A DNA stretch of 64,000 bases, taken from Helicostylum pulchrum. Lineage: Eukaryota > Mucoromycota > Mucoromycetes > Mucorales > Mucoraceae. Location: positions 124,001-188,000 of the forward strand of contig JAIXMO010000045.1 in assembly GCA_025677825.1 (NCBI GenBank). The letters run 5' to 3'. A model generated the notes under the pieces. That model was not told the origin of the DNA and ran no database searches. It saw nothing but the letters and a program-made list of their open reading frames with translations. Shown in pieces: positions 1 through 64,000 of the stretch. Within the stretch, counting starts at the first letter, position 1; each line of letters starts with the position of its first letter. The position numbers and the translations under genes were made by a program.

Positions 1-604
1 AAACTGCCATTTTAACACACTATATCTAATGACAAAGCTAGCCCAATTGGTGGCCATTCTAGGGACTTCGCTGCTAGCCGCCAATAGTCAGCAACTACTA
101 GCTTTGTACGAAGTAAAAAAAAATAGAAAAAGAGAAGTACATCAGACGCTACAATGAAACTAATATCCAAGCAACGCTTCCTGTAGCTAGAATCTCCGGT
201 CAGAGCAGGTTCTGCAATATTTGGCTTGCCTACTGAGCTCTAAGAGTATCAGAAATTGTAGCTTCTCCAGCTTGAGACTTTGCAGGTAGCTATGTAGGTA
301 ACGTTAACATTCATTGCCCACAGGATTATTTTCAATACAATATTTACTTATCTTTTAAAACCGCCATTTTGACACACTAAACCTAATGACAAAGCTAGCC
401 CAATTGGTGGCCATTCTAGGGACTTCGCTGCTAGCCGCCAATAGCCAGTAACTACTAGCTTTGTACGAAGTAAAAAAAAAAATAGAAAAAGAGAAGTACA
501 TCAGACGCTACAATGAAACTAATATCCAAGCAACGCTTCCTGCAGCTAGAATCTCCGGTCAGAGCAGGTTCTGCAATATTTGGCTTGCCTACTGAGCTCT
601 AAGA
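1..604. repeat. Two direct copies of a ~246-bp repeat
   Basis: Positions 1-245 and 358-604 are near-identical, differing by a few substitutions and two extra A residues. The copies start 357 bp apart and copy 1 may extend past the window edge. Each copy holds an inner inverted repeat: in copy 1, ACAAAGCTAG at 32-41 pairs with CTAGCTTTGT at 98-107, with a second imperfect arm (46-53 with 78-85) nested inside. The copies carry no convincing ORF. This could be a non-autonomous element or satellite unit; the family was not recognised. Confidence 0.85.
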
Positions 605-2450
605 TGCCTTCGTTGTCGTAATCCTACAAATAAATCCAATCGAATTCGTAAGGTTTACAGTAAACCCCAACTTGAGGAATATAAGCTTGTAAAATATATT
701 TTTTGTTAGAAAAATACGGCGCACACCAAATTTTTTCTCTTTAAAGAACCTCCTTATTTACCAAACAGTTAAGGAAAGTAAGATGATTGGATGAAACGAA
801 AGATGACGCCAGTTTTAATTTCTTGGGGATTTTATGAGCTCCATCCTTACCTAGTTAAAGGGGCGCCTGGGCCGAACGGAGTTGAAACCGCGGCTGAAGA
901 AACTTTTCTAAGTTTCATCATTTATATCTTGACATTTCTTCAGATCCGTTAGTAACATCAAAGTCCATGTTCAAACACACTAATAAAAAGGCTTCATATT
1001 AGTATGAATGTATATACAGCTACAACTTATATTACGTACCAATTTATCGGAGTTATTAGGCACTGGACACTGGGGAAACAGTTGCAATGATCAAATTCTC
1101 ACGATATATTGCTCTAAGAGAGTAATATGATTAATTTGTTATAAATGTTCTGTTTTTTTTAGCTAGATACCTTACGTTAACTAATATAAATTACTCTTTG
1201 TAACGGAAACCATGTACTAGGATTAAGGGACCATATCGGAATAAGAGTAGACGGCATTCTTGCGTAAATAGATAAATGAGCTGTGTTCGTACTAAACCTT
1301 GGCATAAATAAAAACCTCTTGCCACCATTAAAAAACCTTTCGAGAGGAAAAAAAATTAAGGGGTACAAGAGGAAAAGATAACCAAAGAGTAGCATCAGCT
1401 TGAAAATATAGAGGCAGCAGTTGTTACCAAAGACCATAAAATATTACTAACTAGCAAGAATTTTAGCAGGCCTTCAATAAAGGTAAGTAACCTATTGTAG
1501 GATTGATTTATTATAAATGAGGATAGATACTTTACCAAGAGGATATGTAGATCTATAACACCTAAGTAGATATTCGCTTTTCTTTTCAGCAACCATCTTG
1601 ATTATCAGAACAGCGTATTTCTATAAAATAAGTAAAACTGAGTACCGTATATGAAAACTATTCTTTTCACTTATGAAACTTATACTTCCCTCTTTTTTCT
1701 CGGATAATGCAGATAAAAAAAAATAAAGAAAGAAAGAAAGAAAAAAGTTGGAAAAGAAATGGAAGGTATTTATAAGAACAATGAAAGTTTGATTTATAGT
1801 TTGAGATGTCCTGATATACGAGTTTTTTCTTTTCTTATTTCAATCCTTTTATGAAAAAGTAGATTCAAAACAATACGTTAAGCTACAAAAATGAGGATAT
1901 GTTGACACCCTCCTTTCTATTGAAATACTTAGTGTTTGAAAGTATACTTAAGTACCGTAAAAAAGATCGAGAGTAACAACATAACATGTGTATACTTTCA
2001 TTATACTTGAGTTTCGTCCATTTTGATTGGTGTAAGATGTCAATGAAACTTTATTCTAAACTCAAAAATAATATTTATTAAAAAAAAGAGAAATCTCTCG
2101 ACTTCTAAACCATGAAAAATAGAAATATTTAGCGCCTACTTTCACTATTTTCGAGTTTGGGTTGTTTCGATTGACGTAAAAGACGAATAGTTGAGTAATA
2201 GCATTATCAGTGATATATTCTTTTGGTTGAGCGCTAGAAGGAGTCTCTTCGCCCATTGCAGGTGTGAGTCCGCTGTTACTGATAAATATAGGTACATATT
2301 TCTTTGTTTATGCAGGAGGGGCATAAACGTATCTGTATTTTCTTTGCCTTTATAAATCTCTTTCTTTACGCCATCTGTCGACACTTTTTTACTTTACACT
2401 TTATTATAATCTATCTGCCATCTTAGATAAGTATTCCAATTCTGATTAAA
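605..2450. other. Gene-free AT-rich interval
   Basis: Only short open frames full of low-complexity Phe/Lys/Ser are present on either strand. No domain, splice-consistent exon chain or RNA gene was seen. Confidence 0.6.
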
Positions 2451-3943
2451 ATGTCAAGTAAGTGAAAAGAAGCTCTGTATGTGTATTTTAAACTAGTATT
2501 CATATCCTTTTCTACTCAGGAAAAAGAAATAATACCGAACCCGGACCAGGACCTTCCACTCGTCGAAGAAAAGATAATGATCCTCCCGTTGAGCCTCCTC
2601 AAGATCCAAATTTGCTTGAACTCCCTAATGAAATTGTTTACTTTACCCGCAAATGCAAAGTTAGTACACTTCTGAATCCTCTATGTAATGGATATAGAAT
2701 AAGTATATAAATAGTACTATTGAGTATACATGCTGATAGTTTATTTTATTAGGACACGATGCGTACTATTGCCGAAGAATTTTCTATTCTTCGAAGAGAT
2801 GCAGTTAATTTAACTCTCTTTATTGTTATACAATTCATGATAACCTAGCAAATTGAAAGTAGGGAAAACTATACTAGAAGAATAACGAATATTCAACGTG
2901 CTGCTTATCAATTAGTTCATGATCTTGATTTTGCTCGTCAATTACAATTGGAATTGGATTTGTCTGACACCTCTAAAGGCTCTCAAATGTCTAAGTTGTC
3001 TGCTGACATACAAGGGAAAATTAGACAACTATTTCCTCCTCCTCATATAACTACACCGTGCATTGAACAGCGATTTGAAGAAATACAAAATGAACTTCGT
3101 CACACAGAAAGCAAAAATGGATGTTATTTTAAAAGATACCTGGAGAAGTTGGAGGCGTTCAAGAGCACAGAAAAATATAAAATATCTAAAAAGCTGTATA
3201 CGATCATATTAGATCTTATGCTTTATGATAGCTATATATTTGATCCCACAGACTCAAATAATTTGTCCGAGGGCGATTACGTCGTCAAAGTGTGGGGACT
3301 TTTACTGGAGACTTTATTTCGAGGCTCAGGAGTAATCCTGCATTGGGGGGACACTGTCCCAGAAAATATCAAAGCTGAAAATAAAATTATAAAAATGGAC
3401 CTAAGAATCATTAACAGCCTGGGGGACAAGAAATCAAAGTCAAATATCGCTACAGCAGAAATCACCAAGAATATTACTCCTTCTAAGTTTTACAGAGATA
3501 AACTTAAAACCGTGTTGTCAAGTAAAGCCGATATTAATGAAATAATAAGTAGCTTATCAAAGGTCAATGATTCTACAGTTTCCATTTATGTACCTTTTAT
3601 TATCATTGCAGAGTTAGAAGCTACAGTCTGTGCTCTTCATCTCGGAGGCAATGGTCTTTACGTTATTAACGAAGTGACGACAATATCTTTACCAACAACA
3701 TTGCTCGAAGTAAAAAATGGCGGCATTTTGACGGCGGTTAATAACTTGTATATTTTAAAGGTGAGTAAGCATTGAGTTCTATCTTCAGTAATATTAGCTA
3801 AAACCTTAATCTCAATCTAGAAACTTGTGGTAGAAAGTAATGATATCATTAAAAACATTGCTGAGTTAGAAACGGTTAAAAAAAGAAAAACACTAAAAAA
3901 ATCTGACATCCCAAATCTCCAACAACAACAGCAATCAATTTAA
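2451..3943 (+). CDS. Lineage-specific multi-exon protein (WGDT...DLR family), intact
   Basis: Five exons were joined by eye: 2451-2457, 2520-2659, 2753-2803, 2849-3760 and 3821-3943. All introns are GT-AG and the total encodes 410 aa without a stop. The N-terminus is basic and proline-rich. The middle carries DYVVKVWGLLLETLF, then WGDT at about residue 231 and MDLRII at about residue 248, followed by AEITK and DKLKTVLSSK. The same motif order recurs in broken copies near 18.5 kb and 56.3 kb. The spaced acidic residues (D-x-R, then E) loosely recall PD-(D/E)XK nuclease folds, but the exact E-x-K is not clear here, so this is a hypothesis. I know of similar large families in Mucorales genomes without an assigned function. 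The tiny first exon is the least certain part. Confidence 0.7.
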
Positions 3944-6540
3944 ATGTAAAGATTATATTAGGCCTGTTTGGTTCCCTGTAAAATTTAATAGCGACACCGA
4001 TGATGCTTAAATAATTATCTTTATTGTAAACGTACAATACATAGTTTTTTTTATAAACGTACAAGATATAGTTTTTTTTTTATTGTAATAAATAGTAAGG
4101 ATTAAGTGAGATTCAAAGTTGTAATTTTATTAAGCGCTATCAATATATTCTCTAAATCTTAATTACTAGGGTTCAATATGCTAACTGAACCAGCATGAAT
4201 TATTAGTTTAACAATGCATTGTCTGTATAATTATCAGCTCGATTAATCATCATCTATTATGCCTAACGATAATAAAGGTATATACAAGATTATTGTGTTT
4301 TAAGCACGACATTGGAAAACGCCAATTTCTATAGGCCTGACTGTAGCATATTTTTTTTTTCACCTGATTGGTTTCAACTAAATACTTGTACAAAATGGTT
4401 GGCTAAATAAATGAAAGCAACTTTAGGAATCTTAAATGCTCGCTCAACACTCTTAAAAATCATTTCGAAAAAGGCTCAAACAAAGTCCCTCTATATTTAA
4501 AGGAAATTCTCTGCCATATATTAACTTTAGATTGGGTGGTTGGTTTCTTCCCGTTTGGTAATAAAAAAAAATACATGCAACTTCGCGTGAAATCACGTGG
4601 CTCTTTCAAGACACGCGGGCACTAAGATGGGGGGGGGGGGCTCCGTCTATCTCCTTTGGTTAGTAAAAAAAAAAAAAGCCCATGTTTGTTTACTTTTGTG
4701 TATGAAACTGCACAAAAAAAAAAGGTACCGAAAAAACTTAAAGTGATACAAAATCTTGATCGCTCTCCATATCAGGGGGGGAAGAATTTATATGACTAAA
4801 TATGTAACTTTGATTTAAAATGATAACCCTTTACGTATCAGGACAATTGACTATTATATTTTACCTAAAACAGCTATATATTTATTAAAAAAAAGTGTTT
4901 TTGTGGGAAATAACATGAAGTGAGTGACTAAGAAAGGGGAAATAATGAATACGTATAGTTACATCGATTTGATTGCGAAATTGTAAAAACCACGTTTCCC
5001 CTTTTGTTGCGTTTCTCAAGGGGGAATTTCTTGATAAGGTCAACCCCAAAAAAAAAAAAAATATGACGTTTTATTTTGTTTACTCTTAATAAAAAAGGGA
5101 TTTGCCTCGTGAATTAACCAAGTACACGAAAACGAGTATAATTTATGATAAAATGGATTCTATTATTTTTTCTTCTTCCTTTTATTTTCTTTTAAAAAAT
5201 GAATTCATACACAAGCAAAATATATTAATAAAAATATGTAGATAGAGGAGACAGCAATTTTCAACCAAATTACGGCTAACCTACGGGTAAGTTGATGCTA
5301 GATAATCCACTTTTTTTTTTTTTAGGGACTACATTTCAAAACGGAGAGAAGAAAAAGCAAACAATTGATCATTGCCACGGCTTATCTACTCAACAGCAAT
5401 CTCTTGGTTAAATCATCAATATAGAAGCTTCGTTCATCTTTAGCTTTTAAATAACTGTCAAGATTAAAACACTCGTTCTCATAATAGAATAAATGACAGT
5501 TTTCACAATAAAGTAAAATTGAAAAATTATTTTTCACTACCACTATTGTATTTTTTTTTTTACGTAATATTGGTACCAGTTTTCCGATTTTCTGTGTATA
5601 ATATATTCTAGGCCTAATTAGTCACTTTTTCATTTAAGTTTGCATTGACGAAGCAAAAAAAAAAAAAAAAAAAAAAATCTATGAAATATAAGTTTTTGTG
5701 GCGATATTTATTTAAGGATGATTCCGTCTTTTTAAAAAAGGAGTGTTGCAGTGTTTTCCTCCTTTTTTTTTTTAAAAAAAAAAAAAGTATATCGACTCTT
5801 AAAGTTAATACGTGTTTCAAACTAAGCTACATTATTACATAACTATCATGCTGTGTACGTTTTCGGTAGCTGTATCTTTTTCATGCAAGAGTTTTCCCCT
5901 TATCATTTAAATTACCAAATGTTACATTCGAAGTTTTTATTTATTTAGTCATATGTCAACACAGACTTTTTAGTGTCTCCCTCCCCCCCTCCCCCCCAAA
6001 AAAAAAAAAAAAAAAAAAAAGTCTGCTTAGTGATAAGGGGAAATATGTGTCCTGTTAGGGGGACTAAAAAACGTTTCTCGGTAAAGCCTAGAATTTCATG
6101 TGATAATTCGAGTATTAAAAATAATAATAAATAATCAGAGGTTTTGTTTCGTCAATAATGCAGGTATGTATTTGTTTTTGTTTTTCGGTTAAATACCGAG
6201 TAGATAAGGGAACCCTATAACAACGTTTTTTTTTTTTTTTTTAAAAAAAAAGGAAGGAGAGTAAAATAAAATTAAGTTTTACGCTGAAAAAAAAAAGGGG
6301 GGGGGGACGTAAAAAAAAAAAAACTATGTGTATCAAGATTCTTCCATTTTTCTTTTTTTTTTAATTAATGCGACATTCAAATTTTCTTCTTAGCAAGTGC
6401 GACCTAAATTATGCGACACGCACTTTTTTTCTTCTAGAAGCGTACAACTGGTGTTTTTTTAAATCCAACAACTCTTTTGAAGCATCTTTTTTTTTTTGGG
6501 TAAAAGGTTTTGTTACATATTAATATAATAGAAAATTTTA
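3944..6540. other. Gene-free, homopolymer-rich interval
   Basis: This stretch holds dozens of A, T and some G/C runs (for example G12 near 4629, A24 near 5656 and A22 near 5999). Open frames here are products of the homopolymers. No gene was seen. Confidence 0.6.
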
Positions 6541-6544
6541 TCAC

Positions 6545-7900
6545 GCGAGAAGGGGGGAGGGGGATTGCAGTTTTTTTTTTTTTAGAAAAAAAAGTTGTGT
6601 ACCTTTTTATAGTTTAAGCAAGGTTTTTGAATATTGTGAATGATTCAATAAAGGTACAAAAAGATTAAGGTTTTTTTGTACCACATTTTTCTTTTATTAA
6701 AAAAAAAAAGTTGACTTGTTATATGTTTACAGTATAAAGACCAATTTTAACTTATACACTTTGTAAGAAATAGTGTCCCGTATGAATGTATAAGAATAAG
6801 CTTTTTTTAAAATGCATGCATGTAAACTACTTTTTTTTGTTTACACATATTTTTTTTTTAGTGTAACTCTTGTACTTCCCCTAAAATCATGATAGGCTTG
6901 CAGAGATAACAAAAGTACACAAGTAGTGGTCACTTAAGAATATACTTTGGACTATAGCTAATTTTATATTTTGACTTAATATGCCCCCTTCAGTTAGTAC
7001 CCATTTTATCATACCTTTTTTTTTCCAGGATGCCTTCAGAAAAAAATTGAGGACGAGTATTCGTCGATTTATGACACGAAATGTTCCAATTGATGCGACC
7101 GAATGCTTGAGGTTGTCAACTGCGATCAAACTTTCTATGTCTCGATCCTTACTGAACAGTAACGGTATGCACGTCGTGGACGGTGCTGTCGGTACCGGGA
7201 AAAGCTTTTTTTGTTGGGTAAGCTTTGAAAAGAAGCTGAAGGTTGATTGAAACCAGTCATCTCGTCTCCTTCAGCAACAATGCCCTTTTTCTATCATTGG
7301 AAACCATGTAATTTACGCCAGTACACATTTGGTGAGCAGATTACGAAATTTATCAAATCGCATGTTTAGATGTTCCTGCCTTACGCCTTTTCAGAACTCG
7401 GGATGAAGTTGTGTTCATCATTTTCCTGGCGATTTAATTAAACTACGAAGGTAGGTCCGAAGAATGTGCTTGATGAAACGTTAAATTAGGTGTTCTCCGT
7501 TCTTTTGACAGCGATACCTCAATGTCTTGTTACTGCGTACGAAACAAAGATTTCGAGAGAAAGAGGAGGAGGGGATTGCAGTTTAAGGTTTTTGAATTGT
7601 GAATGGTTCAAAAAAAAAAAAAGGTACAAAGCTTTCTGGTTTGTACCACATTTTCTTTTATTAAAATTTTTTTTGACTTATATGTAACATGTATGTATAT
7701 ATAAAAAGAACAGTTGTATATAATTTGTAGAAAGAAAAAAAAACCGTGTCCCCTATGTATGTATAGAAATAAACTTTGATAAAATGCATGCATATAAACT
7801 GCTTTTTATTTTGTAAATACAGATATTTTCTGGTATCTCAAAAAGACTGGTGTAACTCTTGTACATAATCATATTTTTTTTTTAAAAAAAAATCATGAGG
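6545..7900. repeat. Diverged direct duplication of ~330 bp flanking a gene fragment
   Basis: 6545-6890 and 7560-7870 share the same order of short conserved blocks: GGGGATTGCAGTTT, GGTTTTTGAAT, TTGTACCACATTTT, AAAATGCATGCAT and GTGTAACTCTTGTAC. They differ by many small changes and homopolymer lengths. The spacing is about 1 kb. The region between them holds the P-loop fragment at 6981-7420, suggesting an old tandem gene duplication with non-coding flanks. Confidence 0.7.
6981..7420 (+). pseudogene. P-loop protein gene fragment
   Basis: A polypyrimidine tract ending in CAG at about 7029 precedes a coherent frame: FRKKLRTSIRRFMTRN ... RLSTAIKLSMSRSLLNSNG, then HVVDGAVGTGKSFF, which contains a Walker A-like GxxGxGKS. 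A plausible GT-AG intron (about 7219-7274) joins it to a short continuation that meets a TGA near 7402. There is no upstream start exon and no downstream NTPase motif. It could be a relic of an ATPase gene or the 5' part of an unrecognised gene. Confidence 0.4.
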
Positions 7901-8189
7901 AAGTTTATCAGTGATTGCAAAAAAGTAAACAGACGTATACTGGTATACACATATAAGATATACAGGTGTATGAGAAGTAACTTGTTTTTTAAAGGAAAAA
8001 AAAAAGATGCGTGCAAAAAAAGTTAACATATTCTGGTTTAGAAAAAACTGGGAAAAGGGTCACGGGTCACAAAGGGAAACCACCTGTCTTTTTTCTTATT
8101 TATAAAGTACACACACACATATAACCTTTTTCTCTTTTCCATATATAAAAAAAAAACTCTTTCATCCCTTTTTTTAAAAAAAAGAAATC

Positions 8190-11100
8190 ATGGCAACAGT
8201 AGATGAACGTATTGGATACTTTTCCAGTTTATGCGATCAACTCTATAACCCGAGTTCCGAACAAACACAAGTTCAAAAGATACTAGAAGCTAGTTTCCCT
8301 ACGTTTAGTTCAGACGTGGTGACAACTACGACGAGTCCAGCGAACCTTGAAAACGTGCCCTCGTTTGGTATTCAAACACCTACGGATACAGCGAATGCGT
8401 TAAGGATCTTGTTGGAGAATTCACCTAGTCCCTTTGTTCAGACTTTTTGTCTTTCGAGATTAAAGCAATTGGTCTTGGCTCAGTTTACTATTTTTGATAA
8501 AGATACTAAACTTCATTTACGTAAGTTTTTTTTTTTTTTTTTTTGTGAGAGGATAAATTTTGGAAACTAATGTTTTTTTTGTAGGTACGTTTTTGTTGGA
8601 ATATGCTTATATTCACCCAGATTTACAATCGTTTGTGATTATTCATTTGGCAAGTGTGCTGGCTTTACTGACTCGGTTTGGGTGGATGGAAATTGATGAG
8701 TATCAAAATGTGTATAAGGATTTAACTCAGTTTATTCAAGTGAGTACTATAGTGGGGGGAGTTTTTATATTTAAATCAGAAAATTGATTTTGAATTGTAG
8801 AGTTCAAGTGAACATCGTATTGTAGGTATTCAAATCTTGACAATTATTGTTCAAGATATGAATACTGCTACGGTACCAAAATACTCTGCTAAATTTAGAA
8901 AAGCAGGTTTGTTGTTTGTTTTTTTTTTCTGTTAAAAGAAAAGCTGAAAAGTCTAATTTTTTTTTTTTTTTTGAATAGCTGCTGGTCTTCGGGATACACA
9001 ATTATTTGATATATTTCAAAAGGGAATTCAATTATTAGAAAGTATTTTATCAAGAACACTTCCTTTTGATAAACGTAAGTTTTGAATATTTGAAAAAAGA
9101 AGTGGATGTTTGCTCATTGTTTTTTATATATTTCAGCTGATCAAGAGGAAAGGACAAAAGATGCTGTTTTAAGCTTACTCTTGAAATGTTTATCTTATGA
9201 TTTTGCTGGAACTACTATAGACGAAGCAGGTGATGATATGGGTACAGTTCAGGTAATGTCATTTTTTTTTTAATTATCTTAAAAAATACTAAAAAAAAAA
9301 AAACCAGGTCCCGGCTGCTTGGAGACCCATTTTCGAAAAAGAAGATTTTTTACCTACGTTCTTTAAAGCGTATACAGAATTCAACGCTACGCAAGCCAGC
9401 AAAGTGATGGAATGCTTAGTCCAACTTGCATCGACACGTAAAGCACTTTTCAGCACGGAAGAAGAGCGCTCACGATTTGTTTTAGCGATGATGCAAGGTA
9501 TCCGGGAGATTATCTTGACGTCGCGCGGTATGACGGATTCGGACTGTTACAACGGGTTCTGCAGGCTTTTGCAGAGGTTTAGAAACATTGCGACGTTGAA
9601 CGAGATGGCAGAGAAACCTGGGTACATTGAGTGGATCCAGTTGATTGCGAATTTCACACAGAGCGCGTTCCAGTCGTACTCGTCTACAACAACGTGCTTT
9701 TATTTGCTGGGGTTTTGGTCCAGAGTGGTGCAGAGTATGACGTACTTGCAGAAACTGGATGTGGAGACGGGGGCCAAGCTAGAGGAGATCATGGTGCAGT
9801 TGACAAGGACGTTTATTAGTACGTATATTGAGTCCGTGCCGAATCGTGTGGAGGAAATGTTGGACGATCCCTTGGATAATGAAGATGAGTTGATCGAGTC
9901 GCTGAATATGTTGGGTCAAATTGCTAGATGCAAGTACGAGAAATCGTGCGCGGCGCTGATCGAGATTTTCGATCCAATTACTGTGCACTACCAGGAGCTT
10001 ATTCGTCAGGCCAGTATGGGGGTGGTTAGTGATGCGAATTTAAAGGAAGCAAATGATATTTTTGAAGCCAAGTTTGCGTGGATGATTTATACCATGGCTG
10101 TATTTGTTGGTAACCGACCTGTAAGTTTTTGCTTTTAGAAAAAAGAAAAAAAAAAATGTTAATATGGGGGGGTTTTTTTTTGTTGTAGGCTTATTTGAGT
10201 TCAGATGAAAATGATGATGCCGATGGCCAGTTAACAACAAAAGTGATTCAGTTGATGCAAGTGAACCAGAATTTGGTGGCTAGTAACGGCGCGTTTCTTA
10301 GCGAAAAGATCGATTTGGCGTTAGTGTATTTCTTTACGATGTTTAGAAAGGCCTATGTCGGCGAGCCGAATTTGAAAGCGGTGTATGCTCGATTGAACGA
10401 AGTGTTTAGTATTGAAGGGCAAACCGACATGTTGAATTTAATTATGCGCAAAATGTAAAGTTTCTTTTTAACCTTTACCCAACTTTTTTTTTTTACTTGC
10501 TAACGTAAAACAATTGTAAATAGTATTACCAACCTTCAGATTTGGGGAGAAAGTGAAAACATTATTAGAAAGTCGTTGGAGTTATTCAACGATCTTGCAA
10601 GCGGGTACAGTGCGCTGAAGACGTTACGGAAAGTTGAATCGACTACGCTGATTATGCAGAACCATTCATCCAACGACTTTAGTTTCTTTAATAGTCATCG
10701 ACACAGTCAGAGCCGCATGTACTACTACCAAGTGCTGTGCAAGATCCTGTACGCGGACGATGGATGTGAGCGTGAGTTTTATGAGTTTATGAAACCTTTT
10801 GAAGCAAAGTTGGACAGTTTGTCTTTACTCTCTACTATTGAAGAATTCCAGCAACCTCAAGTCCAGGTAAAAACCCCCTTTTAGAAACTCGTAAAAGCGT
10901 ATATACTTATTTTTTTTTTTTAAAAAAAAAATGCTGTGTTGTAGGCCGCTTTGTGTGAAGTGTTCCGTGACCTTCGTGGGTTTATTCAACCTATTCAGAG
11001 CAGAAAGAACTACTTGCTGTTCTTCCACTGGTTCTACCCGGACTATATGCCCGTTTTATTAAAGGGTATTCAAGCATGGTCGCCTGACCCCAGTACCAAC

Positions 11101-12294
11101 GTGCTGCTGAAATTCTTTGGCGAGTTTGTACATAATAAGAGCCAGAGACTGAACTTGGATGTGTCATCTGCTAACGGAGTGCTTATATTCCGTGATGTGA
11201 GCCAGATCTTGTGTACGTACGGGCAGCGTATTGTGACGCAGCATGTGGTGGAGGAAAGCAGAAAGTATCCGGTCAAGTATAAAGGGATTACGTGCTGCTT
11301 TAATATGTTGGCGAGGTGTTTGGGTGGAAAGTATATTAACTTTGGAGTGTTTTGGTTGTATCAGGATAAAGCAGTAAGTGAAGCGTATCAAATGATGTTT
11401 CAGCTCATGTTGAATATACCTATGGATGATATGATGGTAAATGTATTTTTTTTTTTTTTTTTTTTGCATGAATAGAGAAAAGTACTAATGTTATGTATGT
11501 ACACAGAATTTCCCGAAATTGACTAGATCGTTCTTTACAATGTTGGACGAATTTGCTAGTGAGCAAATGATGGTGGACCCAAATATGCCAGCGGAAGGGT
11601 TTCTTTATATCATGGAGGCATGTGAGCAAGGGGTCGAGTCCAGTGACAATTGGATCCGCACTCACGCATGTAGTACAATTAACAGTATATGTACGTTTAT
11701 CATTGGAGAGAAGGAAAGAGCGGAATTGCGTACGACAGAGACAGTAGAGAAGAAGAGAACAAGCGTGGTTCGAGCTACATGGTTGTTGAATTATTTAAAC
11801 CAGTTTCCTCAAGCGTTACCTAAATTATTAACAGCAATATTTGGGTTGATTTTATTCGATGATAATAATGATCAATGGCAGCTGTCAAGACCATTATACA
11901 CGCTTGTGTTACTAGAACGTGATGTATGTGTAACATTTTGTGTGAAACAAGTTGTTTTTATCAGCTGACTGAATTTTTTTTTTTTTTATAGTTTGCGGCA
12001 AAATACACAAACCAAGTAATCCTACAACAGTTACCGGAACGCCGAGAACTTGTAACCAAGGTATAGAGTCTTTTTTTTTTTCTTTTTTTAAAGTTTTTTT
12101 CACACACACATACACACACAAAACGGGGAACTTAAACCTTAAAAAACCAAATATTTTTTTTATTTTTTTTTTCTATTTTTATGTAGGCACTGAGTAACTT
12201 GATGGAAGGTAGTGGTTGGACATTGAGTACAAAAGACCGAGAAAAGTTTTCTCAGCAGGTGGCATCATTAAAAAGGGATTTAAATAATAATTAA
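8190..12294 (+). CDS. XPO7: Exportin-7 (RanBP16-type importin-beta family nuclear export receptor)
   Basis: Twelve exons were joined by eye: 8190-8520, 8585-8739, 8801-8906, 8979-9074, 9137-9252, 9308-10120, 10189-10454, 10524-10866, 10945-11436, 11507-11923, 11992-12060 and 12187-12294. They total 1103 codons, close to the ~1087 aa of animal exportin-7. All introns are short GT-AG. The frame matches exportin-7 along its length, for example KIITNLQIWG, LNDLASGYSALKTLRK-like, EVFRDLRGF, FVHNKSQRLNLDVSS and KYINFGVFWLY. Exportin-7 is a HEAT-repeat karyopherin that binds RanGTP and carries cargo through the nuclear pore. The ATG sits in a good context (AATCATGG) after a pyrimidine-rich leader. 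The gene is convergent with the CYC8 homologue, stop to stop 29 bp. Confidence 0.95.
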
Positions 12295-12323
12295 AAAAAT
12301 AAAAAAAAAAGGTCTTTTTTTTT

Positions 12324-14773
12324 TTAAGAGGAAACAGGAATACTTTTCTCTTTTGTTGTTGGTGGTGAAGAATCCATCATTCTGTTATCTAATCTTGGTC
12401 TTTTTTCTTCTTCTTCTTCTTCATCATCAGCCATTTCCAATAACCTCTTTTTATTATTCACGTATCCTTTTTGAGACATGCTCATTAAAGTGTCTGCAGC
12501 ACTACTTTCAACAGGACTTTGTTTTTGTGGTTGTCTACTTGAATTACTACTTGTTGAACTGTGTCGTTGATGGTTTACAGGTGGTAACTGAGGTCCTCCA
12601 TATTCTCTTTTCACAACTGGTTGTTGTGGTTGAGGAGGAAGTTGTGGAGGTGGAGGTGGTGTACATGTTTTTTCAGAATCATATAATACAGATGTTCTTC
12701 TTAATGGTTCAGTTGTTGTAAATGGAGGGAAAGTTTCATTAGGTCTTGCATTATTATAATACATTCTGGGAGAAGATTTAGTGGGGATAGGTGATCTTAC
12801 AACGGATGGAATTTTGGTATTATTTACGGTGGCGGTAGTAGTAGCGTTACGGTAGATGGGAGATCGTGATTCCATCATTGGGTTCATCAAGATACGTTCA
12901 GATGGAGCTGGAGCTCTGGCACCTCCACTACCAATATCTGGAATACGTACATCGGCATTATGGTTGTGGTGGTTGTGGTTGTTATAGGGTACAGGCGAAC
13001 GACGGTCGTTATTAGCAGCAGGTAAAGGTAAATCGCGTGGAGGAGGATCAATAAGACGATGTTGTTGATGAGGGGTAGTTCTTGGGTATTGAGAAGAAGC
13101 GTTTGGAGAAGGATGATTAACAGCAGCAGCACCTTGTTGTGGACCAGACACTAAAGGTGGAGGAGGTGGGTATTGAGAATTATGGTTTGAATTATTGTTG
13201 TATTGGTAAGGGTTGTTGACATCTTGCGGTACCGGTGTAGTGACAGGAGCACTCTGTGGGTTGGATTTTCGCAACAGTTCGAGTCTTTGACGGATATGTG
13301 GGTTGGAAGGGTCTAGTTCACTGGCGCGTTGGTAAGCATCCAAGGCGTCTTGGATTTGGTTGTTGCAGGATTCGTAAAGTGTGCCCAAGTCGTACCAGAC
13401 TTCACTGATGTAGGGGTTGAGTCGGATAGCGCGGCTGTAGGCGTCCAAGGCGTCACGGTACTGGTTGATCTGGTAGTAGAGGACACCGATAGAGCACCAG
13501 AAGGTAGGGTTACGTGCGTCGCGGTATACGGCTTGTTGGTAAGCTTCGTAGGCTTTATTGTAGTTTTGTTCCACCATGTAGCATCGGCCCAGCAAGTACC
13601 ATGATTGTGCATCAGCACTGTCTGCTTTTAAGGAGCGCGTGAGGTATTGGATAGCGGTGCCTTGGTTGGAGAAGGAGGTGTTTTGTTGGTGGTATAACCA
13701 GCCGAGTTGTTGCAGTACTTTGGCGTGGTCAGGGTTATCGGAAAGGACGCGTTCGTAGGCTTCTTTGGCAAGTTCGTATTCTTTTTGTTGTTCGTACACG
13801 TGGCCTGTTTGAAACCAGATGTCTATTTCCGTCAGAGGTCTTGGGGGGTTATGTAATATATAGCGGAAGCACTAAGGGGGAAATAAAAAATTAGTATGTT
13901 TTTCGGATATATATAGTGTAGTGAATTACCTGTAAGGAAAGATCATACTTTTGTTGCTGCTTGTAGATGATACCAAGTCGAAAGTATATCTCGTTGGACT
14001 TTTCAAACTGAGGATCCATTTTCATGACAGCGGAAAAGGCTTCTTCAGCGTGTTCAATAGAGCCGTAACGATCGTACAGGATACCGATACCGTACCATAA
14101 CTTGGGATCCTTGGGACTTGGTAAATGGTAGAGAGCTTGTTGGTAGGCTTGATAAGCTTCTTGTAAATTATCCATCATCAGGTAACAGTGACCAAGAGCA
14201 CTCCAGGTCTCACCATTGTTCTCTTGTAAGGCTAGTATTCTCTTGAAATAGTCTATGGCTTTTACAAATTGTTCTCGGCCTCTACATAAAGATGCGATAT
14301 GTGATAAAGCGCTAACGGAATATGGGTTATGTCGTAAAGCAGATTCGTATGAATTCATTGCTCGTTCCCAGTCCGACATCATCTCCGCCAAGTTTCCTAT
14401 AATACGCAAATAAAAAAGATGAGTTATTTTTGTTGTGTGTGTGGCGTTTAAGTTCGATCAACTAGACTATATATGGTTATTCCATCGTTGCACTACTCCC
14501 CCCAAACGTAGTACACACCCCCCTTGAACCTTTTTTTTTTACTTCCCCCCCTTCTTCTTTTTTGTACTCCCTTACTTTCTCCCTTTTATGGCTCCGTCAT
14601 CTCCTGCACAAACACAAGACTAATTTTTTTTTTTCCTTTTTTTTTTTTTTTTTTTTTTTATAATATACAAAAAAGAAAAAAGGAAACTCACCCAGTGTCA
14701 ACCATGCTTGTTCGTTTACAGCAGCTAATTTTTGAACGATAGGTTGTTGTTGTGGTATATTACTTGCAGACAT
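12324..14773 (-). CDS. CYC8: Cyc8/Ssn6-type TPR general transcriptional corepressor
   Basis: Three exons on the minus strand (14773-14692, 14396-13930, 13871-12324) give 698 aa in frame. The N-terminus has a short Gln stretch, then about ten tandem TPR units (e.g. AWLTLG, YSALGHCY-type repeats, YGIGILYDRYG) up to about residue 370. The link CFRYILHNPPRPLTEIDIWF across the second splice is a hallmark of the Ssn6 family. The C-terminal ~300 residues are Pro/Gln/Asn/Ser-rich and probably disordered, with an acidic DDEEEEEE tract and a basic RPR near the end. In yeast the protein pairs with Tup1 to repress many genes. It has a shorter Gln-rich tail than yeast Cyc8. It is convergent with exportin-7 (29 bp), so the mature 3' ends probably overlap. 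Confidence 0.95.
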
Positions 14774-15113
14774 TCTTTTTTGTTGAAGAGAAAAACGTGT
14801 TAAAAGGAAAAGGAAGAAGAAAAAGGTCTTGTTTTTTGTTGAACAAGATGAACAAGATGAAGAAAGAAAAAAAAAAAAGAAAAGAGTAACGAAAAAGAAA
14901 AAAATATCTCTTTTCTTTACCCCCAAAAAAAAAAAAAAAAAAAGATCTGTTTTCTAAATTTTTTCTTTTTTTTTTTAAGGTTCAAACCTTTTTATAGCTC
15001 TTTTTTTAAAATGCCGTATAATGCATCACGTGTTTGCGGTAGAAACTATTTACCTTTTTTTTGTTGTTGTTTTTGTTTGTTCCTTTTCTTTCTTTATTCT
15101 CTTTATAAAAGAA

Positions 15114-16411
15114 ATGAAAGCCATCTTTGCTAATGTACCTACGTTAACAAAGGCACTTGTGTCGTTGTTACTATTTTGCTCTATTGCACCTCAAGTATAC
15201 CTGTACCGTTTGAATTCAGAAGCAGATGCAGATTCAGATATCTTGTCTGTTTGTCCATTTATTGGTCTCTTACCGGGATTGTAAGTTAGATACAAAGTGA
15301 GGAACCGTTAAATTACATTACTAAAAAAAGAGAGCTGTAGTGTCATGTATGCACCTTGGACCTTTTTAACAGCAACATTTTATGAAGATAATATTATTAC
15401 AGTAAAGTATATATACATGTATAATTAAGCGTTATTATTAACTTTTTTGTGGTAATATAGGTGTTGGGTAGTGTAATGGTATTGTTGTTTTGTGGAAAGT
15501 ATTTGGAACGCGCTTGGGGTTCAAAGGAATTACTCAAGTTTGTTATTGTGACAGCAGTTTTATCGAATGTAGTTACAACGTTTGGTGTACTTGTTTCTTA
15601 TTATATTACAGCAGATGATATGTACTTGTATCAAGTGCAGATTAATGGCATGTCTGGCGTGTTTTCAGCATTCTTGGTTGCGTTCAAGTATTTAATTCCA
15701 GAACATCGTATTGCTATTTTAGGCGGAAGAGTGTCTATTCGAGTCAAGGTAAAAAAAAAAAAAAAAAAAAGTCTTATTTTACGTGATTTTACGCGGTTTA
15801 CTAAAACCAAAATCTAGAATTTGTTAGGTGTGGCTACGGCAATTAGTATTATTTCACTTATACTATTCAAGGCAATTGTGTTTTATAATTTGGTAAATAT
15901 TGGATGGGTAATTGGATGGGTTTACATTCGATTCTTCAAGTATCAAGATGGTATTCAAGGTGATCGCAGTGAGACATTTGCCATTCAAACGTTTTTCCCT
16001 GAATTTTTACAGTAAGTGATAAGTGACACACTTTTTTATTTTTTTGAAGCTAAGTCCCCATAAATAGCCCTATTATTGGATTTGTTTCAAATATAGTATA
16101 TGGATTACTTGTAAAATTAAATTGTTGTAAGCCTGCATCACGTAATTATGATATAGAAATAGGTGTAGCAGTACCTGGTTCTGCTCGTGCAGAAGCTGAA
16201 AGAAGAAGGTAGTAAAATAGAGGAATCATAATATTTATTTAATACTGGTTTTTTTTTTTATAGAGCGTTGGCATTAAAAGCATTAGATATGCGTTTATCG
16301 AAATCTCCAACACCGGCATCTGCTGCCGAACCTGCATTCACTTCTCGACCAGACATACTTTTTGATGCAGAACAAAATACGCCATCAAACGTCGATCTTA
16401 ATTTAAAATAA
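15114..16411 (+). CDS. TMEM115/rhomboid-like Golgi membrane protein (DUF1751 family)
   Basis: Six exons (15114-15280, 15341-15401, 15461-15748, 15818-16011, 16068-16208, 16264-16411) give 332 aa. The pattern PTLTKALVSLLLFCS, then APWTFLTATFYE, GKYLERAWGSKELLKF and INGMSGVFSAFLVAFK, with about five to six hydrophobic segments followed by a hydrophilic tail rich in Ala/Ser, fits TMEM115 (rhomboid-fold pseudoprotease, Golgi, retrograde traffic). No rhomboid catalytic Ser-His pair was identified. An in-frame ATG at 15021 would add a 31-residue hydrophobic leader; 15114 was chosen because family members start close to the PxxTK segment. An upstream TATAGC-like element lies near 14994. Confidence 0.88.
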
Positions 16412-16731
16412 TTTTTTATCTTTTTTGCGGTTTTTTTTTGCCGGTTATTAAATATTACACTTTTTTTTTTTTTTTAGATGTATAAAAGGATCGGTTATAC
16501 AAAAAAAAAAAGGATTTACGTTGTGTGCTAACTTTCTTTTTTTTTTTTTTTTTTTTTTTTTTCGGGGGACATGGTAGTATTTTGAATAAAAAGGGGGAGA
16601 GGATAACTTTACCTTTACATATTAAATCATTCTTTTTTTTTTTTTTTGCACAGACTTTTCCCCTCTCTTCTCTCTCCCCCCTGTGTGCTTCAATCCACAA
16701 ATTCGTTTTCATCTCCCCCCTTTTTGTGACG
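16412..16731. other. Gene-free homopolymer interval
   Basis: The 3' flank of the TMEM115-like gene contains a T run of about 24 near 16540 and several purine/pyrimidine-biased blocks. No coding signal was seen. Confidence 0.6.
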
Positions 16732-17366
16732 TCAATATGTTTTGTCAAGTCCTATTATGTATGATTTTCCGAAATGTTTGGTTTTTTCTGATGCTACAGT
16801 ATAATGAAGAAAATCTTGATGGTTACACTGTATATTAAATGAAATTATGCTATTGACTTTTTGATATTGAAAGAGATTATTTCGGTATTCATATTCATTA
16901 CGTATTTGTATATATGATTTACCATTCGTAGGAGAACTTGATGTCACAGAACCGTTAGTGACATCAAGTTCTTTATTAATAGCATTCAGAATCAATTCGG
17001 CTTCGTCGCTAATGCGTATACACATGTCCGATCACCCTTTTACTTGCATTGTCAAAGAAATTTGCTGTAGTCTATGAAGCGATTCGGAAACGAACTATCC
17101 TCCAATGTAATACTTGTAATATCTTTAGTATTCCATTCTATCTTTTCTAAAGCGTGATTTGACCTTCTGATCGGATGATAACCACTGCTTAAATCGGACC
17201 GAGAACCTTCATCTTCCGAACCTGTTTATCCGATAAATTAAAATGTGTGTGTTAATTATTATTATTTTTTGATTTCAGACTATCAGTTCCTCTGTAATTA
17301 AAAAAAAAACCTACCGTTCAAGCATTTTACTCTTCTGCCTTCGTCAGTAGAGTCTTCTGTTACTTT
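16732..17366 (-). pseudogene. Fragments of an unrecognised minus-strand gene
   Basis: Two exon-like blocks on the minus strand (17366-17315 and 17221-17052), joined by a GT-AG intron, read KVTEDSTDEGRRVKCLNG then SEDEGSRSDLSSGYHPI, ending at a TGA. A further open frame (17025-16732, beginning MCIRISDEAELIL) follows in another phase. The acidic/Ser-rich make-up resembles the C-terminal tail of the gene at 37401-39367, but homology is not certain. Probably a decayed gene. Confidence 0.35.
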
Positions 17367-17553
17367 TTATTGAGATAACATTGCCAAGTGACTACACCAT
17401 AATTATTACTTGGTGTATTACCACCTTTATTTTCTGTCTCTTCCGTATCATTCTAAGTGTAAATCGTTGATTAAAAAAACTTCTTTTTTTACTAAAATTC
17501 AAGAGCTAGGACTTACGAAACAAGTTTTCATCTCCTGCACTTTCTCCTTCAAC

Positions 17554-17685
17554 ATGGTCAACCCTGCAGAATCACTTCTTGAAGCTGAGCGTAGAAGAAC
17601 GACAGCAAGAAGGGAATGCGTTAACAAGATTTGGATCCCTATCATCCAAGCAATGGGTCAAAATCCTTGTACGTTTTATCATTAA
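17554..17685 (+). pseudogene. Chimeric ORF: NPAES N-terminus fused to a WGDT-family piece
   Basis: The ORF begins MVNPAESLLEAERRRTTAR, nearly the same as the start of the small gene at 27310 (MINPAESVLEAERKSTTAR). Its end, IPIIQAMGQNPC, matches ISIIQIMGQNLS in the minus-strand relic at 18309-18780, at DNA level too (ATGGGTCAAAATC shared). The middle of a longer gene is therefore missing. No further in-frame exon was found. Confidence 0.5.
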
Positions 17686-18239
17686 TTGATAAAACAGATT
17701 CATATGATTTATTTAATCATTAATCCAAGTCGTTATTCAAATGAAATACTCATAAGGACTCATAACTTTGAGCGAATATTACGGAGCAAGAAAAAAAAAA
17801 GTGCTTCGACAATTGAAGGTGCAACAACGACAATACTATGATTACCGAAGCTAAGGATGAAGAAGTGGTATATGCACTCATCCCAGGTATAAAAGTCTTT
17901 TCTAGATAAACTTATTAGTCCCTCCAAGTAAAAAAGAAAAGAAAAAAAGAGATGTCGTTAACTTGGGATATTGATATATTTATTATACGCATTATACAAG
18001 ACATAAAAAAAAAAGTCCGATAATAGGGATCAAACTAGACAACGATATTTAAAATGATTACGTATATACGGGGAATTTGTTGTTTAACGAGGTCCCCAAG
18101 TCACCTCGGAAGTCCATTCTTCCACTTTGAATTTATGGCTTTGGCGGCCTCTTCCTGTAATACTTTTCATTTTGTTACTTGTATCACGTGAGAATTCTCC
18201 AATTTTTTCTTCCAAGTTCTCAATCAAATGCTACAGAAA

Positions 18240-18780
18240 CATGACGTGCAAATCGATCGTCAAATTTGGGTATAGGGGCGAAAGACTAATCGAACCATCT
18301 AGTAGCTGTCAGAAATCAGAGGTCTTACAGTTTTTTTTTTTGCCTTTTATTTCACTTACATCAACGTGACTAAACAAAGTAATAATCTTGTCAACTCCTC
18401 CACGAAGCTTTTTAATCGTACGGGTGTATTCAACATTCATAATATTTTGTACGGTATAAACTTCTTTCTCGACTAACGATAACGCGTACAAAGAAAGATT
18501 TTGACCCATGATTTGTATAATAGAGATACAAATATTCTTAACTTGATTTTCAGGTAAGAAGATAAGCGTACCAAGTAATGCATTCAGATGACATTTTGAT
18601 GCCAATACTGACTTAAGCTTGTCGTTATAAATTTTTCCTTCGGTAGTAGTTCTGGTACTTGCGAATTCACCGGTCAAAGCTTCAACATCACCTTTTTCAG
18701 TTCCCAAGATTATCCGTAAGTCGAGCCTGTAATCCAAGTTTAAACTTCTACAGTCGACCGAAAAGGTATCACCCGAAGCT
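18240..18780 (-). pseudogene. Relic of the WGDT...DLR gene family
   Basis: Read from 18780 downward: ASGDTFSVDCRSLNLDYRL then DLRIILGT, GEFAST, YNDKLKSVLASKCHLNALL and a splice donor after SHVD near 18360, with a short possible last exon ending near 18238. The order of motifs matches the intact gene at 2451-3943 (WGDT, DLRII, DKLKTVLSSKADINE). The Trp of WGDT is replaced (SGDT) and no 5' exons were found, so this is a truncated copy. Confidence 0.65.
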
Positions 18781-18834
18781 TTTTATGTGATTTTTGTTGC
18801 TTCGAGAATTCCCTTACAATAGCAAACACATCAG

Positions 18835-19120
18835 TCACATCTTTTTATTGGCTATAAGCTTCGATATAACGAAAACTTTTGTTGCAGTATCGTCGAATTT
18901 GCAAAGGGAGTTCGCCGATTGATTGCCAAAGTAGAAGCCATTCCGAACCTTATCCTCATCATTACCAATTGCACCTGCGTTCATGTTCATGCGGTTGGCG
19001 ACAAGAGCATCTTTTGCAAAAGCTTTATGATTGCTGCTTTGATCGAAAAGGAAAACAGCAACCATGTCTTGGTGAAGAAAATCGAAAAGAGCCAACACAT
19101 CTCTCAGCTGCGCCGTCGTG
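18835..19120 (-). mobile_element. DDE transposase-like fragment
   Basis: The minus frame reads RDVLALFDFLHQDMVAVFLF, then DQSSNHKAFAKDALVANRMN and later VRNGFYFGN. This combination (Phe-Asp-x-Ser-Ser-x-His followed by DAL.A.RMN) is the catalytic-Asp neighbourhood of a widespread group of fungal DDE transposase-like ORFs. No other catalytic block was found. The plus-strand ORF over the same bases was rejected. A ~50-bp sequence next to it (19108-19165) is repeated at 19320-19380. Confidence 0.6.
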
Positions 19121-19199
19121 TTTTATCAAAAAAGGTAAAAGAGGGGAAAATCGGGGTTGAAATTCACTCTTTACTGGTAAACCACAGTACTTAAATATT

Positions 19200-20309
19200 C
19201 AAAGTTTGTCCCGCCTTTTTGAAAGAAGTAAAGGCGATATACAAAAAAAAAACTTGGGCAGTTCTTTTAATAATACTCTTATAAACAATTCCATCCGATT
19301 GTTTTATGCTTAAAAGGGTTTGCCGTCGTGTTTTATCAAAAAGAAAAAAAGGGGGGAAATCGGAGCTAAAAGTTGAAGGTTTAAAAGTAGATGCACTCTA
19401 TTGTTTATTGTTGAATCCGATGTACCTACATCCTCCCGACTTGTTTCCTAAATACATAAAAAGAAAGCGTGAGTTAAAAAAAAACAAAATAATTAAATGG
19501 ATTGTCTTAAAATACAAGGAAACTCTTAAAATCTCTAGAATGTTTCTAATTAAAAAACCGTTAGTCTATGATAGTAAAATGAGCTAATATGTCAAAATAA
19601 AATATATCCACCTTAAAATTATCGAGATACAATTGAGCCTTTTTAATCGCAGTTTTAAATACGTTTGGTCTGGTCACAAACAACTCCAAAACTTTTTTTA
19701 TGGCATTTGCCGTATTCTGTATGTCGTTAAACTTTTCATAGTATTCCAAGAAAGCTTCTTTATAATTCCATGCGTTGGAGTCTGTTTTTTCAAAGTACAT
19801 TTTATATTCAATAAAAAAAAGAAATATCTAATAAAAAGAAAATTTCGAAAAACATTGGAATATAGAAATTTAAAACATTTTGGAAGATCATTTAAAATTC
19901 CCAAAAAAAAACTCCTTTGGTGTAATACAGTGATAAGATACGGGTTTACCCAAATAAAAGACGACGTTTCAGTTTTTTTTTGCACCAGGTTTTTATTTTT
20001 TTTTGCTTTAAATATGTAAGTACTAAAATTGCACTTATAAATTAAAAAAATAATCGATGGATACATCGGACAGATGAAATGCAAGTTAATCATAGGTATA
20101 TCCTTCATCGTCATTAGATTTTGGAACAGGTTACAAAAAGTATGTAAAAAAAACACTTTTATGGTAAAGGATTCAGTTAATCTTATTGGTTAAGGGCCTA
20201 GAAGGGAATAGTTTACTTTCATTGATTTTCAATTGATAGTCAAGCACTTTTACTTTTACTTCTTTGACATTTGTATACTTTATTTTCAAGCTTTGCAATG
20301 ACAATTGGC
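19200..20309. other. No supported gene; short open frames only
   Basis: A minus frame at 19561-19800 (79 aa, starting MYFEKTDSNAWNYKEAFLEY) has protein-like composition but no partner exons and no family I recognise. The rest is AT-rich with A/T runs. It contains one copy of a short repeat (GCCGTCGTGTTTTATCAAAA) at 19321, shared with 19110. Confidence 0.4.
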
Positions 20310-21080
20310 ATGGACCAGGCCTTTTTGGAGAAACTTCCCATTGGAAAACAATTTGTTGATAAGGACTCCGCTAAAGTATCTATCCAGGAAGTTTCAATAT
20401 TCTTTTTGTAAAAGAAAAAAGTGGCAAGGAATATATCAAATTAGTTTGTAAACACCGTAGTGATTATCGCTCCGGAAGAAAGATCGACGAAGATACAACA
20501 GAATACTTAAAATGATGTATTAACAGGTTCTGACATTATTTTTTATCCTTGAATAGATAATAACGAAGAAAGTTTTATCATTAGTAGACCTACTTGCACT
20601 ACGTTGAGAGCTAGGTGTGATGCTTTTGTGTACATTTGTCTTTCCAAAAGAGCGAAAAATCAGCCATGGATCATCAAAACACACTGTTACAATCATAGCC
20701 ATCTTATTAGTAGTAATGCCAGCCGCACAAAAAAAAAACGGATAACAGTACTCTATTTTTCGACGGTTTTATACAGAAAGCTATATTAGACCAGGATTTG
20801 TCATTGATAACGCAAAACCAATGTTATTTTCAAAAGGTGAAAAACACTGCTTATCATGACAAATATGATATCTGGAATCCGCTTTATCTTGCTTGATGGG
20901 GCGGGCCAGATTGACGTCTTTTTTTTTAATAAAAAAGCGAAGTCAAATAACTTCGATCTTAAGGTCATTCAGATACACTTATAGTTGATTTGCATTATGG
21001 TATAGAGGATAACCAAGATATTGAACATAGCTTGACGAAGTTTTATCGTGCCATTCAATCCCTTCCGTCGTCACAATAGT
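20310..21080 (+). mobile_element. MULE/FAR1-like transposase relic
   Basis: Broken plus-strand pieces follow the order of a FAR1-type DNA-binding N-terminus: MDQAFLEKLPIGKQFVD, a stop near 20408, KEYIKLVCKHRSDYRSGRK in a second frame, then RCDAFVYICLSKRAKNQPW and KTHCYNHSH (Cys and His spacing as in the FAR1/WRKY-GCM1 zinc cluster). Stops and frame changes lie between every block. A further block, IVDLHYGIEDNQDI, lies near 20980. No catalytic DDE core is visible, so this is a remnant. Confidence 0.5.
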
Positions 21081-22145
21081 TAGTCAGGAGGGATCCAATA
21101 TTTGACCAGATAGAGAGACTAGAACCGTTTTTCTCAGCAGTAGATGCATAGTCATTATAGATTCACTTGATAGCGTACTTAATAATGAAACTTTCGATAA
21201 CATCTTGGTATTGTCTAATAGGAATCTCCATTATACTAGGAACGGGTAGTAAATATTAATAGAGTACGTGTTGATTGGATGATTCATGTTTAAGTAAAAA
21301 GGTTATTTACGAGTAAAATAAAAAGCAAAGTTTTTTCAAAGTGTTTTTATTAGTTCAAATAATGCTTTTGCGTAGGGATACTACAAGCCTGATGCATGCT
21401 ACGCTCACGATAGACATTCCTTTAGAGGACTGCTACTGGTCTTTCGTGACCAATTTTTTTTTACAGAAGTACTTTGGTGTAACTTTTTTTTTTTTTTTTT
21501 TTTCAAAAATAAAGGATTAAATCTATTAGAGAGATAACTTGTTCCGAGGCTCACGTAACGGAATATTTAAAAAAACTAAATATATTTTAAGGTCCAGCGC
21601 TTCCACGAAACATTTTACCGGACTATAAAAAAAAAGAAGGGTTATTTTACAATATATTGAATGCTGTAAAAGAATACAAAAAAAGAAAAAAAAAAAAAAG
21701 TATATGCATGCTTTATTAGAGTATAAACTACACTTGTGAAAAATAGAATTATTTTTTGTTTATGTATTCTGAGGGAAGCGGCACGTTAAACACTGGAACA
21801 GATAAATAGCTTAAATGAAATATCATCCAAAGCTAAATTATTTATTAAAAGGGGAAGCTATTCTTGAAATAGACAACACTTTTTTGTTTCCTTTTTAAAA
21901 ATAGAAAATTTAAAGAACAACTTGTATTAAAAAAATACTTTTTTTTTCTCTCTTGTCAACAGTAGCGTACGTTGGACCAATAAATAAATGACCCAACTGT
22001 TACACAGTTAATTCGAACCAGGAAAGGAGATTTAACCTTTAATTAACCATGAATTATTTTTTCTTTTTCTTTTTCCTTTCTCTCTCTCTTGTTTTTTTTT
22101 CTACCCTAATTTTTTTTTCATACGCATTAAAAAAAAAGAACAATA
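21081..22145. other. Gene-free interval upstream of the secreted-protein gene
   Basis: AT-rich, with a T run near 21486 and A runs near 21690. The last 120 bp are pyrimidine-rich (TTCTTTTTCC, CTCTCTCTC), typical of a promoter/5' leader in this genome. No coding block was recognised. Confidence 0.5.
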
Positions 22146-23006
22146 ATGATTAAACTATTTTCAGTGCTACTAGTATTATTTTCCAGTATATGTTTTGCCA
22201 CCACAGTTGACCTGGGTAGCACTTTCTGTAACCAACAAACAGTCGATATAAATAGATTTACACTATTATTATCAAATCATTTATTATTTGATCATTTAGA
22301 TAAAGCATATACTCAATTATCGAAAAAGATTTCATATCAATTTCGAGATGCTATTCAGGTCAAGGTTAAAAAAATGAAATCAACTTCGATTACTTCTACC
22401 ATTGAATCAAAGAAGTCTGTTCTTATTCCACCTGTCGATGTACAAATATTAAAAAGGCAATTAAAAGGTGCTGTAGGATGTAAGTACCTAATATTCACAA
22501 TATGTATATATATTTGTGTGTGTGTACTCACACACTTATCACAAGCTTTTGTAGAAGACAAATTACCTGCTATACTATCAAATCGATACAACACAACCAT
22601 TTTACAAACTCAATTAGACCACTTATTATATCAATACTGTCCATCAAAAATGACACAAGGCATCGTATCACAACAGTGTTTATTAGACAATTTGGAATCA
22701 TTTCTAACCGAGATTCAACGTTATACAAGTCAAGAATTTCAATCGACATTAATTCAAATAAACGAATCTGATTTACCTAGATTATTTGAAAAGACCAGAG
22801 CCCAAATAGCAGGAATCTTAATCCACTTTAACAGACACACAATGGATAATAACTATCATCGACTAGAATTAAAAATCAAATCAACACATAAAACTCGAAA
22901 GTATTGGATTACACCAGATATGGTACAAGATTTTATAAATACCATCAATCATAAAGATAACGAAGAAGAAACAAATATTAGACATTTTTTAAAATTATCC
23001 ACATAA
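22146..23006 (+). CDS. Secreted hypothetical protein
   Basis: The start gives MIKLFSVLLVLFSSICFATT, a clear signal peptide. A GT-AG intron at 22480-22545 is supported by GTAAGT and CACAAG; splicing yields 264 aa. The mature part is rich in Gln, Leu and Thr, has a few Cys and is probably helical, with no recognised domain. The intron is 66 nt, has no stop and is in phase, so the unspliced frame also reads through as 286 aa and would insert a hydrophobic segment (CKYLIFTICIYICVCVL). It is convergent with the PPR gene, about 10 bp between stop codons. Confidence 0.7.
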   Translation: MIKLFSVLLVLFSSICFATTVDLGSTFCNQQTVDINRFTLLLSNHLLFDHLDKAYTQLSKKISYQFRDAIQVKVKKMKSTSITSTIESKKSVLIPPVDVQILKRQLKGAVGCKYLIFTICIYICVCVLTHLSQAFVEDKLPAILSNRYNTTILQTQLDHLLYQYCPSKMTQGIVSQQCLLDNLESFLTEIQRYTSQEFQSTLIQINESDLPRLFEKTRAQIAGILIHFNRHTMDNNYHRLELKIKSTHKTRKYWITPDMVQDFINTINHKDNEEETNIRHFLKLST

Positions 23007-23016
23007 AAAAAAAAAT

Positions 23017-25320
23017 TTATTTATTTTTTAATATACTTTCTATTTTCTTTAATTTTTGTTCAACTACATCGTCTAATGGAATATTGTTCTTGATCATATC
23101 TTCAGTAATAACAGATTTTGCAAGCAGTGGCTTGTTTAAATATAAGAAACCGTCGATAAGTTTGGTATAGGTTGCTGCATTTGCTTTTTCTCCTGTATCG
23201 TGTTCCATTTGTGCAATATATTTACGAGCTTTTGTGATTTTACCCTTCTTTGCTAAATTTCTAATAATACATTCATACACTTCTCGAGTTGGTTTCAATC
23301 CACGCGAGAACATATCCTTCAGTAACCTTTCTGCAATACTCGTATGACCTCTTTCCTCATTAGCTTTATTCAATAAAACGTTATACGTAATACCATTGAC
23401 CAAGATACGTTGATTTTTTTCGCTTGGAAATAATTCGGCTCGATTGTTTCTAAAGAATACTCCTGCTACTTTTGATATATCCATACGAGTCAATAGACTA
23501 GATAGCGCTAAATTGTTGAGAAAGATTTGGTTAAATCGAGAGATGGATGAAGGATGCTGTAATAACTTTTGATAAAGACTGACTTGCATTTCACTTTCAG
23601 ATTTATAAAAGGTTGCCATCGTACGTAAAGTCGTTTCGTTAGGTGTAACATTGACTAAATCCATATGCTTTAATACATCAAAAATCTTTTCATAATCTAC
23701 TTTTCCATCTTCCAATACAATCATTCGCATCAACAAGTTAAAATCGACTACATCAGGTCCATCTGTATGTGAGGCGACTGTTTGAAATGCTTGCTTAGCT
23801 AATTCAACATCACCAAGTTTTATATAAGTAGCTGTCAAAGAAGTTAAACCATGATGTGTTAAAGACAACTTTAGCTTTTCACTTAATCCAAATACACGTT
23901 CAAATAAATTGATATCACCGGTTTGAGCAGATAAACTAAATAAAGATTTGCATGCAACTCTTGCTAAATTAGGTTTGATATTTTTGTTTAAAGCAGATTC
24001 TACGTCAGGTCGAACAAGGGCTGCATTTGTAAAACTTTTTGATCTGACCATACATTGAAGTACATAAATAGATGCTTCGGTACTTGTAGGGTATAAATGG
24101 TTGCATCTACGGTATAATTTCATTGTATCCACATGATATTTTAATTTGGCTGCATGTACGAGTAACTCTTCCATTACATCTTGACTTATGATCAATCCAT
24201 TATGTTCCATTTGTTCCCATACCAACATCGCATGCTTCATATCCTTTTGTGACACATACCATTGTATTAATCGTTTACTACAAGTCGATGCACTGGCTAT
24301 ATCTTCCATCGTAATCGTATCTTTCAACATACGTTCAGCTGTATGAACGTGTCCAGTAAACAACGCTTTGTCCATTAACCGCTTCACAATAACACTAGTA
24401 GACATACCCAACTCCCTTTTTATTAAATAAATATGCCGAGTTTGATTCAATTTCCATTCTTCTAAACAATCCACAGCAAAAACATTCAATGCATTATCCA
24501 ATAACTCTCGAGGATCTTCTATATGTCTATTTACCAGCTGCGTTAATGCATCTGTAGGGTGATGCTTACGTAAAAACACACTTGCTTCTTCTAATTGATT
24601 CAACATTAACTTTGATAACACAACAGATCTAACAATGGATTTGGTAGGTTGTAAACCAACCTTTTCTAAATGTTGTAACCAATAATCCATTTTTTTCATT
24701 TGTTTCTTTTGACTTGCCAATAATCCAAATACTGCTTCATAACACGATATATTCAACTGATCATATTGTTCCGTAGCCTCTGTCAATAAACTCATTGCTT
24801 TCTTTGTTAATTTTAATTCGGTTGCTAAATAAATCATTAATTCCATTTCTTCTTGTCGAAACTTGGCTTGTGTAAACAACTGTCCTTCTTTTAAATCTTG
24901 CAAGATCTCAAACGCTTCAGTACTAGGTCCATTAGAACTTGGATCATCGGGATTAGTCATAAACTTTTGAATGAGTAGGTCGACATCCGTTTGTGATAAT
25001 TGTGATAATAAGCTCTCATGTCGATTCTTCATCAATTGGTACATATTCAACACTTTCTTTCTACCTTGTCTTCTTTGAATCGATTTTTTTACCCAGGGTG
25101 AATAGGATAAAGCAAGATCGTTATGAGTGGGCTGATATAGTTCCTGGCGAAAACTTTCTAATAAACTGGGAACAGGGGCTGGCGAACTCTCTTTTACTGA
25201 TTGTGTACCTAACCCTCTACTAAACTTGACTGGGGTCACTAGAATACGTTTCGAGAGACATTGTCCACATACTTGTGCAAGTAGCTTTTGTGACTTCCAA
25301 CTTTCTCTAGATATTGACAT
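23017..25320 (-). CDS. Mitochondrial pentatricopeptide-repeat-like protein
   Basis: A single-exon 767-aa protein. The N-terminus (MSISRESWKSQKLLAQ, then SKRILVTPVKFSRG) is rich in Arg/Lys/Ser and poor in acids, as expected for mitochondrial import. The body is a chain of about 35-residue helical hairpins of PPR type, e.g. LIQWYVSQKDMKHAMLVWEQ, LSLTHHGLTSLTATYIKLGD and LLKDMFSRGLKPTREVYECI, ending with a lysine-rich helix. Such proteins bind organellar RNA in processing or translation. The specific orthologue is not identifiable by eye. Convergent with the secreted-protein gene. Confidence 0.85.
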   Translation of the reverse strand: MSISRESWKSQKLLAQVCGQCLSKRILVTPVKFSRGLGTQSVKESSPAPVPSLLESFRQELYQPTHNDLALSYSPWVKKSIQRRQGRKKVLNMYQLMKNRHESLLSQLSQTDVDLLIQKFMTNPDDPSSNGPSTEAFEILQDLKEGQLFTQAKFRQEEMELMIYLATELKLTKKAMSLLTEATEQYDQLNISCYEAVFGLLASQKKQMKKMDYWLQHLEKVGLQPTKSIVRSVVLSKLMLNQLEEASVFLRKHHPTDALTQLVNRHIEDPRELLDNALNVFAVDCLEEWKLNQTRHIYLIKRELGMSTSVIVKRLMDKALFTGHVHTAERMLKDTITMEDIASASTCSKRLIQWYVSQKDMKHAMLVWEQMEHNGLIISQDVMEELLVHAAKLKYHVDTMKLYRRCNHLYPTSTEASIYVLQCMVRSKSFTNAALVRPDVESALNKNIKPNLARVACKSLFSLSAQTGDINLFERVFGLSEKLKLSLTHHGLTSLTATYIKLGDVELAKQAFQTVASHTDGPDVVDFNLLMRMIVLEDGKVDYEKIFDVLKHMDLVNVTPNETTLRTMATFYKSESEMQVSLYQKLLQHPSSISRFNQIFLNNLALSSLLTRMDISKVAGVFFRNNRAELFPSEKNQRILVNGITYNVLLNKANEERGHTSIAERLLKDMFSRGLKPTREVYECIIRNLAKKGKITKARKYIAQMEHDTGEKANAATYTKLIDGFLYLNKPLLAKSVITEDMIKNNIPLDDVVEQKLKKIESILKNK

Positions 25321-25856
25321 TATCTACTATCGAACTATTATTACAACTATTACTGCTTACAAAAAAAAAATATAAAAAAAATTCCCCTTTATCTTTTTTA
25401 TTTTTTTTTTTATTTGAGTCGTGTGCACTGGGTTTTTTCTTTTTTGCAGAGTGGTAAGTAAAAATGTCAAAATAATGAATGTTTACCCCCCTTGATGAAA
25501 GCCTATTTTTATGCCCAGCCCGGACAAAGGACTGTGTTTTTTTTAAAAAAAAGCCTTTTTGTTACGTGACAAGCATACCAAGCTCAACCAAAAGTTCAAC
25601 TCCAGCTTTGGAATCACCCAAAAAAAGTGGTCTGTGGTTGCTCTCAAGAGCAGAGAAGATGTGGGACTTCTGGGAATACTTCGTCCAATGAATTACGCAA
25701 GGCCATTTCATTGTCAGTAATAAAAATACTAGGCAAGAGAGAGAGAGAGAGAGTTTGCAGCAGGCCAAACTGAATCCCTCAATTGCTCAAGTAATATATA
25801 ATAATAATAATCACTTCTGCATTTTATCACTTGTTAATAGTTTTTTTTTTTGTAGA
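25321..25856. other. No supported gene; (GA)n tract
   Basis: Upstream region of the PPR gene. It includes a GA microsatellite at about 25737-25754 and a (AAT)n block near 25800. A weak open stretch at 25580-25720 has no recognisable match. Confidence 0.5.
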
Positions 25857-26716
25857 ATGATTATGACACTAAAGGTGAAGAAAATATCTTACCTGAACCT
25901 GATGAGGAATCAAGTGAACTGACCGATCCGTTCGTGGAAGTTGAAGAGGTATGATAAGTTATTATCTACACATGTTTATAGTTGTTTACATAACAAAATA
26001 TCTAGTTTCCTTCCTTACAAGTAGTAAAGGAAAATAATCTGTAGAAGTTTCAGGCTCCTTCCAACAATATCATTTCTCCGCACAAACCAATTATTCAACT
26101 TACAGACCTCTCAGTGCTTAAGACGTACTTCGATATTTGCATAAATACTTCAGTAAATGAAGCTTCTGATGAAACACGAAAGTCTAATGGCTCAACAAAA
26201 AGAATATTTTCATTTGAAAGCTATGCCTGATGGAGTGTATGATACGCTGCTACAGCTTCTGCAATCGGACCACGCTGAAATATTTGATAAAATCATAAGC
26301 TTGCCAAAAAACAAGCCCTTTTTCGAATTCATCAAATATGCTATGTTTGACTTTCTTTTAAATCTCAAACGGCCAGAACCTTACAATAACAACGACGAAA
26401 GGAGTATATACTGTGAAGTTTTTATTCCTATTTTTAAAGCGTTTGGAAATTGTACTTAGTCATTAGGATATACTTGGTATATAAAATTTTGTAACTTACA
26501 AATACACAATGATAAAATACCTTACAGTCAGTCTAAAGCATAGATGCAAAAAAAAAAAAGCAAAAGATTCAGATTACGTCTGGTTAGTTTCGAACGATTC
26601 TACAAAAGAGAAAAAAAACAACTTGAAATTGCTTGATGGCATAGGACGGTTAATTAATAATGCTACTCTCAATTATTTCCTGATGGAGTCTTCTGGGTGT
26701 GTATATATAACTTAGA
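25857..26716 (+). pseudogene. Broken member of the lineage-specific gene family
   Basis: Exon-like blocks: an acidic exon (DYDTKGEENILPEPDEESSE) ending at a donor near 25950; a block after a CAG acceptor near 26054 (PHKPIIQLTDLSVLKTYFD); then, in another phase, a 100-codon frame ending DERSIYCEVFIPIFKAFGN, comparable with EGDYVVKVWGLLLETLF of the gene at 2451. A last block reads LLDGIGRLINN ... LMESSG before a stop at 26713. The change of frame between blocks near 26150 indicates decay. Confidence 0.45.
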
Positions 26717-27309
26717 TTATCCTGTTAATATACTTTTATTTGTGCACTATTACTCTAGTTCCTGAACCAACGAAATAGGGACTAAAGTCATATTTCATTA
26801 TTCCATGCTAACACATTCAAGCTTAAAAGCCTGCTTTAAACACTCTGATTTGCCCATGGTAATTATTTGGCTAGAGACTACAAATGGCCGAAGCCACTCA
26901 TAGCATAACCAAAAAAAAAAGTCTCGGCAGAAACGAGCTTGATCAATGAAGACCAGGCCACTTCGCCTAAAGACTAAAATTTGACTACGGACGTTTTAAC
27001 TGCAACAACTTTAATATACGCTATTGGAGCTGGAAAACTAACATGACTATAAAATCTTAGTTTTGACGGTGATAAAGTTGTATCTCATTCTTTAAACGAT
27101 ACACTTAAGAACATAAAAAATGAACACGATAATCTTAAATTTTTTATTTCAAACTACCGCAACGCTCTTTTGAGACAATCAAAAAAATGCACCTATTCTC
27201 ATGTCAAATTATACGAAATAAGATAACTCTTATCAAATACTCTATCAAATCACCTACCGCATGGAAAGTAGTAGAGTCTCTTATTTTTCCTTCCTCAGTA
27301 TTCTTCAAC
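26717..27309. other. No supported gene
   Basis: AT-rich spacer with scattered stops in all frames. Confidence 0.5.
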
Positions 27310-27557
27310 ATGATCAACCCTGCCGAATCAGTTCTTGAAGCTGAGCGAAAAAGTACAACAGCGAGACAAATTTTGTCTAATAACATTGAAGACAATGTTG
27401 AAGCGGCAAACCAAGTAAGAAAAAAGAGTTAGTTATTTTATTTGCTCTAACTTTTAATTATAAAACATAGCTTCTAATGGAGCAAAGAGCTACCAGATCT
27501 TGTAAGAGATCAGAAGCAGGCGTAAGCACAGCAGTCGCTAAAAGAGCTAAAGTATAA
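27310..27557 (+). CDS. Small hypothetical protein (NPAES N-terminus)
   Basis: Two exons joined by a GT-AG intron (about 27415-27470) give a ~62-aa protein that starts MINPAESVLEAERKSTTAR and ends with a basic tail (RATRSCKRSEAG ... KRAKV) resembling a nuclear localisation signal. The same N-terminus and the DNA just before it (CTTCAACATG) recur at 17540-17600. It may be a truncated 5' part of a longer family gene rather than a real small gene. Confidence 0.45.
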
Positions 27558-28540
27558 GAAGACTTTTTTTTTCAGTTACCTACTCCACGCTGACATTGAA
27601 CTATTTGGTTTATTTTTAAGGTTTTCAACGATTCTGTTACAGAATTCTGCTTTTGTATGATAGGAAGAGCCGACATCGAAGAATCAAAAAGCAACGTCGC
27701 TATGAACGCTTGGCTGCCACAAGCCAGTTAATCCTGTGTAATTTTCTGGATACCATCTGGATCATGAAATCTGATTCGTGTCGAACATGACACTTTCGCG
27801 GTCCCTGATCATGATGCAATCCGACGTCTTTGTTGTCGAGATAGGATGATATGGCGGCATGGCGATCCATCCAAATTTAACATGAAGCCATGCGCATGCG
27901 TAAAGAGCCCACTTATACGCGGCCAATTCATTCAGTCATTTCTTTCGTCATGATTCATGTCATTTCATTTCATTTTCATTTTCATTTTCATTTAATTTTA
28001 TTTCATTTAATTTTCATTTCATTTTATTTGTGGGCATTTCTGGGCATGGTGAATAAACAAGATGCTATTAAATCTTTTTCGGGGGGGGGGGGGTCTGGGA
28101 GTCTCCCCCAGGAGAGGAGGGGGTTTGGGGGGAGGTACCTCCTCTCAAAAAAGGAACCGTCGCTAAAGCATTCTTTTTAACAAAGTTAAAGAAGAGCTTG
28201 TCATGATAAAAAAAAACTCGGGGGAAAAAGCCAGCACTGCGTGCGGAGTGTAAAATATTTCCTTAAGTTGGAAATGAAATGCCGCCGCTTCTGTCAAACT
28301 ATGTTGTCATTTGCAAAAAAAAAAGAATTGCAAGAAAAGTTTAGAAAAAAGTCTTTCAGACACAGTGCGCAGACTCAATACAGCCATGTCACCCGTTTTT
28401 GTGTGCTACCTGTTGGTTGTCAAAAATGTTGGCCGCCAACAAAAAAAAAAAATGGCATGACTTGACCATTTTAAAATGTTGTTGAAGGGTTTAAAAGATC
28501 AAAGATTGATTTGTAAAGAAATAAGATCGACTTGTATTTT
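27558..28540. other. No supported gene; CATTTT microsatellite and G12 run
   Basis: A degenerate (CATTTT)n tract lies at about 27958-28030. A G12 run is followed by a GGAG-rich stretch at 28081-28140. Base composition between 27640 and 27900 is more GC-rich than its neighbours. No coherent coding chain was seen. Confidence 0.5.
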
Positions 28541-28543
28541 AAA

Positions 28544-28569
28544 GCTGGCAACTTATAATTGTTGCCAGC
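28544..28569. repeat. Perfect 9-bp hairpin upstream of accessory ORF
   Basis: GCTGGCAAC at 28544-28552 and GTTGCCAGC at 28561-28569 are exact reverse complements with an 8-nt loop. It sits ~80 bp before the first ORF of the Helitron-associated cluster. It could be a protein-binding palindrome or an element-end hairpin. Confidence 0.7.
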
Positions 28570-28596
28570 AAGGTGCTTGTTCCGCTAAATAAAAAC

Positions 28597-28604
28597 TATA
28601 AAAA
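28597..28604 (+). promoter_or_regulatory. Candidate TATA box
   Basis: TATAAAAA lies 44 nt before the ATG at 28648, in a suitable place for the accessory ORF. Sequence match only. Confidence 0.45.
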
Positions 28605-28647
28605 GGATTAATTACGAACGACTTTTTTATCTTTACTTTGATTAACA

Positions 28648-29634
28648 ATGGAAAATCAACTGCAAAATTTACAGGAAGCTTTACAAGGTCTGCTGCGAGA
28701 GCATGATGAACAGGCGTTGAATCCTATCAAAGACGTGTTGCAAGAAAATCTACAATTTGGTCTGTATGAGAAAAATTTGTACATTTGTACTGTCATCGAC
28801 GGGGTGTGCCACTCATGCCAGCAAGGGATCAGGACAATAGACTTGACATTTGAGCAAGATGATGATGAATATGAGGATGATGAGTCGGAAAGTGTGGACG
28901 ATGATGAAGTGGCGACTCCTGTTCCTGTTCGCGAGCCTCAAGTAGAAAGGGATGTTGCTGATGTTGTCGTAGTGCAAGATGTTGACAATGGCGGTAATGA
29001 ACAAGTAGAGGAGCTGGAAGGCGCCGTCGCGTTGGTGGAGATCATTCCACAGGAGTAGGAGCAGATGCGAGCGAAGTACCCTGGATCGACGCAGCATTTG
29101 ATCAATGCTCGACTCAATCGTTTGATCCGTCCAGGACAAGAACCGACGTTGTTGCATATGCGGGACAGTGTACTGGGTTGTCAAACCCTGCCGGATGTGG
29201 TGTTCAATATCAGTCAAATGTTTCAGTGGACAGACAGGAAGATGTCAGATGTTGTGTTTTGCAAACGGTTGTTGTGCTGGTACAGTTATCAGCTGGAAAC
29301 TGTCATGTATACGCAAGGAATGACGCCTCGTGATATCTGTGCACAGTTGATGAACCGTAAGCTGATCACTGACGAAAGAGTGTATGCAGCACGGCTCTTG
29401 TTGGGGAGAAAAGTGGATCTTGTGTACAGAGTATTGGGCGCTCCAGGTGTTTTATGCACTGAAGTGGTTAGTACAAAAATGTTAAAGAGAACGGAGGTTT
29501 ATATTTCCTCTTATGTTAACTATGTTCAGGCCCACCATGTGTTGCCTCTTGAATGTACTCAAGACCAGAGCAACCTACTGGTGGTGATGTATTTGTTTTT
29601 GAACATCCCACGCCATTTAGTGCGTCTTTTATAA
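28648..29634 (+). pseudogene. Helitron-associated accessory ORF with one in-frame TAG
   Basis: The frame from ATG 28648 is open for 136 codons, meets TAG at 29056-29058, and continues open in the same frame to 29634 (329 codons in all). The first part has a C-x-x-C (VCHSCQQG) and a strongly acidic tract (DDDEYEDDESESVDDDE); the second part is a helical domain (e.g. KMSDVVFCKRLLCWYSYQLE, LGRKVDLVYRVLG). The plan of short N-domain, acidic linker and helical C-domain resembles the gene at 35394-36124. Base use is more GC-rich than the surroundings. Function unknown; adjacent to the Helitron gene on the same strand. Confidence 0.6.
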
Positions 29635-29688
29635 AAATAATTGCATTAAACATCCTACTCCATTTAGTACGTCTTTTATAAAAATAGT
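29600..29688. repeat. ~40-bp tandem duplication at ORF end
   Basis: The segment around the stop codon (ending GTGCGTCTTTTATAAAAATA) is followed about 50 bp later by a near-copy (GTACGTCTTTTATAAAAATA). Confidence 0.7.
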
Positions 29689-29960
29689 TTGCTGTTGAAA
29701 AAAAAAAATTATAGATTCAAGCTAATACGGAAAAGGTTTATTTACAAAAGAGAGATGATTTGAATTTTAATAAAAAGAAAAAAAATTAAATAATGTTGTT
29801 AAAAGGAAAAAAAAATAGTGTTAAAAAGAAAAAAAAATAGATGATGGATGGTAAAGGTAAAGGATATCCAAGGTCCTGAATTTGGGTTTCTAATGCCTCC
29901 ACACAGCTAACAAATAACAATTAATTTTATACCGAGGATACAGGCCACTTACCTTTCAAT
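29689..29960. other. A-rich spacer between accessory ORF and Helitron gene
   Basis: Contains repeated AAAGGAAAAAAAAATAG-like units near 29800-29840. No gene. Confidence 0.5.
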
Positions 29961-32900
29961 TTGACCGCGACTGTTGCGTCGGTTACTTTTTCTCATGCTT
30001 GGCAAACAGAAGAAGGTAACTGGGACCGGGATACCTACGATCAACCTTCTCTAAGCACCATATGGGGGTTGGAGGAAGCCATTGTTTTGGACGATGCGGA
30101 TGTGTTTGTAGTCTGTCAGCGCCACCAGAATCCTCGGCGTGATCCTATGCATTTGTTGACCTATCCTGGACCCAACATTGATCGTTATTTAGGGGATCGA
30201 AATTTCAGTTACCGCGAACGCAGTGCACTGTCTCCTATCAAGTTAATGTCGCAGGTGACGCGAGGTACATCCCGTATTCGAAACTATTGTGGTAATTATG
30301 AGCAAACAGGGACGATGTGGACGGAACATAACCTTGAGTTTACGCAAATGTTGTACGGCGGAATGATGGGAAGTCCTATTATTTCCGGTATTATGCAACC
30401 AGTCGATCAAAACAAAATCCGTGCGTTGTTTTATTTGCTGCAAGAAATCAACCCACGATTGGCAGCATACAATGAGCCCGTGGTAAGGGCGGATACAGAG
30501 AGACATGCGTTGCGCAAGATTCACCAGTTGGGACAAACTCGTCCAGATGAGCAGGCTTGGCTTTACAATAATGTGGTCAATATTGAGAGTGAAAATCCTT
30601 TGGCGGGTAATATCAATTTGGACGATATGATTATTGGTGTGGATGATCGCTCAAACGATGTGCGCTACCGAGACATTAGTCACGTGCTTGCGTTGATTTT
30701 TCCTTACTTGTTTACGCAAGGTGTGGGTTATTATTCATTGCATAATCAACCCAATGATGTTCCAGAGGCTGAAGGGGGTTATGCCTTGTCGAATCGTCAT
30801 TTGACTGTGTCTGCGTATTCAAAACTGTTGATTCAGAGTGCAGATCGTCGTTTCGGTAGAAGTCCTGAGTTTTTGTTCTTTATGCTGGATTACATTGAAC
30901 GTAAGAACATTCACTCGTATAATCGATTTGTCTTACCCTTAGCATCCAACCAGGAATACAAGCGTGGGGATGTGTGTCGTGATGGAGAATACATTATAGA
31001 TACAACCCCAACTGTACCTCATACTGTCCGAAGTTCAAGAGCGTATAAAAAGAAACATGGATTGAATTTATTTGTAAGTGGGGGGAATAAGATAAACTCC
31101 TTCCTGTTGCTAAATAGATTTTTTTTTTTTTAGAATATGTTTCTTCGACTTGGTTCACCTCAGCTTTTTATTACGCTGATGTGCAGTGATTTTGCACCCG
31201 AGTATGAAGAGCTCTTAGAGGGGGACAGGCCTTGGGAAGATCCTGTTTTATTTTCGCTGCATTTTAAACGAAGTTTCCAGCGTTTTTTCAATCGATGCAT
31301 ATTGAGAAGTGTGAGTGATGAGATAGGAGGAAATGAGTGTCGAATATTTAATAATTTTATTGGTTTTGTAGTCGTTTGCAAATATGGTGGGTGGGGTAAC
31401 AGACTGGTCATATACGGTTGAGTTGCAAGACCGAGGAAGGTAAAAAGAAAAAAGTAAAACGTTTCGTTTTTAGGATCTGAATTTTAATTTTTTTACAGTC
31501 CTCATGTTCATTTTGTACTATGGACAGGAAAGACCGCCGATCAATTGCTAGCCATGCCAGATCTTGTTGTAGCACGTTTACCAGATGGAGATCACGACCC
31601 AGATTCGTTGTACTTGGTGAATTGAATGCAGATACATAATTGTGGTGATTACTGCTGCAGTCTCAGAGGGCGAACAAACCAATGCCGTTTTGGATATCCG
31701 TTTGATGTCAATGATCGAGCGTACTTTGATGAAATGACCAACCGCTCTGTATATATACGTGAGGCAGTGGATTCCTACGTAGATCCCCACAATCCCTATC
31801 TTTTAAAGCTCACCCTAGTAAGTATGGATATTCAGGTCAATTATACAGGCAGAGTCATGTACTATTTGGCCAAGTATATGAGCAAAATAGACCAGAGTGT
31901 CGAGTTGGAGTATGGTATGGAAGATGTAAAAACTCACTTAAAAGCAAGAGAGATGGGGGCTGTGGACGCGGCCTGTTTTTTGTCAGGTTGGAACAAACAT
32001 AGGAGTAGTCGAGGTAAAATGTACATCAGTCTGGTATTTCCTGGTTTGGATGAACGTAGACAACTGCGTCGTAATCTGGGTAATCTTGAAGAGAACGATA
32101 CGAATATATTTTCTGCCACACATGTGTAAAAGTATTTATGTCGACACAGACAAACACGTGAATTAACCTTGATTGAGTATTTCACTAGTTATATCTTAAC
32201 GGATGAACAAGACGTCGAGGACGAGTTTGAGGAACCGACAGGACAATCATTGCCAGGGCAACTTAACCGTCGCAGCATGAATCAGGTGGAACCGGTTGTA
32301 TTTGACCCGCATATTGGTCCTCTGCAATTGAATGATGCTTGTGAGTGAATCAACATTGGGCTAGACAGACCAATACGATGCACGGATGGATTTGGTGTCC
32401 GGTATCGTGGACGTGATGTTGCAGAAAAGATACCGTTTTGGCGTACACATCTTTATAATCAAACGTCAGGTGAAGCATTTTACTATTAAAACGTTTTGCT
32501 GTACTATCCTGTGACAGATCTGAATGCTTTACATGACGAGCACGAAAATTGGCGAGCTGTCTTTTTTGCAGTGTGTAACGAATATGAGTTTCGAATGCTT
32601 CCGGCCCAGTTGGCTGAAGTTCGACGTATTGATGAAGTCATGCAAGAGACGGGATACAGTTCAATGCCTCAATTAGAGCTTTTTACAGATATGATGCGGG
32701 CTGAGACTTTAGAAGAGCTGTCCAACATGCTGGAGACGGTATCGGATGAGCAGAAAACGGTGTACGAGCATTTGGTAACCAATGCGTTTGAAGTAAGTGC
32801 ATTTGTGATCTATGACTCTGCAGACACAGGAAAAAGCTACCTTTTACACCTATTGTACAACGTGTATGTGGCCAATGGTTTCAATCCTGTTATTCTGGCG

Positions 32901-33972
32901 CCTACAGGGGTAGCTGCACATACGATTGGAGGACAAACGTTGCATCGTTTTTTTCGGTATCGATGTAGAAATCGGTATCGTTAATCTGATTCGTCTTGAG
33001 ACATTCGTCAAGATGTATCAGCACGTGGTACTTTTAATAGATGAAGTGTCTATGGTGAGCAGCAATCTGGTGACAAGGATTGACGAAGCTTTACGGGTAG
33101 TGCTGCAGAACGACTATTATTTTGGTGGCGCCAATGTGATCTTTTTTGGAGACATGGCCCAGTTACCACCTGTGGAAGAAAATGAGGGTTTGTTTTTTCA
33201 AAATCCCGCAATTACATCAAATTTGAATTTCCAGCTTATGGCCCAGCAGCGTCAAGACCCTGCAGAACTTGTCTTTGCTGAATTTTTGCGTTGTTTACGC
33301 ATCAATGTATTTTCACGTGAAGTAGTCGAGTTCATTATGGCGCGTCATCATGAGGAGCAAATGATCCCGCTTAAAGCCATCCGTTTGTTTCCTACAAATC
33401 GGGAAACCGATCAGTACAATCAAGACCGAAGTCTACGCATGCCAGGTGTTGCAAGACGTTACACAGCAAGTGATGCAGGTCCCACTTTGACGTTAAATGA
33501 GACACGTCTGACATACGAGCTGGATTTGAAAGTGGACATGTTGTGTATGCTGTTGCATAACATTGATGTGGAAAATGGGTGGACAAACGGCACCATGTGC
33601 GTGATTACGGCGATGCTACCAAATGAGGTGATTGTGGCGCGCGCCACTGACGGGGTCTGTAAGGCTATTGTTCGTATTATACGTGAGCTGTACCAGTCGG
33701 CGTATTTCAGAAGTCAGTTCCCGCTTGCTCCGGCCTTTGCTTCTACAGTGCACAAGACGCAGAGTTTGGCCATGGATAATGGAGTGGCTATCTCTTTACT
33801 GAGGCCGTTAGAGTCTTTTGGTCAGTTGTACGTTGCCTGTTCTCGGGTCAAAACCGCGCGCGATTTGTACTTTTTTGGTTTAGGCGGTACTCTGCAGCAT
33901 CCGTCTGTGGAAGTAGGTGTGAATCATACCATTACCGCGTTTTTAAACAGTCTTGCAAATTTGAGCGGGTAG
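29961..33972 (+). pseudogene. Helitron-type Rep/PIF1 helicase, degenerate
   Basis: Several introns can be removed (31074-31133, about 31311-31371, 31440-31498). The joined frame carries a Helitron N-domain (LSNRHLTVSAY, YIERKN), the HUH motif SPHVHFVLW near 31500, a two-tyrosine block MYYLAKYMSKI near 31860 (nicking/strand transfer) and a PIF1-type SF1 helicase (IDEVSMV, FFGDMAQLPPV, STVHKTQSLA, YVACSRVKT). Rolling-circle transposition is the family role. Lesions: in-frame stops at 31623 (TGA), 32127 (TAA), 32346 (TGA) and 32487 (TAA), and a +1 shift in a T7 run at 32948-32954. The Walker A reads DSADTGKS where G.AGTGKS is expected, so two glycines are Asp. The N-terminus is not resolved. Not functional as it stands. 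Confidence 0.88.
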
Positions 33973-34060
33973 AAAAAAAAAGGTTGTTTAAATGTTATAA
34001 GATAGACAAAAAAAATAAAAAATATGAGATTTTTGTGTGTAGGTTGTTATCTTTTTTGGG

Positions 34061-34200
34061 TATAAAAACTCTGACCCCTTTTTTTTAAAACGTGCCAGTA
34101 GGTTTAAATCTACTTCCTGTCAACGAATTCCCATTGTTCTTATAAGTCAATCGAGTTAAAAAAAAGCGGACGTGTCGCGGACGGCATGCGGACGTGTCGG
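34061..34200 (+). promoter_or_regulatory. Candidate promoter: TATA box and GC-rich direct repeat
   Basis: TATAAAAA at 34061 is followed by two copies of GCGGACGTGTCG (34166-34177 and 34188-34199), spaced 22 bp (about two helical turns), unusually CpG-rich for this window. They precede the intact accessory gene at 34282. Role inferred from position. Confidence 0.4.
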
Positions 34201-34281
34201 CTTTAGAAAAGGCGTGAGTTTAAAATGAGCGCTTTTAAAAAGGTGTCAAAGAAAAATCCCTTTTTCTTTTTTTTTTTAACC

Positions 34282-34810
34282 ATGTCTGGATCCTACCATT
34301 TGACCAACGTAAAAGCAGAAACCAGTTGCCTCATCAAAGTTGACAAACGAGCTCGCTGTAAAGCGGAGCGCAGTGTTCGGGTGGGAGCGCAGTTTGTTAG
34401 ATTAATGTCATATGTTCCAAATGTAATGACTTACATGATAAAAGTATGTAAAGACACCAATTACTTTCATTGCCAAGGTACATTACATAAAAAAAATAAT
34501 GAACAAAACAAAAAGTGTAAGTAACCCGTTTTCTTTAGACCCGCTTACTGTAAAATCTGCAAATGATATCAATGTATATGCTCAAACGTATATGAATGTA
34601 CAAGTAGAAGAACTGACATTTGAAAACAAAACCGTCATTGTTAACAAAAAAGAAGTCAATCTTTTGTTGAATTACTGGCTCCTTAGATATGTCGTACGTT
34701 ACTTCGAGGACACATCAAAAATAGTCAGCCAAGTCAGTAAAGATGTGCTCGTAGAGCAACTAGTAGATTTACATTCGCGTGTGCATAAGTATGATAAAGT
34801 GATAAAATAA
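34282..34810 (+). CDS. Accessory ORF of the Helitron cluster (hypothetical)
   Basis: Two exons, 34282-34477 and 34539-34810, with a GT-AG intron, give 155 aa without stops. The protein starts MSGSYHLTNVKAETSCLIKV, is Lys/Val-rich with three or four Cys, and its C-half is helical (LLLNYWLLRYVVRYFED). No family recognised. An upstream in-frame ATG at 34225 adds a poly-Phe stretch and is less likely. Same strand as the neighbouring accessory ORFs. Confidence 0.6.
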
Positions 34811-34819
34811 AAATAAAAA

Positions 34820-35213
34820 AATTAATCACTCTTGGACGGCAGTGCCGGATGTTAATATAAACGAGGTGCCTTTATTTGACGCCGGTGTGCAACGGGAGGT
34901 GGAAGCTCGCCGCCAAAACGAGTAAGGTGTAATGACGGCTGCTCTTCGGGCGAGTTTGTTACAAAGAGTGCAAGAGCTTTCTGCGGAAGACGTCAGTGTG
35001 CAAAGTTATACTGCGGTTGCTGCTGCAGCAGGTCCTCCTTCTTCTGGCGGTGTTCCTCCTTTTTCTGGCGGTGTTGTTCCTCCTATTTCTGGCGGTCCTG
35101 CTGCTCCTCCGGGTCCTTCTTCTGGCGGTCCTGCTCCTTCTCGTTATGATTTAAGAAGTGGTGGCTCTTCAAACACAATAAAATATAAGAAAATCAAAAT
35201 AAAAGTAGAATAG
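34820..35213 (+). CDS. Accessory ORF with Gly/Pro/Ser repeats, possibly split by TAA
   Basis: From ATG 34932 the frame encodes 93 aa: a helical N-part (LRASLLQRVQELSAEDVS), then imperfect repeats of SGG-V/P-PP, and an end SRYDLRSGG plus a Lys-rich tail. The same frame is open upstream from about 34820 (VPLFDAGVQREVEARRQNE) apart from one TAA at 34923-34925, so the ancestral protein was probably longer. Function unknown. Confidence 0.5.
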
Positions 35214-35393
35214 CTCTGAAGTCGGTTGGCGTGCGAATCTGGGATCTCGATCTGAATGTAAAGAATCTGGATCCTTTTTTTTTTGAAAAAAGTAAAGTGT
35301 TCTATGCAGCATAAATAATTCTACAGTGGCTGGATAAAAAACAAAAATTACTGTAAAGTGACGGTCAGATTCTTTTTTCTTTTTTAATTTGCA

Positions 35394-36124
35394 ATGGAAG
35401 ACCGAGTCCGTGTCCAAGGGGAACGAATGTTAACTCTGCTACGTGAAATTGAAGCTGAAGAAGAGGAGAGGGGTAAGTTACGTGTACATATTGTTTTTTT
35501 TCATGGCTGATACTTTTTTTTTCTAGGTCGAGAGGTTATGGTCGATGCGTTGATGCACGCAATCCATCGATTCCCGATACACAGAAATCTGAATGATGGT
35601 TGTTTGTACGTTTACGGTCGCGATGGAAGAACACTTATTTCTACAGACGATGCCATGGTGGACTTGATGATTTGTAAGTGATGCATGTTATCCCAAAAAA
35701 AATACTAATCCGTTATTGAACAGCTGATGATGATGAGTCGGAAGATGATGAAGGGGAAGATGAAGGCGAGGAACAGGAAGAAGAAGACCTGACAGGAGTG
35801 GTATTACAAATACATGCTGTCCCACCTCAGGTACTGCAACATTGTTTGGATAGGCTGCAGCAAATAGAATTGGCTTTGGCTGAGACCAACGGCTTCATAC
35901 TCCGAGAACAGATTGATATGCAGCTGAGACGTTTGTATGACCTGTTTTTGACTATCCGCGAAGATCGACCAAGAGCGATTGATCAACGTAATGCGCAGCG
36001 ATACGCTGTGAAAATGATCCGGCTGTATAATCTGTTTGTGATTGAGGCGTCGTTGGTTCAAACCGCTGTAGGTTGGGAAGGTGAAGAAAGAACAAGTTTT
36101 GTAGACGTATACTACCGTAAGTAG
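35394..36124 (+). CDS. Accessory ORF with acidic linker (hypothetical)
   Basis: Three exons (35394-35472, 35527-35673, 35724-36124) give 208 aa in frame. The order is an N-terminal domain (DALMHAIHRFPIHRN, CLYVYGRDGRTLI), an acidic stretch (DDDESEDDEGEDEGEEQEEE), then a helical part (LDRLQQIELALAET, DMQLRRLYDLFL). The architecture resembles the ORF at 28648. The helical part aligns loosely with the ORF at 45387 (EIDVHSLFRLYYNTDF). The next ORF at 36126 probably continued this protein before a frame break. Confidence 0.55.
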
Positions 36125-36125
36125 A

Positions 36126-36452
36126 ATGAAAGAGTGCATGCGCAAACGTTTATATGTAGATCTTTCGTGGGATGTACGTGAACGGAATACCATCAGGGCA
36201 ACCATGGCAGCAGCACGAGCAGTGTACCAGTTGGTGTCTACCCGTGGGCCTGTGATGCTGGTTCATCCAGAATGGTTTGATCTACGACTGCTGATGAACA
36301 ACAGGAGAACCCGAGTGATCCGAGAGCAACATATGTGTCAGGAAGACATCTTGATGTTGAGTCGTGCAGTGCGAGCTTTTGGTGAATTGGAAGCCATGCA
36401 TAGTGTCATTGATGTCAATGGGCAGCAGTTGGTTCCTGATCTGCTGGATTGA
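36126..36452 (+). pseudogene. Probable 3' part of the preceding accessory ORF
   Basis: The frame opens 1 nt after the TAG of the previous ORF, in a different phase, and encodes 108 aa (MRKRLYVDLSWDVRERNTIR ... NGQQLVPDLLD). In the ORF at 45387 the comparable segment (RKVCIILDFCNENFREQHS) is continuous with the helical domain, suggesting that a frameshift or an unrecognised intron splits this copy. Confidence 0.45.
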
Positions 36453-37400
36453 TTTTAAATAATAAAACAAGTAACAATTGAAAAAGAAGTTCACAAAGTG
36501 ACGTCATTTTATCAAACACAGTTTAAAAGACCCTCTTTTAAAAGACAATTCCAAACGGATCTTGAGATACCCAACCATTTTAAAAAATAATTTGTTTTAT
36601 ATGCTATATTAGAATTAGAGTACGGGTCTATTATTAATGTTCTGTAAAGTCGTGATATTCGCGAATGACACCGTTGTAAGTATAATGACTTTAATAAGCC
36701 TGATTTTAAAAATCCGATGACTTTTTTAATGTGAGTGTATTTTGCAATTGCATACCTGTATAAAGTCTACTTGCGAAGAGAGATTTTATTAATTTTCTAT
36801 GTAAGTTTTTCATACAACATTATCTACACCTGTACCATGTACTTGCGTGAGATTGTTTTTTGACGCCAGCAATAGCTTTTTTTTTAAAAAAAAAGATTTT
36901 TTTTTACCTAATAAATGAGCAATAAGTGAAGTGGTTGCAGAAAACCAATGGAAAAATACATTCATAATTTTGATGCGGTTTTTTTCTCAAGATTGCAACA
37001 AAGAGAGGCATAAGACAGTAGAAATATTATGGAAACAATTAAGAAGTTCACAGTGACATCATTTTTCTATCATAATTTAACGCGTGAAGCAGCACAAGAT
37101 AATTTTTGAACGCGTGATTGATAGTATAGCTTTTGATACGAAGCGGTCTTACGATCTTGTACTTTGGCGCAAGAATATCTTGTCTAGGCGAACGTAGTAC
37201 TTATGTTTGATTAGATTCTTAAAACTTACGTATGACAGTAGCGATAAAGAATATATTGACACAGAAGAGGAGAACAGTGATACATTAAAGGAGACCAAAA
37301 ACAATCAGTCTTTTTTTTTTTCATGTCCAGTCCGCGTTTCATAACTCACTTTCTTTAGTTAGTTTTACATTCTATTGCGTTTTGTGAAATTCAAACAGAG
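36453..37400. other. No supported gene; diverged ~50-bp repeat
   Basis: AAGAAGTTCACAAAGTGACGTCATTTT near 36484 recurs, with indels and changes, near 37044. The rest is AT-rich spacer and the leader of the next gene. Confidence 0.5.
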
Positions 37401-39367
37401 ATGCCAGATAAGATTATTTTCGAAGAAGGTAAAAAAAAACCAGTAAATTTAAACATAACACTCATTTTATTCTTTCAGCCTCATACAGTCAAATCAAAGA
37501 TTGTCTGCAGGATGTACGTTTTGAATCATGGAACAACATGAACATGATACAAAAATTAAGCCAAAATTTTTACTTCGTTAAAGAAGAAACAACAAAGTCA
37601 ACACTCAAGGAACAGTTATCGGGTTTCTGGCTTCAAATTGAAAGAGCCAATACGAATTCTAATCGCGTCAAACGACGAGCCGAAACACTACGTTTATCTT
37701 TAAATCAAGTAGTGAACTCACGACCGGTTAGCGTGTTAATCCAGAAAAACTTGTCAGAGGTATAACAGTTAAAGTAAATAATACAGTTTTTTAATAACGC
37801 ATTTTTTATTAGCAAGAAAAATCGCTCTTCAAAGCCAGTTTCAGACTACAAGCGGAAAAAGAAGCAAACCAAGATCAAGAAGAAGAAATTGAGACACAAG
37901 ATGAAACTATAGAACAAGAAGACTCAACTCCTCGCCCTTATAAAAAAACAAAAAGTTTGAACATAAAGGAAGTGAAAAAGCTTGGCCTTGCAGGGAAAGT
38001 AGAAACGATTACTAAGTATTAGTAAATATTAGGCTTGAAATAAGTACTTCTTCTGTAACAATATGTAACTAATATAACCAACAGTTCTAGTGATAAGCAG
38101 ATACTGGATTTATCTAAAGCAAGAACAATACCCTCAAGATGTAAAGATATAATTGACTCGATTTTGATTGATTCGGGACTGCAGTTGCATCCTAGATTGA
38201 CCATGTCTGAGTACGATATCTTAATAAAAATAGCCAAATGTACTAATAAATCCAGCCTCAATACCACTGTCAATGGAATTGATCTTTTCAGTTCTCAAGT
38301 TGAATTATCGTTTATAAAGTTGGCGGTTATAAAACTGTATGTATCAAATTGAAAATGTTTAATGTTCAATTGTCTGATCTCTTTAATTAACTGATCTCTT
38401 TGTTTAGATGCTTATTGTACCATGAAGAATTGCTCGAAGGAGAACACAATGAAGACTGGTTCCGTGTAAATGTTTATGGCGATGTTTTTGACATGCTTTT
38501 CAACGCGAAACATGGATACAAAACAAAAAGGTAAGAACATATTACCTGTTTTTTCAATGACACTTTTATTAAACGCAAGCTTTACAGATCAGAATGCCAT
38601 TCACAAACTATTAAATCATTAAAAGCGAATGGTTTAGTAGATATAAATGAAAAAGATATTCGCTTAGACTTCATATTTACCAACTCGTCTGGGATTCAAG
38701 ATGTGTTTTTCTGTGAAGACAAGCCTACTGTCAAAGCATCGAACAAAGACAAACAGAAAGCTGACTATTTAAGAGAAAGTACACTCCGTCATTGGACTAG
38801 TCTCCTTCCTTACGAAGAATGTACCCAGCATTTATGTGTTTTGTCATGCCACTTCAACAAGTTAAATCTACGAATTATGGGTACTAAACTTGTAGATGGA
38901 ATTATAGTACATGCTTGCCTCAAAGAAATAGGTATCCCTTTATCAGATAACAATGGTGCTGGGATCGCCGAGTATTTGACTACTGTCATTTCTTTGGTTG
39001 TAAGTAGAAAATATTTGTTTAATTTATCTATAACAATTAACAACCGGTTACTTTTCTACAGAGGATGGTCACCTGGAATTATGAAGTTATCCAGTTAATG
39101 ATACAGACTGCACAGCAAGACAATATGACATTTTTGCTGAAGCCAGCTACGTCAAAGATCTGCTACAGAGAGGATTCCCCTGAACCAGAAGGTAGCCACA
39201 CAAATTCAAGAGCTTCCAGTGTAGAATTAGATTGGGAAGAGGAAGAAAAAAGGTCAAGAATAATGGAAAAGATTGAGGGAAATCTTACGGAGCTTACCAA
39301 AAAGGTTAATGAACAGTATGTGATGTTTTCTTGGGAAGATATTGTTTTTGGTGATAAGTCCGAGTAG
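37401..39367 (+). CDS. Lineage-specific seven-exon protein with D...EDK motif, intact
   Basis: Exons 37401-37428, 37479-37759, 37813-38015, 38085-38336, 38408-38530, 38588-38999 and 39062-39367 give 534 aa. Every intron is GT-AG and the frame is unbroken. The N-third is helical; a Lys/Glu linker contains a possible NLS (RPYKKTKSLNIK). The core reads FRVNVYGDVFDMLF, then RLDFIFTN, about 15 residues, and FFCEDKP, a spacing compatible with a D-x(n)-E-x-K nuclease-type active site, followed by LRESTLRHWTSLLP and a C-terminal acidic coiled segment. This resembles widespread Mucorales proteins of unknown role. The nuclease idea is inference. Located between the Helitron cluster and the LINE. Confidence 0.75.
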
Positions 39368-39949
39368 ACACCTTGTTGGCGAATTTTATTTTATTCAATA
39401 AAAACAGAACTTTGAATTTCATTTAATCTTTAAGTTGAATAATCTGACAAATCAAATCCCATTTTGAAAATGTTAAAATATTATAGACTTTCCCATGAGA
39501 TCAAAAAGCATATGAATAAGTATCTTTAGGGAAATATTTAATATGTTCAGATATACAGTCTCTATTCGCATTCACGAGGCATTGTAGGCGACGTTTTTGT
39601 TGAGCTTAAAAAAAAATTGATTTAATAGTCACGAATAAATACTTTACCTTCAGAGCAAGCACTTGATCGATGAAAATATCGCATATTTTTCCACTATACT
39701 CAATCGCGTCCATAACCAATAACATGATTTTTGGAATGTATAACTTTAGGGTTACGAATCAGGTTTTTTTATTTTCAAAACCCGATTAATTTCCTAAGAC
39801 TGCGTCATTATGTTTCTTACCCAATCAAAATATCCAGAGCAGAGATACGTAAGATGCGAGGAATTTTTTTTCTTAAGATAATCTCTTTCACGCAATATTT
39901 ACAGATGCAGCAATATTTACAGATGCATATCGTTAGAGGTGTAAGGCCT
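39368..39949. other. No supported gene
   Basis: AT-rich spacer downstream of the intact family gene; a short tandem CAGCAATATTTACAGATGCA lies near 39908-39935. Confidence 0.5.
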
Positions 39950-40207
39950 TTCGCCACGTAATTGATAACTGCGACCAGATCGTAGCGTCCCTCATTGCGT
40001 CGGTATCTTGTTTACGCGTTTCTGTTCGTGGGGGCATATTTTTGTCTGGGGGCAGCTAACGTTTAGACAAGTGGAAGGTGACCCATTCGCCACGTAATTG
40101 ATAACTGCGACCAGATCGTAGCGTCCCTCATTGCGTCGGTATCTTGTTTACGCGTTTCTGTTCGTGGGGGCATATTTTTGTCTGGGGGCAGCTAACGTTT
40201 AGACAAG
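39950..40207. repeat. Perfect 122-bp direct duplication
   Basis: 39950-40071 and 40086-40207 are identical over all 122 bases, separated by 14 bp. Each copy starts TTCGCCACGTAATTG, ends GTTTAGACAAG, is more GC-rich than its surroundings and has no long ORF. Identity implies a very recent duplication, homogenisation or an assembly artefact. Confidence 0.9.
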
Positions 40208-40544
40208 GGAATGCTGAAACTCTATAGATCTGCATCTTTTTAATTCAGGTTAGTAAAGATAATAATTAATGATGAGGAAGTTTCTCCTATTGACCAAAAA
40301 TATGCAAACGTTGGAGAGTAATGTAGTTATGATTAAACAATTTGTGTACACATCCAATGAAAACGAAAAACCGACAATGCTCTCTGGTTCACGTCTCTTC
40401 AGTATAACTTTCTAAATCCTCCGTGTAGTAAAAGGTGTCGTCTTCAAAAATATTACTTACATCAAGTGAAGCGTTCTCTTCTGTCAATTAATACGTAGAG
40501 AATTATGGTGTTCTCAATATTTTTCAGAACGATGGCCCAGTAGC

Positions 40545-40585
40545 GAGAACGTTCCTAAAGAACGTTCCTAAAGAACATTCCTAAA
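40545..40585. repeat. 13-bp tandem repeat, three units
   Basis: AACGTTCCTAAAG occurs twice in tandem, followed by AACATTCCTAAAG. Confidence 0.75.
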
Positions 40586-40771
40586 GGATGGAATTCACCT
40601 AATTGGAAACGCTTCACTGCCGTCCACACCGTCCATACGAGAAATAAATTTATTTAAATAATTTGTCGTGTATGATTAAATTTGTCATTATTTTATTGGA
40701 TCAGGACATTTACAGAGCTTTTTTTTTTTTTTTTGGATTCCTAAACTGTTTCACTTTTGGAAAAAAAACAA

Positions 40772-41031
40772 ATGGCAGCTATGCTGGGGTACAAGGTGCA
40801 CTATCAGGTAGTCAGTGAACAATTTCAGGTTGCTTATTTTCTTTTTCTTCAAGATTTGCCTCCATTAATATGAATAAAACACGAAAAAGTGGCTGCCTAA
40901 GTTCTCTTCCTCCTCGGAGGAGGAGGAGAAAGGAGCAAAAGAAAAATTGGATTCAAAAAGTTAGTAAGATCTTTATACATTCAGCTTCGCCTTAAGCACC
41001 TGTCCAATCGTAAAGTGGCCATACGATAAAA
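40772..41031. repeat. Left copy of ~230-bp repeat with a 26-bp inverted head
   Basis: 40805-41031 (starting CAGGTAGTCAGTGAAC, ending CACCTGTCCAATCGTAAAGT...) recurs in direct orientation at 46845-47073. The 26 bp at 40772-40797 recurs near the second copy, but as its exact reverse complement (46802-46827). Both copies contain a CCTCCTCGGAGGAGG near-palindrome. Confidence 0.85.
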
Positions 41032-41229
41032 TTGTATTCGCTACTCCAATCTTTAACTTTTAATACGATCGAAGAGAAGACCGTGCGCGGGAAAAAAAAC
41101 GGTGATGCAACGTGATAAACCGTGATAAAACCGTGCGCGTAAATCACCTTACTTCCTTCAGTACCTCCTAAAAAAAGTAATATATATTGTATCTAAAAAA
41201 AAAAAAATAGCAATTCGGAAATACGTTTT

Positions 41230-41540
41230 ATACGTTAAAAGATTGGATCAATCCGCCATCTTATCAGAATTTATCCGACTTAATGAAAGTATAATCGTTG
41301 GCGATTATTCGTCCAATGACAAGAAGGTGCAACAATTGAGAGATATTTGGAGTAGCAGATTCAAGCAAATCAGCCTTGAAATGTTACCACTGAATAGAAT
41401 TTGTTTAGATCTTGAAAATGTCAACTGGAACCGTCTTATTGAACTTATTGTTACCAAATTGGATTCAGATGCCGTACAAGAGATCAATAGGTTGACTTCG
41501 GAATCAATAAGAGAAAACTATCTTCTTGAATCGATTGAGT
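41230..41540 (+). other. Open coding-like fragment upstream of LINE ORF1
   Basis: A frame open from about 41210 through an AATAG acceptor-like site reads RLDQSAILSEFIRLNESIIV ... RENYLLESIESW before running out of frame with the LINE. Composition is protein-like and helical. It may be a host gene exon disrupted by the LINE or a 5' part of the element. Unrecognised. Confidence 0.35.
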
Positions 41541-41541
41541 C

Positions 41542-42884
41542 ATGGCTCTTTCACCTAACGAAACTTTTGACCCTCCCAGGTCGGGAATTACACCTCGTGT
41601 ATCATATGCTGACGCAGTGAATAATAATAAAAAAAATTCGTTACTACAACAAAACGTTCACTTTTAGAACAACAACCAACAATTAATGCAGGCACCTCTA
41701 CTGAGGGTGACGTTAAAATTATTCAATCTCGAGTTTGGAGAGATACTTTTTCTAATAATGGTTATATTCTGGAGGTCTCCAAGTTAAAAGACCTTACCAA
41801 TTATCAACATCTTAGCGTTATCCACTCTATATATGGCAGTACCAGCTTCCATGGCATCAAATTTTTAGGAAAGCCTACTCAGCGATACTTTGAGCTATAC
41901 CCTAAAGATGCCATTCTTGAAAAATTCATCACCGAAGGTGTCTTCTATGAACATGTCAACAGTCGTCTCCTTCCTTGTAAAGCCCTTGAGGGTAAAGGAA
42001 ATGTTATTCAAGTTAAATTGTCGGACATTCCTTTAATTGATAAACACGAGATTTTATCGACCCTTCGTGAAAACATATCTCACCTTGGTGAGATTATCGA
42101 CTTAGGATTGTATTATGAATCTGATATAGGATGGTTCATGGGTACTGGCTATGCGATCCTTCAACAAGATCCCAAAAAGAATTACTCTACTCTTAGCCAT
42201 AAATTACCTTGGGGAGATACTGATGCTTTCTTCCATGCAACATTTCCAGATATGCCAACGCGGTGTCGCTATTGTCACGAGGATGGTCACACGAAGTATG
42301 ATTGTAGTAAATCCCGTGCAAGCATCCTATGTTTTGCCTGTGATCAATTTGGACATCGACAAGCAGAATGTCCCAGACCACGAAATGCCAAATCAAAGCT
42401 TCGTGCTCCTAAAAAGCCTAGAAAAACACCAACCACCAGCGAAACCATCATGTCTGCTAGTATTGAATTACAGAAATCAAAGTATGCTCCTACCGTAGCG
42501 ACTCGGGTGATGACACCTACTCTGTCCACCATTACTAATACCGTATTTACACACGACAGTAGCGACGAGGATTTCACCCCTAACAACCTAGAAGAGGAAA
42601 AAAGCGATACCGATTTGGAAGACAGTGGCGAAGAAATGACATATAGTCAAACTTCCAGTGCCAACAATATATCTAATGTCGAAGAACCCACCATTGAACA
42701 CTTTAATGATGATATGAATCTAGACTGGACGCAGAACCAATCACCGCCTATTCATTTTAATTTTCAACATCTAAACTCTTCGCCCCACATAATACCTAGC
42801 AGTACGCCTTCATTACGAATGTATGTATCGGACCCACCCCAACCAGGATCGGATCCTACCTATACACAACACTCTCACCAGTAA
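41542..42884 (+). mobile_element. LINE ORF1 (CCHC zinc-knuckle RNA-binding protein), frameshifted
   Basis: Starts MALSPNETFDPP, with PRVSYADAVNN as in many L1-type ORF1 proteins, then a stop at 41665-41667. The next phase continues (EQQPTINAGTSTEGDVKI) to 42884. The C-half has two CX2CX4HX4C zinc knuckles, CRYCHEDGHTKYDC (about 42264-42305) and CFACDQFGHRQAEC (about 42331-42372), then a Lys-rich and acidic Ser-rich tail. ORF1 proteins coat the element RNA. ORF2 follows on the same strand after a short gap. Confidence 0.8.
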
Positions 42885-42902
42885 TGAATAAAAAAAATCA
42901 CT

Positions 42903-43756
42903 CTTAATTATGCCTCACTGAACTGCAACAGTTTAGTTAAAACCGGCTCACAATCAACTCAATCATCATATATTCGCTTTTTACGACTTCAACAGTTCGA
43001 CATTCTATTCTTACAAGAAATTAACACTTCTGACTCTATTATTCCTTCCATTACTATGCAACTACAGTCACTCCAAAATTTTTGGACAAAATACTGTGGT
43101 CTAATATTTTTTTCTCCTAACCATTCATTAACATTAGTTGATACTAATACAATATATGCCTCGGATAAAATTCTGCTTTGTAAAGTCTCCCATCCTCACG
43201 GATTTTATGAACCATATTTTATTCTCAACCTTTATGCATCTGCCAGCTCCAACGTAGAACGGCGAACTTTTTTTTATTCTCTTTAGTCTATGCTATTTCA
43301 ACTCCATACTTCTGATATCATATCTTTCCATCGTTTAATTATATCAGGTGATTTTAATTATGACTATGACTGGGACATACTATGCAACAATCGCTCCTTC
43401 AAAACCTCTACTGACTGGGTATCCTTTTTATTGAAATTTTTTTATAACTGCATGTCTTTTAATGATTTAGATTCTGTTACTACCTTTCAGCGTAACGTCT
43501 CCATTCGGTCTGTCATTGACTATATCTATGCTGGTAACGATCTTCAAAGTCTGATTACTGATGCCAATATCGAACATATCAAACCACAGTGGTCTGATCA
43601 TGCTTTACTATCTGTGAAACTATCGTTAAGTGACTCAACATGGGCCTGACCTCTGGCGAGGTAATCCAGTATATGCTGCTAATAAATCCTTCCAGAAACA
43701 ACTACAAACCAAACTGGATCAACTACTGTTAAAAATGTCTCCCGATTTTTCCCCAT
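42903..43756 (+). mobile_element. LINE ORF2 AP-endonuclease domain, degenerate
   Basis: The frame reads ASLNCNSLVKT and QQFDILFLQEINTSD (endonuclease N-terminal block), a TAG at 43284, then LIISGDFNYDYD, VIDYIYAGN and WSDHALLSVKL, the standard GDFN and SDH active-site blocks of the exo-endo-phosphatase fold. After a frameshift near 43645 comes PDLWRGNPVYA, then a TAA at 43756. Two stops and one shift in ~850 nt show it is inactive. Confidence 0.8.
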
Positions 43757-43758
43757 AA

Positions 43759-45100
43759 TTGAAATGGGAAGCGGTTAAATCAACGACGAAACAGGTTATC
43801 AAATCTTTTGGCACTAAATATGTATCTTGGCGTACACTAACATTGCGAGAATTAGGAAGAAAAAGAAATCGATTGTTACGGTCTAAACCTCCAGTTTCGA
43901 TCCTTCAGCTTACACTCCCGAAAATCGATAAAATGATCTACATATTACAGCAGGAACTGGTCGATGTAGCTGCTCTTAAGGCAAATGCAATTTGGCGCGA
44001 AAATAATGAGCGTTCATCTGGATACCTCAAAAGTGTGCATCGACAAAGGACTGTACAACAATATATGGCTTCTCTCCAATCACCTACAACACCAATGGTG
44101 CTAGATCAAGCCAAAGGATTGGATCTCCCTGGTATCGGTCTGCTATTGGATCAAGAAAAAGCATACGACAGGGTGCACCCAGGTTACCTGAGTCAAGTGA
44201 TGCTTAAGTTTGGTTTCTCTCCTTCCTTCGTAAAATGTATTCGTACTTTATTTTTTGGTAACGGTGTATTTATAAATATCAATGGTTTTTTTACTTCTTG
44301 TATTTCACAACAGCGAGGTTTGAGGCAAGGTGATCCACTCTCTCCTCTACTCTTTAATTTGGCCCTAGAACCTCTTCTGCTTTCTATCTTACAAGATGAC
44401 CAACTGCACGGGGTTACGTTCCAAAGTTCATCCTATACTGAAGGTATCTCTACAGATTCTCCGACAATCAAACTTCTCGCATATGCGGATGATGTCTGCC
44501 TCATTCTGCGTGATCAAAATGACTTCTCTCGTGCTCAACACCATATGCTACAATACACGACTGTATCCAATGCTAAATTCAATATCGATAAAACTGAAGC
44601 TTTCGCTCTAAATGGTAAACTTGATACCTCTTGGGTTTCGGTTCTAACTGACCATGATATCTCGGCTTACCATCATAGTGGATCTGTACAAGCTTTCCGT
44701 TATCTTGGGTTCTATCTCCCCTATAATACACGACAACGCCGAACACTAGAAGATCAACTATTATTGAAGGTAACTACCCAATGTCAAATCTATTCTCAGC
44801 GTCAGCTATCGATCCTTGGACAAGTAACTATTATGAATATATTGATTCTCTCCAAAATCTGGTATTCCTTACGACTCCTGCAACCGACAAAGCGATTTTC
44901 CCAGCGTCTTCGATCCTCCATGTATCAATTTATCTGGCAAAAGAAACACCCTGCTTTGAAAAAAGAAATGATCTTTCTCCCGTGGACACATGGCGGATTA
45001 AAAGTAGACCAAAATTCCAACGTAGGCATTTAGAACGAGCTCCGCACCGTCATCCTTCTTGCTGCAATCGACAACAGCAGCTTGAACCTCCAAACTGATG
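43759..45100 (+). mobile_element. LINE ORF2 reverse transcriptase, internally deleted
   Basis: After a helical linker the frame jumps from SLQSPTTPMVLDQ to GIGLLLDQEKAYDRVHPGY, so the conserved fingers motifs that normally precede motif A are missing. Present are motif B (QQRGLRQGDPLSPLLFNLAL), motif C (LLAYADDVCL, about 44476-44505), NIDKTEAF and the thumb (FRYLGFYLP). The end shifts frame near 45000-45030 and no RNase H or typical 3' zinc motif is intact. The domain order and ORF1 zinc knuckles match L1-clade elements described in Mucoromycota (Grem-LINE1-type). Non-functional. Confidence 0.88.
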
Positions 45101-45386
45101 CTAACGCTCTTTACAAGCAAAATCAGGTTAAAGAAAAGCAGTTAGCTCCCAAAGGTTGTTAGAAACTCCAAAGGATTGATTCAATACAAGAAGAGCTCCA
45201 GAGGTTGTTTATTTGCCGCAGTCATTTTTCTTTTAATAAACTCAGTTTATGTGGCCCAGTTTTTTATCCTTTTCTTTTTAAAAAATGCCAAAAGGCATCT
45301 TACATAATAAAACATGGTACTGATTCAGAATAGGGTCTTTTGGAACGTGAACCATCACGAGTAACGGAGCCTCTTGTACTGAATCA
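45101..45386. other. Spacer with imperfect ~36-bp tandem repeat
   Basis: Repeats of GAATCAATGCA-x-GTAGTCGAGCCT run into the start of the next ORF (45380-45440). No poly(A) LINE end could be fixed. Confidence 0.5.
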
Positions 45387-45884
45387 ATGCAAGTAGTCGA
45401 GCCTGTTGTACCTGAATCAATGCACGTAGTCGAGCCTCTTGTTATTGAACCACCACTGTCGGCGTTAGCACAAAGGTTAGGACACTTACGAGAGGATCTT
45501 ATGAGGGTTATACCAGACCAAATGGATGAAGAATTTCTTACCCGAGCACAAGAGATCGATGTGCATAGTTTGTTTCGTTTGTATTATAATACCGATTTTT
45601 TGAGTCAAGCAGAACGATATCAAATTGCGTACGAGTTATACCATCGATACGTGGGCAGTCAAAGGCACGACTTATTTGCTCAGACCACGTTTAGGGATCT
45701 AGTGCGTCAACAGCAGTTGCTGTATGTGTTACGTTTGGGACGCAAGGTGTGCATTATACTTGACTTTTGTAACGAGAATTTCAGGGAGCAGCACTCGATG
45801 CGAGCATTTTCAACTGTGATTACTGAGTTACCTTTGGTAGAGTGCAGTCGAGAGCAGTTGATTGAAGCCTTAGGCACTTTTTAG
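45387..45884 (+). CDS. Accessory ORF related to the Helitron-cluster ORFs
   Basis: 165 aa from ATG 45387, uninterrupted. The N-terminus has two imperfect repeats (MQVVEPVVPES, MHVVEPLVIEP); then comes a helical domain (LREDLMRVIPDQMDEEFL, DVHSLFRLYYNTDFLSQAER) and a C-half (RKVCIILDFCNENFREQHS). The helical domain and the following block align loosely with 35798-36452. GC-richer than flanking DNA, like the other accessory ORFs. Function unknown; a detached copy ~9 kb from the cluster. Confidence 0.55.
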   Translation: MQVVEPVVPESMHVVEPLVIEPPLSALAQRLGHLREDLMRVIPDQMDEEFLTRAQEIDVHSLFRLYYNTDFLSQAERYQIAYELYHRYVGSQRHDLFAQTTFRDLVRQQQLLYVLRLGRKVCIILDFCNENFREQHSMRAFSTVITELPLVECSREQLIEALGTF

Positions 45885-46330
45885 ACCTATTACAAAATAA
45901 AAAAAAATCCTTTTTGTTCATTTAATCGACTCAGACGACAAAAATACGGAAGAGTTAGGTGGGTTAGATGGGTTAGATGGGTTAGATGGGAGTTGAAATT
46001 ATCCAATAAACACGACAAATTATTGTTTTTTTTTTTGTAAATTCTTACCGGTAAATTTATTTCTCGTACAGTGAGGCGTTTCCAATTAGGTGAATTCCCA
46101 TTCCGTAATGTTTTTTTTATATTTTTTTTAGGGAGGATGAGCGAGTCCGGTGGTTGGTATCGTCTATGCACCATTTGGCGTCATCAGGCTCGCCGGTTAG
46201 CGACAATTTGGAAAAGAGTTACACAACTTTTTTTCACATGCAACAAAACAAAACTTGACATATAAACAGTGTTACGTATACTTATAAACAGTTTATTTAT
46301 TGATTTTCAAAAAATGTATTTACACAACCA
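45885..46330. other. Spacer with GGGTTAGAT tandem repeat and a 43-codon ORF
   Basis: GGGTTAGAT occurs as four imperfect tandem units at about 45955-45992. A 43-codon ORF (46137-46265, beginning MSESGGWYRLCTIW) has basic, Trp-rich composition. No further support. Confidence 0.4.
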
Positions 46331-46365
46331 TCAACTTTTTTTTTTCCTCCTCATACTTTATCTCA

Positions 46366-46529
46366 TGGCAAACTATTTTAAAGATACGAATGTGAATGAC
46401 TGGTGTTTGAGAAATGCTTATAACTCGCTTGAAAGAGAAAAATCGAGTTTGTCAACGTGGCAATTCCTTTCTACTATGAAAGAAGACTTTGTTACAGAAA
46501 AAACTGCTCTGCTGCAACAATGGAGATAA
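46366..46529 (+). other. Short hypothetical ORF
   Basis: MANYFKDTNVNDWCLRNAY ... LLQQWR, 54 codons, helical. It could be an exon of a decayed gene; no family recognised. Confidence 0.25.
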
Positions 46530-46801
46530 ATTAATGGTTTACAGTACAATGGACAGTGTAGATTGATTGAAATCAGTAGGTTGTTAGAGATACCATTGAC
46601 GAATAATGTTTATTGTATTATCCAAAAATTGGATCAAGTACGGGTAATCAAGATATTCTAATCCATTATCAAAGCAAATCATTCAAGATACGATGGAAAA
46701 GGTCTATTAGAAAAGAATTGTGTAGTACATTTATGAGAAAGAGAGGGAGTAACAGTATAATAAAGGAGTATAATCAATGACTTTTTTGGTTCTCCTAGTG
46801 T
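46530..46801. other. No supported gene
   Basis: AT-rich spacer before the right copy of the repeat. Confidence 0.5.
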
Positions 46802-47073
46802 ACCTTGTACCCCAGCATAGCTGCCATGTGTTTCTTGTAAGAAACAGGTAGTCAGTGAACAATTTCAGGTTGCTTATTTTTTTTTCCTTTCAAGATTAGC
46901 CTCCATTAATATGAATATAACAGGAAAAGTGGCTGCCAAAGTTCTCTTCCTCCTCGGAGGAGGATGAGAAAAAGAGTAAAAGAAAAATTGGGTTCAAAAA
47001 ATTAGTAAGATCTTTTATTCATTCAGCTTCGCCTTAAGCACCTGTCCAATCGTAAAGTGGCCACACGATAAAA
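46802..47073. repeat. Right copy of ~230-bp repeat with inverted 26-bp head
   Basis: 46845-47073 matches 40805-41031 in direct orientation with scattered changes. 46802-46827 is the exact reverse complement of 40772-40797. The 6-kb interval between the copies contains the LINE and the ORF at 45387. Confidence 0.85.
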
Positions 47074-47710
47074 CTGCGTCACCCACAAAAGGTCAACTAC
47101 TCTACGTGTCTCGTTAGCAGCTCCTGTCTGATGTTTCGCAGTAGGTTGACTTACTCGTCAAATCATAATAGAGCGTGCCCTTTCAACCTTCTTCCAAGTG
47201 TAGATGAATATGGATTCAGTTACCCAAGTAAAAAGTTTGAAAGCAAAAAGACGAAAAGTTATAAGTTTACAATTGTTCTTACCCTGATTTGTGGTTCTAG
47301 AAAAAAAGAAAGAAATAAAAAAAGTGTGCAGTCTTTTATTTGAAAAAAATGTGACGCAGGCGATGAATTTGTTGCATGCTGAAAATAGAATACTCTTTCT
47401 CTACAAAAAACAAAAAAAAGGAAAACACTAAATTTCGGAATTAAAATAATTTATTTATCCAGCAATCAAATCTACAAAACATTTATTGAATTAATATCGT
47501 AGAAATTAATTTTGAAAACATTACTTTTTGATCTTGAAAACGTTACTTTTTAGTTTTAACGCGTAATAAAGGTAACATTCGACGTCGTTCAAAGGCCAAA
47601 TTTATACTAACTCGTACATTAACAATATTGAACACAAAGTTAGAATAACTGACGTTGTGTTAAGGAATGACAGTTCATAACAGATAACTCGTCACAGAAA
47701 TAGGTTACTC
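47074..47710. other. No supported gene
   Basis: AT-rich; a few Lys/Asn-rich frames only. Confidence 0.5.
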
Positions 47711-49153
47711 TTGGTAGTTAGCTTACCAAGACCGAAAAAACCAACCAAGATATTCGCTCTCTTGAGTAATACCGTTAAACTGTACTTACAAAAAAAATAT
47801 GAAAGTGATATAGTAAGTGTATTTATACAATTAGATTTATCTACACCCACTTACCCGTCGGTTTTTCTCTTTTTAGCCTGTCCAGAAATGGAATTATTGA
47901 TGTTGGTGCAAAATTTAAGCTATCTTCAAACTACGCCGTTGACAGAGCGAAAAGTACTGGTCTATTCATAGAATCTCATCCACATTTGATATTTGCTTTA
48001 TCTAGTATTTTTTTACTAAAAGAAAACCAGCACTATGACGATATATTTCGCTTCTTTAAACAGTCGGAACTGGATCATATCATCAGCAATATAAAAAACA
48101 ACGTTATGCCTGGTTATGATGATATCGAATTTCCAGATCTGACTTTCACGAAGATCAGGAAAATAATAAAGGCAAGTAGTATTTAATGCACTACAATACG
48201 AAAAAAAAAATATGCGTTATTTTTAACCAAAAACTAAAACTTTTAGTTGTTACTTGGGAAAAAAATGAGCAGAGATGACGCTGTTTCTGACTTGTACGAT
48301 TTGAAAAAAGAAGTGTCAAAGCCAGAATTCGATGTAATAAAAATGATCACTAACTGGTAAATGTGAAATTAAATATGATCTATTATTTAAAGATTTTTGT
48401 TTCTTTATATTAGCATTAACAAACTGCCGAAAGTAAAAATCATAGACGATATTGGAGAATATGACCTTTGCAATTCGTATTTAGACTCTATACTAGCTCC
48501 TTTATTTACAGATTTTGACCAAAACATTATCTTAAGATGGTAATGATTTATGGGCTATTAGAATTCTTATCGGTCTATTTTAACTTATCTTTCTTGTGTG
48601 TTTTAGGCCAAATTTAAAGAGTAAAGAAGCCGAAAACAACGCTTCTGTCAATAAGCAACGTCGTCCGGATGCCGTCGTCTCCACCATTCACCAGCACCAC
48701 TTTGGTTTAAATTGAGCTTTTGGTGAAGCCAGAACTGAACAAAGAAAGAAAAGTACGAGTTAATCAGAGATTTGATTAGGATCGGAATTTTTTCCAAAGA
48801 AGCAATAGATGCAAATAATATTAAAAGTTTACCTATAATTTTTATACATATCTTTAACGAACAAAACAGGAAATAATGTTTCATTTTACTTTATTTCTTT
48901 GATTGGGAAAAAATTATATGCTATGGTTGAGTTCGCAAAAGTAACTGCTCCGATGTCCTTATCTGAGCTCCCAGCGTTCATTTCACAACTCGATATTTTG
49001 CTTCAAGTAAAGCATTGCGTTGACATAACTTGTTCACAATTGGAACTAAATATTGATGATATTTGGAAGGCTGCGACTCTTGACTCCCCTAATTTTAAAA
49101 TTTACGTACATTCATCTAAGCAAGCGAATAGACCTTCTTCTATTATATTTTAG
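47711..49153 (+). pseudogene. Broken member of the RPDA...GEAR gene family
   Basis: Exon-like blocks with splice sites follow in order: KKPTKIFALLSNTVKLYLQ; a block LFIESHPHLIFALSS ... FPDLTFTKIRKIIK with a possible GC donor; DAVSDLYDLKKEVSKPEF; NSYLDSILAPLFTDFDQN; then RRPDAVVSTIHQHHFGLN, a TGA at 48713-48715 and AFGEAR in the same frame. LIRDLIRIGIFSKEAIDANN follows one frame over, then VTAPMSLSELPAFISQLDIL to 49153. The PD...(G)E-A-R spacing matches a PD-(D/E)XK-like site with Lys changed to Arg. Stop plus frameshift show decay. Confidence 0.6.
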
Positions 49154-50604
49154 TGAAATTTAGTAGGCCTGTTTCGGTTTTTTAGTTACTTTTTTCTAAA
49201 GTTAATGCATTTAATAAAGAGAATGACAAAATAATTGTTCGAGACTATATTTAAATACTAAGTAACCGTGTAATTATTTCAGTACCAATAGCGATGTTTT
49301 TGACAGTTTAACTATCAGAAGTTTAACAATGGCTTTGGAAAGTTAAACCCAAAGGCAGATTAAAAGATCTCTTGAAGTTTATTAATATTACGGATAAGCG
49401 CGAGAGCCTCAAATAGGTTTATTTTATTACGGGCAATAAACTAGTCCACAATAATTGAGGAGTAATTCTAGACTCTGGTTAAAAGCCTAGACCAAACGTC
49501 CAAACTTATAAGATATCGTAACAGTCGAAGCTAGAATAGTTCAATCTGCATAGAGTATTCCCGCTAAGCATCTTCAAAATATTTTTAGGTCACGAGTGTG
49601 GGAACATATTTTATTCGATAATGTATCTCCCATAAGCATTCGTATTATCCAGTGAGTGGTATAATAATAGAACTGATGGCGTTTCCGAATTGTAGCAGGA
49701 GATTCAAGTTCACCATTCGGAAAAATTGCGATCGAACGAGTCAGGAATATTTGGATGCTAGCAGTAAAAGTTAAAAGAAAGAGAAAAAAAAAATCAGTTG
49801 CTAACAAAATTACTTTTAGGTACAATTTGCTTCTGTTCGAATGCTACAAGCATGGTTTTCTATTCATCAGACTTTAATAACCGTCAAGATTGTTCCGTTG
49901 AAGGTATCCCCCTCTACACTGACAACGAGGCAGACCATCTACCATTCAGGATGTATGGTTAACATACATTATTCAACTAAAGGTAGTTACACACTAGCAG
50001 AGCATAACCGGTCAGGACAAATAAAGTATTGTGTAGTTTTTTACGGTTTTATTATTTTACAAGACAGTTATATTATTTGGTGCAGGAGACAAATATGTAC
50101 ATATAATGACAGCGGTGTTAAATACATTGTCTTTTCAGTCCATGGCTTTATTTGCCTGGAGATAGACAATAATAAATATTCCCCTGTTACTCTTTGTAAT
50201 AAAAATGAGAACTTATTTCCTTTGTTTGGTATTTATTGTTGGGTCGTTCGAGCCGCCTTTTAATTTTAAAAAGCCACTTTTTTTAATGGAATGACTAGTA
50301 ACCAAGAGGCATTTCGCCTAATTGATTTATAAGCATATATTTTTAAAGGTAAAGATGCGGCTTGGCTATATGCTGATTTAGAAATAAAACATAGAGGATT
50401 TGATGGAAAGGAGTCGTCATCAAATCTTCGCTTGCTGCGGTATGCCCATTTATTTGTTGAGGCGAATTTCAGGTAAACAGTATAAAAAAACAAAAGAGAA
50501 AGTTCAAAGACGATGATTTTCCGAACTGACTGGAACGCTGAAAGAAATATAATAAAAATCCAGCCGCAAAAAAAAAATATGTACTTGATATGAAAATGGG
50601 TATT
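49154..50604. other. No supported gene; degenerate coding-like patches
   Basis: A plus frame at 49841-50263 (140 codons) and a minus frame at 49574-49825 are open, but their composition and lack of splice partners or domains argue for chance or heavily decayed mobile DNA. Confidence 0.45.
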
Positions 50605-50811
50605 TTATTTTTTGCATGATGGACAGCAACCACAATAACCAGAGCCAGTAGGAAGCAAATCTTTATCTTTACAATGACTAAAAAGAGACTGGTCGCATTT
50701 AATCCTTATGTAAGTGCAGATATCTGGAGGACAATGTTCTTCGTTTGCACCCTTTGTCGACATAATAAATATGTTGATTATAAATATAATTAATATGTAT
50801 TTCAATTCCAT
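50605..50811 (-). CDS. Small secreted cysteine-rich protein
   Basis: 68 aa, single exon. A signal peptide (ELKYILIIFIINIFIMSTKG) is followed by ~46 residues with eight Cys, ending GSGYCGCCPSCKK. The spacing C-x4-C-x6-C-x6-C-x12-C-x-C-C-x2-C is typical of a disulfide-tight secreted peptide. CxCCxxC endings occur in several extracellular small-protein families, but I do not recognise the specific one. It could be an effector-like or surface protein. Confidence 0.6.
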   Translation of the reverse strand: MELKYILIIFIINIFIMSTKGANEEHCPPDICTYIRIKCDQSLFSHCKDKDLLPTGSGYCGCCPSCKK

Positions 50812-51366
50812 TCTTTTAATTATTTAGGACCTTTTTTGATTAATAATGAGTTGATCAGTTTTTAGTAGTTACTTTGTGCCTTTGTAATAGAGTATATCCA
50901 ATTAAATAATTACCCTAAGTAGTATATACGACACCAAAAGATCTGACAGAAGAAAAAAAAGGAAAAAATAATGGACTCTTTATATATCCGAGTTTATAGT
51001 TAGTTACAGGATACACATGCACAGAGAATCTGGAAAAGAGTCACGAATACGTCCAAGAGGTTTTAGATAGTATATCAAGCCAAAAGGCGTATAGTTAACC
51101 CAAAAGAAATAGTTTTATTTTTAATACAAGGACAATAAAAGATAAGCTGATATTCTAACTACTATTACTACTACTACTACTACTACTACTACGCAAACTG
51201 TATGTCACTATTTGTTATTTTAATGTATTGTATGTTGGTTTTCATATTAACGATAGTAGGAATCTGCTGCACCATTCAAACGTTATCATTGGCTAACCTC
51301 TGTTTTTTTGCTTCTCCCCCCAAAAACCCCTTTGGAGGCTTAAGGTACATATCACGTGAGACAATG

Positions 51367-51397
<31 letters not shown>

Positions 51398-51453
51398 CGT
51401 TTAAAAAGGGTGCACAGCAATATTGTTTGGTACCTTGGTTCCTTTTTTTACCT

Positions 51454-51488
<35 letters not shown>

Positions 51489-51680
51489 AACTCGCCCATT
51501 TATAAAAAATAAAAGAGAATATATATATTGTATTATTCTTTATTTTTCTTTTTTAAATAACGTTTAATTAAATAGAGATCTCTTTCCTTTTTATTTTGAA
51601 AGAGAAAAAGAACACAAAAAGTTTATATTAAAAAAAAGAGAACTTCTTTTTTTTTTGTTGTAAGCTTTTTTTTTTTCTGC
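50812..51680. other. Gene-free interval with (CTA)n microsatellite
   Basis: (CTA)n runs from about 51158 to 51192. Long T runs (about 21 and 26) lie near 51375 and 51460. This is the upstream region of the cyclin gene. Confidence 0.55.
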
Positions 51681-51731
51681 ATGTATATATTTGAAGAAAA
51701 AAAACAAAAAGAGAAAAACTTCCCAACAACT

Positions 51732-52813
51732 ATGTTGCCAACTCAGTTGTTTACTTCACCAAACGAGCCTACTTTCAGTAGTGGAAGTTATAGTATATCT
51801 CAGCTATCTGAGTTTGCCTCTTCCATGGTTTATTTGATGTGGCATGCTAGAAAGGCCATGGCAACCGATCGATCATTTGCAAACAATGAAATGGCGTACC
51901 TCATGTGGCAATCTAGAAAACCTATGAGTAGAGTAAACAATTATTCTCCTCTGGGTGATCACTCCCTCTCGTATACTGCTAGTCCCGCATTTAAGAAATT
52001 CTGTTATCAGGTAAAAGAGTAAATGATTTCTTATTAAAAATAAAATAGTGATAATAATGATAATTAAAACTAAATTCTTGATATATAACAGGTTCTTACT
52101 GCAACTCAGTTACAAGAATCAGCAGTATATCTTTCATTAAAGTATATTGCTATTCTCTTACAGTCAAATCCGTCGATTGAAGGAGCAGAAGGTTCCGAAT
52201 ACCGATTATTTATTGTAGCCTTAATGCTGGGTAAGTTATTATATTTATATACGAGTGCACACACACTAACATGACCACATACACAGCAAATAAATTCTTG
52301 GATGACAACACATTCACAAACAAGACTTGGTCAGATGTAAGTGGTATGAAAGTATGCGATTTAAACATTATGGAAACAGAGTTCCTGGAAGCATTAGACT
52401 ATAATCTGTTTGTCCGAAAAGATGATTATGATAACTGGAAACATTTATTGGAATTGTGTCGTGAAAGAGCGCATGTATCATTGTATGATATTACTAGTTC
52501 ACAAAGACAACAACTGGTTTTAGCAACATTACAAACGCTTGGATTATATCAGTTAAATGTCTATGATGATGCTATCAAGTTACAAATAGAAAACTCTCAT
52601 AACAGGTATCAACACTTTTTACAACAAAAGTCTCCTCCGACACAATTACCGTACGTTATGCAACCACCTATCGGTTACGGATACAATCCCGTCACTAACT
52701 TGTCTCAATCATCATGGGATCCCCTTGCTTACAGTTTAAATCGTTGTCAAGACTATGCTTACTCGGATTTCTCTATTCCAAGACCTGTTTCATGGAGAAA
52801 CTTTAATTACTAA
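51732..52813 (+). CDS. Pho85-type cyclin (Pcl/Clg1-like)
   Basis: Exons 51732-52010, 52092-52230 and 52287-52813 give 314 aa. The cyclin box is plain: ATQLQESAVYLSLKYIAIL, SEYRLFIVALMLANKFLDDN, TWSDVSGMKVCDLNIMETEF and LEALDYNLFV. This pattern (long NKFLDDN helix, then ITELN/E-type helix) is that of Pcl/Pho80/Clg1 cyclins that partner Pho85/CDK5-type kinases in nutrient and polarity control. N- and C-terminal extensions are Ser/Gln/Tyr-rich. An upstream in-frame ATG at 51681 would add a Lys/Glu-rich 17-residue leader and was not preferred. Confidence 0.85.
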
Positions 52814-52910
52814 GAAATAACCTTTACACTCCCACTCTACACTCACATTCTACACTTTACACTTACACTCACACTCATACTTACACTCACAGGGGCACAC
52901 AAAGGTCCCT

Positions 52911-52953
<43 letters not shown>

Positions 52954-53162
52954 GCCCAAAATACTTTTTTTTTTTTCTTCTTCTTTTCTCCCCCTCTTTT
53001 ATATTTATCTTTTATCATTATCCATTCTCTTTTTATCATCATTATCACATTTATACATTTTATAGTCACAAAAAAAATTATAAAACAAAATCAACAACCC
53101 AAAAAGGTAAATTGTTTCCAGTAACTTATGTTACTATTCTTTTTTCTTTTTTTTAGTGTATC
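52814..53162. other. 3' flank with (CACT)n and T34 run
   Basis: CACTCACACT-type repeats at 52825-52890, then a T34 run starting near 52915. A typical downstream region; a 3' splice-like TTTTTTAG precedes the small ORF at 53163. Confidence 0.5.
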
Positions 53163-53294
53163 ATGGTCTCAACAGATAATTTAGTTACTACTGCATATCA
53201 ACTAATTATAGCAACCGAAAGTTTACTATGTACTCTATTTCCACTGCCAATTGGTCAAGTGTTTGAAATGATTTTGAATAAAGCTTTCAAATAA
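53163..53294 (+). CDS. Small hypothetical ORF (43 aa)
   Basis: MVSTDNLVTTAYQLIIATES ... LNKAFK. Helical and hydrophobic, starting 7 nt after a TTTTAG acceptor-like site that pairs with a GGTAAATTG donor near 53106. It may be a terminal exon or alternative 3' end of the cyclin transcript rather than a separate gene. Confidence 0.3.
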   Translation: MVSTDNLVTTAYQLIIATESLLCTLFPLPIGQVFEMILNKAFK

Positions 53295-54384
53295 AAAACT
53301 AAGTTTCTTAGAGCAACCCCCAGTAGAGTTGCTGTAAAAAAGCAAACTAGCGTGAATCAAGTTGGGGTAACAAGTAACACGTTTGTACAATACAAATGTT
53401 TATAAGTATGGTATGATTAGCAAATATATCACATGAGTAAATAAAAGTGGCTTCCCCCTATTTTATCATCCTTTTTTATCGCAATTATTTCTACCTTTCC
53501 GTAACGAAACTTTAACTCATGCCAGAAACAACCACGGAGCAGGAGTCTTCGTACACTCGTTGTTCTGCACTTGTTTCAAGAAAGATAGTAGGCAGAAGCA
53601 AAGTTCGTAAACTGCACACATGTCAGATTGACCTCTTCGAACTTATCAAACAAGATCAATTATTCGCTATCTATTTGTACGGACAAAACATTTAACAACA
53701 CTCTCAAATAAGAACCTTCCCTTTTAAGCGAAAATAAGATAATTGTTTATTTGAGGGGAAAAAAAGTTTAAATAGTTTTTTCATATCTGAGTTTAACGAA
53801 GAGAAAAAAAAAGGTGGTCTACGTTTGTGCCACAGTAAGTGCCACACTTTCCATATCTAATTTCCTGCCGAACAACATTCCATCCTCAACCTGAAATAAG
53901 GGGACAGGTCAAGTCTGTTAGGGGGGGGGGGATTCAACCATTAGGAGCAGCTTAGAGAACTCTTGATTTTGGGATTGCAAGTACTTGGTTATTCCTGTTA
54001 ATGTCAAGATGTCTTCATCTTGACAAACCCGAAAAAAGTACATTTTTATAACTAAAAACGTAAAACCCTTTTTATATCATTCGGCAGAGAATAAAAGTCT
54101 GCACATAATTGTATTAAAGCATAAAGGGTTTTTAAGGGAAGGGGGTTTGTCATTCGGATTATAAAAGTACTTGATATATAATAAAACAAAAGAAGATCTT
54201 GTGAAAGAGCTATCATGTTTTCAAAGTATAAATGTTTTGTTATCACTGCTGTATTTAAGCATTCGTGGGTCAATAAAGTTAGGAGACTCTTGTGTAATTG
54301 TACACAGTGTGCGACAAGAGGCACGGTGTCACTCAAGATAGTTTGTTTAAAAGTTTATTACTTTTACTAGTTTTGGGAACAAAG
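53295..54384. other. No well-supported gene
   Basis: Contains a minus ORF at 54052-54336 (94 codons, MSDTVPLVAHCVQLHKSLL) overlapping the 3' flank of the coiled-coil gene. It has no domain and no splice partner and is only a possible gene. Rest is AT-rich. Confidence 0.4.
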
Positions 54385-55415
54385 TTAATTATTAGTTATT
54401 GGCACGGAAGGAAATGAATGTAGTTCTGAAAAGGTACTATCGGGCGATATGTTATTATTATAGCACCAGTCCTAAGTACGAAAAAAAAAAAGAAGATATA
54501 ATTAACATAAGCAGTTTTTTTTTCTTTAAATGAGTCACACACACACACACAATACCTTTTGTAGATCAGTTACTTCTAGTTCCATTTTCTCAAAATCGTT
54601 TTCTAATTGCTTTACTATATCATCCTTTACTTGTAATTCGTGTTTTAGTGTTTGGTTATCTTCTTCTTTATCTTTTAATAATTGGTATAGTGCGTCTCTG
54701 TCGTTCATTAATATATCCATTCCGTCTCTTAATTGGTTGTTTTCTTGTTCCAAGCGGGTTGCGATAGAACCAGATTGTATATGTGATTTTACTATGGGCC
54801 TGCATGTATGCTCTATCTTGGTGGGTTTATTTGTAAAACAACAAGTTTCTTTGCAATTTGGTTTTCCAGCCAATTGTTTATATAACAAGTGAATTACTTG
54901 CACTAAATATTCATATTCAGGACCAACTTGTTTCATTTTCCGAATTTGATCAGTTTTTATATTATTTAATTCTTCCTAATAGTAGATTATTTTATTACTA
55001 TACATTTTAAAAAAAAAACTCTTTTACGCAGAAAAAAAAAAAAAGGAAGGGTTGCTTACAGATTGGATTTGATAATCATCTTTTAATAATCTATTTGATC
55101 TTTGTAATCGAATATTTTGTTCAACTGAGGTCTTTAAGGCCTGCTTAAGTTCAGTTGTTTTTTCTTGTATTATTTTATCACAGTCTAGCTTCATGGTTCG
55201 ATTGGCTCGCACTAATCGAGCGTTGGAGAGTGATAGTTGTTCAATTTGATTATACAACTGCTTTAGTAGTGTCTCTCCGTCTCCAGCTTGTATTTTTCTT
55301 TGTGACGAAGACTCAAACGAACTAAACGAATCGTGGTGTTGTAATGTGTAATTGCTTAATTCGTGGTATGGTAAATGATCATCTTTAATGGACAATGGCA
55401 TGTTACAAACACTCA

Positions 55416-55416
<1 letters not shown>
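54385..55416 (-). CDS. Coiled-coil protein (hypothetical)
   Basis: Three minus-strand exons (55416-55060, 54975-54556, 54471-54385) give 287 aa. After a Ser/His-rich head come two long coiled coils (LLKQLYNQIEQLSLSNARL ... LLKDDYQI and RLEQENNQLRDGMDILM ... MELEVTDLQK) separated by a Cys/Lys/Pro segment (KPNCKETCCFTNKP). A short Ser/Asn tail follows. The second donor sits against a (CA)n tract. A cytoskeletal or scaffolding role is possible, but no family was recognised. Confidence 0.7.
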
Positions 55417-55423
<7 letters not shown>

Positions 55424-55461
<38 letters not shown>

Positions 55462-55462
55462 G
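55424..55462. repeat. (GA)n microsatellite
   Basis: About 19 GA units with a few interruptions just upstream of the coiled-coil gene start. Confidence 0.9.
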
Positions 55463-55960
55463 CGAGAGATAGAAAAGGGGAACTTTATTTAATTTAGAAT
55501 AAAATGATATTTTAAACAACGAGATTATTTGCAGCTCTCACAATAACAGAATTTCAAATATGGATTACATGTTATTGGATTTTATAAACTTTTGTTTAAG
55601 GGTAACTATATGGACTTTGAGTATGATAATTCGAAGCTTTAAGTAATACAAGTATTTTTGTTTCTTTACAAAAGAGACAGTTCAAGTATATAAATACCAT
55701 CATCCTTATTAAAGGGGGGAGATAGAAGGAGCCTCTAACTAATTCAATCTTTAAAGTTTATAGCGTTTTCTTTTTAAGATTGAAAAGCCAATCAGAAGCA
55801 ATATTACTAAACATTGATGGATCTGTTGGTAAAGTAAGGCTGTAATATGAATCCACACAATATACCATTGTCAGCAAGATATAACTGCGAAATATCACAT
55901 TGGTTATCTATACAAAATTAGAATTTGTTAATATCTGTATGTTTACACCAGTCAATCTTT
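55463..55960. other. No supported gene
   Basis: AT-rich divergent upstream region of the coiled-coil gene. Confidence 0.5.
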
Positions 55961-56750
55961 TCTGAAATACGGAGAACTTATTACATATTTGTATCAAAGG
56001 GATGTTAACTTGCTTATCGAAACTTTCGGAGTTTTTAATAATATCTTGACATGATCATCGTTCGTCTTTTTTGCTGTGAGGTATCTTGCTGATTCGAGAT
56101 TTGTAGTCATTTTGATATTTAAAAATCAATCTACAATCAACTTTAAACTGATTATTGCTGGCACATGATTCTCCCCTATATAATCTGTTAATAATATGGC
56201 AAACTAGTTTCACTATATACCGTAATACTTTACCACTTGCATTTGGTTACATTATTGTCAGGAAAAAGTATCTCAAAAATCGGTTCCCATACTTTCATCA
56301 GAGCGTCCAATTCAGCTGCTTTGGCATCATCGAACATTAACCAATTTGAATGATGTCTGTATACATCGATTCTGTATATACATGAGAGAGAAAAATATTA
56401 ATGACATACATTATTTGTTGTTGTTACATATAGTTATATACTTACATATGCGCGTATATTTTAAATAACTTTTTCTTTTCGTCATTCAAATAACGCGTTT
56501 CAAATTTTCTAGCTTTAATGTAAGCTAAGTCCAGATCCATCGAGGTCGTAGCATCATTGACCTTTTTTAGACAATCGAATCTTTTTCTTCTGCTGAAGAT
56601 ATAATTCTTTAATTGATATCTTTCTTTTACTGTTGACCAATCTTCGTCGTTGAAGAATTGTTTTTGAGAATCTTTGCTGTTATCGGGAAGGTCGATTATG
56701 CTATTTAAACAAGAATGCCTTTTATTTTTTTGCTGTATAATATTATATGA
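55960..56750 (-). pseudogene. Relic of the WGDT...DLR gene family
   Basis: Minus-strand exons with GT-AG borders: one ending about 56448 (CLNSIIDLPDNSKDSQ ... RRKRFDCLKKVNDATTSMD ... FKIYAHM), one at about 56374-56240 (VYRHHSNWLMFDDAKAAELD, ALMKVWEPIFEILFPDNN), then KWGESCASNNQFKVDCRLIF. The order VWEPIFEILF, WGES, VDCRLI copies VWGLLLETLF, WGDT, MDLRII of the gene at 2451. A TGA soon after (near 56060), with the expected DKLK block out of frame, shows breakage. A CGCTCTC/GAGAGCG hairpin (56781-56800) lies just upstream. Confidence 0.6.
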
Positions 56751-57686
56751 GGGATTTCTTTAGTACACGTTTTATTTACACGCTCTCAGAAAAGAGAGCG
56801 CGGTATATTAACTACTTACCTTTATAAAGCGCTTTTTTTTTAAAAAGAAAACAGCTCGATATCTATCAGAGTCGTGGTGGACCTTATTGGGAGCAAGAAG
56901 TGCTCTTGTGAACGGCTGTTGCTAGAAGGAGAGCATTATCCTTTGTACGGATACAAAAAAGAAAACAAAAGCAGAATAATCAATATACAGTAAAAAAGAG
57001 ATAAAAAAAAAAAAGTTAATTTTATCACAAGTGATAAAATACACAGTCAATATTTGCTCATGCGATATTTGGTGAATTAATGCTGCCGACTGTTTTTCTT
57101 AAAAACATAGTTAGACACACTGTTTTGGCAAAAGGTGATAGGTATAAAAGAGGAGTGTTCAATAAAGATAATGCCCTTTTTTTTTTCTATGTAAGCCCCT
57201 TCTTCTTTGTAAACATTCTCCTATTATTTCATATAAAATTTACGCCCCTCATTTAATATTCTTGTTGAACGTTCGTTGCTTGAAAAATAATACATAATGA
57301 AAACATGTGTGACCGAAAACTCACCTTGTGATGAAGGCTAAAAAAAACAAACATCAACACAGTGTATCCCTTATTCGTTTTCGCTTTTTTTTTTGTTTCT
57401 TCTTTTTTTCTTTATATCTTTTTAATGTTGAAGGAAAATGTAAGGAGCTATAGACATGTTACTGCTTTTTTTTTAACAAACAAATATATAAATTAGACTA
57501 GTAACCCATCTAGTAATATTAAAGCGTGCCTTTCTACCTTGACAAAATTGTTTGTAAAAGAGGCTCAGTATGCTCAAATAACAAGAGACGAAGCACTGGT
57601 ACAATAATAATTAAATTATTTTTCTTTTTTTACAAAACTGCTAAAAACAAAAAATCTGTATACATTAGAATGCATGTAGTTTAGTT
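56751..57686. other. Upstream region of the RhoGEF gene
   Basis: No complete gene. TATAAAAG at 57143-57150 is a candidate TATA box for a leader or first exon of the RhoGEF gene. A 7-bp-stem hairpin lies at 56781-56800. Confidence 0.45.
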
Positions 57687-60600
57687 TTGACAGACCAAAA
57701 TATACAAGAAAAAGAAGATTCTTTATTTAATTCTTTGGTGCAAAATCAAATTTTGGTATCTTCTTCAAAAAATATCTTTTTGATCAATAATATATCTACA
57801 CAAGGTGTTCTTGTAGACCTTACTGCTTGTTACTCTCCTCTTTGTAAATCTTTTTCATGTTATTCACCTTCTTGTCCTAATAAGAATCAAAGTTCCCTTG
57901 ATTTAAATAATCCGGATATAGATGTTTATCAAAACAATGTAAGAAAAGAGGTAAGCTAGTGTACACACACACAGGCACACAGGCACACAAAAAAAAAAGC
58001 TAAAAACACGTGTTTAAAGTATGATTGGTCTCATAAGATACCTCGTTTTATTCTGGAAAATTTAACACCTCAAGAAAAAAAGAGACAATTAGCAATTGAA
58101 GAGTTATTAACGTACGAAGATAATTTTTGGAAACAATTGACAGTGATTCGCGACGTTTTTGCCCGGCCGTTATTATCGTCACAAATCACGATTGAGGAAT
58201 CTCGGCGGTTCAAGTTTCACGATACACTGTTTGGAAACTACAACGTACTTGCAAACCATCATCGTAAAATAATCCGGGACCTTGAAGCTACACGAAACGA
58301 AACGGATCATCATTTGTTTGCGGATTCTAAAGTGGTAGGTGAAGTGTTGTTAAAGCATTTCAAGAAGTTACTGGAACCGTATGTTCGTTACGCTTCAAAT
58401 CATGTGGCGGCTGAAAACTTGTATAGATCAGAATTAGAGAGAAATATGGCGTTTGTTTCGTTTATTGAACAACAAGAGGCGATAGAGAAAGATTTTAGGT
58501 TGACTTTAAAAGGGTTATTGTTATCACCTATTATTCGTATCGTTAAATACGAGTTATTGTTTTCTACTATTTTGAATAATTCGCCTGTAGAAGATCGAGA
58601 CTCATTTTTAGAAATCAATGTTATATTGGGTGATATTTCTTACAAGATAAACGAAGCCCTTCGAAACGCACAAGCTGAACAACGCTTGTTTGAAATTAAA
58701 CGAGGTCTCAAATTACGTCGATTATCTTTACGTTCACAAAATAGACTATCACAAATTGTACCAGATGATGCAACTTTAATTTATGAAGGTAAATTGGAGC
58801 TCGTAAATCGATTACCGCAAGTAACATGTCAAGTGTTTTTGTTTTCCAATGCGTTATTAATTACTAGAGAAAAGGCCAATACAGAGAATGGATTGGAATA
58901 TACGCTTTTGGATAAAGCGATACCACTTCACATGCTCAAATTAGGGTCAGCCTCATCTCCTTCGTCTTCGTCACGTTCTCGGAGCAGTACTACGGCAAGT
59001 CATCAGGTCAATATACTGTCATCTATACGGCATCAGCTTAGTTCAGGTTCTTATAATTATAGGCGTAGATGTAATAGTGAAAATAGTGGTAGAATCAGTG
59101 TGCTGAATGAAACGGTTTTGGAGTCTGAGGAACATGATGCAATTAGTATTCGATCCGATGATGGTTCATCTACTTATTCCGCCATATATACCATCTCTGG
59201 ATTAAAATTAAGACATCACATTCGATCTATTAAACAACGTATCAAAAGAAAGAATAATAAACCGGTAGGGTTTGCAACAACGAGTCGAAATAGCAAACCG
59301 TTATCTCCAGCGTTATTGGTTCAGCAACACTCTTATCCTCCACGTGTCAGTTCGCCGCGTGGTAATATCGTTCGAACAAGACTGCTGAGAGTTTCGTATA
59401 TGGCAGATCCAGCACTCAATTACTTGTTTGAGTGTCCTTCGGCAGATACTAAATTAGCTTGGAAAAATCAAATAAAGTCAATGTTGCCAAAGCAAGATGT
59501 GGGCCCGTTTGGTCTAGATAATATTTGTAGTTCGTCGCATTGTTCTACTTTACAAAGTGTTGATGGTAGATTTGTTATTGGGTGTGGTACCATATGGTGT
59601 TTGTTACCATTTAGTAAGCCTGCTTTTTTTTTTCTATTTTTTTTCCTCCTTTTTTTTTTTCCTAATTTTTATTTTTGCTCTAAAAAAAAAAGCTACATCA
59701 GAAGGTCGAGAAGCAATTGCGTTGGGTACCAGATATGGACTTTGGGTTGCGTATAGAGATGGCACAGAGGATTTTAAACTTGTTTTACCGCATAACTGTC
59801 TTCAATTAGAATCGTTTGATAATAAAGTGATCTTGGTAAGAACTTGTAAACCCAATCGAGTTCTGGGTGCCATCTTGATTGATCATATTTATCCGCCTTC
59901 TCCTGATACAGCAACAACTGGTTCAATCACGACCAACGAAGCGCCTGTCAATCGAGACATTATGAATGAGGGGTTTCAACTATTACAAAAATCAGGTGTT
60001 ATTTCTTTTGCCGTAGGTACACTTCGTGGAGAGCCGATATTATGCTACTTGCGTCGCAGGCGTACAGGATCCGTTCGACTTGTGCTTATGAATTACCGTG
60101 TGGATAATGTCTTGTGTACACCGTTTCTGCGGAAACTAAAAGAGTATAAACCTATTTCGACACAGCCGAAAGATTTAAAGATTATTCAGGATATGGTCTA
60201 TATACGGTCTCGGACAGAGGGAGTGGAGAAAGTAAATATTCTGAATTGGATACTGGGATCTTCTAATGCCCAAAATAATAGTTATCAGCATGTTAAATAC
60301 TCGTATAGTATATCTTTACCGGCTTTACCGTACCATGTGACGATGGCAAGTACACCTCAGTTGGATGATCCGGCGTTAACCACCGTTGCGTATGTAGCGC
60401 TAAATCAGCCAGGTACAGGGCTTATTTGTAGTGGAGAGGCAGCGTGGCCCGTAGCGGAGACCAATGCGGATTTGGTACAACAGGAAATTAAGTTTGAAAG
60501 TAACGCGAAATCGGTGGTAGTTAGTTTTCCTTACTTGATTATTTTTTCTTCCTGTGTGATTGAAATTAGACATTTGGAAACAGTAAGTTTTTTTGGGGGG

Positions 60601-60810
60601 ATTTTAAATGAAGCGTTAACACGATTTTTTTAGACTGCGCTGGTACAAGCAATTGCAGGGAATAAAATAAGGTGTGTGCATGTCTCGCATACAGATCCTT
60701 TGTCTGTTACGGCTACACCCATTATTCATGTCACAATGCTTCATGCTGATGAAGATCAAACCAAAGTGTATAGACTTTATTTAAAAGAACCTATTGCCTT
60801 TGATGAATAA
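57687..60810 (+). CDS. Rho guanine nucleotide exchange factor, DH-PH-CNH (Rom2/Tus1-like); start not resolved
   Basis: Exons about 57694-57950, 58020-59613, 59693-60582 and 60634-60810 join in frame to a TAA. The first exon has no ATG and starts after a GACAG acceptor, so a 5' exon upstream is missing. Domain order: Cys/Ser-rich head; LTPQEKKRQLAIEELLTYED then a DH domain (58050-58700; LLLSPIIRIVKYELLFSTIL); a PH domain with a Ser-rich insert (58770-59490; YEGKLELVNR, VFLFSNALLIT, FECPSADTKLAWKNQI); and a CNH domain (59500-60800; GTRYGLWVAYRDG). Such proteins load GTP on Rho1 at the cell cortex for wall integrity and actin control. The PH insert is long. Confidence 0.9.
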
Positions 60811-61753
60811 TAAACATGCGTTGAATTTGATAAAAGGTTGATCCATACATTTTTGTTTATCCGCCTTCATGAAAAACACATTTTAGCGTATAGAAGTGAT
60901 TAGATAACGTATAAATACAAGTATATGACATAAATACAGTAGGTTATTACGACGTGAGGAGTATTTTTTTTTTTGAAAAGATTTGGCCAAAAATACGTTT
61001 CGCGTGATAATAGGCAGCGGTTTGCGATGAGCAAGCTGCTTAAGAAAGTCGACACAGTCATCAAGTCTGACTTATAAAAAAACCCTTGAGTATCAACAGT
61101 GAAGATTTAAAAACTGTTATTTCATTCGTAAGTGTATAAATATTATGTGGTGCTAACAATAAAAAAAAAACCTGTAAAATAATAACAATATCATCTGCTA
61201 TTATTAGAGTCAAAGCGTTTCAAATCAATGGACATATATTCCTTATTGAAGAGCAATAAAAGCTCAGTGAGAAGGATTTCGATAATAAAATATACGCACG
61301 TATATTAGAACTACTATTTTCAGATAGAAGCGATATTATCATTAAGAGGTGAATTTATATTTGTATTGGAAAAACTGAAGAGTAGCATTCTAAAATTCTA
61401 CAGTGGTGAGACAAAAATGGATAATATCAAAGTAGACTACAAAATAGGCTTTTATCATAAAACCAAGCTTGTCGATACCTAATTATTCTTTTAACTATTG
61501 GCACCAAAAGGCTAATTCGGGATGTACCTTACACGCCACCATTGGAATTCTTGGTATACATTCAGCAAAAAAGTATGGTGGCGTACGTTGTTATTAATTT
61601 TCAAGATCGCTTGTCTATATTCATGTACGTAGAGAGGAGCACATAACTAGTGTATTAAATAAATAAGTTCCGTATGTTTTATGACATGATTAAAAAAAAT
61701 TCTCTCTTGTTATCATGATTTCAGAGATTCCTCTTTAACTCGCCAACACCTTC
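60811..61753. pseudogene. Spacer with a faint relic of the WGDT gene family
   Basis: Plus-strand fragments at about 61205-61480 read SLLKSNKSSVRRISIIKY, then RILELLFSDRSDIIIKRGEF and FYSGETKMDNIKVDYKIGFY. This echoes the ETLF...WGDT...MDLRII order of the gene at 2451 (LELLF, RGE, KVDYKI). No splice chain or full frame. An inverted pair ACGCCACCAT / ATGGTGGCGT lies at 61533-61542 and 61575-61584. Confidence 0.35.
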
Positions 61754-61919
61754 TTACATGGTAATATATATAATTTTAGCCATGATATTACACCGTATAA
61801 CTAATGATATCTCACTTACAGGCTTACTTTTGGTGTTTACTACCGAGTAATGCACTTCACTGATAATTTCATAGGTTAATCGCTCATCCCTGCACTGGTT
61901 TTTTTTATTTATTTTTATT

Positions 61920-62110
61920 TTACTTTCTCTAGAACAATTCAAGATAATTAGCAGGTACCAAACAACCTGAGTACCATCTTCTGATTGAGCCTTCCACCAA
62001 GCACCATTTTCTTTAACAAGAACAGTGACAGTATCACCCATTTTGAAACTTAAACAACCTTGACCTTCGGGCCCTTCAAAGTCATGAAGAGCTTTTTGTC
62101 TTAATATTTA
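61920..62110 (-). pseudogene. SH3-domain exon with a frame break
   Basis: Read from about 62105 downward: RQKALHDFEGPEGQGCLSFK, MGDTVTVLVKENGAWWKAQ and EDGTQ. The expected SH3 end (CLVPANYLELF then a stop) is present only one frame over, so one base is missing or extra near 61970. ALYDF-, WW- and NYLEL-type landmarks place it as a C-terminal SH3 domain. No upstream exons are visible before the divergent PAN1 start, so this is an isolated fragment or retrocopy. Confidence 0.65.
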
Positions 62111-62330
62111 TGTAAACTTTATTTCAAAATAACCTATCGCGTTTGACGAAAAGTATCTATTCCGGACATTGAATAATGTATCCAAAACAAGAAGCATTTC
62201 ATGTTCTTCTGCAAATTGACCTCATTTTTTTCTTCTTTCTTCTCCATCTTATTTCTTTCCTTATTTCTTCTTTCCTTATTACTTTGTGTTTTTTCTTTTT
62301 TTAAAAAAAACAAAACAGTAAGAAATAACA

Positions 62331-64000
62331 ATGTATAACAATAATGGAGGACAAACGGGGCCTTCTAAAGGTAACAGGTTTTTTTATTTATCATTAATAA
62401 AATAGATGGTCTTTATTAATAACCTCTTTTTCTTGTATAGGCATTCGTTTAAGTTTTTTGACACCTACTGATCAGCTAAAGTTTGAACAAATCTTTTCTC
62501 AAAGTGCTGCTGCCTTTGGCGGTAACAAGATATCCGGTAATTTTTTTTATTATTCATAAAGTTGTAATACATTCTTACTTTTTTTTCGTTCCCTTTAATA
62601 GCTAATGCAGTTAGTGAACTTCTCAGACGTTCTAATCTCGATAACGATTCCTTAGTAAAGATTTGGTAAGATTTCAAAGACGTAACCAGAAAAAAAAATG
62701 TGCTTATTTGTTTAATTTTTGTTGTTTTTTTATATAGGGATCTTGCATCCATCTCTAGTACACCTTACTTGTCATTCCCTGAATTTGCTGTTGCCATGTT
62801 TTTAACCTCCAAGAAATTAACCGGGCAAGTACTTCCTGCTTCTCTTCCTCCTAATATTAGAGAGGAAACCGAACTTGCTATGGCCACAATTGCTTCTACT
62901 GAAACTTCTCAACAATTAGTGAATACGCAACCTCAACAGCAACAACAGCAGCAACAACAACAACAACAACAGTTTATGAATGCTCAGGCTCCTATGATGA
63001 CTGGTATGCTTTCCCAACAAACAGGTATGATGTCTAATCAACCGAGTATGATGCAACCTCATCAAACGGGTATGATGTCTAATATGATGCCTCAACAAAC
63101 TGGCATCATGCAACCTCAACAAACAGGTATGATGGCTTCTCAACAAATGAACATGGGGACAGGTATCAACATGAATAATCAATTGAGAGCTACACCACCA
63201 CCTGTACCTCAATTACCTATGCAGACTGGATATATGGGTCAACAAGTGCCTATGCAAACCGGATTTATGCCATCGCAAGCACCTAAATCTCGTCTTCAAA
63301 ACTTGGATTTCGCTAAAAAGATGATGCCCAATCAAAACGGAGTTACTAACTTATTACATCCTAATCTTGGTACGACAGACGCTAACAGAGTATCTTGGAA
63401 GATTAGTCCAGAGGATAAACAAAGATACAGAGATATATTTAATGCGTGGGAAGGTTCTGGATCTGGATTTATGTCTGGAGATACAGCTAAAGATGTTTTG
63501 ACTCAATCTCAATTACCTCCTCAGGATTTAATGAAGATTTGGAATTTGGCAGATAGTGAAAATAGAGGAAGTTTAGACCTGGACGAGTTCTCGGTTGCTA
63601 TGCATTTAGTGTATCGAAAGTTAAATGGATTTGAAATCCCCAATACTTTACCTGCTGAATTAAAACCTCCTTCCAGTTTGCTCAAGAAGTTTGTGCTGGG
63701 TAGACGTCCTCCTCCTTCTACACCATCATTTCAAACACCTTCTCCTAAACCTGAAGAGTATTCAGTTCACGAACAACATCATGATGATTATGTATCTAAC
63801 TCTCGTAGAAAGGGGCCTCAATCTGCTAGCAGCAGTAGATATAATAGTCGTTATACCGACGAATCCGATGATGCAGATGTTGCCATCTTGGAAGACTTGC
63901 GTCGTCAAATCTCAGAAACTAAACGTACGCTTGACCGTATCCCTGTATCTCGCAATACACCTTCTTCCAACAGCAGCAAATATTCCTTGGAAGAACTCAA
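62331..64000 (+). CDS. PAN1: Pan1-like endocytic/actin-regulatory EH-domain protein (5' part)
   Basis: Exons 62331-62370, 62441-62536, 62602-62665 and 62738 onward; the gene runs off the window. EH domain 1 (FEQIFSQSAAAFGGNKIS ... VKIWDLASISS) is split by three introns. A linker of Gln (CAA/CAG run at 62934-62971) and repeated QTGMM-type units follows. EH domain 2 (ISPEDKQRYRDIFNAWE ... LMKIWNLADSENRGSLDLDE) is in one exon, then a Pro/Ser-rich part with DEFSVAMHLVYRKL and a coiled start (EDLRRQISETKRTLDRI). Pan1 binds NPF adaptors and activates Arp2/3 at endocytic patches. The C-terminal Arp2/3 and Pro-rich parts lie outside. Confidence 0.92.

What the first reader, a model, noticed from the sequence alone, without database searches (positions are those of the whole stretch)
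28648..36452. Helitron Rep/helicase embedded among unrecognised accessory ORFs
Same-strand ORFs at 28648, 34282, 34820, 35394 and 36126 flank the Rep/helicase gene and share its GC-richer composition. At least two share the plan N-domain, acidic linker, helical C-domain. A related ORF recurs alone at 45387. Helitrons often carry extra genes, but a repeated acidic-linker family would be a new cargo or cofactor type.
Basis: partly seen in the sequence, partly recalled or inferred. Interest (0 to 1): 0.75.

Follow-up and report, generated by a model that had tools for sequence, protein, structure and literature searches.

The report
Fungal Helitron with dedicated accessory genes
In the mould Helicostylum pulchrum a rolling-circle transposon (Helitron) lies beside three genes of unknown families, and at least one of them has been kept by selection about as strictly as the transposon's own enzyme, so they are probably working parts rather than random passengers.

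Summary
The host is Helicostylum pulchrum (Mucorales). The window holds a decayed Helitron Rep/PIF1-helicase gene. The five listed ORFs are most likely three genes: g1 (28648-29634, one stop inside), g3/4 (34282-35213; joining its two parts is a model) and g2 (35394-36452; "36126" lies in its third intron). The only close copy of this helicase in the genome (copy B, C88) has all three beside it, g1 on the opposite strand. No homologue was found in the stretches read around five more distant helicase loci. A-versus-B divergence is a patchwork: g3 (omega 0.08) evolved under about the same constraint as the Rep half (0.06), while helicase and g2 differ little. So g3, and less surely g1 and g2, look like element-encoded cofactors, not passive cargo. 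Relatives of each gene also occur elsewhere in the genome. Three protein searches found none outside H. pulchrum. The acidic linkers of g1 and g2 are real, but g1-g2 homology is unproven and ORF 45387 shows no supported relation. Element ends, activity and biochemical function are undetermined. Fungal Helitrons with element-specific extra genes are in print; this is a gene-rich variant.

The parts
28648..29634 (+). g1: accessory gene 1, N-domain + acidic linker + helical C-domain; one in-frame TAG at 29056-29058
   Evidence: uninterrupted 328-aa homologue P0004, 97.6% identical, W at the stop; diverged homologue beside copy B on the opposite strand
29961..33972 (+). Helitron Rep/PIF1-helicase gene, decayed (several nonsense codons, one frameshift; the N-terminal cysteine motif of copy B not seen here)
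   Evidence: PF14214 at 31134-31418, PIF1 at 32496-33969, HVHF near 31500 and YYLAKY near 31860; stops and frame break read by eye against copy B
34282..35213 (+). g3/4: accessory gene, model exons 34282-34477, 34539-34779, 34843-35213; in-frame TAA at 34923-34925
   Evidence: exon 1-2 splice; exon 3 placed by eye from frame and homology, not in the annotated P0005; A vs B omega 0.08 for the g3 part; further copy on C155
35394..36452 (+). g2: accessory gene with acidic linker, exons 35394-35472, 35527-35673, 35724-36116, 36160-36452, 303 aa, open
   Evidence: splice search; annotated protein P0001 covers it with a different start and last junction; copy B last exon 93% aa; homologue on C147
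36453..36896 (+). 3' non-coding region shared with copy B; holds pieces shared with dispersed repeats
37015..37066 (+). short motif shared with copy B (92%), similar to 36471-36535; right limit of A/B similarity found

Best explanation
The ORFs are three accessory genes of one Helitron lineage of H. pulchrum (shown: they lie beside the Rep/helicase in both copies of this subfamily). The lineage split into at least two element types that each kept the gene set and later exchanged blocks by recombination (the divergence patchwork is shown; the process is inferred). The proteins most likely act in trans with Rep/Hel in rolling-circle transposition (inferred). For g1 and g2 the layout of a small helix-strand N-domain, an acidic linker and a helical C-domain suggests a chaperone-like or adaptor role, such as opening chromatin or holding Rep/Hel on its DNA (inferred, weak). 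g3 may be a DNA- or protein-binding helper (inferred, weak).
For: Copy B on C88 aligns to window 30024-31171, 32128-36896 (with gaps) and 37015-37066; outside these only short simple-sequence matches occur. g1 homologues (41-51% aa in pieces) lie about 0.25-0.4 kb from the Rep gene in both copies. A/B omega: Rep N-half 0.06 [0.03-0.09], dS about 2, 328 codons; g3 0.08 [0.04-0.14], dS 0.75, 145 codons; g1 pieces 0.13-0.30 with dS near saturation. Helicase dS 0.07-0.09, g2 dS 0.105, intergenic identity 66-72%. g1 is uninterrupted in another record of the species. g3 followed by g4 recurs in that order at C155:61.1-62.2 kb (g3 49%, E 3e-51; g4 E 6e-8).
Against: Only two copies, both decayed; B lacks 31171-32128 with the HUH and tyrosine motifs, so activity is not shown. 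g2 alone gives no clear selection signal (dN 0.053, dS 0.105), g4 is loosely constrained (omega 0.25). Relatives of g1 (C89, C1), g2 (C147) and g3/4 (C155) sit away from this helicase, so selection could have acted on host genes before capture. g1 lies on opposite strands in A and B, and the stretch 27900-30024 has no DNA match elsewhere in the genome. No homologue around five other helicase loci. Ends not found. Both structure models are of low confidence.
Confidence: 0.55

Rival explanations
1. Passive cargo: host genes with paralogues elsewhere were captured by the Helitron and now decay; they do nothing for transposition.
For: Relatives exist apart from this helicase: g1 at C89 (also in another record of the species, P0003) and a piece at C1, g2 at C147, g3/4 at C155. 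In the window g1 and g4 each have a stop. Helitrons are known to capture genes (PMC6431247, passages).
Against: Strong constraint on g3 and probably g1 between the two element types, similar to Rep; multi-exon genes rather than fragments; the same gene set beside both copies.
Confidence: 0.25
2. Anti-silencing proteins: the genes do not help DNA transfer but counter host silencing, as VANC proteins do for VANDAL elements, which would explain fast divergence and narrow distribution.
For: No relative outside the species in three searches; g1 diverges fast between element types. VANC known here from a search listing and abstract starts only.
Against: No comparison with VANC was made; g3 is slow-evolving rather than fast (dN 0.061).
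Confidence: 0.12
3. A host gene cluster into which a Helitron inserted, later copied as a segmental duplication.
For: Genes have short introns and host-like structure; element ends unknown.
Against: A/B DNA similarity is limited to the Rep-to-37066 stretch and g1 is inverted between copies.
Confidence: 0.08

Closest known systems
HELPO1 Helitrons of Pleurotus ostreatus with cap genes (PMC4289320, passages read)
   Same: Fungal RepHel element whose intact copies carry one to four extra genes of unknown origin downstream of the helicase, diverged between copies (capA/capA2 45% similarity).
   Different: cap genes are said to have no copies outside Helitrons; here relatives exist elsewhere, one accessory gene lies upstream, and constraint like that on Rep was measured. 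Sequence relation to cap genes was not tested.
FoHeli3 of Fusarium oxysporum (PMC5148889, passages read)
   Same: An extra ORF upstream of the transposase on the opposite strand, without known domains and only in Helitrons, as g1 in copy B.
   Different: One extra ORF, not three genes; sequence relation not tested.
Plant Helitrons with RPA (PMC4683698, passages read)
   Same: Helitron with a separate accessory gene thought to serve transposition.
   Different: No RPA or other Pfam family reached its cut-off in g1, g2 or g3.
Helentrons with endonuclease or OTU domains (PMC5148889 and PMC6431247, passages)
   Same: Extra domains beside Rep and Hel.
   Different: There the domains belong to the RepHel protein; no such domain was found in the pieces scanned here.

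Membership tests
Helitron | Rep domain joined to a PIF1-type helicase | tested here: met
   PF14214 E 1.1e-8 in the window and PIF1 E 9.3e-24 in copy B; copy B helicase matches Helraiser 7lcc E 6.3e-25 among 19 PDB sequences, mostly PIF1. The gene is broken, so one polypeptide is inferred.
Helitron | HUH motif and catalytic tyrosines (motif form recalled) | tested here: met
   HVHF near 31500 and YYLAKY near 31860 in the window; the stretch is missing from copy B
Helitron | Defined ends (TC...CTRR with hairpin, or Helitron2-type ends; recalled) and insertion without target duplication | tested here: inconclusive
   only 10-12 base inverted matches between flanks; the 3' side is a mosaic of repeats
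Helitron | More than one copy in the genome | tested here: met
   one further copy at 95% helicase identity; 7 weaker matches at five other loci
One acidic-linker protein family (g1, g2, 45387) | Acidic linker between two domains | tested here: met
   met by g1 and g2 only; not met by 45387
One acidic-linker protein family (g1, g2, 45387) | Detectable sequence homology between members | tested here: not met
   g1/g2 C-domains no signal, N-domains weak (32 of 2000 shuffles as good), 45387 none
Plant-type RPA Helitron | RPA-like single-strand binding protein | tested here: not met
   no Pfam family above its cut-off in g1, g2, g3; a hidden OB fold is not excluded

The most novel reading that the evidence does not exclude
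A Helitron type that encodes a multi-protein transposition machine: Rep/Hel plus three dedicated, selection-maintained helper proteins of families not in Pfam, two of them sharing an acidic-linker design, which are exchanged as modules between element types and have given rise to solo genes in the host.
Probability: 0.3. Interest if true: 0.65.

Novelty: new variant of a known kind. Interest (0 to 1): 0.45.

Why it matters
Extra genes in Helitrons are often read as captured passengers. Here the divergence between two element types allows a test, and g3 at least is about as constrained as Rep. If the proteins are true cofactors, they give a handle on how Rep/Hel works in chromatin and on what else a eukaryotic rolling-circle element needs.

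Tried and rejected
Rejected: 45387 as a family member. Rejected: five separate ORFs. Viral origin: viral contigs gave no confirmed relative of the g1 C-part, g3 (11 stretches hit a pattern, none confirmed), P0001 (115 hit, none confirmed) or the copy B helicase; these scans reach close relatives only. PDB sequence search of P0004 and g2: 0 hits at E up to 1; of the Rep piece 31626-32126: 0 at E up to 10. Structure models at mean pLDDT 39.8 and 39.3 were not used for fold searches. Weak Pfam hits below cut-off for g1-g3 were taken as chance. Element ends: sought by A/B alignment, dispersed repeats and inverted repeats, not found. In one search the g2 exon 3 row was misaligned and is not used; one search is used for g2. 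In one search the helicase row was in a wrong phase (15 and 14 stops) and only its nucleotide identity is used. In one search the first choice of the second g3/4 intron and the splice scan of the C155 minus-strand copy failed; that intron was then placed by eye. One search's tblastn printed nothing and was redone; one search's HMM scores failed and were redone.
Full report
Where it is. The window is C109:124001-188000 of a 32.2-Mb assembly. Proteins P0001 and P0005, named EDC94DRAFT of Helicostylum pulchrum, lie on a contig of 246091 bases, the length of C109, so the host is this mucoralean mould (lineage). HPULCUR proteins (P0002, P0003, P0004) come from another record set of the same species; that these belong to strain KT1b (PMC11385716, search listing and abstract start only) is my inference.

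What the ORFs are. The Rep/helicase gene at 29961-33972 is a Helitron gene by PF14214 and PIF1 matches, but it is decayed: read by eye against copy B it has several stops and a frame break. g1 spans 28648-29634 and is broken by one TAG; the same protein is whole in P0004, 97.6% identical. g2 splices from 35394 to 36452 into 303 aa; the reported ORF 36126 starts within its third intron. The annotated P0001 fuses a piece of g4 to g2 and uses another last junction, whereas P0002 has the junction of my model. g3/4 starts at 34282; the first intron is computed, the second is my model by eye from frame and homology, the annotated P0005 ends before it, and a TAA stops the model at 34923 in the window.

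Copies. Nine helicase matches were found in the genome: the window itself, copy B at 95% identity, and seven weaker ones on C92, C167, C57, C155 and C111. Copy B carries g3/4 and g2 downstream in the same order and a diverged, broken g1 upstream on the opposite strand. Around the five other helicase loci (10 kb each, 30 kb for C92, 20 kb for C167) no g1-g4 homologue was found; the hits there were E 0.057 or worse. The helicase fragment on C155 is the nearest further relative (46% over 175 aa). C155 also bears, about 31 kb away, one clear g3-g4 pair (g3 49%, E 3e-51; g4 E 6e-8) and a second, opposite-strand candidate pair that I recognise mainly by eye (E 0.067 against window g3, E 0.45 against the first pair). 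Whether these belong to one broken element is open.

A patchwork. Along the A/B alignment, in 150-base bins, identity is 0.67-0.85 in the Rep N-half, 0.93-0.99 in the helicase, 0.74-0.89 around g3/4 and 0.90-0.97 in g2. The jump from low to high identity coincides with the deletion in copy B that removes window 31171-32128. I read this as two element types that both bore g1, Rep, g3/4 and probably g2, later recombined. Limits: two copies, simple counts, saturated dS, later decay included, and selection during a host stage not excluded.

Age. P0002 shows the same frame break as copy B (GRDRRTRRCHGGLDDL), so copy B is probably older than the split of the two sequenced strains.

Relatives elsewhere. 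g1: C89 (its counterpart P0003 is 22% identical to P0004 over nearly the full length, E 3e-15) and a piece on C1; g2: C147 (26.5%, E 8e-16); g3/4: C155. These may be source genes, or genes left behind by elements; the data do not decide.

Shared plan. Both acidic linkers stand out. Low-confidence models put two helices and strands before the linker and mostly helices after it in both proteins. Sequence tests support homology only weakly for the N-domain and not for the C-domain. So 'same plan' holds as a layout, not as a proven family.

Distribution. Three protein searches gave 2 of 1770, 2 of 1478 and 1 of 2908 scored candidates, all H. pulchrum. The search needs shared exact words, so distant relatives in Mucor or Rhizopus could be missed.

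Known context. Extra genes in fungal Helitrons are in print: HELPO1 cap genes and an upstream opposite-strand ORF in FoHeli3; plants have RPA. My searches with Helitron plus Mucoromycota (8 of 8 papers listed), Helitron plus acidic plus accessory protein (4 of 4) and Helitron, fungi, accessory, open reading frames, captured (20 of 144 listed) showed no title or abstract start that describes these genes; papers were read only in passages where stated, and no supplement was seen.

Verdict. A real accessory gene set of a Helitron lineage, probably cofactors; function, ends and spread across species remain open.

Noticed in passing
window 36578-36755: This 3' stretch matches 14 other places (13 at 68-85%, one of 33 bases at 97%) whose other sides fall into different repeat groups; their shared edge lies near window 36742-36755. 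It looks like the terminal piece of another transposon family.
   Followed up: partly
window 36740-36892; L026, L028 (C99): A stretch shared with copy B and with two oppositely oriented copies, 91-94% alike over longer stretches, about 26.5 kb apart on C99.
   Followed up: partly
L050 (C89:66.8-67.7 kb): The solo g1 gene has an in-frame TAA inside an imperfect duplication of about 50 bases (by eye); the other record's protein skips it, perhaps by a short intron.
   Followed up: partly
window 42018-45033: Non-LTR retrotransposon remains: CCHC ORF and reverse transcriptase.
   Followed up: no
L034:1-690 and L062:461-955: MULE transposase (E 1.1e-18) next to one dispersed repeat, and a DDE transposase remnant (E 0.0099, below cut-off) upstream of the C155 g3 copy.
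   Followed up: no
L014:9554-9961: Weak uracil-DNA glycosylase match (E 0.0052, below cut-off) upstream of copy B.
   Followed up: no
L036:2348-2658 (C136): Two weak stretches of similarity to ORF 45387 (joint E 0.007).
   Followed up: no
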